Assembly: GCA_946184675.1 (NCBI GenBank)
Contig: CAMHFW010000003.1
Coordinates: 1 to 42,980, forward strand
Direction of reading: 5' to 3'
DNA from: an uncultured Clostridia bacterium
GTDB lineage: Bacteria > Bacillota > Clostridia > Lachnospirales > Lachnospiraceae
DNA: 42,980 bases
The position numbers and the translations under genes were made by a program. Of this stretch, positions 1-42,980 are shown piece after piece; position 1 is the first letter of the stretch, and every line of letters starts with the position of its first letter. The notes below the pieces were generated by a model. The model saw only the letters and a program-made list of their open reading frames with translations, had not been told where the DNA came from and did no database searches.

Positions 1-83
1 GGAGACAGGGGACGGTTCTCTGTCTCCCTCTCCGTTTTCCGCCCTCTGCAATCTTAGGAGACAGAGAACCGTCCCCTGTCTCC
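1..83. mobile_element. Short copy of a REP/MITE-like inverted-repeat element
   Basis: A 27-nt arm starting GGAGACAGGGGACGG (1-27) is followed by 29 nt and then its exact reverse complement (57-83). Each arm is itself a small hairpin, GGAGACAG pairing with CTGTCTCC. The same arms bound two 149-bp elements later in the window, but this copy lacks their internal terminator hairpin. Ends of this kind resemble REP sequences mobilised in trans by RAYT-type Y1 transposases; that link is inference, since no such transposase is present here. The copy could extend left of the window. Confidence 0.8.
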
Positions 84-129
84 CTCCAACCTTACCTGAA
101 AGTAAGGGATAGTAAAATGGCCGGCAGTG

Positions 130-138
130 TGGTATAAT
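130..138 (+). promoter_or_regulatory. Extended -10 promoter for the rsmE operon
   Basis: TGGTATAAT (130-138) is a perfect extended -10 (TGn plus TATAAT). The -35 region 17 bp upstream (TAGTAA) is poor, which is common for extended -10 promoters. It lies 64 nt before the chosen rsmE start. Confidence 0.6.
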
Positions 139-201
139 ATTACGACATGTCCGCCAAAAAGGCGGGGAAATGCCCGCAAATGGGCGGTCAGGAGGATGTG
201 T

Positions 202-963
202 ATGCCCAGATTTTTTGTATCCAGAGAGCAGATTGACGGGAATCAGGCCGTAATCACAGGCGGTGATGTGGCGCATATCGGTAAGGTGCTGCGGATGTCT
301 CCCGGCGAGGAGCTGAGCATCAGCGACGGGGAAGGGACAGATTATTACTGCAGGATTACCGGGATAGACCGGGAAGCCGTCCGGCTGGAAATCATCGGCA
401 GCTGGCCTTCCTTTTCAGAACTCCCGGCCAGAATCTATCTGTATCAGGGCCTGCCCAAGGCCGGTAAGATGGATACAATCATACAAAAGGCCGTCGAGCT
501 TGGCGTTTATAAGATCATTCCTGTGCAGATGGCCCGCTCGGTCGTCCGGCTGGATGAGAAAAAAGAGTCGAAAAAACTGGAGCGCTGGCAGGGGATCTCG
601 GAAAGCGCCGCCAAACAGGCGGGACGGGCCATTATTCCGGAAGTATCCGGATGCCTGACATTTGCGCAGGCCGTGCAGGCCTGTACCGGTCATGATGCAG
701 TTCTGCTGCCTTATGAAAAGGCAGAGGGGATGGAGGCGGCCAGAGACCTGGTCCGCTCTCTGCACGGCTGCCGGGAGATTGGTATTCTGATCGGGCCGGA
801 AGGCGGATTTGAAGAGTCCGAAGTACAGCTAGCAGTAGAAGCCGCCGACGCAAAGACCATGTCTCTGGGCCATCGGATTTTACGTACAGAGACAGCAGGA
901 ATGACCGTGATTTCGATTTTAATGTTTGAACTGGAAGAAGACCGGGCAGAGGAGAATGCCTGA
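202..963 (+). CDS. rsmE: 16S rRNA (uracil(1498)-N3)-methyltransferase RsmE
   Basis: SPOUT-class methyltransferase that methylates N3 of U1498 in 16S rRNA, using SAM, in the cytoplasm. The N-terminal PUA-like part begins MPRFFV, typical of the family. The C-terminal knot contains IGPEGGF and the SLGHRILRTETA segment (about residues 195-235), the SAM-binding signature. The ORF track starts at 127, but ATG 202 is preferred: it has AGGAGG at 190-195 with 6-nt spacing, matches the family N-terminus, and gives 253 aa, a normal length. First gene of a modification operon, 17 nt before the cysteine desulfurase. Confidence 0.95.
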   Translation: MPRFFVSREQIDGNQAVITGGDVAHIGKVLRMSPGEELSISDGEGTDYYCRITGIDREAVRLEIIGSWPSFSELPARIYLYQGLPKAGKMDTIIQKAVELGVYKIIPVQMARSVVRLDEKKESKKLERWQGISESAAKQAGRAIIPEVSGCLTFAQAVQACTGHDAVLLPYEKAEGMEAARDLVRSLHGCREIGILIGPEGGFEESEVQLAVEAADAKTMSLGHRILRTETAGMTVISILMFELEEDRAEENA

Positions 964-980
964 CTAAAGGAGACTATCCC

Positions 981-2189
981 ATGGAAATTTATCTTGATAA
1001 TGCCGCAACGACCAGGGTATACGATGAAGTAATAGATACCGTTGCCCGGGCCATGCGGGCAGATTACGGCAATCCGGCATCCCTGCACACCAAAGGGGTG
1101 GAGGCGGAGCGCTATATCCGCGAGGCCAGAGAGATTCTGGCAAAGCAGCTGAAAGTCCCTGCCGCTGAACTGGTTTTCACATCCGGCGGCAGCGAGTCCA
1201 ACAACATGGCCCTTCTGGGAGGCGCGGCGGCAAATATGCGCGCCGGAAAGCATATCATTACTTCTCAGATCGAACATGCCTCTGTCTACGAGACGGTAAA
1301 GGTTCTGGAAAAGCAGGGCTTTGAGGTTACTTATCTGCCGACAGACAGCTACGGCGTTGTGGATCTGGAAGCTCTTCGCAAGGCAGTCCGGCCGGATACC
1401 ATTCTGGTCTCCGTTATGTGCGTCAATAATGAAATCGGCACCATCCAGCCTCTGGAGGATATTGTTAAAATCGTAAAGGAAATCAATCCGGAGACGCTGG
1501 TGCATACCGATGCCGTCCAGGGATTCGGCAAGATCCGCATCTATCCAAAGAAAATCGGCCTGGATATGATGTCGGTCAGCGGCCATAAGTTCCACGGCCC
1601 CAAAGGCACCGGCTTTTTGTGGATCCGTGACAAGGTCAAGGTGAAGCCGCTGGTCTACGGCGGCGGTCAGCAGAAGGGTATGCGGTCCGGCACAGAAAAT
1701 GTACCCGGCACAGCCGGTATGGCAGAAGCAGCCCGGATAGAGTTTGAACAGTTTGATGAAAAAACAGCCCGGCTCTATGAACTGCGTTCCTATTTTATAG
1801 AAGAAATCGGGAAAATCCCCGGTACCCATATCAACGGAGGGCTCCTGCCCGGAAGTCTTTCTGCCAGAGACAGGCAGGAGGCTTGCGCGTGCGCAGCGCC
1901 TCATATCGTGAGTATCAGCTTTGAGGATGTGCGGGCGGAAGTGCTTCTGCACGCACTGGAGGATAAAGGCATCTACGTTTCCAGCGGGTCCGCCTGCTCC
2001 TCCAATCATCCGGCGGTCAGCAGGACACTCAAAAGTATAGGCCTGGAAAAGAAATACCTGGACGCAACCCTGCGCTTCAGCTTTTCACAGGACACAAAAA
2101 AAGAAGAACTGGAAGAATGCATCCGCGCACTGGATCAGCTCCTGCCGATGCTCAGAAGATTTACCCCGGGAGGGAAAAGACATGTTTAA
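981..2189 (+). CDS. Cysteine desulfurase (NifS/IscS family), probable ThiI partner
   Basis: PLP-dependent enzyme that removes sulfur from cysteine to form a protein persulfide. It starts MEIYLDNAATT, as in the family. The PLP lysine is in SGHKFHG (K203) and the persulfide cysteine in SSGSACSS (C339). Its stop overlaps the thiI start by 8 nt, so it is probably the dedicated sulfur donor for tRNA 4-thiouridine, as NifZ is in Bacillus subtilis (family knowledge). At 402 aa it is slightly long. About 15 residues between HINGG and PHIVSISF (roughly 288-303, containing CAC) look inserted, and the DNA there holds an 8-bp inverted repeat (CTCCTGCC/GGCAGGAG). Confidence 0.93.
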   Translation: MEIYLDNAATTRVYDEVIDTVARAMRADYGNPASLHTKGVEAERYIREAREILAKQLKVPAAELVFTSGGSESNNMALLGGAAANMRAGKHIITSQIEHASVYETVKVLEKQGFEVTYLPTDSYGVVDLEALRKAVRPDTILVSVMCVNNEIGTIQPLEDIVKIVKEINPETLVHTDAVQGFGKIRIYPKKIGLDMMSVSGHKFHGPKGTGFLWIRDKVKVKPLVYGGGQQKGMRSGTENVPGTAGMAEAARIEFEQFDEKTARLYELRSYFIEEIGKIPGTHINGGLLPGSLSARDRQEACACAAPHIVSISFEDVRAEVLLHALEDKGIYVSSGSACSSNHPAVSRTLKSIGLEKKYLDATLRFSFSQDTKKEELEECIRALDQLLPMLRRFTPGGKRHV

Positions 2190-3360
2190 AGCATTTTTAG
2201 TAAAATACGGCGAGATTGGCATCAAGGGAAAGAATCGTCACCTGTTTGAAGACTGCCTGATGGATCAGATCCGCTTCGCCATGCGCCGCATCGAGTGCCC
2301 TTTCGAAGTGACCAAGGAGCAGGGCAGAATCTATGTGGAGATGATGGACAGCTTTGATTATGATGAAGTCGTGGAGACTCTGCAGCATGTGTTCGGCATC
2401 GTGGCCATCTGCCCGGTGACTGTGGCGCAGAAAGGCGACTGGGACCAGCTCTGCAAGGCAGCAGGCGATTATGTGGATGAGGTCTATCCGGATAAAAACT
2501 TCAGCTTCAAGGTATTTGGGCGCAGAGGCGACAAGCGCTTCCCCAAGACCTCTATGGAGCTGGCAGCAGATCTGGGCGAATACCTGCTGGACCGCTTCCC
2601 GGAAATGCATGTCGACGTGCACCATCCGGAAGTTTCCCTGACGGTTGAGATCCGTGACCGTGTTTTCATTTACTCCATCTCAGTTCCGGGCCCCGGAGGC
2701 ATGCCGGTCGGATCCAATGGCCGCGCGACCCTTCTCTTGTCCGGAGGAATCGACAGCCCGGTTGCAGGATACATGATCGCTAAGCGCGGCGTCAAAATCG
2801 ACGCGGTTTATTTCCATGCGCCGCCCTATACCAGTGAGCGCGCCAAACAGAAGGTCAAGGACCTGGCCTCTCTGGTTGCCGTTTACGCCGGCCCGATCAA
2901 GCTCCATATCGTGAATTTCACAGATATCCAGCTGGCCATTTATGAAAAGTGCCCGCACGATGAGCTGACCATTATCATGCGCAGATACATGATGCGGATC
3001 GCCGAAAAAATCGCCCTGTCCGAGGATTCCATCGGCCTGATCACCGGCGAAAGCATCGGACAGGTAGCCAGCCAGACCCTGCAGAGCCTGCGGGCAACCA
3101 ATGCAGTCTGCACCCTGCCGGTTTACAGACCCCTGATCGGTTTTGATAAGAATGATATTGTTGAAGTTTCTGAAAAAATAGGAACATTTGAAACATCTAT
3201 CCAGCCTTTCGAAGACTGCTGCACCATTTTCGTGGCCAAACATCCGGTAACCAAGCCCAGCGTACGTGCCATGGAGCGGTCCGAGCATCATCTGAAGGAC
3301 GTGATCGATGAACTTGTCCAGACAGCGATCGAAACACGGGAAATCGTAGTTTGCGAGTAA
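2182..3360 (+). CDS. thiI: tRNA 4-thiouridine synthase ThiI
   Basis: Adenylates U8 of tRNA and transfers sulfur to make s4U; it may also feed sulfur to thiamine biosynthesis. It has an N-terminal ferredoxin-like/THUMP region (about residues 1-165) and a PP-loop ATPase with LLLSGGIDSPVAGY (about 180-195). At 392 aa it lacks the C-terminal rhodanese domain of E. coli ThiI, as in Bacillus and clostridia, so sulfur must come from a separate desulfurase. The overlapping upstream desulfurase gene fits this and suggests translational coupling. The AAGACATG start region lies inside the upstream coding end. Confidence 0.95.
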   Translation: MFKAFLVKYGEIGIKGKNRHLFEDCLMDQIRFAMRRIECPFEVTKEQGRIYVEMMDSFDYDEVVETLQHVFGIVAICPVTVAQKGDWDQLCKAAGDYVDEVYPDKNFSFKVFGRRGDKRFPKTSMELAADLGEYLLDRFPEMHVDVHHPEVSLTVEIRDRVFIYSISVPGPGGMPVGSNGRATLLLSGGIDSPVAGYMIAKRGVKIDAVYFHAPPYTSERAKQKVKDLASLVAVYAGPIKLHIVNFTDIQLAIYEKCPHDELTIIMRRYMMRIAEKIALSEDSIGLITGESIGQVASQTLQSLRATNAVCTLPVYRPLIGFDKNDIVEVSEKIGTFETSIQPFEDCCTIFVAKHPVTKPSVRAMERSEHHLKDVIDELVQTAIETREIVVCE

Positions 3361-3389
3361 TCTTAAAAAATTCCGGAGGAGGTGGTCGA

Positions 3390-4787
3390 ATGAAATCAGT
3401 GGCATTCTGCACCCTGGGGTGCAAGGTCAACCAGTATGAGACGGATGCAATGACAGAGCAGTTTGCCCGCGCAGGCTACCAGATCCGCGAGTTTTCAGAA
3501 AAGGCTGACATCTACGTAGTCAACACTTGCACAGTCACCAACATCGCTGACCGCAAGTCCCGGCAGATGCTCCGCCGTGCCAGAAAAAAGAATCCGGAGG
3601 CGGTTGTAGTCGCAGCCGGCTGCTATGTGCAGGCGGAGAATCTTGACGCATCTGCGCAGGACGCGAAAGCCAAGCAGAGACGGGATCTGGCGGACTCCCT
3701 GGACGAGATCGTGGATATCATGATCGGCAATGACCGCAAGGGCCAGATTGTGGAAGCGGTGGAGGAATACCTGGCAGGACGTGAAAACCATTACGTTCTG
3801 GACATCGGCGGAAGCCGGTCTTTTGAAGCTCTGGAAATCTCAGAGATTTCCGGACATACCAGGGCTTATATCAAGGTACAGGACGGATGCAACCAGTTTT
3901 GCTCCTACTGCCTGATTCCCTATGTCCGCGGCAGGATCCGCAGCCGGGATCCGGAGGAAGTGGTCCGGGAGGTCAGCGGCCTGGCCGCCGGCGGAATCCG
4001 GGAGATTGTCCTGACCGGCATTCATATCAGTTCCTACGGACTTGACTGGACACATGAAAACAGCGGCGGGGAGGAAGACTACGGCAAATTCGGCCGCAGC
4101 AGGCTGATCGATCTGATTGAGAAGCTTTCCGGAATCCCCGGCCTTGACCGGATCCGGCTCAGTTCACTCGAACCCCGGATCATCACGGAGGAATTTGTAC
4201 GCAGGCTTTCAGCCATCCCCCAGATCTGCCCGCATTTTCACCTGTCCCTGCAGAGTGGCTGCGATGAGACGCTTGCCCGGATGAACCGGCACTATACCAC
4301 GCAGCAGTATCTGGAAAGCTGTGACATCATACGCAAGTATTTCCCCTATGCAGCCATCACGACGGATGTGATCGCAGGCTTCCCGGGGGAGACAGAAGAA
4401 GAATTCCAAAAGACCTGCGAGTTTGTGCAGCAGGTGCAGTTTGCGGACATGCATATCTTCAAGTATTCCAGGAGAAAAGGAACCCGCGCAGCGTCGATGC
4501 CTGCGCAGGTGAACCCGCAGAAGCAGGAAATGCGCAGTGACAGGCTTCTGGAGCTGGCGGCGGCCATGCAGGAGAAGTTTCTGGAGAAATGCTGCAGCTT
4601 GGAAGAGGAAGTTCTGGCAGAGGAGCCTGCTCTGATTGACGGCAAAAGCTATATGACCGGCTACAGCAAGAATTATATCCGCTGTGCCATTCCGCAGGGG
4701 GAGATCAAGCCCGGACAGATAGTCCGGGTAAAGATGATGCAGGCCAAAGAAGGTGGCCTGATGCTGTGCCAGAAGGTGGACGTATAA
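3390..4787 (+). CDS. mtaB: tRNA t6A37 methylthiotransferase MtaB
   Basis: Radical SAM enzyme converting t6A37 of tRNA to ms2t6A37 with two Fe-S clusters. The N-terminal UPF0004 domain begins CTLGCKVNQYETD, with further cluster cysteines in NTCTVTN and AAGCYVQ. The radical-SAM motif is CNQFCSYC (C167, C171, C174), followed by YVRGRIRSR. A TRAM-like domain ends the protein. ATG 3390 is chosen over the track start at 3351 because GGAGGAGG (3375-3382) lies 7 nt upstream and the N-terminus fits the family; length 465 aa. Last gene of the operon, followed by a strong terminator. Confidence 0.95.
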   Translation: MKSVAFCTLGCKVNQYETDAMTEQFARAGYQIREFSEKADIYVVNTCTVTNIADRKSRQMLRRARKKNPEAVVVAAGCYVQAENLDASAQDAKAKQRRDLADSLDEIVDIMIGNDRKGQIVEAVEEYLAGRENHYVLDIGGSRSFEALEISEISGHTRAYIKVQDGCNQFCSYCLIPYVRGRIRSRDPEEVVREVSGLAAGGIREIVLTGIHISSYGLDWTHENSGGEEDYGKFGRSRLIDLIEKLSGIPGLDRIRLSSLEPRIITEEFVRRLSAIPQICPHFHLSLQSGCDETLARMNRHYTTQQYLESCDIIRKYFPYAAITTDVIAGFPGETEEEFQKTCEFVQQVQFADMHIFKYSRRKGTRAASMPAQVNPQKQEMRSDRLLELAAAMQEKFLEKCCSLEEEVLAEEPALIDGKSYMTGYSKNYIRCAIPQGEIKPGQIVRVKMMQAKEGGLMLCQKVDV

Positions 4788-4809
4788 AAGGCTGCAAAAG
4801 AAGCAAGTT

Positions 4810-4849
4810 ACGGAGGAGACTTCGCGAGGCGAAGTCTCCTCCGTTTTTT
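4810..4849 (+). terminator. Rho-independent terminator after mtaB
   Basis: A perfect 16-bp stem (ACGGAGGAGACTTCGC with its complement), a 3-nt loop and a run of six T. Confidence 0.93.
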
Positions 4850-4913
4850 CTGCCCCAAACTAGTGGGCGGGCGGGACTGTAGAATAAAATATACATGAGG
4901 GCTTTATTTTGTA

Positions 4914-4941
4914 TTGCGCAGGTCTGATCTTATGATATGAT
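4914..4941 (+). promoter_or_regulatory. Putative sigma-A promoter
   Basis: TTGCGC (4914-4919), a 16-bp spacer and TATGAT (4936-4941). It sits between the mtaB terminator and the next gene and probably drives 4986-7665. Confidence 0.5.
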
Positions 4942-4985
4942 AAAGAGAGTTTGCAGATCGGATGTGTTATAGAAGGAGAACCTGT

Positions 4986-5558
4986 ATGACGGTGGATGAA
5001 TGGAGACAGCTTTATCGCAGTGAGATCCGGCGGGGAGCCCGCCTGCGTCTTCTGGCAGACAGCCCGGAGCCGGCTGATGCGTCTGCCATGATTCTGCGCC
5101 GGCAGCTGGCAGACGGAAGATACCAGTCTCAGGGTGGACAGGAGCTGGACACCTTTATCCGCGGCTGGGTAAATCTTTCCATGCTGGACATGGGAAGAGG
5201 CACTGTCCGCAGGAACGCCCGCACAGAGCGAGAGGTCGATCGTATATTAGACGACTGGCAGCTGGAACTAGCGGAGGACTACGGCCCGGAGGGGCTTGCT
5301 GTTCTGGAAGATGAGTTCTACAACATGATTCTCTTGTACATAGCCCTCAGTAAAGACGACCAGAAGTATGCACGGACGCTATTTGGCTTTAAGGCGATGG
5401 AGCAGGATGCTCTGATTCGCAAACTGGCCGCAGACATCCGCCACCGTGCCATCGAGATCCCGGAAGAGCTGGAACTGGAAGAGAGGCTGGAACCTCTGCG
5501 CAAGGGAGCAGAAGCAGCGTTTTATGACGCATGCCGCCGGGAACTTTCTGAGATGTGA
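4986..5558 (+). CDS. Hypothetical protein, helical, charged
   Basis: I do not recognise this 190-aa protein. It is rich in Glu, Arg, Leu and Ala, looks largely helical, and has no signal peptide or membrane segment, so it is probably cytoplasmic. Two runs stand out: a central WVNLSMLDMGRG stretch and an acidic-helical C-terminus (ELELEERLEPL). The start at ATG 4986 is preferred to the track start (4962) because AAGGAG (4973-4978) is 7 nt upstream. It is the first gene of a probable operon with a GNAT acetyltransferase 19 nt downstream. Clear coding start, operon position and lack of a better frame make it a real gene; its function is unknown. Confidence 0.8.
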   Translation: MTVDEWRQLYRSEIRRGARLRLLADSPEPADASAMILRRQLADGRYQSQGGQELDTFIRGWVNLSMLDMGRGTVRRNARTEREVDRILDDWQLELAEDYGPEGLAVLEDEFYNMILLYIALSKDDQKYARTLFGFKAMEQDALIRKLAADIRHRAIEIPEELELEERLEPLRKGAEAAFYDACRRELSEM

Positions 5559-5577
5559 GAGAAGGAAAGGCAGATAG

Positions 5578-6057
5578 ATGAGTGAGTATAGATATGAACT
5601 GCTGACACAGCAGCGCGATGCGGAACTTGCGGCCCTGATCCGGAGGAGTCTCAAGGCGCGCGGTCTGGACATTCCCGGAACGGTTTATTTTGATGAGGGA
5701 CTGGATCATCTGTCAGACTATTATGATCACCCGGACCGGGCTTATTTTATCCTGCTCAAAGAAGACAGGCTGGTCGGAGGCATCGGTCTGGATCCGATTT
5801 CTGTGTTCCCTGACTGCTGTGAACTGCAGAAGCTCTATCTGGAGGATGAGGAGCAGGGGCAGGGGACCGGATATGAGATGATTCGGCTGATCGAAGAGGA
5901 AGCAGTAAATAGAGGCTTTCGCCGGATCTATCTGGAGACCCATACCAATCTTGCTGCCGCGATTCACATCTATGAAAAAAGCGGATACCGGGAAATCGAC
6001 AGGCCCGCCAGTGTGGTCCACAGCACCATGAACAAATTTTACTTGAAAGAACTGTGA
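5578..6057 (+). CDS. GNAT-family N-acetyltransferase
   Basis: Transfers an acetyl group from acetyl-CoA to an unknown amine substrate. The 159-aa protein spans one GNAT fold. The acetyl-CoA pyrophosphate-binding loop is EEQGQGTGYEMI (about residues 92-103), preceded by the beta-strand LQKLYLED and followed by RIYLETHTNLAAAIHIYEKSGY, the usual motif B. The substrate cannot be read from the sequence. A GAAAGG purine run precedes the ATG. The gene lies between the unknown protein and a LOG-family gene, 25 nt from the latter, in one apparent transcription unit. Confidence 0.88.
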   Translation: MSEYRYELLTQQRDAELAALIRRSLKARGLDIPGTVYFDEGLDHLSDYYDHPDRAYFILLKEDRLVGGIGLDPISVFPDCCELQKLYLEDEEQGQGTGYEMIRLIEEEAVNRGFRRIYLETHTNLAAAIHIYEKSGYREIDRPASVVHSTMNKFYLKEL

Positions 6058-6082
6058 AAGATACACAAGAAGGGTCATCAAT

Positions 6083-6613
6083 ATGAATATTACAGTATAC
6101 CTGGGCGCGAATGAAGGAAAAGACCCGCAGCTGAAGACCGCTGTGCGGGAGCTGGGCAGCTGGATCGGCAGGGAAGGACACCGGCTGATCTACGGGGGTT
6201 CCAAATGCGGCCTGATGGGAGATCTGGCGGAGAGCGTTCTTCTGGCCGGCGGAGAGGTCATCGGTGTGGAACCGCAGTTTTTTCTGGATGCAGGCATGGA
6301 CTATGAGGAAATCACAGAGCTGATCGCGACAAAGAATATCCCGGAGCGAAGGGCAAAGATGATTGAGCTTGGAGAGGCTTTCATTGCTTTTCCGGGCGGC
6401 ACCGGTACCCTGGAAGAAATCACGGAGATTATGGCCAAGGTCTGCCTGGGGCATTTGAGCGCTCCGTGTATTGTATACAATTTAAACGGTTATTACGACA
6501 GCCTGAAGGCTTTGCTTGCCAACATGGTCCGGATGGGACTTGCTTATGAAGACAAAATAAAGAGGATCTGTTTCGCGGAAAACCTGGAGGATATCAAAAA
6601 AATCTTAGAATAA
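6083..6613 (+). CDS. LOG-family nucleotide phosphoribohydrolase (TIGR00730 type)
   Basis: Rossmann-like lysine-decarboxylase-fold protein of the LOG family, known for hydrolysing nucleoside 5'-monophosphates at the base-ribose bond (cytokinin activation in plants; mostly unassigned in bacteria). The signature FPGGTGTLEE (about residues 102-111) is intact. An upstream YGGSKCGLMG loop and a conserved ERRAKM segment fit active-site positions of the family. Length 176 aa is typical. An AAGAAGGG ribosome site lies about 8 nt before the ATG. Physiological substrate unknown; bacterial annotations as lysine decarboxylase are considered incorrect. Confidence 0.92.
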   Translation: MNITVYLGANEGKDPQLKTAVRELGSWIGREGHRLIYGGSKCGLMGDLAESVLLAGGEVIGVEPQFFLDAGMDYEEITELIATKNIPERRAKMIELGEAFIAFPGGTGTLEEITEIMAKVCLGHLSAPCIVYNLNGYYDSLKALLANMVRMGLAYEDKIKRICFAENLEDIKKILE

Positions 6614-6629
6614 GCAGGTTGATGAAGGA

Positions 6630-7343
6630 ATGAAAGAAGAAGCGTTTAAGATCTCAGGAAGGGAAGTAACAGCGGCGCTGCATACTTCCCTTCCTATTAT
6701 GGTCACCTTTGTGGTGCTGGGAAGCGGATACGGGATCCTGATGCAAAAGCATGGGTTCGGTCCGCTCTGGTCCCTCATAGCGGGAATCGTGATTTTCAGC
6801 GGAACCGTTCAGTTTGTCAGCATATCCATGCTCAGCAGCGGGTCGGTGATCATGGCTGCAGTCACGGCATTTATGGTGGCCGCCAGGCACATTTTTTTCA
6901 GCATCTCCATGATCGGCAGGTACCGAAGGGAGGGCAAACGGAAATGGTATCTTTTTTATGCCCTCTGTGACGAGACCTACGCTATGCTCAGCAGGGACGA
7001 TGCGCCGGAGGGCGTAAACGTAAGTGCCTACCGGCTGCTGGTGACACTGTTTGACCAGTGTTCCTGGATCGTCGGTTCTTTCCTGGGAGGCTGGATCGGA
7101 AGCCTTCTGTCCTTCGATTCGACAGGAATCGACTTTGCCATGACTGCGCTTTTCGCGACGGTATTCATCCAGCAGTGGATTGATTCCAAATGCCACATCC
7201 CGGCTGTGCTCGGTGTGGCGGCAACTCTGGCCTGCAGGCTGATCTTTGGAAGAGAATACTTCCTGATCCCGGCCATGATCATTATCATCGCCGTTTTGAT
7301 GATTATGAGAAAGAAGATAGAGGAGGCGGAAACAGATGGCTGA
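6630..7343 (+). CDS. azlC: AzlC-family branched-chain amino acid exporter, large subunit
   Basis: Membrane protein of the AzlC/YgaZ family, which with AzlD forms a two-subunit exporter for branched-chain amino acids and analogues. The 237-aa chain has several hydrophobic helices and the family hallmarks GSGYGI near the start and FSGTVQFVSISML. The MVAARHIFFSISM segment and the cytosolic Arg-rich loop GRYRREGKRKW are also typical. The ribosome site is weak, since a GAAGGA run abuts the ATG, so coupling to the upstream LOG gene (16 nt away) is possible. It overlaps azlD by 8 nt, which supports a stoichiometric pair. Confidence 0.93.
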   Translation: MKEEAFKISGREVTAALHTSLPIMVTFVVLGSGYGILMQKHGFGPLWSLIAGIVIFSGTVQFVSISMLSSGSVIMAAVTAFMVAARHIFFSISMIGRYRREGKRKWYLFYALCDETYAMLSRDDAPEGVNVSAYRLLVTLFDQCSWIVGSFLGGWIGSLLSFDSTGIDFAMTALFATVFIQQWIDSKCHIPAVLGVAATLACRLIFGREYFLIPAMIIIIAVLMIMRKKIEEAETDG

Positions 7344-7665
7344 TTACAGACATGCCATGATTATCATGATCGTGATGGGGCTTATGACGCTTGCGACAAG
7401 GATTCTGCCGGTGCTGATCTTCGGCCGCAGTGAAAAAGTCCCTGATTTTATCCTGTATCTGGGAAAAGTTGTTCCCTTCACAGCCATGGGACTGCTGATT
7501 GTCTACTGCCTGAGGGACGTTTCCGTTTTCAGCGGGTCACACGCCATCCCGGAGATCCTGGCCCTGGCGGTGGTTGCGGTCTCCTATCTATGGAAGAAAA
7601 ATTCCATTCTCAGTGTGGTCGTGGGGACGATCGTTTACATGTTTCTGGTGCAGAAAGTATTCTGA
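7336..7665 (+). CDS. azlD: AzlD-family branched-chain amino acid exporter, small subunit
   Basis: Small partner of AzlC: 109 aa with about four predicted transmembrane helices, typical of AzlD/YgaH. The MTLATRILPVLIFGR segment, with its charged TRILP motif in the first helices, and the following PDFILYLGKVVPFTAMGLLIVY match the family. The ATG lies inside the azlC 3' end with GGAGGC just upstream, so translation is probably coupled. It ends the operon, 40 nt before a terminator. Substrate specificity within branched-chain amino acids is inferred only from the family. Confidence 0.92.
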   Translation: MADYRHAMIIMIVMGLMTLATRILPVLIFGRSEKVPDFILYLGKVVPFTAMGLLIVYCLRDVSVFSGSHAIPEILALAVVAVSYLWKKNSILSVVVGTIVYMFLVQKVF

Positions 7666-7704
7666 GAACCAGAGAGATACGGAATTTCAAATGAAAAAGC
7701 AGGT

Positions 7705-7753
7705 TACTGGCGAAGCCTCTATTTTATGGAGGCTCCGCCAGTATTATTTTTTT
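7705..7753 (+). terminator. Rho-independent terminator after azlD
   Basis: TACTGGCG and AGCCTC pair with GAGGCT and CGCCAGTA across an A/C mismatch, with an 8-nt loop. A T-rich tail (TTATTTTTTT) follows. Confidence 0.85.
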
Positions 7754-7775
7754 ACAATAATATTTTAAAAACTTG

Positions 7776-7812
7776 TTGACAGGCTTGTACTACTGTGCTA
7801 TTGTATTAATAG
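7776..7812 (+). promoter_or_regulatory. Strong promoter with overlapping inverted repeat for the YtrA-like ABC operon
   Basis: TTGACA (7776-7781), a 17-bp spacer, then TGCTATTGT, an extended -10 (hexamer 7799-7804). CTATT-GTATT-AATAG (7798-7812) is an inverted repeat covering the -10. It is a plausible operator for the GntR protein encoded just downstream (autoregulation inferred). Confidence 0.7.
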
Positions 7813-7864
7813 TTTAAGACAACAAAACAACAACACAATGTTTTTTACAATAAGGAGGGCGAGT

Positions 7865-8233
7865 ATGGATTTTGAATTACAGAGCTCGCGGCCGATCTGG
7901 CAGCAGCTGACCGAGCAGCTCTCTCGCAGGATAGTGACAGGTGTCTACGAGCCGGGAAGTAAATTCCCGACGGTGCGCGAGCTGGCCGCGGAGGCCGGTG
8001 TCAATCCCAATACCATGCAGCGTGCACTGGCGCAGCTGGAGAGCATGGGCCTGGTCAATACAAACAGGACAGCAGGCCGTACGGTAACAGAAGATGTGGA
8101 GGTGCTTGACGCGATGCGTGAAGAGTTTGCGAAGGAATTGAGAGAACGATATTTTTCAGATATGAAGGAACTCGGATTTACAAGAGTTCAGGCCGCAGAG
8201 CTGATTGCGGCGGATAAGGAGGAGAGAGAATGA
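7865..8233 (+). CDS. GntR-family transcriptional regulator, YtrA-like
   Basis: DNA-binding repressor of the short YtrA subfamily, which usually controls an adjacent ABC transporter. The 122-aa protein has a winged helix: [15 protein letters not shown], the [22 protein letters not shown] recognition region (about residues 35-58) and a GLV wing. The short helical tail has no effector domain, as expected for YtrA. ATG 7865 is chosen because AAGGAGG lies at 7852-7858; the track start (7838) has none. The stop overlaps the ABC ATPase start by 4 nt, so regulator and transporter are made from one message. Confidence 0.92.
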
Positions 8234-8964
8234 CACAGGAACTGATTACATGCACAGGCCTCTGCAGAGATTTCGGAGACGTGAAGGCTCTGGACCATGT
8301 TGATCTGAGCCTGACTTCCGGCAAGATCATCGGTCTTCTGGGCCCCAACGGATCCGGCAAGACAACACTGATTAAGATCCTGAACGGGCTGCTGCAGCCT
8401 TCGTCCGGTGAAGTCCGCATCGCAGGAGAATTCCCCGGCGTGGAGACGAAAAAGATCGTCAGCTATCTGCCCGACCGTCCCTATTTTGCGGACTGGATGC
8501 GGGTAGGCGATATGATTGAGCTTTTTGCAGACTTTTATGAAGACTTTGACCTTGAGAAATCATCGGATATGTGCAGGACGCTCGGACTGAAGCCGCAGAT
8601 GCGGATCAAGAGTCTTTCTAAGGGAACCAAGGAAAAAATGCAGCTCATGCTGGTTATGTCCAGAAATGCCAGACTCTACCTGCTGGATGAGCCGATTGCC
8701 GGAGTAGACCCGGCGGCCAGAGAGTTCATCATGAGAACGATTCTGACCAATTACAGCGAGGATGCCACGGTGCTGATCTCCACCCACCTGATTCTCGATA
8801 TCGAAAAAGTACTTGATGAAGCAGTCTTTCTGCGGGAAGGCAGCGTGGTTCTGCATGAGAGTGTAGACAGCATCAGAGACCGCACAAACGGCAGTGTGGA
8901 CCAGCTCTTCCGGGAGATGTTCCGTGCACAGCTCTGGAATGGAGGGAATGAATATGCTCAGTAA
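8230..8964 (+). CDS. ABC transporter ATP-binding protein
   Basis: Cytoplasmic ATPase of an ABC exporter that pairs with the membrane protein encoded next. Walker A is GPNGSGKTT (about residues 38-46) and Walker B with D-loop is [14 protein letters not shown]. The switch histidine is in ISTHL. The signature motif is [11 protein letters not shown] rather than LSGGQ, a variant seen in YtrB-like and bacitracin-type ATPases. Length 244 aa is typical of this class. It overlaps the upstream regulator by 4 nt and the permease by 11 nt. The substrate is unknown; cell-wall-active peptide stress is a family-level guess. Confidence 0.93.
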
Positions 8965-9805
8965 ATTGATGAAATATGATCTGCGTTCCTGCTTCAGACG
9001 CTTTGGAGTGCTCTGGATCGCAACAGCAGCCTTTGCAGTCCTGACCGGAATCATGATGCATGGGGTTTTTGAAAAAGCAATGGAAAGCGGCAGCTTTATC
9101 CTCCGCTTTCTGACCATTCTGGTGCCGGTTATCCTGATCGGACTGATCATTGTGACAGGAGTCCTGACTTTTGTCTTTATCTGCGAGAGATTTTACAAGG
9201 GACTGCTGGGTGACGAAGGCTATCTGATGTTTACGCTTCCGGCTTCTGTGTCCGAGCACATTGCGGCCAAGGCGCTGAGTGCTATGATTCTGACCATCAT
9301 TTCCAGCCTGGTTGCCTTGGTCAGCGGCCTGATTTTCCTCCTGATCTACCAGCCGGCCGAGCTGATGGAAGGTCTGCGCATGCTGCCTCAGATCCTGAAG
9401 GAGGCGGATCTGCCTGCGTCGGTACCTCTTTTCCTGCTGGAGATCCTTGTCCTCATTCTGTTTACAGTGGCAAAGGAGACTCTCAAGATTTACGCTTCCA
9501 TCGCGCTGGGTCATCTGGCCAAAAAGCATCGTGTCCTCTGGGCAATTCTGGCTTACTTCGGTATCACCACCCTGGAAAGTCTGGCAAGAGGACTTGTGAT
9601 CAGCAACGGCCTTTTCTCCAGATTAGAAGCATGGGCAGAAGAGGCAGACTGGGGTATTATATACACAAACGGCACCTGGTCCGTTACCGGTATCGGCATG
9701 TTAGCCGGTATCATCGGCCTGCTCATTCTGGTCTACCTGATCATGTCAGCCGTCTACTTTATCGTCACAAAAGTCATCCTGACCAGAAAACTGAACCTGG
9801 AATAG
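8954..9805 (+). CDS. ABC transporter permease
   Basis: Integral membrane partner of the preceding ATPase. The 283-aa chain begins [11 protein letters not shown], a common start for ABC-2-like permeases of this type, and has about six hydrophobic helices. These include an [17 protein letters not shown] stretch and the last helix near [22 protein letters not shown]-like segment (here [13 protein letters not shown]) is a hallmark of clostridial permeases of this family. ATG 8954 is preferred because GGAGGG (8941-8946) lies 7 nt upstream; the track start at 8894 lacks a site. Followed by a terminator, so it ends the operon. Confidence 0.88.
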
Positions 9806-9814
9806 GAGACATCG

Positions 9815-9859
9815 GGGCTCCGCAAGTTCTTATAAATGGCTTGCGGGGCTCTTTTTTTT
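9815..9859 (+). terminator. Rho-independent terminator after the ABC permease
   Basis: GGGCTCCGCAAG pairs with CTTGCGGGGCTC as a 12-bp stem with two G-U pairs, followed by eight T. Confidence 0.88.
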
Positions 9860-9911
9860 GTGCTAAAAATAGATGTTAGAAAATACTATCTGCAGGACAG
9901 AGGGAGAATAC

Positions 9912-10631
9912 ATGCCAGGATTAGGTACGATTATAAATGTTTGTTTTATCATAGCCGGCGGAGTGGCCGGCGTCTTGTCTGGCAACCGGCTCAGTGAGAG
10001 GAGCCGGGAGACTCTGATGCTGGCCAATGCCGTTGCGGTGCTTTTTATCGGTATCGCCGGCGCTCTGCAGTGTATGTACGTGATGGCGGAGAATGGCAGG
10101 CTGGAGACGACAGGCACCATGATGATGATTGCCTCTCTGGCCATCGGAGCCCTGGTCGGGGAACTGATCGACCTGGAAGGGAAGATTGAGAGATTCGGCG
10201 TATGGCTCCGTGACAAAACCGGTAACAGCTCAGACAAGGGCTTTGTGAATGCATTTGTGACCGCTTCTCTGACGGTCTGCATCGGCGCTATGGCTGTGGT
10301 CGGCTCGATTGAGGACGGAGCGGTCGGTGATCATTCCATACTTTTTGCCAAGGCGGTGCTCGACCTGATCATCATCATGGTCATGTCAGCGTCACTGGGA
10401 AAGGGATGTATGTTTTCGGCCATTCCTGTCGGACTCTTTCAGGGGAGCGTAACAGCACTTGCTGTACTGATTCGCCCCTATATCACAGACACAGCAATGA
10501 ATCACCTTTCCCTTGTCGGGTCAGTCCTGATTTTCTGTGTCGGTGTCAATTTGTTCTGGGGGAAAAAGATCCGCGTGGCCAATTTGCTTCCGTCACTTGT
10601 CGTGGCGGTCGTCTGGGCTGCATTTTTGTAA
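9912..10631 (+). CDS. DUF554 family membrane protein
   Basis: Polytopic membrane protein of the DUF554 (YdfK/YqgA) family, whose function is not established. The 239-aa sequence begins MPGLGTIINVCFIIAGGVAG, diagnostic of the family. It contains the IGALVGELIDLEGKIE segment, CIGAMAVVGSIEDG, and a hydrophobic C-terminus ending in NLLPSLVVAVVWAA. About six helices are visible. ATG 9912 is preferred over the track start 9873 because AGGGAGA lies about 6 nt upstream and the N-terminus fits. It seems to be a single-gene unit between a terminator and the promoter of the XRE gene. Confidence 0.9.
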   Translation: MPGLGTIINVCFIIAGGVAGVLSGNRLSERSRETLMLANAVAVLFIGIAGALQCMYVMAENGRLETTGTMMMIASLAIGALVGELIDLEGKIERFGVWLRDKTGNSSDKGFVNAFVTASLTVCIGAMAVVGSIEDGAVGDHSILFAKAVLDLIIIMVMSASLGKGCMFSAIPVGLFQGSVTALAVLIRPYITDTAMNHLSLVGSVLIFCVGVNLFWGKKIRVANLLPSLVVAVVWAAFL

Positions 10632-10652
10632 AAAATCCCCAGTTTCAGGCAT

Positions 10653-10700
10653 TTGCAACCGGCAGTTGACAAATTGCAAAGCCCGCTTTATAGTCTGCAA
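10653..10700 (+). promoter_or_regulatory. Promoter with three 21-bp-spaced TTGCAA-like sites
   Basis: TTGACA (10666-10671), 17 bp, TATAGT (10689-10694). TTGCAA (10653-10658), TTGCAA (10674-10679) and CTGCAA (10695-10700) lie exactly 21 bp apart, that is two helical turns, and bracket the -35 and -10. This is a plausible operator for the XRE regulator encoded downstream (inference). Confidence 0.65.
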
Positions 10701-10782
10701 CCCGGGAAATGTGTATGCTAAGGTCAGAAAACAAAAGGCCCGGCGCAGCAGCGCACTGGCAAGAGAAAGGAGAGTGCCTGTT

Positions 10783-11775
10783 ATGATGATGGCAGATAAG
10801 ATTATACTGGAGAGAAAGAAAAACGGGTGGTCACAGGAGGAACTTGCAGACCGGCTGCATGTCAGCCGCCAGTCGGTATCCAAATGGGAGGGAGCACAGT
10901 CCGTCCCCGATCTGAATAAAGTCATTGCGATGGCTGAACTGTTTGGCGTCAGTACCGATTACCTTTTAAAAGATGAGATAGAAGATCTGCCGGCACCTGT
11001 AGAAGATTCTGTAAGTGTAGATTCGGAAGGAGAGTTTGTCCGCAAGGTCAGCCTGGAGGAAGCCCATTCCTACCTTTCTGCAGTCGAACAGTCAGCCGGA
11101 CAGATTTCAGTGGGCGTGATGCTCTGCATCCTGTCCCCCATCTTTCTGATTATTGCAGCGGCAGCAGGAGAAGCCGGCAGGATTCCTCTGAATGAGGAAC
11201 AGGCCAGTATCCTGGGATGCATTGTTCTACTGCTGATCGTTGCGGCAGCTGTATTCCTTTTTGTTAAAAACGGGATGCAGCTTTCCAAATATGATTATCT
11301 GGAAAAAGAGATCATCGATACCGAATACGGCGTGATCAGCCTGGCAAAAGAGCGCAAACAGGAGTATGAGCATACTCATCTGATGGGAATGACGGTTGGT
11401 ATCATCCTCTGCGTTCTTAGTGCCGTGCCGGTCCTGGGAACCAGTCTGGCTGACGAGGAGAACGAACTGCTGATCTGTATCGGCGTTGGCATCACCCTGG
11501 CTCTGATTGCTGTCGGTGTATGGCAGATCGTCAGGGTCTCTGTGATCTGGGAGAGTTATCAGAAACTCCTGGAAGAGGGCGATTATACCCGCAGAAAGAA
11601 GAGGAGCAGAAAAGGAATTTTGTCCGGGATTTACTGGGCTATCGTGACAGCGATCTTTCTGGGCTACAGCTTCTGGACCATGGAGTGGCACCGCAGCTGG
11701 ATCATCTGGCCGGTGGCAGGCGTACTCTACGTAGTTGTGCAGCAGATAGAAGAAGTCATTCAGAACCGGAAATAA
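10783..11775 (+). CDS. XRE-family HTH regulator with membrane C-terminus
   Basis: A membrane-anchored transcription regulator. An N-terminal Cro/C1-type helix-turn-helix (about residues 5-62) shows ILERKKNGWSQEELADRLHVSRQSVSKWE, the classical XRE pattern. A Glu-rich linker follows, then about four hydrophobic helices in two pairs (near IFLIIAAAAG / CIVLLLIVAAAVFLF and GIILCVLSAVPVLG / ITLALIAVGVW), plus two near the end. Length 330 aa. ATG 10783 follows AAGGAG at 10767-10772; two further ATGs (10786, 10789) are possible. The signal sensed is unknown. It is a single-gene unit with its own promoter and terminator and may autoregulate. Confidence 0.9.
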   Translation: MMMADKIILERKKNGWSQEELADRLHVSRQSVSKWEGAQSVPDLNKVIAMAELFGVSTDYLLKDEIEDLPAPVEDSVSVDSEGEFVRKVSLEEAHSYLSAVEQSAGQISVGVMLCILSPIFLIIAAAAGEAGRIPLNEEQASILGCIVLLLIVAAAVFLFVKNGMQLSKYDYLEKEIIDTEYGVISLAKERKQEYEHTHLMGMTVGIILCVLSAVPVLGTSLADEENELLICIGVGITLALIAVGVWQIVRVSVIWESYQKLLEEGDYTRRKKRSRKGILSGIYWAIVTAIFLGYSFWTMEWHRSWIIWPVAGVLYVVVQQIEEVIQNRK

Positions 11776-11780
11776 TAGTA

Positions 11781-11802
11781 TTTCAGATGGGGAAATCTGA
11801 AA
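11781..11802. repeat. Short perfect inverted repeat
   Basis: TTTCAGAT-GGGGAA-ATCTGAAA, 8-bp arms, immediately after the XRE gene stop and before the terminator. It may stabilise the mRNA end or be an operator; there is no T-tract of its own. Confidence 0.6.
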
Positions 11803-11817
11803 AAAACGGAAACATCC

Positions 11818-11854
11818 TGCAGGGGGTCTGAAAAGAGCCCCCTGCTTTTGTTTT
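11818..11854 (+). terminator. Rho-independent terminator after the XRE gene
   Basis: TGCAGGGGGT and GCCCCCTGC form a 9-bp stem including one G-U pair, followed by TTTTGTTTTC. Confidence 0.85.
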
Positions 11855-11921
11855 CTTCTGGTATATGATAAAATACATTTATCAGAGAGGGTTCATGATT
11901 TGTACAAAGGAGGGAATGCTA

Positions 11922-12902
11922 GTGAAAAAGGCAATTGCAATATTATGTGCTCTGACTCTGTGTCTTGGCGCTTTGTCCGGCTGCGGCAATTCGCAGAAAA
12001 AGGAAAGCGCACAGCCCGCAGAGACGGAGAGCGCCGCAGAGAGTGAAAGTGCCGCAGATACGCAAACAGCGCCTCCGGCTGAGACGGAAACAGCAGCTGT
12101 AACGGAATCGGAAGCGGAACCTTCCCGGGAAGCAGATGAGGATTACCTTTTCGCAGATCTTGACCTGCGTGATCCGGCCGATCTTGAGGAAGCGGCAGAC
12201 CGGATCCTGGCCATTCCCGAGCTGCATACGGGGGAGGTCATCGATGGGAAGGCAGTGCCGGAAGGATACAATAATTTCGGCATCACGAAGACCGAAGCGC
12301 AGGCAGGCATAGTGCTCAGCGCCTGCATGTATTATACCGCCCTGGGAAAGAACCCTGATCAGACACTGGAAACAAAAGCACAGGAAATCAACAGCAAGCT
12401 GACTCCCTACAGTCTCACGCAGAAGCTCACGGCTGATTTGCAGCCAGACGGCGGCAGCCCTGAGAATGTAATCGTGGAAACGGTGTTTGTCGGGCTTGCA
12501 GGGATGAGCAAGGTTCCCCCGACCCTGATCTGTCTTTCCACAGACGGAGGAAAAAGCTGGGATTACCGGATGACCAGTTATCTGTACGGGGCGATCAAAT
12601 GCTCCGGCAATGATTTTGCCTTTGCCAGCAATTATCTTGGGAACACGGCTGCAGACCCGATGCCGACGCTGGTTGTCTTTGAAAATATGGGGGAAAGCAT
12701 CTGGGAGAAGGAAATCGGGATTGAACCGGCAGAGGGGATTGTGCTTTACGAGGCAGATGTTCTTGCGGTAGAAAAAGGCGGAGATGGTCAGACGCAGGTC
12801 AAAGTCGGATACAGAGAGCAGTCTGATCCGCAGGCAGAAGACAAGTATTTCCAGACCATGCTCTACAGCAGGGACGGCGAAGGAATGGTAATATCAGAGT
12901 AA
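11922..12902 (+). CDS. Lipoprotein of unknown function
   Basis: Exported lipid-anchored protein, 326 aa from GTG 11922. The signal peptide is a KKAIAILCALTLCLGALSGC type with lipobox LSGC (Cys at about residue 22). A long Ala/Glu/Ser/Thr linker (to about residue 70) precedes a globular part of about 250 residues that I do not recognise. It contains LICLSTDGGKSWDYRMTSYLYG, reminiscent of BNR/sialidase-type Asp-box turns (S-x-D-x-G-x-x-W); one such box does not assign a function. GTG is chosen because AAAGGAGGG ends 8 nt upstream, whereas ATG 11916 is too close. It is followed after 17 nt by a glutaredoxin-like gene. Confidence 0.85.
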   Translation: MKKAIAILCALTLCLGALSGCGNSQKKESAQPAETESAAESESAADTQTAPPAETETAAVTESEAEPSREADEDYLFADLDLRDPADLEEAADRILAIPELHTGEVIDGKAVPEGYNNFGITKTEAQAGIVLSACMYYTALGKNPDQTLETKAQEINSKLTPYSLTQKLTADLQPDGGSPENVIVETVFVGLAGMSKVPPTLICLSTDGGKSWDYRMTSYLYGAIKCSGNDFAFASNYLGNTAADPMPTLVVFENMGESIWEKEIGIEPAEGIVLYEADVLAVEKGGDGQTQVKVGYREQSDPQAEDKYFQTMLYSRDGEGMVISE

Positions 12903-12919
12903 GAGGAGGCACAAGCGGA

Positions 12920-13198
12920 ATGAGAAAAGTAACCTGTTTCTATCTGAAGACCTGTCCCTACTGTGTACAGGCAAAAAAAGCATTGGATGACCTGATCGCG
13001 GAGAATCCGGCCTACGGCCAGGTGTCAGTGGAGTGGATTGAGGAAAACGAGCATTCGGAAATCATCGACCAGTACGACTACTATGCGACTCCGAGTATGT
13101 TTATCGGTAAGGAAAAGCTTTACGAGGCGCATCTGTTTGAGAAATATGATGAGTGTAAAGGACATGTGAAGGCAGTTCTTGACGCTGCAATGGAGTGA
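12920..13198 (+). CDS. Glutaredoxin/thioredoxin-like protein
   Basis: Small cytoplasmic thiol-disulfide protein, 92 aa, with a thioredoxin fold. The redox motif is CPYC (C12, C15) after the first beta strand, and the cis-proline is in ATPSMFIG (about residue 59). It lacks a signal peptide, so it acts in the cytoplasm. It sits between two lipoprotein genes, 17 nt after one and 7 nt before the other, and is probably co-transcribed. Why an intracellular glutaredoxin lies between them is not evident. The target is unknown. Confidence 0.9.
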   Translation: MRKVTCFYLKTCPYCVQAKKALDDLIAENPAYGQVSVEWIEENEHSEIIDQYDYYATPSMFIGKEKLYEAHLFEKYDECKGHVKAVLDAAME

Positions 13199-13205
13199 GA
13201 AAAAC

Positions 13206-14918
13206 ATGAAAAAGATGATTGCAAAAAGTATATCCGGGTGTGTAACCGCAGCACTTGTATTTGGACTTGCCGCCTGCGGCGGCGGCAGCAAGACTCCTGT
13301 GACGGAGACCCCGGCTCAAAGCCAGACTGAGGCGGAGCAGACCGGGGAAACTGCGGCAGAAACACAGCCTGCACAGACAGAGACAGAGGCCCCGGCAGGG
13401 CCTTCGGAGGAGGAAATCGCAAATGCTTATCTGCAGATCCTGCGCAGGGACGAGAGCCGGATCCGGGCCTACAACTGGCAGACTGACTGGGGACAGGCGG
13501 GAAAGCCGGTTGCCATCACAGATGTGAACGGGGATGAGATTCCGGAGCTGATATATGCGGCAGTGTCGGAGGATCCAGACAGAGCCATGTTTGCTGCCGA
13601 CTTGCACATTTATACCTATGAAGCAGATGAGAAAGAGGCAGAGGAACTCTATGATCATGAGATGTGGGATGTTGCTGTGGCAGGCGGCAGCCGCTATCTC
13701 CTGTTCCGGGAAAAGGACGGTTCCTTCTGGGCTTACACCAGCGCAGGAGATGAACAGTGGACCAACTGCTTTGAACGTTTTGCGATGAAGGATGATGACG
13801 ATATGGTCCTCTCACAGCAGGCGAAAAAGTTCACCTATCCCGATGAAAATTATACAACAAGGATAGAGGAATATACCGGCCCGGAGGATAAGGAAATCAC
13901 TGCTGAGGAATATGAGAGCCAGAAGGCTGCTCTGATTGACGGCCTTGCTCTTGCAATCCTGCGGGGCAATCTGGATGACGAAGAGCTGGAAGCAGCTGCA
14001 GATCATGCGGATTCCGCCGAAATGACTTTTGACGAGGCCATTTCCTATCTGCAGGGAAAAGCAGGAGAGGCAGAGAGCAAGAGCATTGATGCCGGAACAC
14101 TTTTTGCGGCATTGGATGACAAGGATTTTTACTTCGCCAGCGGCGCTGGCGGCTGGGCTACCGAGCTGGAGATTGATGAGGACGGCAGCTTTTCCGGAGA
14201 GTACCATGACTCTGATATGGGAGACCGGGGAGATGATTATCCGGGAGGAACTGTCTATGTTTGTGAATTTGAAGGACGTTTCTCCAAACCGGAAAAAATA
14301 GACGACTATAGCTACCAGCTCAAACTGGAAGATATTTCCTATGAGAAAAAGCCGGGAACCACCTGGATTGATGACCAGGTCCGCAAGATTGCATCGGAGG
14401 CTTACGGGCTGACACCGGATCAGGGCGGTATGGAAGGCGCTGCCGGAAGTGAATTTATTCTTTATCTGCCCGGGGCGCCGACTGCGGATTTGCCTGACGG
14501 ATTCATAGACAGCATCCGCATGCCGAGAGCATGGTCTGAAGTTCCGGCAAAGCTTCCCTGCTACGGTTTGTACAATGTGCAGGCGGAGACAGCCTTCAGT
14601 GCGGATGCCGGAACGGCTTCCGGCGCAGCGGACGACAGCAGCAGCTCTGCCGGATCCTCTGATCAGGGCCTCCTGCCCGAGAGCAGTCAGAAACTGCTGA
14701 CAGAGGAGGATATCGCCGGGATGAGCGATGATGACATCCAGCTGGCAATCAACACCATCTACGCCAGACATGGCTACCGGTTCAAGGACAGCCAGCTTCT
14801 GGAATATTTTAAGGGCTTTGACTGGTATCAGCCTTCCGAATCCGACATGGAAGATGTGAAGGATACCTTCAGTGACATCGAAGAAAAGAATGTGGATTTT
14901 CTGGCGAAACACCAGTAA
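13206..14918 (+). CDS. Lipoprotein with C-terminal YARHG domain
   Basis: Cell-surface lipoprotein, 570 aa. The signal peptide has lipobox LAAC (Cys at about residue 24) followed by a Thr/Glu/Gln-rich linker. The middle starts with an ITDVNGDEIPELIY segment, an integrin-like FG-GAP/EF-hand-like calcium motif. The C-terminus carries a YARHG domain (INTIYARHGYRFKDSQLLEYF, about residues 512-550), an extracellular domain of unknown role in Firmicutes. A Ser-rich spacer (DDSSSSAGSSDQG) separates them. Start at ATG 13206 gives the signal peptide; the track start at 13179 overlaps the previous gene. A terminator follows. Confidence 0.88.
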   Translation: MKKMIAKSISGCVTAALVFGLAACGGGSKTPVTETPAQSQTEAEQTGETAAETQPAQTETEAPAGPSEEEIANAYLQILRRDESRIRAYNWQTDWGQAGKPVAITDVNGDEIPELIYAAVSEDPDRAMFAADLHIYTYEADEKEAEELYDHEMWDVAVAGGSRYLLFREKDGSFWAYTSAGDEQWTNCFERFAMKDDDDMVLSQQAKKFTYPDENYTTRIEEYTGPEDKEITAEEYESQKAALIDGLALAILRGNLDDEELEAAADHADSAEMTFDEAISYLQGKAGEAESKSIDAGTLFAALDDKDFYFASGAGGWATELEIDEDGSFSGEYHDSDMGDRGDDYPGGTVYVCEFEGRFSKPEKIDDYSYQLKLEDISYEKKPGTTWIDDQVRKIASEAYGLTPDQGGMEGAAGSEFILYLPGAPTADLPDGFIDSIRMPRAWSEVPAKLPCYGLYNVQAETAFSADAGTASGAADDSSSSAGSSDQGLLPESSQKLLTEEDIAGMSDDDIQLAINTIYARHGYRFKDSQLLEYFKGFDWYQPSESDMEDVKDTFSDIEEKNVDFLAKHQ

Positions 14919-14963
14919 ACAGACATTTTCGGTACTGACAGCCGATGGCTGACATATTGTAAA

Positions 14964-14999
14964 AACAGGAGGCAAATCAGAAGCCTCCTGTTTTTTTCT
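14964..14999 (+). terminator. Rho-independent terminator after the YARHG lipoprotein
   Basis: AACAGGAGGC and GCCTCCTGTT form a perfect 10-bp stem with a 9-nt loop, followed by seven T. Confidence 0.92.
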
Positions 15000-15067
15000 T
15001 GGCCTCGTTATGATAATATGATCGCAGCAGAAGAAGGGGGATTCCAATCGGAAGAGGAGATTTGACG

Positions 15068-16153
15068 ATGGATAGATTTGCCGAAATTGCAAGAAAGCTC
15101 CGGGCGGACCTTCACACTTGCCCGGAGCCTGCCTTTGAGGAAAAAAGAACAAAGGAGAGAATACTGCGCTTTTTGCGGGAGGAGACCCTGCTGGAAGTGA
15201 CAGATTGCGGGTGCTGGATCTGGGCCAAATGGACCGGGGAAGACGACAGACCGGCAAGCAGACTGGCGCTTCGGGCTGATTTTGACGCAGTGACCGGCGC
15301 GGACGGACGGCCCGGTCACTACTGCGGGCATGACGGGCATGCGGCCCTGCTCTGCGGACTGGCAGGATATATCAGTGAAAGCAGGCCGAAAAGAAGTGTC
15401 TATCTGATTTTTCAGCCGGCGGAGGAGATTGGGGAAGGGGCCAGGCTCTGCCGGAAGCTTTTGAAAGAAGAGAAGATTCCGGAAATCTACGGACTGCATA
15501 ATATACCCGGTTTTCCCAAGGGGACAGTGCTGGTAAGACAAGGTACTTTTGCCTGCGCCTCAACAGGGCTGGAACTGAAATGGACAGGAGAGTCTTCTCA
15601 CGCAGCCTACCCGGAGAATGGCCGGAATCCTGCCGGGGCGGTGGCGGAGCTGGTTGTCTGGACCCGGGAGCGTCTGCAGCTGCCGCATAAGGGAATCCTG
15701 CTCTGTACCGTAATCGGGGCGGAAATGGGAAGCAGTGCCTATGGGGTATCCGCAGGCGACGCTGTTCTGAGGCTGACCGTAAGAGGAGAGAATCCGGAAG
15801 AATTCGAGCGGTTTCTGGCAGATATCCGGGAAAAAGCGGAAAAGCTGGCAGCCGGAGAGGGACTGCAGCTGGCAGTTCGGGAAATCGAGCGCTTCCCGGC
15901 AACGGTGAACGGCACTTATGGAAGTGAGCGGGTAGTCAGGGCGGCCGCATTGTCCGGCAGACAGGTGCAGGTCCTTTCAGAACCCATGCGATGGTCAGAG
16001 GATTTCGGATATTATCTGCAAGAGGCAGAAGGCGCCTTTTTCGGAATCGGCGACGGGGAAGATTATCCGCAGCTGCATACACAGCAGTACAGCTTCCCTG
16101 ATGAGATTATCCCGGATGCGCTGGCTCTTTTTGCTGCGATTGCAGAATCATAG
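15068..16153 (+). CDS. M20-family amidohydrolase/peptidase
   Basis: Zinc-dependent hydrolase of the M20D/amidohydrolase type (hippurate, N-acyl amino acid or peptide substrates). Metal and catalytic motifs are present: GHYCGHDGHAALL (Cys and two His, about residues 80-92), FQPAEEIGEGA (about 117-127), GLHN, SSHAAYPENGRNP in the dimerisation region, and a C-terminal LHTQQYSFPDE. No signal peptide, so cytoplasmic. ATG 15068 is chosen with AGAGGAGA 8 nt upstream; TTG 15062 is possible but too close. The length (361 aa) is slightly short, mainly in the N-terminal part. The precise substrate is unknown. Confidence 0.92.
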   Translation: MDRFAEIARKLRADLHTCPEPAFEEKRTKERILRFLREETLLEVTDCGCWIWAKWTGEDDRPASRLALRADFDAVTGADGRPGHYCGHDGHAALLCGLAGYISESRPKRSVYLIFQPAEEIGEGARLCRKLLKEEKIPEIYGLHNIPGFPKGTVLVRQGTFACASTGLELKWTGESSHAAYPENGRNPAGAVAELVVWTRERLQLPHKGILLCTVIGAEMGSSAYGVSAGDAVLRLTVRGENPEEFERFLADIREKAEKLAAGEGLQLAVREIERFPATVNGTYGSERVVRAAALSGRQVQVLSEPMRWSEDFGYYLQEAEGAFFGIGDGEDYPQLHTQQYSFPDEIIPDALALFAAIAES

Positions 16154-16160
16154 AAGAAGC

Positions 16161-16189
16161 TTGAACCTGAGCCTGAAATAGGATAAGAT
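16161..16189 (+). promoter_or_regulatory. Putative promoter for the trigger factor gene
   Basis: TTGAAC (16161-16166), 17-bp spacer, TAAGAT (16184-16189), 36 nt before the start codon. Confidence 0.45.
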
Positions 16190-16224
16190 TTTACAGACAG
16201 AATAAAAACAGGAGGATATTTAAG

Positions 16225-17520
16225 ATGTACATAAAAGATAGCAGCAAACAGGAACAGACAGCAACTTTTACCGTTGTGATTCCGCCCGAAGAGTTCGGTG
16301 CGGCTGTAGAGAAGGCGTATGAGGATAATAAGGGAAAGCATCAGCTGGAAGGGTATGAAGCTGGGCAGGCTCCCCTGGAGGCATATCGGGAAAAGTACGG
16401 GGAGACGGCCTTTTTCCAGGAGACCCTCAGCAGTCTGGCCATGAGCGCCTACCAGGATGGCCTGGAGGAACTTGCAGTAAAACCGGCAGGACAGCCTTCG
16501 GTAGGGAATGTGACAGCTACTCTGGAAGACGGTGCCTCCATGACATTTACTGTAATGCTGTATCCGCAGGTGAAGCTGGGCCAGTATAAGGGCCTTCGGG
16601 CAGAAAAGCGGATCCTTCCCGTCACGGATGAGGAAATCGAGCTTGAGATAGAAGCAGCACGCAAAAAGATCGGCCAGACCCGCATGGCGGCCGTGACAGA
16701 CCGTCCGGCACAGAAGGGCGACACCACAGATATTGATTTCGATGGATTCCTGGACGGCGAGTGTTTTGAGGGCGGAAAAGCCGAGCATTATTCCCTGGTT
16801 CTGGGAACGGGTACCTTTGTCCCCGGTTTTGAAGAGCAGGTAGAAGGCATGCAGACCGGTGAGGACCGGGATATCCATATCACCTTCCCCGAGGATTACA
16901 CACCCGATCTGGCCGGGAAGCCGGTAGTATTTAAGGTTCACCTGCACGGAATCATGGCCCCGCAGGAGCCGGAGATTGACGACGCATTTGCAAAAGACGC
17001 ATCCGGCGGCAAATTTAAGTCACTGGAAGCCTACAAGGCAGACCTGCGCGTGACCCTGACCGGCCGTCATGCAGCAGAAGCAGAGGAACGTTTCGGCAAT
17101 GCCGTCCTGACACAGGCCATTGACAATATGCGCGTAGACATTCCGGAGAAAATGATCCAGGATCAGATCGGAAAGGTACTGCAGTCCTATGCAGACCGTT
17201 TCGGCATCGATCCGCAGACGCCCGCAGAAGAGCTGATCCGAATGCTGGGAATCACGGAGACGATCATGAAAGAAAATATCGAACCCCAGGCCATCTCACA
17301 GCTCCGCTCCTCCTTCCTGCTCAACGCAGTCGCAGAGGCAGAAGGCCTCACCGTCAGCGAGGAAGAAATCGGGGCATTCGCAGACCAGATTGCCAAGGCA
17401 AACTTCGGTGCCTCCAGAGAAGACGTAATCCGCTATTTCGGCAAGGCATTCATCGAAGAAGAAGTGCTCAAAGACAAGGCCGAAGGTCTGATTGTAAAAG
17501 CCGCCCAGGTCATCGGCTGA
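16225..17520 (+). CDS. Trigger factor-like chaperone/peptidyl-prolyl isomerase
   Basis: 431 aa with the three trigger factor domains: N-terminal ribosome-tail domain (1-125), FKBP-type PPIase (about 160-245, with DIDFDGFLDGECFEGG and FVPGFEEQVEGM), and a long helical C-terminal chaperone domain. In the ribosome-docking loop the usual GFRxGKxP is GYEAGQAP (residues 43-50). The E. coli F44-R45-K46 triad, needed for binding L23, is therefore Y-E-A. It also lies away from clpP/clpX, the usual Firmicutes neighbour of tig. Probably a second, ribosome-independent paralogue (inference). AGGAGG precedes the ATG. Confidence 0.93.
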   Translation: MYIKDSSKQEQTATFTVVIPPEEFGAAVEKAYEDNKGKHQLEGYEAGQAPLEAYREKYGETAFFQETLSSLAMSAYQDGLEELAVKPAGQPSVGNVTATLEDGASMTFTVMLYPQVKLGQYKGLRAEKRILPVTDEEIELEIEAARKKIGQTRMAAVTDRPAQKGDTTDIDFDGFLDGECFEGGKAEHYSLVLGTGTFVPGFEEQVEGMQTGEDRDIHITFPEDYTPDLAGKPVVFKVHLHGIMAPQEPEIDDAFAKDASGGKFKSLEAYKADLRVTLTGRHAAEAEERFGNAVLTQAIDNMRVDIPEKMIQDQIGKVLQSYADRFGIDPQTPAEELIRMLGITETIMKENIEPQAISQLRSSFLLNAVAEAEGLTVSEEEIGAFADQIAKANFGASREDVIRYFGKAFIEEEVLKDKAEGLIVKAAQVIG

Positions 17521-17522
17521 GG

Positions 17523-17671
17523 GGAGACAGGGGACGGTTCTCTGTCTCCCTCCCCCTGTCGTCATACATCTTCAAAAAAAGCTCGAAAAGCCAGTTTTAT
17601 GCTGGTTTTCGAGCTTTTTTTGTCGAACGGAATGGAAGAAAGGGGGAGACAGAGAACCGTCCCCTGTCTCC
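17523..17671. mobile_element. 149-bp REP/MITE-like element carrying a bidirectional terminator
   Basis: 27-nt arms (17523-17549 and 17645-17671) are exact inverted copies, identical to those at 1-83. Inside lies a long A-tract/T-tract hairpin. The trigger factor stop codon ends at 17520, and the AEC transporter stop (minus, 17672-17674) begins where the right arm ends. The element thus fills the whole convergent intergenic space. Copy 3 (42806-42954) has the same length with the interior inverted. Confidence 0.85.
17574..17621. terminator. Bidirectional terminator inside the repeat element
   Basis: AAAAAAAGCTCGAAAA pairs with TTTTCGAGCTTTTTTT (16 bp, plus CCAG/CTGG after a bulge). A-tract on the left and T-tract on the right make it usable from both strands, serving the convergent trigger factor and AEC genes. 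Confidence 0.9.
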
Positions 17672-18616
17672 CTAAATCAAGCCCAGACTGCGGAGCAGGT
17701 AGATCCAGAAGGTGACTGTAAATGCGCTGCATATGGTGGTGATTACGACTGCGTTGGAGGTCAGGGTTCCTTCGTGGCCCATGTTCCTTGCCATTACAAA
17801 GCTGCTGACGGTTGTGGCGGAGCCCAGCATGATCAGGATGGCGACCAGTTTTTCATTCCGAAAGCCCAGCTCGACTGCGATGGGAAGGAAAATCGAGCAC
17901 AGGCCGATCAGCTTCATAAAGGCTGCGAGCACAGCGGGCTTTAGCTCGCCGCCGACTTTTTTGAAGTCGATGCTGGCGCCCATGGCCATCAAACCAAGCG
18001 GGGAAGCCAGGTTTCCGATATTGGTCAGGGTCTTATTCAGGATCGGGGGCATGGGAATACGCAGGAGAGACCAGACAAGTCCAAACAGTATGCTGAGGAT
18101 GATTGGATTGGTTGCAATCCCGTAAAGGGTCCGCTTGATGGTATTGCGGTCCAGCTTGCGGTCGGCATCTGTAAAAAGGATGAGGACGATAACGGCCATG
18201 ATATTGTAGAGAGGGACACTTCCCAGGATCATCATAGGCGCCATGCCGGCGTTGCCGTAGATGCTGGAGATGAAGGCGATGCCCAGAAGGGCGGCGCTAC
18301 TCCGGTAGGAGGCCTGTATAAACTCACCCCGGCGCGCCCCTTTTACAAAAATCAAAGAAAGGCCCCAGGCGATCAGAATGCTCACGAGCGTTGCAAAGAA
18401 ACAGAAAATGACGAACTTCGGATCCCAGGAGGAGGCGAAGTCTGTCTCCGCAAGCTCGCGGAAGACCATGACCGGCAGCGGAACCAGAAAGACAAACTGA
18501 TTCATCTTTGACGCAAAGATATCATCGATCCAGTTAATCTTGTGAAAAAAGACGCCAAGCACCATCAGCAAAAAAACAGGGACGGTTGCATTCAGACTGA
18601 AAACCAGATTTTCCAT
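17672..18616 (-). CDS. AEC-family (auxin efflux carrier/malate permease) transporter
   Basis: Secondary transporter of the AEC family; bacterial members move malate, malonate or other organic acids. The 314-aa chain shows about ten hydrophobic helices in two inverted halves. Family hallmarks include VPVFLLMVLGVFFHKINWID at the N-terminus and the conserved ILFGLVWSLLRIPMP and NIGNLASPLGLMAMGAS in the middle. The start at 18616 is preferred over 18631 because AAGGGA lies a few nt upstream. The stop codon abuts the repeat element, whose arm supplies its first base. Substrate unknown. Confidence 0.9.
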   Translation of the reverse strand: MENLVFSLNATVPVFLLMVLGVFFHKINWIDDIFASKMNQFVFLVPLPVMVFRELAETDFASSWDPKFVIFCFFATLVSILIAWGLSLIFVKGARRGEFIQASYRSSAALLGIAFISSIYGNAGMAPMMILGSVPLYNIMAVIVLILFTDADRKLDRNTIKRTLYGIATNPIILSILFGLVWSLLRIPMPPILNKTLTNIGNLASPLGLMAMGASIDFKKVGGELKPAVLAAFMKLIGLCSIFLPIAVELGFRNEKLVAILIMLGSATTVSSFVMARNMGHEGTLTSNAVVITTICSAFTVTFWIYLLRSLGLI

Positions 18617-18739
18617 AAAAATCCCTTCCATTATGCATAATTCATAAAAGCAGGACTATTATAACACAAGCGAATCAGCAGAAAAAGTGAGGAATCCGTC
18701 AGAAACGACTACTTTTTTGCACTTGCAGCAAATATTCTC

Positions 18740-18769
18740 TTGTCTTATACAGGGGAAAAGGATTATAAT
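18740..18769 (+). promoter_or_regulatory. Promoter for the phosphate acyltransferase gene
   Basis: TTGTCT (18740-18745), 18-bp spacer, perfect TATAAT (18764-18769), 48 nt before the ATG. Confidence 0.6.
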
Positions 18770-18817
18770 AAACTGGAATGATTTTGAAATCAAAATAAGC
18801 TTTCAGGAGGCATTTAT

Positions 18818-19759
18818 ATGAGTGAAGCATACGCTGAAGAGTTTAAATCTCTGGTAGAAAAGGCAAAAGCAGTCAGCAAGCCCATCAGAGTAGCCCTGGC
18901 AGGCGCTGATTCTGAGAATATGTTAAAGGCAATCTTTGACGCAGAGGCAGATGGTTTTGTAAAGCCCATTCTGATCGGCAACTACGAAAAGATCCATGCG
19001 ATTTTGAAGAGACTTGGTCTGGCAGACCGTGAATATGACCTGCAGCCGATCAATGATGATACCAATGCGGTACAGTACGCGATCGAGATGATCAACGCCG
19101 GCAAGGCAAACTGCCTGATGCGCGGCAATACGCAGACAAAGGACTTCCTTCTTCCCGTTCTGAACAAGATGAATCATCTGATCCGTGAGGGAGCTCTCGT
19201 GACACATGTTACTTTCCTGAAGGCTCCTGAGCAGGAGAAAATCTGCGCTTATTCCGATGTTACCCTGCTGGTTAAGCCCTCTGTAGAGCAGCGTAAGCAG
19301 GTAGTTAGAAATATGGTCCGCGCCCTTGGCGTATTCGATCTTCACAATCCCAAGATCGCTCTGCTTGACCTGGTTGAGACTCCCAGCTTCAATCTGAGAA
19401 ACTCCATCGAGAACCAGGGTATCGTAATCGAGCACAGAAAGCGCCCGATCGCAGAGTGCGAGCTGGTAGGCCCTATTCCCTATGACCTGATCGTCAGCAA
19501 GGAAGCAGCCCGCCTTAAGGGATATGAATGTGACGCATGCGGCGAGTTTGACGGCGTTGTTGTTCCGGATCTGATGTCCGGCAACCTGCTGATCAAGGTT
19601 CTCCAGCACAGCTGTCACGCAACCGGATACGGCATCCTGGTTGGTGCCAAGATTCCGATCGCCATCAGCTCCCGAAGCGACGCTCCCGAGCAGTCCTATC
19701 TGTCTCTGGCAGCCTGCGCTGTTATGAAGAACAGCAAGGATCCGGTTTACTTCGAGTAA
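18818..19759 (+). CDS. Phosphate acetyl/butyryltransferase family protein
   Basis: Exchanges CoA for phosphate on acyl groups (acetyl-CoA or butyryl-CoA with Pi giving acyl phosphate). The 313-aa protein has the Ptb/Pta architecture: an N-terminal VALAGADSENML region, CLMRGNTQTKDFLLPVL and a GALVTHVTFL segment, and C-terminal DGVVVPDLMSGNLLIKVLQ plus GAKIPIAISSRSD, which lines the active site. A strong AGGAGG site and a clean promoter suggest high expression. No butyrate or acetate kinase gene is adjacent, so the true acyl substrate cannot be read from context. Confidence 0.88.
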   Translation: MSEAYAEEFKSLVEKAKAVSKPIRVALAGADSENMLKAIFDAEADGFVKPILIGNYEKIHAILKRLGLADREYDLQPINDDTNAVQYAIEMINAGKANCLMRGNTQTKDFLLPVLNKMNHLIREGALVTHVTFLKAPEQEKICAYSDVTLLVKPSVEQRKQVVRNMVRALGVFDLHNPKIALLDLVETPSFNLRNSIENQGIVIEHRKRPIAECELVGPIPYDLIVSKEAARLKGYECDACGEFDGVVVPDLMSGNLLIKVLQHSCHATGYGILVGAKIPIAISSRSDAPEQSYLSLAACAVMKNSKDPVYFE

Positions 19760-19798
19760 TCTCTATACAGTGAAGAATCTCATACTTATATAACAAGG

Positions 19799-19843
19799 GA
19801 AGCCTTCTCCTGTCATGGCGCGGGGAAGGCTTCTCTTCCTTTA
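19799..19843 (+). terminator. Probable terminator after the phosphate acyltransferase
   Basis: GAAGCCTTCTCC pairs with GGGGAAGGCTTC (12 bp, one U-G), followed by a pyrimidine-rich but interrupted T-tract (TCTTCCTTTATT). Confidence 0.65.
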
Positions 19844-19974
19844 TTCCGCTATGGCGGGCAGCTCAGCCATGGCGGGTGTTCCTTTTCCTCCCCTGGGGGT
19901 GGCAGAGCAGGGCCGGGGTATACTGATTAAAACAGGATTACATAATTGTCAGAAATTAAGAGGAGAAATGGAAT

Positions 19975-20664
19975 ATGAGAGCATCTATGATTGCGGAGGT
20001 TGCCAGCAGAAAGAGCGTGGGCGACATTTTTGAATTCGGAAGATATATGGTGCAGGCAGCAGTCAAGCCTTACAAATACCCGGCAAAGATTTATAAGAGT
20101 ATGGAATGGTATGTACTTGCCCGGGAAGGCAGCCGTATGCTTTTGCTGAGCAAAGACTGCGTGGACTGGGAGTTCATAGACGGAACAGGCCATCCGCAGA
20201 CCTGGGAGAATTGTTTTGCCCGCAAGGAACTGCTCCCGGCATTTTTCAAAGACACTTTCACAGAAGAGGAGAAAAGTCTGATCATACCGGTCTGGCTGGA
20301 GACAAAGGACAATGTGAAGTTCGGGACAAAGGGCGGGGAAGATACGACCGACCAGATCTTCTTCCTCAGCATAGAGGAATTCCAGAAATATGTATTTCCG
20401 GAAGCTGCCCGTTCATCCCTGTATATGGTAGACCGTCTCACGGAAGATTCGGAAGAACAGAAAGAAGAAAAATATGAACTCTGGCATGAGCCTGCGGACT
20501 GGTGGCTCCGGTCCCCGGGAGAAGAACAGTACTGCAATGCAGTGGTAAGCAGCAGGGGAGACCTGTGGGAAGAAGGCCTGGAAAACGGGGCTGACGAGGT
20601 CGGGATCCGGCCGGCCATCTGGATCGATCTGACAGCCGCTCAGGATGATGAGCTGCCATTTTAA
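19975..20664 (+). CDS. DUF6273-like protein
   Basis: 229-aa protein with a C-terminal WWLRSPG ... GIRPAIWI layout (about residues 178-218), which I recognise from the DUF6273 family of Firmicutes surface and cytosolic proteins of unknown function. The N-terminal FEFGRYMVQ and WYVLAREGSRMLLLSKDCVD also fit. No signal peptide or membrane segment is seen. ATG 19975 has AGAGGAGA at 19960-19966. The next gene, a metallophosphoesterase, starts 53 nt later on the same strand and may be co-transcribed. No catalytic residues can be assigned. Confidence 0.8.
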   Translation: MRASMIAEVASRKSVGDIFEFGRYMVQAAVKPYKYPAKIYKSMEWYVLAREGSRMLLLSKDCVDWEFIDGTGHPQTWENCFARKELLPAFFKDTFTEEEKSLIIPVWLETKDNVKFGTKGGEDTTDQIFFLSIEEFQKYVFPEAARSSLYMVDRLTEDSEEQKEEKYELWHEPADWWLRSPGEEQYCNAVVSSRGDLWEEGLENGADEVGIRPAIWIDLTAAQDDELPF

Positions 20665-20717
20665 AAAGTGAGACGTGCCCGGAGTGTGAGAAATATAAGG
20701 GGGAAGGGGTGAAGGAT

Positions 20718-21410
20718 ATGGCAAGAATTTTTATAACAGGAGACACCCATGGAGACATCGATATCAGCAAGGTCAGCGTCCGCCGCTGGCCTTTGCAAAA
20801 GGAACTGACCAAAGAGGATTATCTGATCATACTTGGAGATGCCGGACTTGTCTGGTATAACAGTCCCAAGGACAATTATATCCAGAAATGGTGGCAGGAT
20901 AAGCCCTTTACGACCTTATTTGTGGACGGGAACCATGAAAATCATGAGGCTTTGGCGGCTTATCCTGTTGAAGTCTGGAACGGGGGAAAGATCCACCGGA
21001 TCCGGGACAGTGTTCTTCATCTCATGCGGGGGCAGGTATTTACGATAGGAGGACTGAAGTTTTTTGCCATGGGAGGTGCGGACTCCGTTGACAAGGCATT
21101 CCGTCACCCTTTTGTTTCCTGGTGGCCGCAGGAGCTGCCTTCGGTCAGCGAATACGAGGAGGCACTTGCCAATCTGGCTGCAGCCGGAATGCAGGTGGAT
21201 TACGTGCTGACCCACGACTGCGGCGCCCATCTCTGCCCCAGACTCTGCAGCGGGAAAGGAGTGCATGCCATAAACGGTTTCTTCGACCGCCTGGAATACG
21301 AAGAGAAACTCCGGTTCCGGCACTGGTATTTTGGACATCATCACAAGGATCTGCAGCTGGACGGGCGACATACCGTGGTCTACGACAAGATCATTGAGAT
21401 TCCAACCTGA
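20718..21410 (+). CDS. Calcineurin-like metallophosphoesterase
   Basis: Binuclear-metal phosphoesterase, 230 aa. All five blocks are present: GDTHGD (residues 8-13, D9 and H11), GDAGLVW, DGNHEN, THD (in VLTHDCGAHLC), and GHHH near the C-terminus. The substrate (nucleotide, protein phosphate or other) cannot be inferred. ATG 20718 is preferred over GTG 20709 because the GGAAGGGG site is then at about 9 nt; the family N-terminus MARIFITGDTHG also fits. It lies downstream of the DUF6273 gene with no terminator seen between them. Confidence 0.92.
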   Translation: MARIFITGDTHGDIDISKVSVRRWPLQKELTKEDYLIILGDAGLVWYNSPKDNYIQKWWQDKPFTTLFVDGNHENHEALAAYPVEVWNGGKIHRIRDSVLHLMRGQVFTIGGLKFFAMGGADSVDKAFRHPFVSWWPQELPSVSEYEEALANLAAAGMQVDYVLTHDCGAHLCPRLCSGKGVHAINGFFDRLEYEEKLRFRHWYFGHHHKDLQLDGRHTVVYDKIIEIPT

Positions 21411-21454
21411 GAATTGCCAGGATTTACGGAGAGAAAGAAAAAGAAGATTTCAGA

Positions 21455-21500
21455 AAGTGGTTAACCACTTCTTGCATTCCGCGGGTCCTTTGTATATAAT
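21455..21500 (+). promoter_or_regulatory. Promoter with 16-bp palindromic operator
   Basis: TTGCAT (21472-21477), 17 bp, TATAAT (21495-21500). A perfect 16-bp palindrome AAGTGGTTAACCACTT (21455-21470) ends directly before the -35 and is a good candidate for a dimeric regulator, activator or repressor. It is 80 nt before the dehydrogenase start. Confidence 0.7.
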
Positions 21501-21549
21501 ATATAGAAAGATATCGTTCGCAATGAATAGAACCCAGGAGGAATATGAG

Positions 21550-22500
21550 ATGAAAGTTGTAATTTTAGAGCCGCTGGCTGTTGAGAAGGACCGCCTGATG
21601 GCAATCGCACAGGAGATTTTAGGAGACAGTGTAGAGATTACCATGTATGACAACCGGACACTTGATCCCCAGGAACTGATCGAGCGCGGAAAAGATGCGG
21701 ACATCGTAATCGAGGCCAACCAGCCCCTCAGCGCTGAAGTAATCAAAGGGTTTAAGAACTGCAAACTGCTCAATGTCGGTTTCACCGGACTGGACCATGT
21801 AGCACTGGATGCCTGCAAAGAAATGGGCATGATGGTCTGCAATTGCTCCGGATATTCCACAGCCTGCGTAGCAGACCTTGTATTCGGATCCCTGATCTCC
21901 TTCTACAGAAATATTGCAGCCTGTGACACCGCAACCAGAAACGGCGGCACTATGGCAGGTCTGGTAGGATATGAGCTGGAAGGCAAGAAGTTCGGCGTAG
22001 TCGGAACCGGCGCCATCGGCCTCAGAGTCGCAAAGATCGCCGCAGCATTCGGCTGCGAAGTATACGCATACAGCAGAACCGTTAAGGATGTACCCGGCGT
22101 GACCTATGTATCTCTCGATGAGCTGATGAGCACCTGCGACATCATCTCCCTGCACATGCCTTCCAACGCATCCACAAAGGGAATGATCAGCGCAGAAAAG
22201 ATCGCTATGATGAAAGAGAACGCAGTCCTGATCAACATGGCAAGAGGTCCCGTAATCGACAGCCAGGCCCTGGCTGACGCACTCAACAATGACAAGATCC
22301 TCGGCGCCTGCATCGACGTATACGAGATGGAGCCTCCCATCCCCGGCGATCACCCGCTGCTCACCGCAAAACACACCGTAGTAACACCGCACGTAGCATT
22401 CGCCACCAAAGAAGCCTTCATCAAACGCGCCTACATACTCTTCGAGAATATAAAAGCCTACATGAACGGCACACCCCAGAACGTAAAAGTAGAAGCATAA
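21550..22500 (+). CDS. D-isomer-specific 2-hydroxyacid dehydrogenase
   Basis: NAD(P)-dependent oxidoreductase acting on D-2-hydroxyacids or related 2-oxoacids, 316 aa. The dinucleotide-binding loop GVVGTGAIGLRVAKIA is at about residues 149-164. The catalytic Arg is in MARGPVID, the Glu in YEMEPPIP, and the His in VVTPHVAF. The N-terminal substrate domain includes VGFTGLDHVAL. The track start (21331) is upstream of the real ATG 21550, which has AGGAGG at about 8 nt. Substrate unassigned. It has its own promoter with palindrome and terminator, so is probably a single-gene unit. Confidence 0.93.
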   Translation: MKVVILEPLAVEKDRLMAIAQEILGDSVEITMYDNRTLDPQELIERGKDADIVIEANQPLSAEVIKGFKNCKLLNVGFTGLDHVALDACKEMGMMVCNCSGYSTACVADLVFGSLISFYRNIAACDTATRNGGTMAGLVGYELEGKKFGVVGTGAIGLRVAKIAAAFGCEVYAYSRTVKDVPGVTYVSLDELMSTCDIISLHMPSNASTKGMISAEKIAMMKENAVLINMARGPVIDSQALADALNNDKILGACIDVYEMEPPIPGDHPLLTAKHTVVTPHVAFATKEAFIKRAYILFENIKAYMNGTPQNVKVEA

Positions 22501-22521
22501 AACAAAACAGCAATAACAGAA

Positions 22522-22554
22522 AAAGAGACCGGAAAACCAGCCGGTCTCTTTTTT
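22522..22554 (+). terminator. Rho-independent terminator after the dehydrogenase
   Basis: AAAGAGACCGG and CCGGTCTCTTT form an 11-bp stem with an 8-nt loop, followed by TTTT. Confidence 0.9.
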
Positions 22555-22574
22555 AATACAGACAAACATTTAAC

Positions 22575-22602
22575 TAGACAAACCAAAAAATAGGGGTATA
22601 AT
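22575..22602 (+). promoter_or_regulatory. Promoter of the hairpin leader and prsW
   Basis: TAGACA (22575-22580), 16 bp, TATAAT (22597-22602). Transcription would start near 22609, just before the first hairpin. Confidence 0.6.
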
Positions 22603-22617
22603 GTGTTTAAAAACCGT

Positions 22618-22751
22618 CGCCCCACCAGAGAATACAGTACTGCCGTGGGAGCTTGCTCACAACGGCAGTACTGTATTCTCTGGTGGGGCGGACCAGACGC
22701 GGAGCGTCTCGGTCCGGCCGCAGTGCGGAGAGCAAAGCTCACCGCACATGC
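22618..22751 (+). promoter_or_regulatory. Three-hairpin leader upstream of prsW
   Basis: Three consecutive stem-loops lie between the TATAAT and the prsW ribosome site. Hairpin 1 is a perfect 29-bp inverted repeat (22618-22646 with 22662-22690) around a 15-nt loop GGGAGCTTGCTCACA. Hairpin 2 (22690-22715) has 11 bp with one bulged C and a GGA loop. Hairpin 3 (22720-22751) has GTGCGG-A-GAGC pairing with GCTC-A-CCGCAC and an AAA loop. No known riboswitch was recognised. It may be a structured 5' UTR or an inserted palindromic element. Confidence 0.75.
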
Positions 22752-22777
22752 GGGAGACAGATAGAGAAAGGGGAAAC

Positions 22778-23470
22778 ATGTCAATCATCATCATTGCAGG
22801 CATGCTGCCGGCATTCATCCTGCTGTATTTCATCTACAAACAGGACAAGATCGAAAAGGAACCGATGGGGCTGATCATAAAGCTCTTCATCCTCGGCGGA
22901 CTGATGACCATTCCGGCCGGAATCGCGGAATCTTTCTTCATTCCCATCGCGATGAATTTGCTGGCAGGCGGCAGCGGACTCCTTTTCCTGCTGGTGGAGA
23001 ATTTCCTGATTGTCGGACTTGCGGAGGAAGGATTCAAGCGGCTGGTTATGCGCGGGCTCACCTGGAACCATCCGGCATTCAACTACCGCTTTGACGGCGT
23101 CGTATACGGTGTGGCGGTCTCTCTTGGTTTCGCGGCTTTTGAAAATGTGATGTATGTTATGGGATACGGTCTTGGCATCGCTCCCATACGTGCGGTCACA
23201 GCGATTCCGCTTCACTGTATTGTCGGTGTTTTTATGGGTCATTATTACGGAATGTCGAGATTCTACGCGGTTAGGGGGAAGGAGATTCAGAGCAGAAGAA
23301 ATCAGAAGCTCAGCCTGTGGGTTCCGGTTCTGATTCACGGTTTATATGACTTTGCTGCTGTTGCCGGATCCCCTGCCATGGAGGCGGGATTCCTTGCATT
23401 CATCGTAATTCTTGATATTATCGCAATTTCCGCAGTACGGAGATTCGCAAGAAATGATCAGCCGGCCTGA
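22778..23470 (+). CDS. PrsW-type intramembrane metalloprotease
   Basis: Polytopic membrane protein of the PrsW/CPBP-like metalloprotease clan, 230 aa with about seven helices. Family residues are visible: EEGFKR (EExxK, about residue 87), FDGVVYGVAVSLGFAAFEN, PLHCIVGVFMGHYYG and the C-terminal HGLYDF. PrsW cleaves anti-sigma factors at site 1 in Bacillus; the target here is unknown. The track start (22601) would translate the hairpin leader; ATG 22778 with AAAGGGG upstream and an N-terminal membrane segment fits better. It is followed 22 nt later by an EIIC gene. Confidence 0.92.
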   Translation: MSIIIIAGMLPAFILLYFIYKQDKIEKEPMGLIIKLFILGGLMTIPAGIAESFFIPIAMNLLAGGSGLLFLLVENFLIVGLAEEGFKRLVMRGLTWNHPAFNYRFDGVVYGVAVSLGFAAFENVMYVMGYGLGIAPIRAVTAIPLHCIVGVFMGHYYGMSRFYAVRGKEIQSRRNQKLSLWVPVLIHGLYDFAAVAGSPAMEAGFLAFIVILDIIAISAVRRFARNDQPA

Positions 23471-23492
23471 TCAAATAAGGAGGAAATCTGAA

Positions 23493-24554
23493 ATGTCAGA
23501 TGTAAAAGGTTTCTTAAAGAAGAAGAACATTGAGATCTCTGCAAAGAGGTACGGTATCGATGCCCTCGGCGCCATGGCACAGGGTCTCTTTGCATCGCTG
23601 CTGATGGGTACGATCCTCAGCACACTGGGCAACCAGCTGGGTATTGAGATCCTGGCAACGATCGGCAGTTATGCATCGCAGGCAACAGGTCCTGCTATGG
23701 CAATCTCGATTGGTTACGCGCTCCAGTGCCCGCCTCTGGTACTGTTCTCACTGGCGGCAGTCGGTGTAGCAGGCAATTCGCTGGGCGGAGCAGGCGGTCC
23801 GTTGGCTGTTCTGGTTGTGACCATCTTCGCGGCAGAGTTCGGTAAACTCGTCTCCAAAGAGACTAAGATTGATATTCTGGTGACCCCCCTGGTGACCATC
23901 TGCGTGGGCGTAGGCCTCAGCCTCTGGTGGGCGCCCGCGATTGGAGCGGCTGCAAGTGCGGTCGGCGGAGCAATCATGTGGGCAACAGAGCTGCAGCCTT
24001 TCCTCATGGGAATCATCGTATCTGTCATTGTTGGTATCGCGCTGACCCTTCCGATCAGCAGCGCTGCCATCTGCGCGGCACTCGGACTGACCGGACTGGC
24101 AGGCGGCGCAGCAGTGGCCGGATGCTGTGCCCAGATGGTTGGATTTGCTATCATGTCCTTCCGTGAGAACCGCTGGGGCGGTCTGGTAGCGCAGGGCATA
24201 GGAACTTCCATGCTGCAGATGGGCAATATCGTACGCAATCCCAGAATCTGGATCCCGCCCATACTTGCTTCAGCTGTAACAGGCCCCATCGCGACCTGCG
24301 TGTTTAAAATGCAGATGAATGGCGCAGCCATTTCTTCTGGTATGGGAACCTGTGGTCTGGTAGGACAGATCGGCGTATATACCGGCTGGCTGGCAGATAT
24401 TGAAGCCGGCACAAAGGCTGCTGTCACAGCAGGCGACTGGATTGGTCTGATCATGATCTGCTTTATCCTTCCCGGCCTTCTGACATGGCTCTTCGGCCTT
24501 TTCTTCCGCAAGATCGGCTGGATCAGAGAGAACGATCTGAAGCTTGATCTGTAG
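23493..24554 (+). CDS. PTS sugar transporter EIIC-like membrane protein
   Basis: Integral membrane protein, 353 aa with about nine helices, resembling the PTS_EIIC_2 family (DUF-type EIIC). Features are a Gly/Ala-rich core such as GNSLGGAGGPLAVLVVTIFAAEFGKLVSKET and a conserved NGAAISSGMGTCGLVGQIGVY near the end. No EIIA or EIIB gene is adjacent, so either it works with a general phosphorelay or it is a non-PTS relative. ATG 23493 has AAGGAGGAA about 9 nt upstream. It follows prsW by 22 nt and shares a bidirectional terminator with the convergent yitT-like gene. Confidence 0.85.
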   Translation: MSDVKGFLKKKNIEISAKRYGIDALGAMAQGLFASLLMGTILSTLGNQLGIEILATIGSYASQATGPAMAISIGYALQCPPLVLFSLAAVGVAGNSLGGAGGPLAVLVVTIFAAEFGKLVSKETKIDILVTPLVTICVGVGLSLWWAPAIGAAASAVGGAIMWATELQPFLMGIIVSVIVGIALTLPISSAAICAALGLTGLAGGAAVAGCCAQMVGFAIMSFRENRWGGLVAQGIGTSMLQMGNIVRNPRIWIPPILASAVTGPIATCVFKMQMNGAAISSGMGTCGLVGQIGVYTGWLADIEAGTKAAVTAGDWIGLIMICFILPGLLTWLFGLFFRKIGWIRENDLKLDL

Positions 24555-24574
24555 CAGATAATTAGGAACAATAA

Positions 24575-24630
24575 AAAACAGGGACAGCTGTACTAAGTAA
24601 TTAGTCAACTGTCCCTGTTTTATTTTTGCC
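24575..24630. terminator. Bidirectional terminator between EIIC and YitT genes
   Basis: AAAACAGGGACAG pairs with CTGTCCCTGTTTT (13 bp). A-rich left and T-rich right flanks serve both convergent genes. Confidence 0.88.
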
Positions 24631-24644
24631 TGATCCGGGTGAAT

Positions 24645-25526
24645 CTAAAACTCTTCTTTGGAATACTGTAAAAAGCCCTCTCCGCGGATCTCCGCAGCGT
24701 CTGTCAGGATCATAAAAGCATCCGGGTCCTGCTCATAGACCAGCTCTTTGAGGAGAACTGCCTGCTTTCTGGAAACAGCGCAAAACAGAACCGGGCGGTC
24801 GGTGCCAGTATACATGCCGGTACCGGGAAGCATGGTAATCCCGCGCTCCAGATCATACATGATGGAATGCGCGATCTCCTCATGCTTATCGGAAATAATA
24901 TAAGCCAGATAGGCGTTGCGGAAGGAACCGATCAGAGAATCCGCAATTTTGCTGGCCAGGACCACAGAGACAACAGCATACATGGAAATATGAAATCCCA
25001 CAATCCAGATGGAGAGCAGGATGATCAGACCATCCAGAACCGGCAGAATCTTGGCAGCCGACAGGTGGGGCAGGGCATGCTGGATGAGAGCGGCCAGGGT
25101 GTCCGTGCCGCCGGTTGTAGCCTTGCCAAAAAAGACCATCCCGATTCCGACTCCCATCAGGCTGCCGCCCATGACAGCGGTCAGGAAGGGATCGATCTCC
25201 GGTATGCTGAATTCGGGAATGATATAGAGCCAGGCAGAGAAGAGCAGGGAAGCCATGAAGGTGCGTTTGATAAAGTACCAGCCGCGGATCTTGATGGACA
25301 AGAGGATCAGAGGAACATTCAGGATTACATTGCCGGCCCACAGAGGAAGACCGCCGGGGATAAAGGGCTCTGTGATCTTCTGGATCAGCATGGCAAGACC
25401 GGTAAAACCGCCGGGAACCATGCTGGCGGGTGAGAAGAGAAGATTGGCAGAAGCCGCCATCAGGGCGGTCCCGAAAATGATCCAGAGATAATCGGAGCGA
25501 TTGATGCGTGCATATAGTTTTTTCAT
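24645..25526 (-). CDS. YitT family membrane protein (DUF161 + DUF2179)
   Basis: Membrane protein of the YitT family, function not established. The N-terminal DUF161 part (about 210 residues, five to six helices) contains SANLLFSPASMVPGGFTGLAML and FFGKATTGGTDTLAAL, both typical. The C-terminal cytosolic DUF2179 domain (about 210-290) has RPVLFCAVSRKQAVLLKELV and EIRGEGF. Length 293 aa. An AAAGGAA site lies before the ATG. A perfect 16-bp hairpin separates it from the upstream PBP gene on the same strand. Confidence 0.92.
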   Translation of the reverse strand: MKKLYARINRSDYLWIIFGTALMAASANLLFSPASMVPGGFTGLAMLIQKITEPFIPGGLPLWAGNVILNVPLILLSIKIRGWYFIKRTFMASLLFSAWLYIIPEFSIPEIDPFLTAVMGGSLMGVGIGMVFFGKATTGGTDTLAALIQHALPHLSAAKILPVLDGLIILLSIWIVGFHISMYAVVSVVLASKIADSLIGSFRNAYLAYIISDKHEEIAHSIMYDLERGITMLPGTGMYTGTDRPVLFCAVSRKQAVLLKELVYEQDPDAFMILTDAAEIRGEGFLQYSKEEF

Positions 25527-25559
25527 ATAGGATTCCTTTCTGTATCAGATATAGTAACT

Positions 25560-25609
25560 GCGTGCGAAATGCCATCATTCCTTTTCGGGAATGATGGCAT
25601 TTCATGCGC
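25560..25609. repeat. Perfect 16-bp hairpin between PBP and yitT-like genes
   Basis: GAAATGCCATCATTCC (25566-25581) pairs exactly with 25588-25603, and the stem extends imperfectly to 25560-25609. There is no T-tract in either direction, so it is a weak or non-canonical terminator, or an mRNA-stabilising or regulatory stem for the two minus-strand genes. Confidence 0.8.
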
Positions 25610-25672
25610 TTTGAGCTGTCAGGATCCTGTAGTCAGCTTCTGATCAGGCAGCTGTTTTGCTTTGTACCTTGA

Positions 25673-27967
25673 TCAGCCGGCCACATCGGCAGTGCCGGGG
25701 TCAGCAGGTGCGCTAGGCTCGGTAGGAGTGACCGGAGCTTCCGTAGCCGGAGCTTCCGTAGCCGGAGCTTCGGTTGCAGGGGCTTCGGTAGCCGGAGCTT
25801 CTGTAGCCGGAGCGCTTGTTTCAGGCGCTTTGGTCTCCGGAGCCTTGGTCTCAGGCGCTTTGGTCTCCTTTTTTGTTTCCGTTTCGGTTTCGGTTTCGGA
25901 TTCGGTTTCGGTTTCTTTTTCTTTCTTTTTGGTACCGGAAATATAAGTATTGTTTTCTTTGTTCTTGTATTCCGGGAAGTCTGCAGGAACCAGACCCTCG
26001 TGGAGTGAATTCATAAAGGACTGCCAGATAAAGCCGGGATAAGTAGCGCCCATCAGGTCTTCGGTAGCCTCAGGGGTATCATTGCCGACCCAGATGGCGG
26101 TTGTGTAATATCTGGTATAGCCTACAAACCATCCATCTCGTCCTTCGTCAGTGGTACCGGTCTTTCCGGCAGCGGGCATGCCGCCGTCAAGAGCCAGACC
26201 GTAGGCGGTTCCCATGGGATCTTCGATGACGCCTTTCATGATATCGGTCATCATACGGGCGCTTTCCTGTTTATAGATCTGTGTCTCTTCCGGCTTTTCG
26301 CCGTAGATGATATTGCCGGAATAGTCTGTGATTTGTAAAATGCAGGTGGCGCCGCGATAGACGCCGTCATTTTCCAGAGCAGCATAGGCACTGGCCATTT
26401 CCAGAGGGGAGACGCCGTGGGTCATGCCGCCGATGGATACGGCCGGGGCAACGTCATCGTCCACAATCTTGGAAAAATGCATGTTTTTGAGGAAAGAGAG
26501 ACAGTACTCCGGCCCCAGATCCTGGAACATCTGCCAGGCCACTGTATTCAGAGAGAGATAGACAGCCGAACGGATGGTGACACGGCCGAAAAACATCTTT
26601 TCCGCGTTCTGCGGTCCGTTCTTGATCTCTTTATCTTCCACGATGGAGGAGGGGGTAAAATCTTTGTCAAAGGCGGGCGTATAATCGATCAGCGGTTTGA
26701 TCGAGCTGCCCGGCTGGCGGAAACTCTGGAAAGCACGGTTGAGAGTGTAGCCGGAAAGAGCCGGATTGCTGCGGCCGCCGACGATAGCGGTTACATAACC
26801 AGTCTTGTTATCAATACAAACGCCGGCACTCTGCATCTCATAGTCACCGGTTGAGTCGGTTATGTCCGTGAAATCCTCCAGACCGTCATCAATCGATTGC
26901 TGCAGCAATCTCTGCATGCTCATGTCGATGGAGGTATAAAGATTGTATTTGCCGGAATAAAGCTCAGCCATGCACTGGGCATAGAGGTCGTTGTATTTCT
27001 CTTCATAGGCTGCGCGTTCGCTGTCAGAAGGGAAATCATACTGGAACTGGAAACCGGTGGTTTCCATCAGGGCCTCTGCCGCGCAGTGATAGGCGAAGGT
27101 GTCGACATAATTGTGGATGACGGCAGGTTTATTCCCGGACAGATCCAGAGCGATTTTCTCATGAATGGCCTGTTCATACTCAGGCCGGGAAATATAGCCC
27201 TCATTGAACATGTTTTCCAGCATCAGATCCCGGCGTTCATAGGTGTTGTCAATATTCTCTATCGGGTCGTAGTAGGAAGGACTGTTGGGGATCGCGCACA
27301 GGAAGGCAATCTGGGACAGGCTCAGATCCTTAAGATCACAGTTGAAGTAGCCGGTGCAGGCAGCCTTGACCCCGTAGTAGCCGTTGGCAAAATAGATGTT
27401 ATTGAGGTAGAATTCCATGATGTCGTCTTTGGTGTAGCGCTGCTCCAGATCCATGGCAATGAAGATTTCCTGGACCTTGCGCTCCCAGGTCTGGGCACCG
27501 GTCAGAAAGACATTTTTTGCCAGCTGCTGGGTGATGGTGCTGCCGCCCTGGGTGATGGTGCCGCTGTTTTTGATATAGGCCTGCAGAGCACGCATCATGG
27601 CCTTGGGATCGAAACCGTTATGTTCGTAGAACTTGCGGTCCTCCGTGCTGATCATTGCCTTGGAAAAGGCATCGGGAATGTCAGAGTAGGTAACGTATTC
27701 CCCGTTTTTCTCTGCAGTCATTTCGGTAATGACCCTGCCGTCCGACCCGTAGATGGAGCCGGCCTTATCTGGGACAAAGGTCGTCCGGTCTGAGGCTGCG
27801 ACAAGTTCATCCGCCTCTTCCTTAAGAGCCACGACCTGATCGGGAATGCCGGAGTACATCACATATCCGACGCCGCCGATCACGGCAACGACCAGGACCA
27901 GAAGAATCAGCAGAAAGAAATTACGTATGTAATGGTGTTTTTTATGTTTTCTACGCTTTTTAGCCAT
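25673..27967 (-). CDS. Class A penicillin-binding protein (PBP1A type)
   Basis: Bifunctional peptidoglycan synthase, 764 aa. A basic cytoplasmic start (MAKKRRKHKK) and one membrane helix (about 17-40) precede the GT51 glycosyltransferase with catalytic Glu in TEDRKFYEHNGFD (E109) and ITQGGSTITQQLAKN. The transpeptidase carries SSIK (nucleophile serine in PGSSIKP), SLN and KTGTTDEGRDGWFVGYT. The C-terminus is a low-complexity tail of KETETESE-type and ATEAP repeats, likely crossing the wall. ATG 27967 (AGGAGGAG upstream) is preferred to the track start 28042. Function is clear from the family. Confidence 0.95.
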   Translation of the reverse strand: MAKKRRKHKKHHYIRNFFLLILLVLVVAVIGGVGYVMYSGIPDQVVALKEEADELVAASDRTTFVPDKAGSIYGSDGRVITEMTAEKNGEYVTYSDIPDAFSKAMISTEDRKFYEHNGFDPKAMMRALQAYIKNSGTITQGGSTITQQLAKNVFLTGAQTWERKVQEIFIAMDLEQRYTKDDIMEFYLNNIYFANGYYGVKAACTGYFNCDLKDLSLSQIAFLCAIPNSPSYYDPIENIDNTYERRDLMLENMFNEGYISRPEYEQAIHEKIALDLSGNKPAVIHNYVDTFAYHCAAEALMETTGFQFQYDFPSDSERAAYEEKYNDLYAQCMAELYSGKYNLYTSIDMSMQRLLQQSIDDGLEDFTDITDSTGDYEMQSAGVCIDNKTGYVTAIVGGRSNPALSGYTLNRAFQSFRQPGSSIKPLIDYTPAFDKDFTPSSIVEDKEIKNGPQNAEKMFFGRVTIRSAVYLSLNTVAWQMFQDLGPEYCLSFLKNMHFSKIVDDDVAPAVSIGGMTHGVSPLEMASAYAALENDGVYRGATCILQITDYSGNIIYGEKPEETQIYKQESARMMTDIMKGVIEDPMGTAYGLALDGGMPAAGKTGTTDEGRDGWFVGYTRYYTTAIWVGNDTPEATEDLMGATYPGFIWQSFMNSLHEGLVPADFPEYKNKENNTYISGTKKKEKETETESETETETETKKETKAPETKAPETKAPETSAPATEAPATEAPATEAPATEAPATEAPVTPTEPSAPADPGTADVAG
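25736..25920 (-). repeat. In-frame tandem repeats encoding the PBP tail
   Basis: About five 15-nt units (GGAGCTTCCGTAGCC-like on the plus strand) encode ATEAP, followed by 24-nt KAPET-type units and a GGTTTC hexamer run encoding ET pairs. All units are multiples of 3 nt, so copy-number changes would keep the reading frame. Confidence 0.85.
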
Positions 27968-28127
27968 GAAGATCTCTCCTCCTTTAATAAAACGGGCAGT
28001 GAAAGCCCGGATAAAATCAGATAACCGGGATCTGTAAGACACAAATCTATCCTAGTATAGCAGATAATATAAGAAAAGTCCAAAAAAGCTTAAATAGAAG
28101 GATAGTCTGCCGGCAGTGACAAAACTA

Positions 28128-28156
28128 TTGTATTTTAGAGGTGTGGGTGGTATAAT
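28128..28156 (+). promoter_or_regulatory. Strong promoter of the rubredoxin gene
   Basis: TTGTAT (28128-28133), 17 bp, TATAAT (28151-28156) with an extended -10 TGG just before it. A 5' UTR of about 80 nt follows. Confidence 0.7.
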
Positions 28157-28243
28157 ATCGACATGACACAGGACCCTGCAGCGGACCTGTTTCATACAGT
28201 GTATGAAGTCATTGTTTTGAAACAAACAAAGGAGGAAAAGACC

Positions 28244-28399
28244 ATGAAGTATGTTTGTTCCATGTGCGGTTATATCTATGATCCTGCAGTAGGAGATGCT
28301 GATGGCGGCATCGCAGCAGGCACCGAGTTCGCAGATCTTCCTGATAGCTGGGAGTGCCCTCTCTGCGGAGCAGCAAAGAGCGAGTTTGAGCCCGAATAA
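28244..28399 (+). CDS. Rubredoxin
   Basis: One-iron electron carrier, 51 aa. Both cysteine knuckles are intact: CSMCG (C5, C8) and CPLCG (C38, C41), around the typical YIYDPAVGD core. It serves oxidoreductases such as superoxide or peroxide reductase in anaerobes; no partner is adjacent. ATG 28244 has AAAGGAGG about 8 nt upstream; the track start (28163) would add an unlikely leader. Single-gene unit with its own promoter and terminator. Confidence 0.97.
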
Positions 28400-28422
28400 G
28401 AGATTCTGAATTGACAAGCGAC

Positions 28423-28453
28423 AACCCGCGGCGTAATAAGCCGCGGGTTTTTC
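28423..28453 (+). terminator. Rho-independent terminator after rubredoxin
   Basis: AACCCGCGGC and GCCGCGGGTT form a 10-bp stem with a 7-nt loop, followed by a T-run. Confidence 0.9.
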
Positions 28454-28527
28454 CGTAGATAGTTTGCTCTATGCGCGCCAACTGTGATACAATGGTAAAA
28501 ATCTGGAATCAGGAGGTTTACGGACCT

Positions 28528-29097
28528 ATGAAAAACATGAAGCGTATCATCGTCTGGCTTCTTGCCATGGCACTTGCTGCATTGCTTCTGGCCGGCTGCG
28601 GCAAAGAGCCGTCCGCGCAGACATCAGCTCCTGCACAGACAGAGACGTCTGCGCAGACAGAGAGTCAGGCGCAGACGGATAGTGAGACTGCGGCGGTTAC
28701 GGAAACGGCACAGACCATGGCCGGGCCCGAATCAGAAAGCGCCGGTCTGTCTGTAGAAGAGGACGGGACATATACCTCCAAGGAGGAAGTAGCCCTTTAC
28801 ATCCATACCTACGGGAAGCTGCCGTCTAATTTCGTGACCAAGAAAGACGCGCAGGCTGCCGGCTGGGATAGCCAGAAGGGCAATCTGCAGGATGTCATTC
28901 CCGGCGCCAGCATCGGAGGAGACCGCTTTGGAAATTATGAGGGCCTTCTCCCGGAGAAGAAGGGACGCAAATACTACGAGTGTGACATTGATTATGAAGG
29001 AGGCCGCCGGGGAGCCAAACGTATTGTTTTCTCCAGCGATGGACTGATCTTTTATACCGAGGACCATTACGAGAGTTTTGAGACCCTTTATGAATAA
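28528..29097 (+). CDS. Lipid-anchored barnase-like ribonuclease
   Basis: Secreted guanyl-specific ribonuclease (barnase/binase family), 189 aa. The signal peptide has lipobox LAGC (C24). A Gln/Thr/Ser/Glu-rich linker (about residues 25-75) precedes the RNase domain (about 80-189). SIGGDRFGNYEGLLP matches barnase SIGGDxFxNxEGxLP. The catalytic residues E151, R165 and H180 correspond to barnase E73, R87 and H102 with identical spacing (14 and 15), and H180 lies in DHY. AGGAGG precedes the ATG. A barstar-like gene begins 11 nt downstream. The linker suggests display on the cell surface; export is inferred. Confidence 0.93.
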   Translation: MKNMKRIIVWLLAMALAALLLAGCGKEPSAQTSAPAQTETSAQTESQAQTDSETAAVTETAQTMAGPESESAGLSVEEDGTYTSKEEVALYIHTYGKLPSNFVTKKDAQAAGWDSQKGNLQDVIPGASIGGDRFGNYEGLLPEKKGRKYYECDIDYEGGRRGAKRIVFSSDGLIFYTEDHYESFETLYE

Positions 29098-29108
29098 GGA
29101 GGAGCAGG

Positions 29109-29474
29109 ATGAAGATCATACTAGACGTGCTGCGGCTGCAGGAACCGGAGCCGGCTCACGCATATCTGAAAGAGAGCCTGGGACTTCCGGACTATTACGG
29201 ACACAATCTTGACGCGCTGCATGACTGCCTGACAGAGATCAGCCAGGAAATGGAGATCTGTCTGCAGACCTGCAAAGACGCAGGGGAAGAGAGCGGTTTT
29301 TTCGACCGCCTGCTCCGGGTGTTTGAAGATGCAGCGGAGGAGAATCCTCTCCTCAGAATCACGGAAGAGACTGCGGCGGAGAGCGATTTCCCCTATGAGG
29401 AAGCCTACGAAGACAATGCAGAGGATGACAGTGTGACAGTCTCTGCAGAAGATGAGTCTGGTCCGCAGGAATAG
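29109..29474 (+). CDS. Barstar-like ribonuclease inhibitor
   Basis: Intracellular immunity protein that blocks the barnase active site. The first 90 residues fit barstar, with Y29-Y30-G31-H32-N33-L34-D35-A36-L37-H38-D39-C40 at exactly barstar numbering. D35 and D39, which contact the RNase, are conserved, while E32 and W38 are both His. A C-terminal acidic tail (about residues 95-121, rich in Glu and Asp) extends the usual 90 aa. No signal peptide, consistent with cytosolic protection. Co-transcribed with the RNase gene (11-nt gap, GGAGG before the ATG), as in known barnase-barstar pairs. Confidence 0.92.
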   Translation: MKIILDVLRLQEPEPAHAYLKESLGLPDYYGHNLDALHDCLTEISQEMEICLQTCKDAGEESGFFDRLLRVFEDAAEENPLLRITEETAAESDFPYEEAYEDNAEDDSVTVSAEDESGPQE

Positions 29475-29486
29475 GAGGAAAACATT

Positions 29487-30884
29487 TTGCTGTTTCATAC
29501 AGGAAGAAAAAATGCCAGAAAGGGTCTGAATATCGTGATCGTCGGCTGCGGCAAGATCGGTTCGATCCTGACGGAGAAACTCTACAAAGAAGGCCATGAT
29601 GTCACGGTTGTGGATACCAAGAGCGAACGGCTCCAGTCCATGGCGGAGCAATATGATATCATGGAAGTAGAGGGAAACGGGGCCAGTTTCCAGGTGCAGA
29701 AGGAAGCCGGCGTGGAAAATGCAGACCTCTTTATTGCCGTGACGGATAAGGACGAACTCAACCTGCTCTGCTGTACGGTTGCCCATTTTAATGGAAAGTG
29801 CGCGGCCATTGCCAGGGTGCGTACGCCGGAATACAGTGAAGAAGTAGGCTTTTTAAAGTCAAAGCTGGACTTGGCTATGGTGATCAATCCCGAGCAGCAG
29901 ACTGCGCACGAGATTGCCCGGATCCTGTCCCTGCCCGAAGCGCTGGGAGTCAACTCCTTTGCGCGGGGATCGGTAGAGATGGTCCGGTTCAAAATCCCGG
30001 AGGGCAGCATCCTGGACGGGAAGACCCTGATCCAGCTGGGATCTTATTCAGATAACGATGTGCTGATCTGCGCTGTAGAGCGGGACCAGGAAATCTTTAT
30101 TCCCGGGGGCAGATTTGTCCTGCGCAGCGGGGATGTCGTTTCCTTTATCGCTACTATGCCGGATGCCAGACGATTTTTCGGATGGATCGGCATCCGTACC
30201 TTTGCGGTCAGAAAGGCCATGATCGTTGGCGGAGGGAAGACCAGTTACTATCTGTCCAGACTCCTGATCGAGAATGGGATCGGCGTTAAGATCATAGAAA
30301 AGGAAATCAGCCGCTGCGATGAGCTGGGAGAGCTCCTGCCGCAGGCAGAGATCATCTGCGGGGACGGAACCAATGCTGAAGTGCTGGCAGAGGAAGAGAT
30401 CGGACAGGCGGATGCCTTTATCCCTCTTACCGGACTGGATGAGGAAAACATTATGCTGACCCTTTACGCGGCAGATGTCTCGGATGCCAAGGTCATCACC
30501 AAGATCCAGCGCAGGACCTTTCATAATGTAATCAGCCGTCTGCAGCTGGGCAGCATTATCTATCCCAGAGAGATTACCGCGGAGGCAATCGTGGCTTTTG
30601 TCCGGGGCATGACAGCTTCCCGCGACAATGATAATATCGAGACCCTCTACCACATGTTTGATAATCGCGTGGAGGCAGTAGAGTTTAGTGTGCGTGCCGA
30701 GTCCAAAGCAACCGGTGTTATGCTCAAGGACCTGGAGCTGCGTGACAATACCCTGGTGGCCTGCATCATCCGGGAAGGACAGAGCAGGATCCCCAGAGGC
30801 CAGGACGTAATCCGGACGGGGGACAATGTGGTCGTTGTCACTACCCATATGGGCCTGCATGTCCTGGACGACATATTAAAGTAG
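29487..30884 (+). CDS. trkA: Trk system potassium uptake protein TrkA
   Basis: Cytoplasmic gating subunit of the Trk K+ transporter, 465 aa with two RCK (regulator of K+ conductance) units. The first NAD-binding loop is VIVGCGKIG (about residues 17-25), and the second (MIVGGGKTSYYLS) is near 246. The C-terminal RCK_C subdomains close each half. The start codon appears to be TTG 29487, with TAGGAGG at 29473-29478 (8-nt spacing). The next gene, trkH, begins 10 nt after the stop. It follows the barstar gene by 12 nt, so read-through from that operon is possible. Confidence 0.93.
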   Translation: MLFHTGRKNARKGLNIVIVGCGKIGSILTEKLYKEGHDVTVVDTKSERLQSMAEQYDIMEVEGNGASFQVQKEAGVENADLFIAVTDKDELNLLCCTVAHFNGKCAAIARVRTPEYSEEVGFLKSKLDLAMVINPEQQTAHEIARILSLPEALGVNSFARGSVEMVRFKIPEGSILDGKTLIQLGSYSDNDVLICAVERDQEIFIPGGRFVLRSGDVVSFIATMPDARRFFGWIGIRTFAVRKAMIVGGGKTSYYLSRLLIENGIGVKIIEKEISRCDELGELLPQAEIICGDGTNAEVLAEEEIGQADAFIPLTGLDEENIMLTLYAADVSDAKVITKIQRRTFHNVISRLQLGSIIYPREITAEAIVAFVRGMTASRDNDNIETLYHMFDNRVEAVEFSVRAESKATGVMLKDLELRDNTLVACIIREGQSRIPRGQDVIRTGDNVVVVTTHMGLHVLDDILK

Positions 30885-30894
30885 GAGACAGCGT

Positions 30895-32376
30895 ATGAAT
30901 ATTGCGATTGTTCTCTATACGCTGGGCTCTGTGCTGGAGATCACGGGAGGGCTTCTGCTCCTGCCGGCTCTGATCGCGCTGATCTACGGGGAAAGCACCC
31001 TGCTGGTTTTTGTGCTGACGGCGGCGGGATCTTTTGCGGCCGGATGGCTGTTGCACCGCAGGCGGCCCAACAATATGACCTTTTATGTAAAAGAAGGCTT
31101 TGTGACCACAGCACTTTCCTGGCTGATGATCAGTCTGGTCGGCTGCCTGCCCTTTTACTTTTCCGGTGCAATCCCGTCCTTTACCAATGCCCTTTTTGAG
31201 ACGATTTCCGGATTTACGACGACGGGAGCCAGCATTTTAAACGAGGTAGAAGCCCTGCCGGTTAGCTGCCTTTTCTGGAGGAGTTTCAGCCACTGGATCG
31301 GCGGCATGGGTGTACTGGTCTTCCTGCTGGCGATCATTCCGATTTCCGGCGGTTCCCAGATGAATCTGATGAAGGCGGAGAGCCCGGGCCCCAGCGTGGG
31401 CAAGTTCGTGCCAAAAGTCATGGCAACAGCCCGGATCCTCTATCTCATCTATTTCGGGATGACCCTGACAGAGCTGTGCTTTCTGATCCTGGGAGGAATG
31501 CCCTTTCTGGAGGCCCTGATGATCACCTTCGGAACGGCGGGTACGGGCGGATTTGGTGTCCGCAGCAGCAGTATCGGGGGATACAGCCCTTATATTCAGT
31601 GGGTTGTTGCGGTCTTCATGCTGCTCTTTGGCGTGAATTTTAACTTTTATTATTTTATCCTGCTCAAGAGGGCGCGCGCGGCCTTCAAGATGGAGGAGGT
31701 GCGGGCTTACCTGGTCATGGTGGCGGCGGCCTGTCTGATGATTTTCCTCAATCTCCACCATCAGATGCAGGGAATGGAAGGGATCCTGCGGCACAGCTTC
31801 TTCCAGGTGGCATCTCTGGTTACATCAACCGGATATGCGACTGTGGATTTTGACCAGTGGCCGGGCTTTTCCAAAATGGTCCTGATCCTGCTGATGTTTG
31901 TGGGAGCCTGCGCCGGCAGTACCGGCGGCGGCCTCAAGGTGCAGAGAATCCTCCTGCTCTTCAAGAGCTACCTGCGGCAGATGCAGATGTTTCTGCATCC
32001 GCGGGCAGTCCGCAGGATCAAATATGACGGAAAGTCTGTTTCAGATGAGATGGCTGCATCCGTGCAGACCTATCTGACGGCTTTTCTGCTCTTTTTCGGC
32101 GTATCACTGGTTCTGGTTTCGCTGGAAGGGAAGGATCCGGTAACCAATTTTACCGCCGTTCTGACGACAATCAACAATATGGGCCCCGGCCTGAATCTGG
32201 TCGGCCCTGCAAAGAATTTTGACTGCATGTCTACGCTGTCGAAATATGTCCTCATGTTCGACATGCTGGCGGGCAGACTTGAGCTGTACCCGCTTCTGCT
32301 CCTGTTCCATCCTGCACTCTGGAAGGAAACGGCGCAGAAACAGGCCAGACTCCGCAGAAAGAATAATGACAGATAA
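30895..32376 (+). CDS. trkH: Trk system potassium uptake protein TrkH
   Basis: Ion-conducting K+ transporter subunit, 493 aa with about ten or more transmembrane helices and four P-loops. Filter glycine segments are visible: ISGFTTTGAS, TAGTGGFGV, VTSTGYAT and NNMGPGLN. The FLLAIIPISGGSQMNL stretch and the positively charged cytoplasmic loops are typical. Together with TrkA it forms a complete K+ uptake system. ATG 30895 lies 10 nt after trkA, with GGAGA in the gap. It is followed by galE after 16 nt. Confidence 0.95.
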   Translation: MNIAIVLYTLGSVLEITGGLLLLPALIALIYGESTLLVFVLTAAGSFAAGWLLHRRRPNNMTFYVKEGFVTTALSWLMISLVGCLPFYFSGAIPSFTNALFETISGFTTTGASILNEVEALPVSCLFWRSFSHWIGGMGVLVFLLAIIPISGGSQMNLMKAESPGPSVGKFVPKVMATARILYLIYFGMTLTELCFLILGGMPFLEALMITFGTAGTGGFGVRSSSIGGYSPYIQWVVAVFMLLFGVNFNFYYFILLKRARAAFKMEEVRAYLVMVAAACLMIFLNLHHQMQGMEGILRHSFFQVASLVTSTGYATVDFDQWPGFSKMVLILLMFVGACAGSTGGGLKVQRILLLFKSYLRQMQMFLHPRAVRRIKYDGKSVSDEMAASVQTYLTAFLLFFGVSLVLVSLEGKDPVTNFTAVLTTINNMGPGLNLVGPAKNFDCMSTLSKYVLMFDMLAGRLELYPLLLLFHPALWKETAQKQARLRRKNNDR

Positions 32377-32392
32377 AAGGAGAAAAGAGACA

Positions 32393-33403
32393 ATGAAGAT
32401 TCTGGTTTCAGGAGGAACCGGCTATATCGGTTCTCATACCTGCGTGGAGCTGATCAAACAGGGGATGGAGGTTGTCATTTTTGATAATCTCTGTAATTCA
32501 AAAGAAGAAGTTGTCGACCGCATTGAGAAGATCACGGGCGTTCGTCCGGCCTTCTACAAGGCAGATATGCTGCACAAAGAAGAACTGCGTCAGGTCTTTG
32601 AAGACCACAGTTTTGATGCTGTGATTCATTTTGCAGGACTCAAGGCAGTGGGAGAGTCTGTGGCAAAGCCGCTTCTTTATTATAAGAATAATATTTCCGG
32701 CACAATCAATCTCTGCGAGCTGATGGCAGAGTACGGGTGCAAGCGGATCATTTTCAGCTCATCGGCAACCGTATATGGCTCCCCGAAGACCGTGCCCATC
32801 CGGGAAGATTTTCCTCTTTCCACGACCAACCCCTATGGCAGCACCAAGCTGATGCTGGAGAGAGTCCTCTCTGATCTGACTGTCGCTGACCCGGAGTGGA
32901 GCGTGATCCTGCTCCGCTACTTCAATCCGATCGGGGCCCATGAGAGCGGTCTGCTTGGCGAGAGTCCCAATGGCATTCCCAACAATCTGATGCCCTATAT
33001 CGCCCAGGTGGCAGCCGGCATCCTGCCGGAACTTGGTGTATTCGGCAATGATTATGACACTCCTGACGGCACAGGCGTGCGGGATTATATCCACGTAGTC
33101 GATCTGGCAAGAGGCCATGTCAATTCTGTCAGCAAGGTCATGAATACAAAAGGAGTCAATGTCTACAATCTGGGAACCGGAAAGGGTTACAGCGTACTTG
33201 ATATCGTAAAAGCGTTCGAGGAAGCCAACGGGATCCATATTCCATATGTGATTAAGGATCGCAGGCCCGGAGATATTGCCGTTTGCTATGCGGATCCCTC
33301 CAAAGCGCGGGAGGAACTGGGCTGGGAGGCAGAGTATGATCTGCCCCGCATGTGCAGAGATTCCTGGAATTTTACCAGATTGAATCTGGGCGGAAAAAAT
33401 TAG
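32393..33403 (+). CDS. galE: UDP-glucose 4-epimerase
   Basis: Cytoplasmic extended short-chain dehydrogenase that interconverts UDP-glucose and UDP-galactose for Leloir galactose use and wall precursors. The NAD loop is GGTGYIGSH (residues 7-15). The catalytic Ser is in FSSSATVYG, and the Tyr-Lys pair in NPYGSTK (about residue 149). The C-terminal FNPIGAHESG and YSVLDIVKAFE are typical. Length 336 aa is normal. ATG 32393 is preferred over the track start 32219, with AAAGGAGA upstream. It follows trkH by 16 nt. Confidence 0.95.
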   Translation: MKILVSGGTGYIGSHTCVELIKQGMEVVIFDNLCNSKEEVVDRIEKITGVRPAFYKADMLHKEELRQVFEDHSFDAVIHFAGLKAVGESVAKPLLYYKNNISGTINLCELMAEYGCKRIIFSSSATVYGSPKTVPIREDFPLSTTNPYGSTKLMLERVLSDLTVADPEWSVILLRYFNPIGAHESGLLGESPNGIPNNLMPYIAQVAAGILPELGVFGNDYDTPDGTGVRDYIHVVDLARGHVNSVSKVMNTKGVNVYNLGTGKGYSVLDIVKAFEEANGIHIPYVIKDRRPGDIAVCYADPSKAREELGWEAEYDLPRMCRDSWNFTRLNLGGKN

Positions 33404-33415
33404 ATTGCAGGATTA

Positions 33416-33444
33416 TTGACACTTGGAAAGCGGATTGCTATACT
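33416..33444 (+). promoter_or_regulatory. Strong promoter of the BMP transporter operon
   Basis: Consensus TTGACA (33416-33421), 17 bp, TATACT (33439-33444) with extended -10 TGC. It should drive the binding-protein gene strongly. Confidence 0.8.
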
Positions 33445-33498
33445 TATTTCATAAGCTAAAAACATGAATTTTCGCGTGAACGCGACAGGAGGAAATGT

Positions 33499-34761
33499 AT
33501 GAAAAAAATCATAGCTTTAGCACTCACTGTATTTATGGCTGCTTCTCTTGCGGCATGCGGTGGTTCTTCTTCCAAGGAGACACAGGCACCTGCAGAGTCT
33601 GCAGCAGCAGAGTCATCCGAGGCAGGCGCTGAGGGCGGCGATCTCTCAAACATGAAGGTTGGTTTCATCTTCCTTCACGATGAGAATTCCACTTATGACC
33701 TTAACTTCATCAACGGCGCTAAGCAGGCTTGCGCAGACCTTGGCCTTACTGAGGACCAGTACATGCTCAAGACCAATGTTCCTGAGGGCCAGGAGTGCTA
33801 CGACACCGCAGCAGATCTTGCTGACGCTGGATGCTCCATCATCTTCGCAGACAGCTTTGGTCATGAAGATTACATGATCGAAGCAGCTAAGGATTTCCCG
33901 AATGTGCAGTTCTGCCATTCCACAGGTACCAAGGCACATACCGAAGGACTTGACAACTATCACAATGCATTCGCTTCCATCTATGAGGGACGTTATCTTG
34001 CAGGCGTTGCTGCAGGCATGAAGCTCAATGAGATGATCGAGGCAGGCGAGTTCACCGCTGAAGAGGCTAAGATCGGATATGTAGGCGCATTCACATACGC
34101 TGAGGTTATTTCCGGTTATACTTCCTTCTTCCTTGGTGCACGCAGCATCTGCCCGACCGCTACTATGGAAGTTACCTTCACCGGTTCCTGGTATGATGAG
34201 ACTGCTGAGAAGGAAGGCGCTACCAAGCTCATCAATGACGGCTGCAAGCTGATCAGCCAGCATGCTGACTCCATGGGCGCTCCCACAGCTTGTGAGGATG
34301 CAGGCGTTCCTGACGTTTCCTACAACGGCAGCACTGTTGACGCATGCCCCAACACCTTCATCGTATCTTCCCGTATCGACTGGACTCCTTACTTCAAGTA
34401 TGCAATCTCTCAGGCAGCAGCAGGTCAGCCGATCGATGCTGACTGGACCGGTACCCTTGACACTGCTTCTGTTCTCCTGACCGAGGTCAATGAGCAGGCA
34501 GCTGCAGAAGGCACACAGGCTAAGATTGATGAGGTTAAGGCCGGCCTTGAGGATGGCAGCATCCATGTATTCGATACATCTGCATTCACTGTAAAGGGTG
34601 AGACCCTTACCAGCTATCAGGCAGATGTTGATACCGATGCAAACTACACTCCGGACACTGAAGTTATCTCCGATGGATACTTCCATGAGTCCGAGTACAG
34701 AAGCGCTCCTTACTTCGATCTGCAGATCGATGGCATCGAGCTTCTCGATACAGCATTCTAA
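33499..34761 (+). CDS. BMP-family nucleoside-binding lipoprotein
   Basis: Substrate-binding lipoprotein of a BMP/PnrA-type ABC importer; family members bind purine nucleosides such as inosine. The signal peptide has lipobox LAAC (C20) followed by an Ala/Ser/Glu-rich linker. The domain begins MKVGFIFLHDENSTYDLNFINGAKQA. Characteristic segments include IFADSFGHEDYMIEAAKDFPNVQF and the C-terminal ELLD. AGGAGG precedes the ATG. Codon use and the strong promoter suggest a highly expressed gene. ABC ATPase and two permeases follow. The nucleoside substrate is inferred from family. Confidence 0.9.
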   Translation: MKKIIALALTVFMAASLAACGGSSSKETQAPAESAAAESSEAGAEGGDLSNMKVGFIFLHDENSTYDLNFINGAKQACADLGLTEDQYMLKTNVPEGQECYDTAADLADAGCSIIFADSFGHEDYMIEAAKDFPNVQFCHSTGTKAHTEGLDNYHNAFASIYEGRYLAGVAAGMKLNEMIEAGEFTAEEAKIGYVGAFTYAEVISGYTSFFLGARSICPTATMEVTFTGSWYDETAEKEGATKLINDGCKLISQHADSMGAPTACEDAGVPDVSYNGSTVDACPNTFIVSSRIDWTPYFKYAISQAAAGQPIDADWTGTLDTASVLLTEVNEQAAAEGTQAKIDEVKAGLEDGSIHVFDTSAFTVKGETLTSYQADVDTDANYTPDTEVISDGYFHESEYRSAPYFDLQIDGIELLDTAF

Positions 34762-34783
34762 TTCATTTATATGACACGCGAAA

Positions 34784-34820
34784 CGGAGAGCTTCGGCACT
34801 TTGCCGGGGCTTTCTGTTTT
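34784..34820 (+). terminator. Terminator-like attenuator between binding protein and ATPase genes
   Basis: CGGAGAGCTTCGGCA and TGCCGGGGCTTTCTG form a 15-bp stem with four G-U pairs, a 3-nt loop, then TTTTC. It probably reduces read-through, giving excess binding protein. Confidence 0.7.
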
Positions 34821-34871
34821 CGGCGCCTATGGAGCAGTCCGGCAGGGGTCATAAGGCGCGCAGAGAGGAGA

Positions 34872-34938
34872 CAGACGGCAGAGGCCGTCTGCATACGGAA
34901 GGGCAGCAGGCAGTATTTTCTGCCGCCTTTCCGTATGC
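34872..34938 (+). promoter_or_regulatory. Two adjacent hairpins before the BMP ATPase gene
   Basis: CAGACGGC/GCCGTCTG (34872-34891, AGAG loop) is followed by GCATACGGAA/TTCCGTATGC (34891-34938, with inner GGCAG/CTGCC). With the attenuator at 34784 they fill most of the 235-nt gap. A possible RNA-processing or translation-control element; no known riboswitch was seen. Confidence 0.6.
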
Positions 34939-34996
34939 AATGAAGCATTTCCGGCGCATCACCGTGCGCTGCAATACTCGCAAGGGAGGGGATCGT

Positions 34997-36535
34997 TTGG
35001 ACACAAAAACTGCAGCAGTCAAAATGGTAAACGTTACAAAAGTTTTTGGCTCTATAGTCGCAAACGACAAGGTTTCGCTCGAAATCCGCAGAGGGGAGAT
35101 TCTGTCTCTGCTCGGTGAGAACGGCAGCGGAAAGACAACACTGATGAATATGCTGTCCGGTATTTATTTCCCGGACGGGGGCCAGATTTACATCGATGGC
35201 AGGGAGGTCGTGATCCGTTCTCCCAAGGATGCCTTTGATCTGGGCATCGGCATGATCCATCAGCATTTCAAACTGGTGGATGTTATGACAGCCACGGAGA
35301 ATATTGTCCTGGGTATCGAGGAGAAAGGAAAGCTGGATCTGAAGGCTGCCGCTGAAAGGATCAGCGCCATCTGCAAACAGTACGGATTTGAGCTGGATCC
35401 CAATCAGAAGGTCTATGACATGTCTGTATCGCAGAAGCAGACGACAGAGATCATCAAGGTCCTGTACCGGAATGCGGATATCCTGATTCTGGATGAGCCG
35501 ACCGCTGTACTGACGCCCCAGGAGACAGAGAAGCTTTTTGCGGTTCTGCGCAATATGCGCAACGATGGCAAGGCCATTATCATCATCACTCACAAGCTGC
35601 ATGAGGTGGAGGAGATCTCCGACCGGGTGGCTATTTTGCGCAAGGGCCAGTTTATCGGCATGCTGACAACGGCTGAGAGCAATGCCCAGGAGATGACCAA
35701 TATGATGGTGGGCCGCCAGGTCGAGCTCAATATTGAGCGGCCGGAACCGGTCGATCCCAAGCCTAAGATCGAGGTCAAGGGTCTTACCGTGCGCAGTGAG
35801 GACGGCATTCTCAAGCTGGATGATGTCAGCTTTACCGTTAACAGCGGTGAGATTTTCGGAATCGCCGGTATTTCCGGATGCGGACAGAAGGAGCTCTTAG
35901 AGGCGATCGCCGGCCTGCAGAAGGCGGAAAAAGGCAGCATCGCCTTTGTCAATGATGACGGCAGCCGGGAGGAGCTTCTGGGCATGGATCCGCTCAGCAT
36001 TGAAAAGAAGGGCGTGGCCCTTTCCTTCGTGCCGGAAGACCGTCTGGGCATGGGCCTTGTCGGCGGCATGGATCTGCCGGATAATATGATGCTCCGCTCA
36101 TTCCGCCGCGGCAAATCAGTGTTTACAGACCGCAAGTTCCCGCGGGGAGTAGCAGAGAACGTAGTGCAGGAACTGCAGGTCGTTACGCCTGGCCTTTCCA
36201 CGCCAGTACGCCGTCTTTCCGGCGGCAATGTACAGAAGGTTCTGGTCGGCAGAGAAATCGCTTCCGCACCGGCGGTTCTGCTTACAGCCTACGCTGTGCG
36301 GGGACTGGATATCAATTCGTCTTATATGATCTACAACCTGCTCAATGAGCAGAAAAAGAATGGCGTAGCCGTGGTCTATGTCGGTGAGGATCTGGATGTT
36401 CTTCTGGAGCTGTCTGACCGGATCATGGTGCTTTGCGGCGGCAAGGTTAATGGAATCGTGGACGGACGCACGGCAACGAAGAATGAAGTGGGTCTGATGA
36501 TGACGCAGCTGAGAGGAGAAGACGCCGATGAGTAA
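34997..36535 (+). CDS. ABC transporter ATP-binding protein, two NBDs (BMP/sugar type)
   Basis: 512-aa fused double ATPase for nucleoside import. NBD1 has [12 protein letters not shown] (Walker A) and ILILDEPTAVLTP (Walker B); its signature is degenerate (VSQKQTTEI). NBD2 has LSGGNVQK as signature, but its Walker A is degenerate (GISGCGQKELL) and Walker B reads LLTAYAVRGLD without the usual Asp-Glu. This is common in the second NBD of the BMP, ribose and galactose type. Start TTG 34997 is preceded by AGGGAGGGG; the track ORF (34829) runs through the hairpin region. It overlaps the first permease by 8 nt. Confidence 0.9.
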   Translation: MDTKTAAVKMVNVTKVFGSIVANDKVSLEIRRGEILSLLGENGSGKTTLMNMLSGIYFPDGGQIYIDGREVVIRSPKDAFDLGIGMIHQHFKLVDVMTATENIVLGIEEKGKLDLKAAAERISAICKQYGFELDPNQKVYDMSVSQKQTTEIIKVLYRNADILILDEPTAVLTPQETEKLFAVLRNMRNDGKAIIIITHKLHEVEEISDRVAILRKGQFIGMLTTAESNAQEMTNMMVGRQVELNIERPEPVDPKPKIEVKGLTVRSEDGILKLDDVSFTVNSGEIFGIAGISGCGQKELLEAIAGLQKAEKGSIAFVNDDGSREELLGMDPLSIEKKGVALSFVPEDRLGMGLVGGMDLPDNMMLRSFRRGKSVFTDRKFPRGVAENVVQELQVVTPGLSTPVRRLSGGNVQKVLVGREIASAPAVLLTAYAVRGLDINSSYMIYNLLNEQKKNGVAVVYVGEDLDVLLELSDRIMVLCGGKVNGIVDGRTATKNEVGLMMTQLRGEDADE

Positions 36536-37628
36536 AGTTAAAACGCCCCGTTTTCATATTTCCAAGCGCGGGATCATTCCCAGACGGCAGACCTGGCTGA
36601 TCCGCGGCGCGGCGATCGTGCTGGCTCTGATTCTGTGCGCGATCATTACAACCATGATGACCGGCTTGAACCCGGTCAAGGTATACACGACCATATTTGA
36701 GGGCAATTTTTCAACCAGCAGAAGGATCTGGGTCCTGATGCAGAATATTGCCATCCTGCTGGCCATTTCCCTGGCTATGGCTCCCGCCTACAAGATGCGT
36801 TTCTGGAACATCGGCGGTGAGGGGCAGGTCCTGGTCGGCTGTCTGGCAACAGCGGCCTGCATGATTGTGATCGGAGATAAGGTTCCGAATGCGGTTCTGA
36901 TCATCATCATGCTGATTGCAGCGGTTGCGGCAGGTGCGGTATGGGCATTCATTCCCGCCTTTTTCAAGGCAAAGTTTAATACCAATGAGACACTCTTTAC
37001 CTTGATGATGAACTATGTCGGCCTGCAGCTGGTGGCCTATTATGTCATTGTCTGGGAGGTCCCCAAGGGATCCGGTAAGATCGGTATCATCAACCAGGCG
37101 ACTCAGGCAGGCTGGCTGCCCCAGATCGGCAGCTATAAATACCTGCTCAATATCCTGGTCGTTGCCGTGATCACTGTGCTCATGTACATCTATATGAATT
37201 ATACCAAACAGGGATATGAGATCGCGGTTGTCGGTGAGAGTGAGAATACAGCCCGCTATGTCGGCATCAATGTCGGCAAAGTTATCATGCGGACCCTGAT
37301 TCTGTCCGGTGCTATCTGCGGCCTGACCGGTTTCCTGCTGGTAGCCGGAACCAATCACACGGTAACGACGACATTGGCCGGAGGACGCGGATTTACCGCG
37401 GTTATGGTTGCCTGGATGGGTAAGTTCAATCCTGTTGCCATGATTTTTGCATCCTTCCTGATCGCTTTCCTGGAGCAGGGAGCCAGTGAGATTTCGACTA
37501 TGTACAGTCTGAATCAGTCCTTCTCGGATATTCTGACCGGTATTATCATTTTCTTCATCATTGGCAGTGAATTCTTTATCAACTATAAACTGAATTTCAA
37601 CAAGACCGGGGAAAAGGAGGCGCAGTAA
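36528..37628 (+). CDS. BMP-type ABC transporter permease 1
   Basis: Membrane permease of the BPD_transp_2 type, 366 aa with about nine helices. The Arg/Lys-rich start (MSKVKTPRFHISKRGIIPRR) is cytoplasmic. The helix set includes LALILCAIITTMMTGLNPVKVY. A conserved KMRFWNIGGEGQVLVG and the AGTNHTVTTTLAGGRGFTAVMVAWMG element near the end are typical of nucleoside/ribose-type permeases and probably contact the ATPase. Start overlaps the ATPase gene by 8 nt and it ends 1 nt before permease 2, so a tight operon. Confidence 0.92.
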   Translation: MSKVKTPRFHISKRGIIPRRQTWLIRGAAIVLALILCAIITTMMTGLNPVKVYTTIFEGNFSTSRRIWVLMQNIAILLAISLAMAPAYKMRFWNIGGEGQVLVGCLATAACMIVIGDKVPNAVLIIIMLIAAVAAGAVWAFIPAFFKAKFNTNETLFTLMMNYVGLQLVAYYVIVWEVPKGSGKIGIINQATQAGWLPQIGSYKYLLNILVVAVITVLMYIYMNYTKQGYEIAVVGESENTARYVGINVGKVIMRTLILSGAICGLTGFLLVAGTNHTVTTTLAGGRGFTAVMVAWMGKFNPVAMIFASFLIAFLEQGASEISTMYSLNQSFSDILTGIIIFFIIGSEFFINYKLNFNKTGEKEAQ

Positions 37629-37629
37629 G

Positions 37630-38628
37630 ATGTTTGATCTTGTATCCTTTATACCGCGTGCGGTCAGTCAGAGTATTCCGCTCCTGTTCGGCAGTACAGG
37701 TGAGACGATTACGGAGAAGTCCGGAAATCTGAACCTTGGTATTCCGGGTATCATGTATGTCGGTGCCATGAGCGGTGTTATCGGCGCTTTCTTCTATGAG
37801 CAGGCCTGCAAGAACAGCGGCAGCAGCTTAAATACCTTTATCGCGATCCTGATTCCTCTGGTTTGCTCTATCATCGGATCAGCCCTGATGGGACTGCTCT
37901 ACTGTTTCCTGACGGTAACCCTGCGTGCCAACCAGAACGTTACCGGTCTTGCCATGACCACCTTTGGCGTTGGTTTCGGTAATTTCTTCGGTGGTTCCCT
38001 GATCAAACTGACCGGCAGTGACGTGCCTTCCATCGCCCTTTCGGCGACCAGCGCCTGCTTCAGCCGGACCCTTCCGGGAGCAAAAAGCACGGGAGCCTTT
38101 GGGAAGCTTATCCTTTCCTACGGTTTCCTGGCTTACGCGGCGATTATTATCGCTTTCATCGCTGCTTATATTCTGAAGAGTACGCGTGTAGGTCTGCACC
38201 TGCGCGCAGTCGGAGAGAATCCGGCCACCGCGGATGCGGCTGGCATCAATGTTACCAAATACAAATACGTTTCCACGATCATCGGCAGCATGATTGCGGG
38301 ACTGGGCGGCCTCTACTATGTTATGGACTACACCTCCGGTGTATGGTCCAATGACGGATTCGGAGACAGAGGATGGCTTGCCATCGCTCTGGTTATCTTC
38401 ACCATCTGGCGCCCCAACATCAGCGTATTCGCATCCATCCTGTTCGGCGGACTGTATATCCTGTATCTGTATATCCCTACCGGCACCAATCTTGCCATCA
38501 AAGAGATTTACAAGATGCTTCCCTATATTGTTACGATCATCGTGCTGATCATTATCAGTATCCGCAACAAGAAGGAGAATCAGCCGCCGGCCTCGCTCGG
38601 CCTGCCATACTTCCGCGAAGACAGGTAA
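37630..38628 (+). CDS. BMP-type ABC transporter permease 2
   Basis: Second membrane permease of the same importer, 332 aa with about nine helices. The start FIPRAVSQSIPLLFGSTGETITEKSGNLNLGIPGIMYVGA is diagnostic of the family. The LHLRAVGENPATADAAGINVTKYK coupling region and a late DRGWLAIALVIFTIWRP helix are also typical. It begins one base after permease 1, with GGAGG inside the upstream gene. With the two-domain ATPase and the lipoprotein it completes a BMP/PnrABC-like nucleoside uptake system. Last gene of the unit, followed by a terminator. Confidence 0.92.
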   Translation: MFDLVSFIPRAVSQSIPLLFGSTGETITEKSGNLNLGIPGIMYVGAMSGVIGAFFYEQACKNSGSSLNTFIAILIPLVCSIIGSALMGLLYCFLTVTLRANQNVTGLAMTTFGVGFGNFFGGSLIKLTGSDVPSIALSATSACFSRTLPGAKSTGAFGKLILSYGFLAYAAIIIAFIAAYILKSTRVGLHLRAVGENPATADAAGINVTKYKYVSTIIGSMIAGLGGLYYVMDYTSGVWSNDGFGDRGWLAIALVIFTIWRPNISVFASILFGGLYILYLYIPTGTNLAIKEIYKMLPYIVTIIVLIIISIRNKKENQPPASLGLPYFREDR

Positions 38629-38678
38629 TATGCACCGGCCGGTAAGGCTTGTATGACGGAATATGAAATGAAAAGATC

Positions 38679-38719
38679 CCTGACACTTATATGCAAGCAT
38701 ATGGTGTCAGGGCTTTTTT
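38679..38719 (+). terminator. Terminator of the BMP transporter operon
   Basis: CCCTGACAC pairs with GTGTCAGGG and an inner ATATGC/GCATAT continues the stem, followed by CTTTTTTG. Confidence 0.85.
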
Positions 38720-38793
38720 GTTTGGTGCCGGGCGCTGCGGGACAGGACTGTCGGGTTGCGGGCAAGATTGTCGGGGTGGGACTGCAGACTGCT

Positions 38794-39009
38794 GGGCGGA
38801 CAGTAAGAAAAGCAAGTCATGGGAACCTGTACTGTCCGCCCGGGGGCGGATGTCAGCCTGAGCCTGCAAACATGTCTGGGCGGACAGTAAGAAAAGCAAG
38901 TCATGGGAACCTGTACTGTCTGCCCGGGAGCGGATGTCAGCCTGAGCCTGCAAACATGTCTGGGCGGACAGTACGGAAAGCAAGTCATGGAAGGCTGTAC
39001 TGTCCGCCC
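38794..39009. repeat. Three-copy hairpin array, 84-bp period
   Basis: Copies at 38794-38841, 38878-38925 and 38962-39009 each form a hairpin with arms GGGCGGACAGTA and TACTGTCCGCCC (12 bp) around a 24-nt loop. Two near-identical 36-nt linkers (GATGTCAGCCTGAGCCTGC core) join them. Copy 2 has one change that is a G-U pair in plus-strand RNA. Copy 3 has changes in the loop. It lies between the BMP operon terminator and the convergent minus-strand gene. Of the 421-nt gap 38629-39049, apart from the terminator and this array I see nothing in 38720-38793. Confidence 0.93.
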
Positions 39010-39049
39010 TCCTTTGCAGCCTGCTTGAAATGATAGTGAGCTAAGTTTG

Positions 39050-39859
39050 CTATATATGAGGGAAACGGGTCCGCAGCATATGCTCAAGATAGTCTGTGTC
39101 GAGCGGCTGATTCTCTGATTCCATGGTGAAAAGGAATCCCCGGCCTATATCATAGCCTTCCTGGGAATACGCGGAGATTTTCAGCACAGTTTCATCATGG
39201 TAATTTTCCTTAGACAGTAATCCGAAATGTTCCAGAATAACCTCTTCACGATTCCAGACATCGAGTAAAGTGAAGTCACAGAAAACCTGCCCGAGAAGGC
39301 GTGTCCGCAGGGGGTATTCATAGCGGTATGGGATGCCAAGGATCCGCAGCTTATCAGCTATGATTTTTTCGCTCTTTGAACGGACCCGTTCTCCGTTTTC
39401 AGTAAAGAGCCTAGGGGAATTGCCAGAGAAACTTTTACCCATATAGGAGACATTTTTCCATTTCTCCACAAACAGATCATCTGGAAGAACATAGGGTGAA
39501 ACAAGGCTTTTTCGAGAGTCAGAAAGGTTTTGATATACTTGTGCAAGGGCCTGGTATAAATCATGAATATCTCTGAGAAGACCGCGGTTTATCAACTCTT
39601 CAGTTTCTAAAGCAAGCTTTTTGGCGGTTTGAAGAAAACGTAAATCATAGTCCTTTTGAGCTAGGCTTGTGATTAGAGAGACATTTGTTTTCGGAATATA
39701 AATTCTCCGAGTATCCCGGGAGGCAGGCTTGTAGTAATACTGGTCATGTTTCCTGTTTTTGCAAATCAGGAGTTTTCCCTCTGGTTTAATGCTTAATGAA
39801 TTCCGAACTGTAGTGAGATACTGTTGTAGTAATATGTTTTGCTTTTCCATTGTATCCAT
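39050..39859 (-). CDS. PD-(D/E)XK-like nuclease-domain protein
   Basis: 269-aa protein, probably cytoplasmic. The N-terminal half (to about 160) is an unrecognised, Lys-rich helical region. The C-terminal half resembles VSR/DUF559-type PD-(D/E)XK folds: RSKSEKIIADKLRILGIPYRYEYPL, then CDFTLLDVWNREEVILEHFG (putative metal-binding Asp/Glu), followed by KISAYSQEGYDIGRGFLFT. Nuclease activity is inferred only. ATG 39859 has AAGGA 6 nt upstream; TTG 39865 is less likely. The gene looks AT-richer than its neighbours, and a transposase remnant lies upstream, so acquisition by transfer is plausible. Confidence 0.78.
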   Translation of the reverse strand: MDTMEKQNILLQQYLTTVRNSLSIKPEGKLLICKNRKHDQYYYKPASRDTRRIYIPKTNVSLITSLAQKDYDLRFLQTAKKLALETEELINRGLLRDIHDLYQALAQVYQNLSDSRKSLVSPYVLPDDLFVEKWKNVSYMGKSFSGNSPRLFTENGERVRSKSEKIIADKLRILGIPYRYEYPLRTRLLGQVFCDFTLLDVWNREEVILEHFGLLSKENYHDETVLKISAYSQEGYDIGRGFLFTMESENQPLDTDYLEHMLRTRFPHI

Positions 39860-40159
39860 ATGCAATCCTTCATAACTTGATGATCATTGTGGTTAGCGTT
39901 GCTGCATGTTTAGACTATAAGACAGGGAGGCATTTTTCTCAATGACAATTGTTCGACCAGATTCGGCAGGAAGTTTCACTATTTGTCAAAATAAGATAAA
40001 CTCTGACAGAAAGCGGCAGGAAAAGACGGAGATTTGAAAGACCATGTCGACATTTTGTGAATATCGATGCTAGATAATAACCGCTAATTTTCATAAAAAA
40101 ATATCGCAATGATGCGGGATATAGTATAATATGTTTAAAGCGGAAAGGAGGATCTTTGC
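39860..40159. other. AT-rich divergent intergenic region
   Basis: A 300-nt gap between two divergently oriented genes. It holds the minus-strand promoter (39914-39942) and, for the plus strand, a TATAAT at 40125-40130 with no clear -35. A repeated CGGCAGGAA occurs near 39964 and 40012. I see no tRNA, ORF or intact insertion-sequence end. Confidence 0.6.
39914..39942 (-). promoter_or_regulatory. Promoter of the PD-(D/E)XK-like gene
   Basis: On the minus strand TTGAGA (39942-39937), 17 bp, TATAGT (39919-39914), about 55 nt before the ATG. Confidence 0.7.
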
Positions 40160-40687
40160 ATGAAACAGCTGTCTTTTACGGATATTGAGTATGCCGGCCG
40201 CCGGCGCGCTGCAAGGCGGGAAACTTTTCTGAATACGATGGAGAAGATGATTTCCTGGGATTACTGGGTCAGCCAGATCCGCCCTCATTATCCGACTGGT
40301 ACGAGAGGCCGCAGGCCCAGAGGCATTGAGACAATGCTGCGCATGTATCTTCTGCAGAAATGGTACGGGCTCTCGGATGAAGGGATCGAGGATGCCGTCA
40401 GCGACAGCTATGCCATGCGTTCTTTTATGCGGCTGGATTTTGCAATCGAGCAGGTGCCGTCCGCTACGACCCTTCGCCGTTTCCGCCATATTCTGAATAA
40501 AACGGGGATCGCGCAGCAACTGCAGGAGGAGATCGATGAGAAGGTGCGGGCAGCCGGCAAACAGCTGCGCTGCGGCAGTATTACGGACGCTTCCCTGCTG
40601 ACTGTTCAGTCACATCGCAGGAAAAAAGAGAAGGGAGCTGTCAAAGAGGCAGGACCAAAGCGTGATGAAAAGAAAAGTGAGGCATAG
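40160..40687 (+). pseudogene. Truncated IS5-type transposase (DUF772 half only)
   Basis: 175 aa matching the N-terminal half of IS5/IS1182-like transposases: a GRRPRGIETMLRMYLLQKWYGLSDEGIEDAVSDSYAMRSFM region and VPSATTLRRFRHIL, then GSITDASLLTVQ with what should be the first Asp of the DDE triad. The protein then degenerates into a Lys/Glu-rich tail (KKEKGAVKEAGPKRDEKKSEA) and stops. No DDE C-terminal half or terminal repeats were seen before the next gene. It still has an AAAGGAGG site before the ATG, so it may be expressed, but not as an active transposase. Confidence 0.85.
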
Positions 40688-40696
40688 CCGGGCTTC

Positions 40697-41353
40697 ATGA
40701 AGAAACAAATCTTTCTGGAATGGCTGCAGATTGCGGCGGGCCTGGCCGTGTTCTCACTGGGCGTTCACCTGACGATCTTTGCCAACATCGGTCTTGCGCC
40801 GTGGGACTGTCTGGGGATGGGAGTGGCAAAGCACACGCCGCTCAATTACGGGCTTTCTATGACAGTCATGTCGGTCTTTATCCTGATCCTGGATCTCCTG
40901 CTCAAGGAAAGGATTGGTTTTGGGACCATTATCGACGCCCTGCTGACTGGAAATATCATACAATTCTATAACGATATCAATCCCTTTCCCATGAACGAAA
41001 GTCTGCCTGCCGGGATCCTCTATATGCTGGCAGGCTTTGTTTTGATGGCGGTAGGGATGCGGATCTATATGGCAGCCGGTCAGTGCTGCGGACCGCGTGA
41101 TTCTCTCCTGGTCGGTTTGGGGAAAAGAATGCCGCATATTCCGATCGGAGCAGTGGAAATCATCATCTGGGCGGCAGTGCTTGCGGCCGGCTGGCTTTTG
41201 GGAGGACCAGTCGGGATCGGGACACTCATCAGTACCTTCGGTGCCGGTGCCGTCATGCAGATGGTCTACTCGGTCATCCGTTTTGAACCGAGGCAGATCA
41301 GGCACCGGAGTGTGTCCGAAGTCTTGAAAATACTGTTACGGACAGACAATTAA
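40697..41353 (+). CDS. YczE/YyaS-like membrane protein
   Basis: 218-aa membrane protein with about five helices, related to the YczE/YyaS/YitT group, function unknown (Bacillus YczE affects lipopeptide synthesis). Typical segments are LGVHLTIFANIGLAPWDCLGMGV and AAGQCCGPRDSLLVGLGKRM, plus VGIGTLISTFGAGAVMQM near the end. No convincing ribosome-binding site precedes ATG 40697, only 9 nt after the transposase-remnant stop. Translation may be coupled to that ORF, or start recognition may be weak. The MATE exporter gene follows 45 nt later on the same strand. Confidence 0.88.
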   Translation: MKKQIFLEWLQIAAGLAVFSLGVHLTIFANIGLAPWDCLGMGVAKHTPLNYGLSMTVMSVFILILDLLLKERIGFGTIIDALLTGNIIQFYNDINPFPMNESLPAGILYMLAGFVLMAVGMRIYMAAGQCCGPRDSLLVGLGKRMPHIPIGAVEIIIWAAVLAAGWLLGGPVGIGTLISTFGAGAVMQMVYSVIRFEPRQIRHRSVSEVLKILLRTDN

Positions 41354-41398
41354 ACGATAAGCAGGATCCGCCGGATCCCTGAAAGGAGATTTGACTTC

Positions 41399-42799
41399 AT
41401 GCAGCAGGTATCATTCAAAGACAGACTGTCTGCCCTGTTTGCGCCGGTAGATATGACAACCGGCGAACCTGTACACCAGATTCTCCGCTTCGCGGTGCCG
41501 ATGCTGATCGGCAATATCGCGCAGCAGATGTATAATACCGTAGATTCGATTGTGGTGGGAAGATATGTCGGGGATAATGCCCTGGCAGCAGTCGGCAGCG
41601 CCATGCCGATTCTGAACCTGATGTTTGTGCTCTTTATCGGAATCTCGACCGGTGCCAGCATCATGGTGGCCCAGTACTTTGGCGCCAGGCAGAGAGAGCA
41701 GCTGTCCAGATCGATCTGCAACTGCATTACGCTGACAGCAATCGCGTCCCTGATCATCATGATCATAGGCCCCCTGCTTGCCCGGCCGCTTTTGCAGCTG
41801 CTCAACACACCGGAGAGCATCATCGGATGGTGCACTTCCTATCTGACCATCTTTTTCCTGGGCTTTGCAGGAACAGGCTATTACAACATCCTGAGCGGTG
41901 TTCTGCGCGGACTGGGAGACGCCATGTCCGCCCTCCTGTATCTGATTGTAGCCACCATGCTCAATATCGTGCTGGATCTGCTTTTTGTGGCCTATGTCGG
42001 ACTTGGCGTGCCCGGGGTGGCACTTGCTACAATTATAGCTCAGTTCATCTCCGCCATTCTGGTCTTCCGGCGGCTGATGCAGAGAAAGGATATCTTTGAG
42101 ATCAGGCGTGATTATTTAATCCCGGACCGGTATTATGCAGGAAAACTGATTCGGCTGGGACTTCCGTCCGGAGCCACCCAGGCTATATTTTCCATGTCCA
42201 TGGTAGTGGTACAGTCCCTGACAAATAGTTTTGGCGAGATGTTCATTGCAGCCAATGTCATCGTCATGCGAATCGACGGCTTTGTAGTGCTGCCGGCCTT
42301 TACCTTCGGAGCGTCCATGACCACCTTTACAGGACAGAATATCGGGGCAGGCCGCCTGGACCGCGTCACAGAAGGGACGCGGAAAGGGGTGATCGCCGCC
42401 ATGGGTGTCAGCGCAGTTCTGTCATTTCTCATTTTCCTTTTTGGCAGACAGCTGATGGGAATCTTCACGACAACGCAGGATCTGGTGAACTTAAGTTACA
42501 GTGTCATGCGGATCCTTCTGGTCGGCTATGTGGTACTGGAAATCACCCAGTGCCTCAACGGCGTTATGACCGGCGCCGGCGACACTGTGACGCCTATGTG
42601 GCTTTCCATCATCAATACGGTCTGCATCCGCGTGCCGCTGGCCTATCTGCTGGTCTGGCTGACCAAAACGCCCGAGCAGCCGAAAGGAAACTTTTATATG
42701 CTGAGCACTTCTCTGCTGATCACATGGATCGTCGGGGCCTGTCTGGCAACCATTGCTTTCCGCAGAGGCAAGTGGAAAGAAAAAGCAATCATCGAATAG
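41399..42799 (+). CDS. MATE-family efflux transporter
   Basis: Multidrug/toxin extruding antiporter, 466 aa with twelve expected helices in two halves. Typical elements are the N-terminal FAVPMLIGNIAQQMYNTVDSIVVGRYVG, which is the MATE signature in helix 1-2, and AVGSAMPILNLMFVLFIGIS. A FAGTGYYNILSGVLRGLGD segment and a second-half IGAGRLDRVTEGTRKG loop also fit. Probably Na+- or H+-driven; substrate unknown. AAAGGAGA lies about 11 nt before the ATG. The stop is 6 nt before the third repeat element, whose internal hairpin could terminate it. Confidence 0.94.
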   Translation: MQQVSFKDRLSALFAPVDMTTGEPVHQILRFAVPMLIGNIAQQMYNTVDSIVVGRYVGDNALAAVGSAMPILNLMFVLFIGISTGASIMVAQYFGARQREQLSRSICNCITLTAIASLIIMIIGPLLARPLLQLLNTPESIIGWCTSYLTIFFLGFAGTGYYNILSGVLRGLGDAMSALLYLIVATMLNIVLDLLFVAYVGLGVPGVALATIIAQFISAILVFRRLMQRKDIFEIRRDYLIPDRYYAGKLIRLGLPSGATQAIFSMSMVVVQSLTNSFGEMFIAANVIVMRIDGFVVLPAFTFGASMTTFTGQNIGAGRLDRVTEGTRKGVIAAMGVSAVLSFLIFLFGRQLMGIFTTTQDLVNLSYSVMRILLVGYVVLEITQCLNGVMTGAGDTVTPMWLSIINTVCIRVPLAYLLVWLTKTPEQPKGNFYMLSTSLLITWIVGACLATIAFRRGKWKEKAIIE

Positions 42800-42805
42800 A
42801 AGCAG

Positions 42806-42954
42806 GGAGACAGGGGACGGTTCTCTGTCTCCCCCCTTTCTTTCATTCCGTTCGACAAAAAAGCTCGAAAACCAGCATAAAACTGGCTTTTCGAGCTTTT
42901 TTTGAAGCCATGTGGCGACAGGGGTAGGGAGACAGAGAACCGTCCCCTGTCTAC
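42806..42954. mobile_element. 149-bp REP/MITE-like element, inverted copy
   Basis: Same length and arms as 17523-17671, but its interior is the reverse complement of that copy. The left arm (42806-42832) is exact; the right arm ends CTGTCTAC instead of CTGTCTCC, a one-base change. It follows the MATE stop by 6 nt. The last 26 nt of the window (42955-42980) hold nothing recognisable. Confidence 0.85.
42857..42903. terminator. Bidirectional terminator inside the third element
   Basis: AAAAAAGCTCGAAAA pairs with TTTTCGAGCTTTTTT, the same stem as in copy 2 in opposite orientation. It probably terminates the MATE gene. Confidence 0.88.
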
Positions 42955-42980
42955 TACAATGTATTTATGGTTGAGATACC

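Follow-up and report, generated by a model that had tools for sequence, protein, structure and literature searches.

The window, meaning the whole 42,980-nucleotide stretch analysed here, comes from an uncultured Clostridia bacterium of the Lachnospiraceae. Between a promoter-like site and a prsW-family intramembrane protease gene it carries three adjacent hairpins (Table 1), an arrangement described in the original prediction and borne out by both the fold and the coordinates. As that prediction also held, hairpin A is a perfect 29-bp inverted repeat lying about 9 nt 3' of the likely transcription start, as judged from the promoter-like match: its two arms (22618-22646 and 22662-22690; 29 nt each) are 100% complementary, and the 15-nt spacer between them folds into a small stem-loop of its own. 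This is by far the longest perfect hairpin of the 43-kb window, the runner-up having 17 bp. Hairpins B and C follow directly 3' of hairpin A, and the prsW start codon at 22778 lies outside the hairpins.

Table 1. Features of the prsW locus, in window coordinates
Feature	Position	Strand	Description
Terminator-like hairpin	22520..22553	.	belongs to the upstream 2-hydroxyacid dehydrogenase gene (21550-22500)
Sigma-70-like promoter	22575..22602	+	TAGACA-16-TATAAT; 11/12 consensus bases; 0.3 expected in shuffles
Whole cloverleaf element	22616..22758	+	three hairpins plus GUC/GAC closing stem; covariance-model match 22606-22768
Hairpin A	22618..22690	+	perfect 29-bp stem; apical GAGCUUGCUC (CUUG tetraloop), conserved family-wide
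Hairpin B	22690..22715	+	GGACC AGACGC GGA GCGTCT C GGTCC; GNA triloop kept in family
Hairpin C	22718..22753	+	stem of type CCGCA GTGCGG GAGC AAA GCTC CCGCAC TGCGG
prsW-family intramembrane protease gene	22778..23470	+	PF13367 PrsW, E = 8e-29; SD AAAGGGG 22767-22773

Folding and surroundings of the hairpins

Folded as RNA, the three-hairpin unit reaches -108.5 kcal/mol (z = -13.1, with 0 of 200 shuffles as good), and the values are just as extreme (z about -13 to -14) when DNA parameters are used or the opposite strand is folded. The hairpins had previously been taken as three separate structures; this is corrected by a weak closing helix, GUC (22616-22618) with GAC (22756-22758), which turns them into one cloverleaf. 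The helix is conserved in sister copies of the unit, where it is stronger than in the window copy. The promoter-like site is host DNA just upstream of the element, outside the element itself, and many sister copies, like this one, sit directly 3' of the T-run of a terminator. The earlier statement that the unit matches no riboswitch or T-box holds, Rfam scans having given no match to a known cis-regulatory family. The sub-cut-off Rfam matches of the window were microRNA-type long hairpins only and were judged spurious.

A dispersed family with IS66-type ends

Copies of the element occur at numerous unrelated sites in Lachnospiraceae of the gut and rumen, and the original suggestion of a novel palindromic element was to that extent right. 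Blast identified a second copy in the same genome, on contig C131, with 73% identity and the same hairpin order, and a pattern built from the window and C131 copies recovered full copies in four rumen Lachnospiraceae MAGs. Dozens of copies lie beside unrelated genes in other rumen Lachnospiraceae, and a single genome, G042, accounts for 71 blast matches, among which are about 25 near-full copies and fragments. A covariance model trained on 24 copies (nine candidates were scored per genome, and counts are minima) located at least five copies in the window's genome, on contigs C3 (the window), C33, C131, C101 and C34, and, across 299 genomes of the family, strong copies in at least seven more genera. 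The window copy scores 129 bits, but is itself in the training alignment. Its interior is homologous to family members, and the invariant GAGCTTGCTC and AGACGCNNNGCGTCT recur at like spacing in the window copy, on contig C131 and in other MAGs. Across the family the element measures about 164 bp, with three hairpins inside a closing stem, and double-sided changes affect 36 of the 48 pairs in the family alignment.

Searches of plasmid and phage records gave no match to the element. Since the window's genome was the only match to the exact tip GTGGGAGCTTGCTCAC over 391 genomes of the class, this tip is too strict as a marker; it is also present, exactly, on eleven viral contigs (L226-L236). Pattern matches in alphaproteobacteria and others outside the Lachnospiraceae are without hairpins, and look like shared coding sequence or chance. 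Two contigs of the window's MAG (C77:1 and C131:1-165) start inside or beside element copies, as expected if the repeat breaks assembly. Hairpins B and C also occur as tandem duplicates without hairpin A (L114 at 2182-2386, L115, L038 after 1545, and likewise L200, which adjoins the C33 copy), so the modules recombine separately.

Copies with intact ends start with GTAAYTATTCAGCACCCC and finish with its inverse, and many have terminal inverted repeats beginning GTAA. Among 48 copies, 8-bp target duplications are perfect in 7 and match at 7/8 or better in 14, where mismatched pairs of flanks give expectations of 0.02 and 0.47 respectively. When lengths from 5 to 12 were tested on these 48 copies, the signal was found at 8 bp alone; shifting the boundary by one base leaves a single case at 7/8 or better, and only one such case is seen at any other offset. 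Insertion sequences of the IS66 family have ends that begin GTAA and make an 8-bp target duplication (PMC11946415). Genome G041, which carries copies of the element, has on contig C48 an IS66 transposon of 1988 bp that encodes a transposase of 504 aa, has GTAACTGTTCAGAACCCC and GTAACTATTCAGAACCCC as its boundaries and is flanked on both sides by its own 8-bp duplication, AATCTTAC. Its ends differ from those of the element by one or two bases, and the same IS66 end is present in G078 and G043. This is the only fully bounded IS66 found, and its interior is not common to the element. No IS66 transposase was found in G233 or G263, though the copies there look recent.

Taken together, the GTAAYTATTCAGCACCCC ends, the exact 8-bp duplications and the matching IS66 make it very probable that the unit represents one copy of an IS66-type MITE, a transposable element of the non-autonomous kind. 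That an IS66 enzyme moves it is a well-supported inference from the end match and the target duplications. An IS66-family transposase acting in trans on the GTAAYTATTCAGCACCCC ends would insert the element into AT-rich intergenic DNA and duplicate 8 bp of the target, often landing 3' of a terminator or in the interval from a promoter to its gene, and the inverted ends would form a stem that closes around the three interior hairpins. The ends alone appear to suffice for mobility, since a 59-bp derivative made up of the ends and part of hairpin C alone has duplicated its target perfectly (TAACATAT). The family resembles IS66 sequences and IS-derived MITEs in its GTAA ends, 8-bp duplication, lack of coding capacity and many intergenic copies; a complete IS66 whose ends are nearly identical also occurs in a copy-bearing genome. 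The family differs in its interior, which consists of three strongly conserved hairpins with covariation rather than of a deleted IS66; in the literature searched, no such MITE was found for Lachnospiraceae. Genome G042 additionally holds two solo palindromes of about 35 bp that lack an interior, one consisting of two MITE ends back to back (L166, C11:28604-28638), the other of two such ends of which the second is degraded (L151, C6:45883).

Perfect stems and the folded sense strand

A perfect stem of this length was originally considered rare, and a sign of recent insertion or strong selection. Neither is needed. In most G042 copies hairpin A is imperfect, interrupted by a small internal bubble, but sister copies record how arms come to agree: in L084 and L095 the right arm has been rewritten to match the left, in L076 (2440-2603) the left has been rewritten to match the right, and L088 has undergone full inversion of the loop. 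Polymerase template switching is described as yielding both arm homogenisation and spacer inversion (PMC8604942), and it can create and maintain perfect hairpins (PMC8794818). Given both kinds of change in sister copies, the 29-bp stem can be explained without recent insertion or strong selection, and was probably made and kept by template switching between its arms during replication; selection on the folded sense strand possibly acts on the stem as well. With dozens of sister copies, one genome thus offers a natural experiment on the origin and persistence of perfect hairpins, where the sequences directly display arm homogenisation and loop inversion.

Mismatches in the hairpins are strand-asymmetric (G.A/A.G 62 versus C.T/T.C 7; G-U 32 versus A-C 17), partly as a result of shared ancestry. 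This asymmetry, and the retention of hairpins in copies that have lost their ends, hints that the folded sense strand may have some function, which would be something a purely selfish MITE does not need. From their sequence conservation, the CUUG and GNA caps, like the asymmetry, may reflect such a function, exercised as RNA or as single-stranded DNA.

The layout has a counterpart in Clostridiales-1 (RF01699), which was listed in 2010 as probably RNA and not cis-regulatory (Weinberg et al., PMC2864571). In both, a closing stem surrounds three hairpins, the first with a stem of 20-plus bp and a GCUUGC cap and the last with a GNA triloop; hairpin B differs. The window unit and its close copies gave no match to RF01699 even at permissive E-values and do not reach the gathering cut-off, so that, with layout and cap in common, we claim shared architecture and not membership. 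Weaker covariance-model matches in other Lachnospiraceae are also cloverleaves, most with the tip GGGAGCTTGCTCAC, and one of them (L264), at 29.9 bits with our family model, is an RF01699 member at 112 bits. GTAACTGTTCAG ends are present on two cloverleaf relatives, L179 and L180, and direct reading of the L179 sequence shows a perfect duplication, aaattaca; the single RF01699 copy inspected showed no IS66 ends. A common origin of the window family and Clostridiales-1 is probable. Another cloverleaf relative, L258 (G204:C9), adjoins the 3' end of a tRNA gene.

These parallels raise the alternative that the unit is a functional trans-acting structured RNA, Clostridiales-1-like and spread by transposition, with its sense-strand fold selected as RNA or single-stranded DNA. 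The conserved G(CUUG)C tip and G.A pairs, the strand-asymmetric mismatches, the covariation and the architecture common to RF01699, with its scoring by Weinberg et al. as probably RNA, are what such a molecule would be expected to display. However, no promoter of its own is evident for the unit, it is not associated with particular genes, mobility does not require hairpins A and B (as the 59-bp derivative indicates), and template switching alone is able to maintain pairing (PMC8794818). We regard this alternative as unlikely, though it deserves to be taken seriously. Somewhat more attractive, if still tentative, is a broader scheme in which IS66-type transposases would have spread a single Lachnospiraceae cloverleaf superfamily, with Clostridiales-1 and the window family as branches of it. 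In both, the folded sense strand, capped by CUUG and GNA and present as RNA or single-stranded DNA, would serve the element's own life cycle, while template switching would let the long stem drift fast and yet stay perfectly paired. If true, this would give a likely origin, transposition, for Clostridiales-1-type structured repeats, an RNA motif unexplained since 2010, and it cautions that strong covariation in an RNA-like motif does not by itself make the motif a regulatory RNA.

The copy upstream of prsW

What, then, can be said of the copy in the window? Neither GTAA ends nor an 8-bp duplication can be recognised in it, the best 8-mer agreement being 6/8. Ends have diverged in the copies of this genome generally (e.g. 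CATTAAGCAC in C33), while the hairpins are still near-perfect, each with a different stem sequence, and no IS66 transposase gene was found in the window's MAG (87% complete). A candidate for the empty site was sought in a same-genus genome, where one neighbour locus was found with the PTS gene present and a different gene order. The decayed ends and the lack of an observed empty site are the weak points of the MITE reading. The best reading of the window copy is an insertion that is old and immobile and today forms the leader of prsW; the family would be old in this genome, with its ends decayed, no IS66 gene found and this copy fixed in front of prsW.

The original prediction offered, as one possibility, a regulatory RNA controlling a membrane-stress protease. 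As a cis-acting prsW leader, such an RNA would sense membrane stress, or would protect or block the prsW transcript. The unit does lie in sense orientation between a strong promoter-like site and the prsW SD, so would be transcribed, and its fold is extremely stable. Yet a search for the unit elsewhere, set beforehand as the refutation of the leader idea, found it at many unrelated loci, beside unrelated genes and in both orientations, with no other copy before prsW. Orientation relative to neighbouring genes is unbiased (same-same 22, opposite-opposite 14, p = 0.24), and the family as a whole is therefore not a cis-regulatory leader. Blast against five further genomes from this genus found no match, and the unit has no Rfam match. 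That regulation of prsW explains the unit is thus very improbable, and automatic annotation could easily mislabel it as a prsW leader RNA. This particular copy may influence prsW expression locally; under the MITE reading, any effect on prsW mRNA would be a by-product.

Least credible of all is a REP/BIME-type element moved by a RAYT (Y1 transposase), with which the family shares its short, palindromic, dispersed intergenic repeats, and Y1 genes do occur in four of five genomes, but its ends are different, no copy with flanking sequence lies within about 1.5 kb of a Y1 gene, with none in the window genome, and the 8-bp duplications, which Y1 enzymes are not known to make in exact form, rule this out for the family.

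Two further features of the window lie apart from the element. Near-identical perfect palindromes of 46-50 bp (AAAAAAGCTCGAAAA...TTTTCGAGCTTTTTT) occur in opposite orientation at 17573-17622 and 42857-42902, and represent another small repeat, probably a bidirectional terminator. On the minus strand, a penicillin-binding-protein-like gene (25673-28042) encodes a C-terminus consisting of a tandem ETKAPETKAP/ATEAPATEAP repeat.
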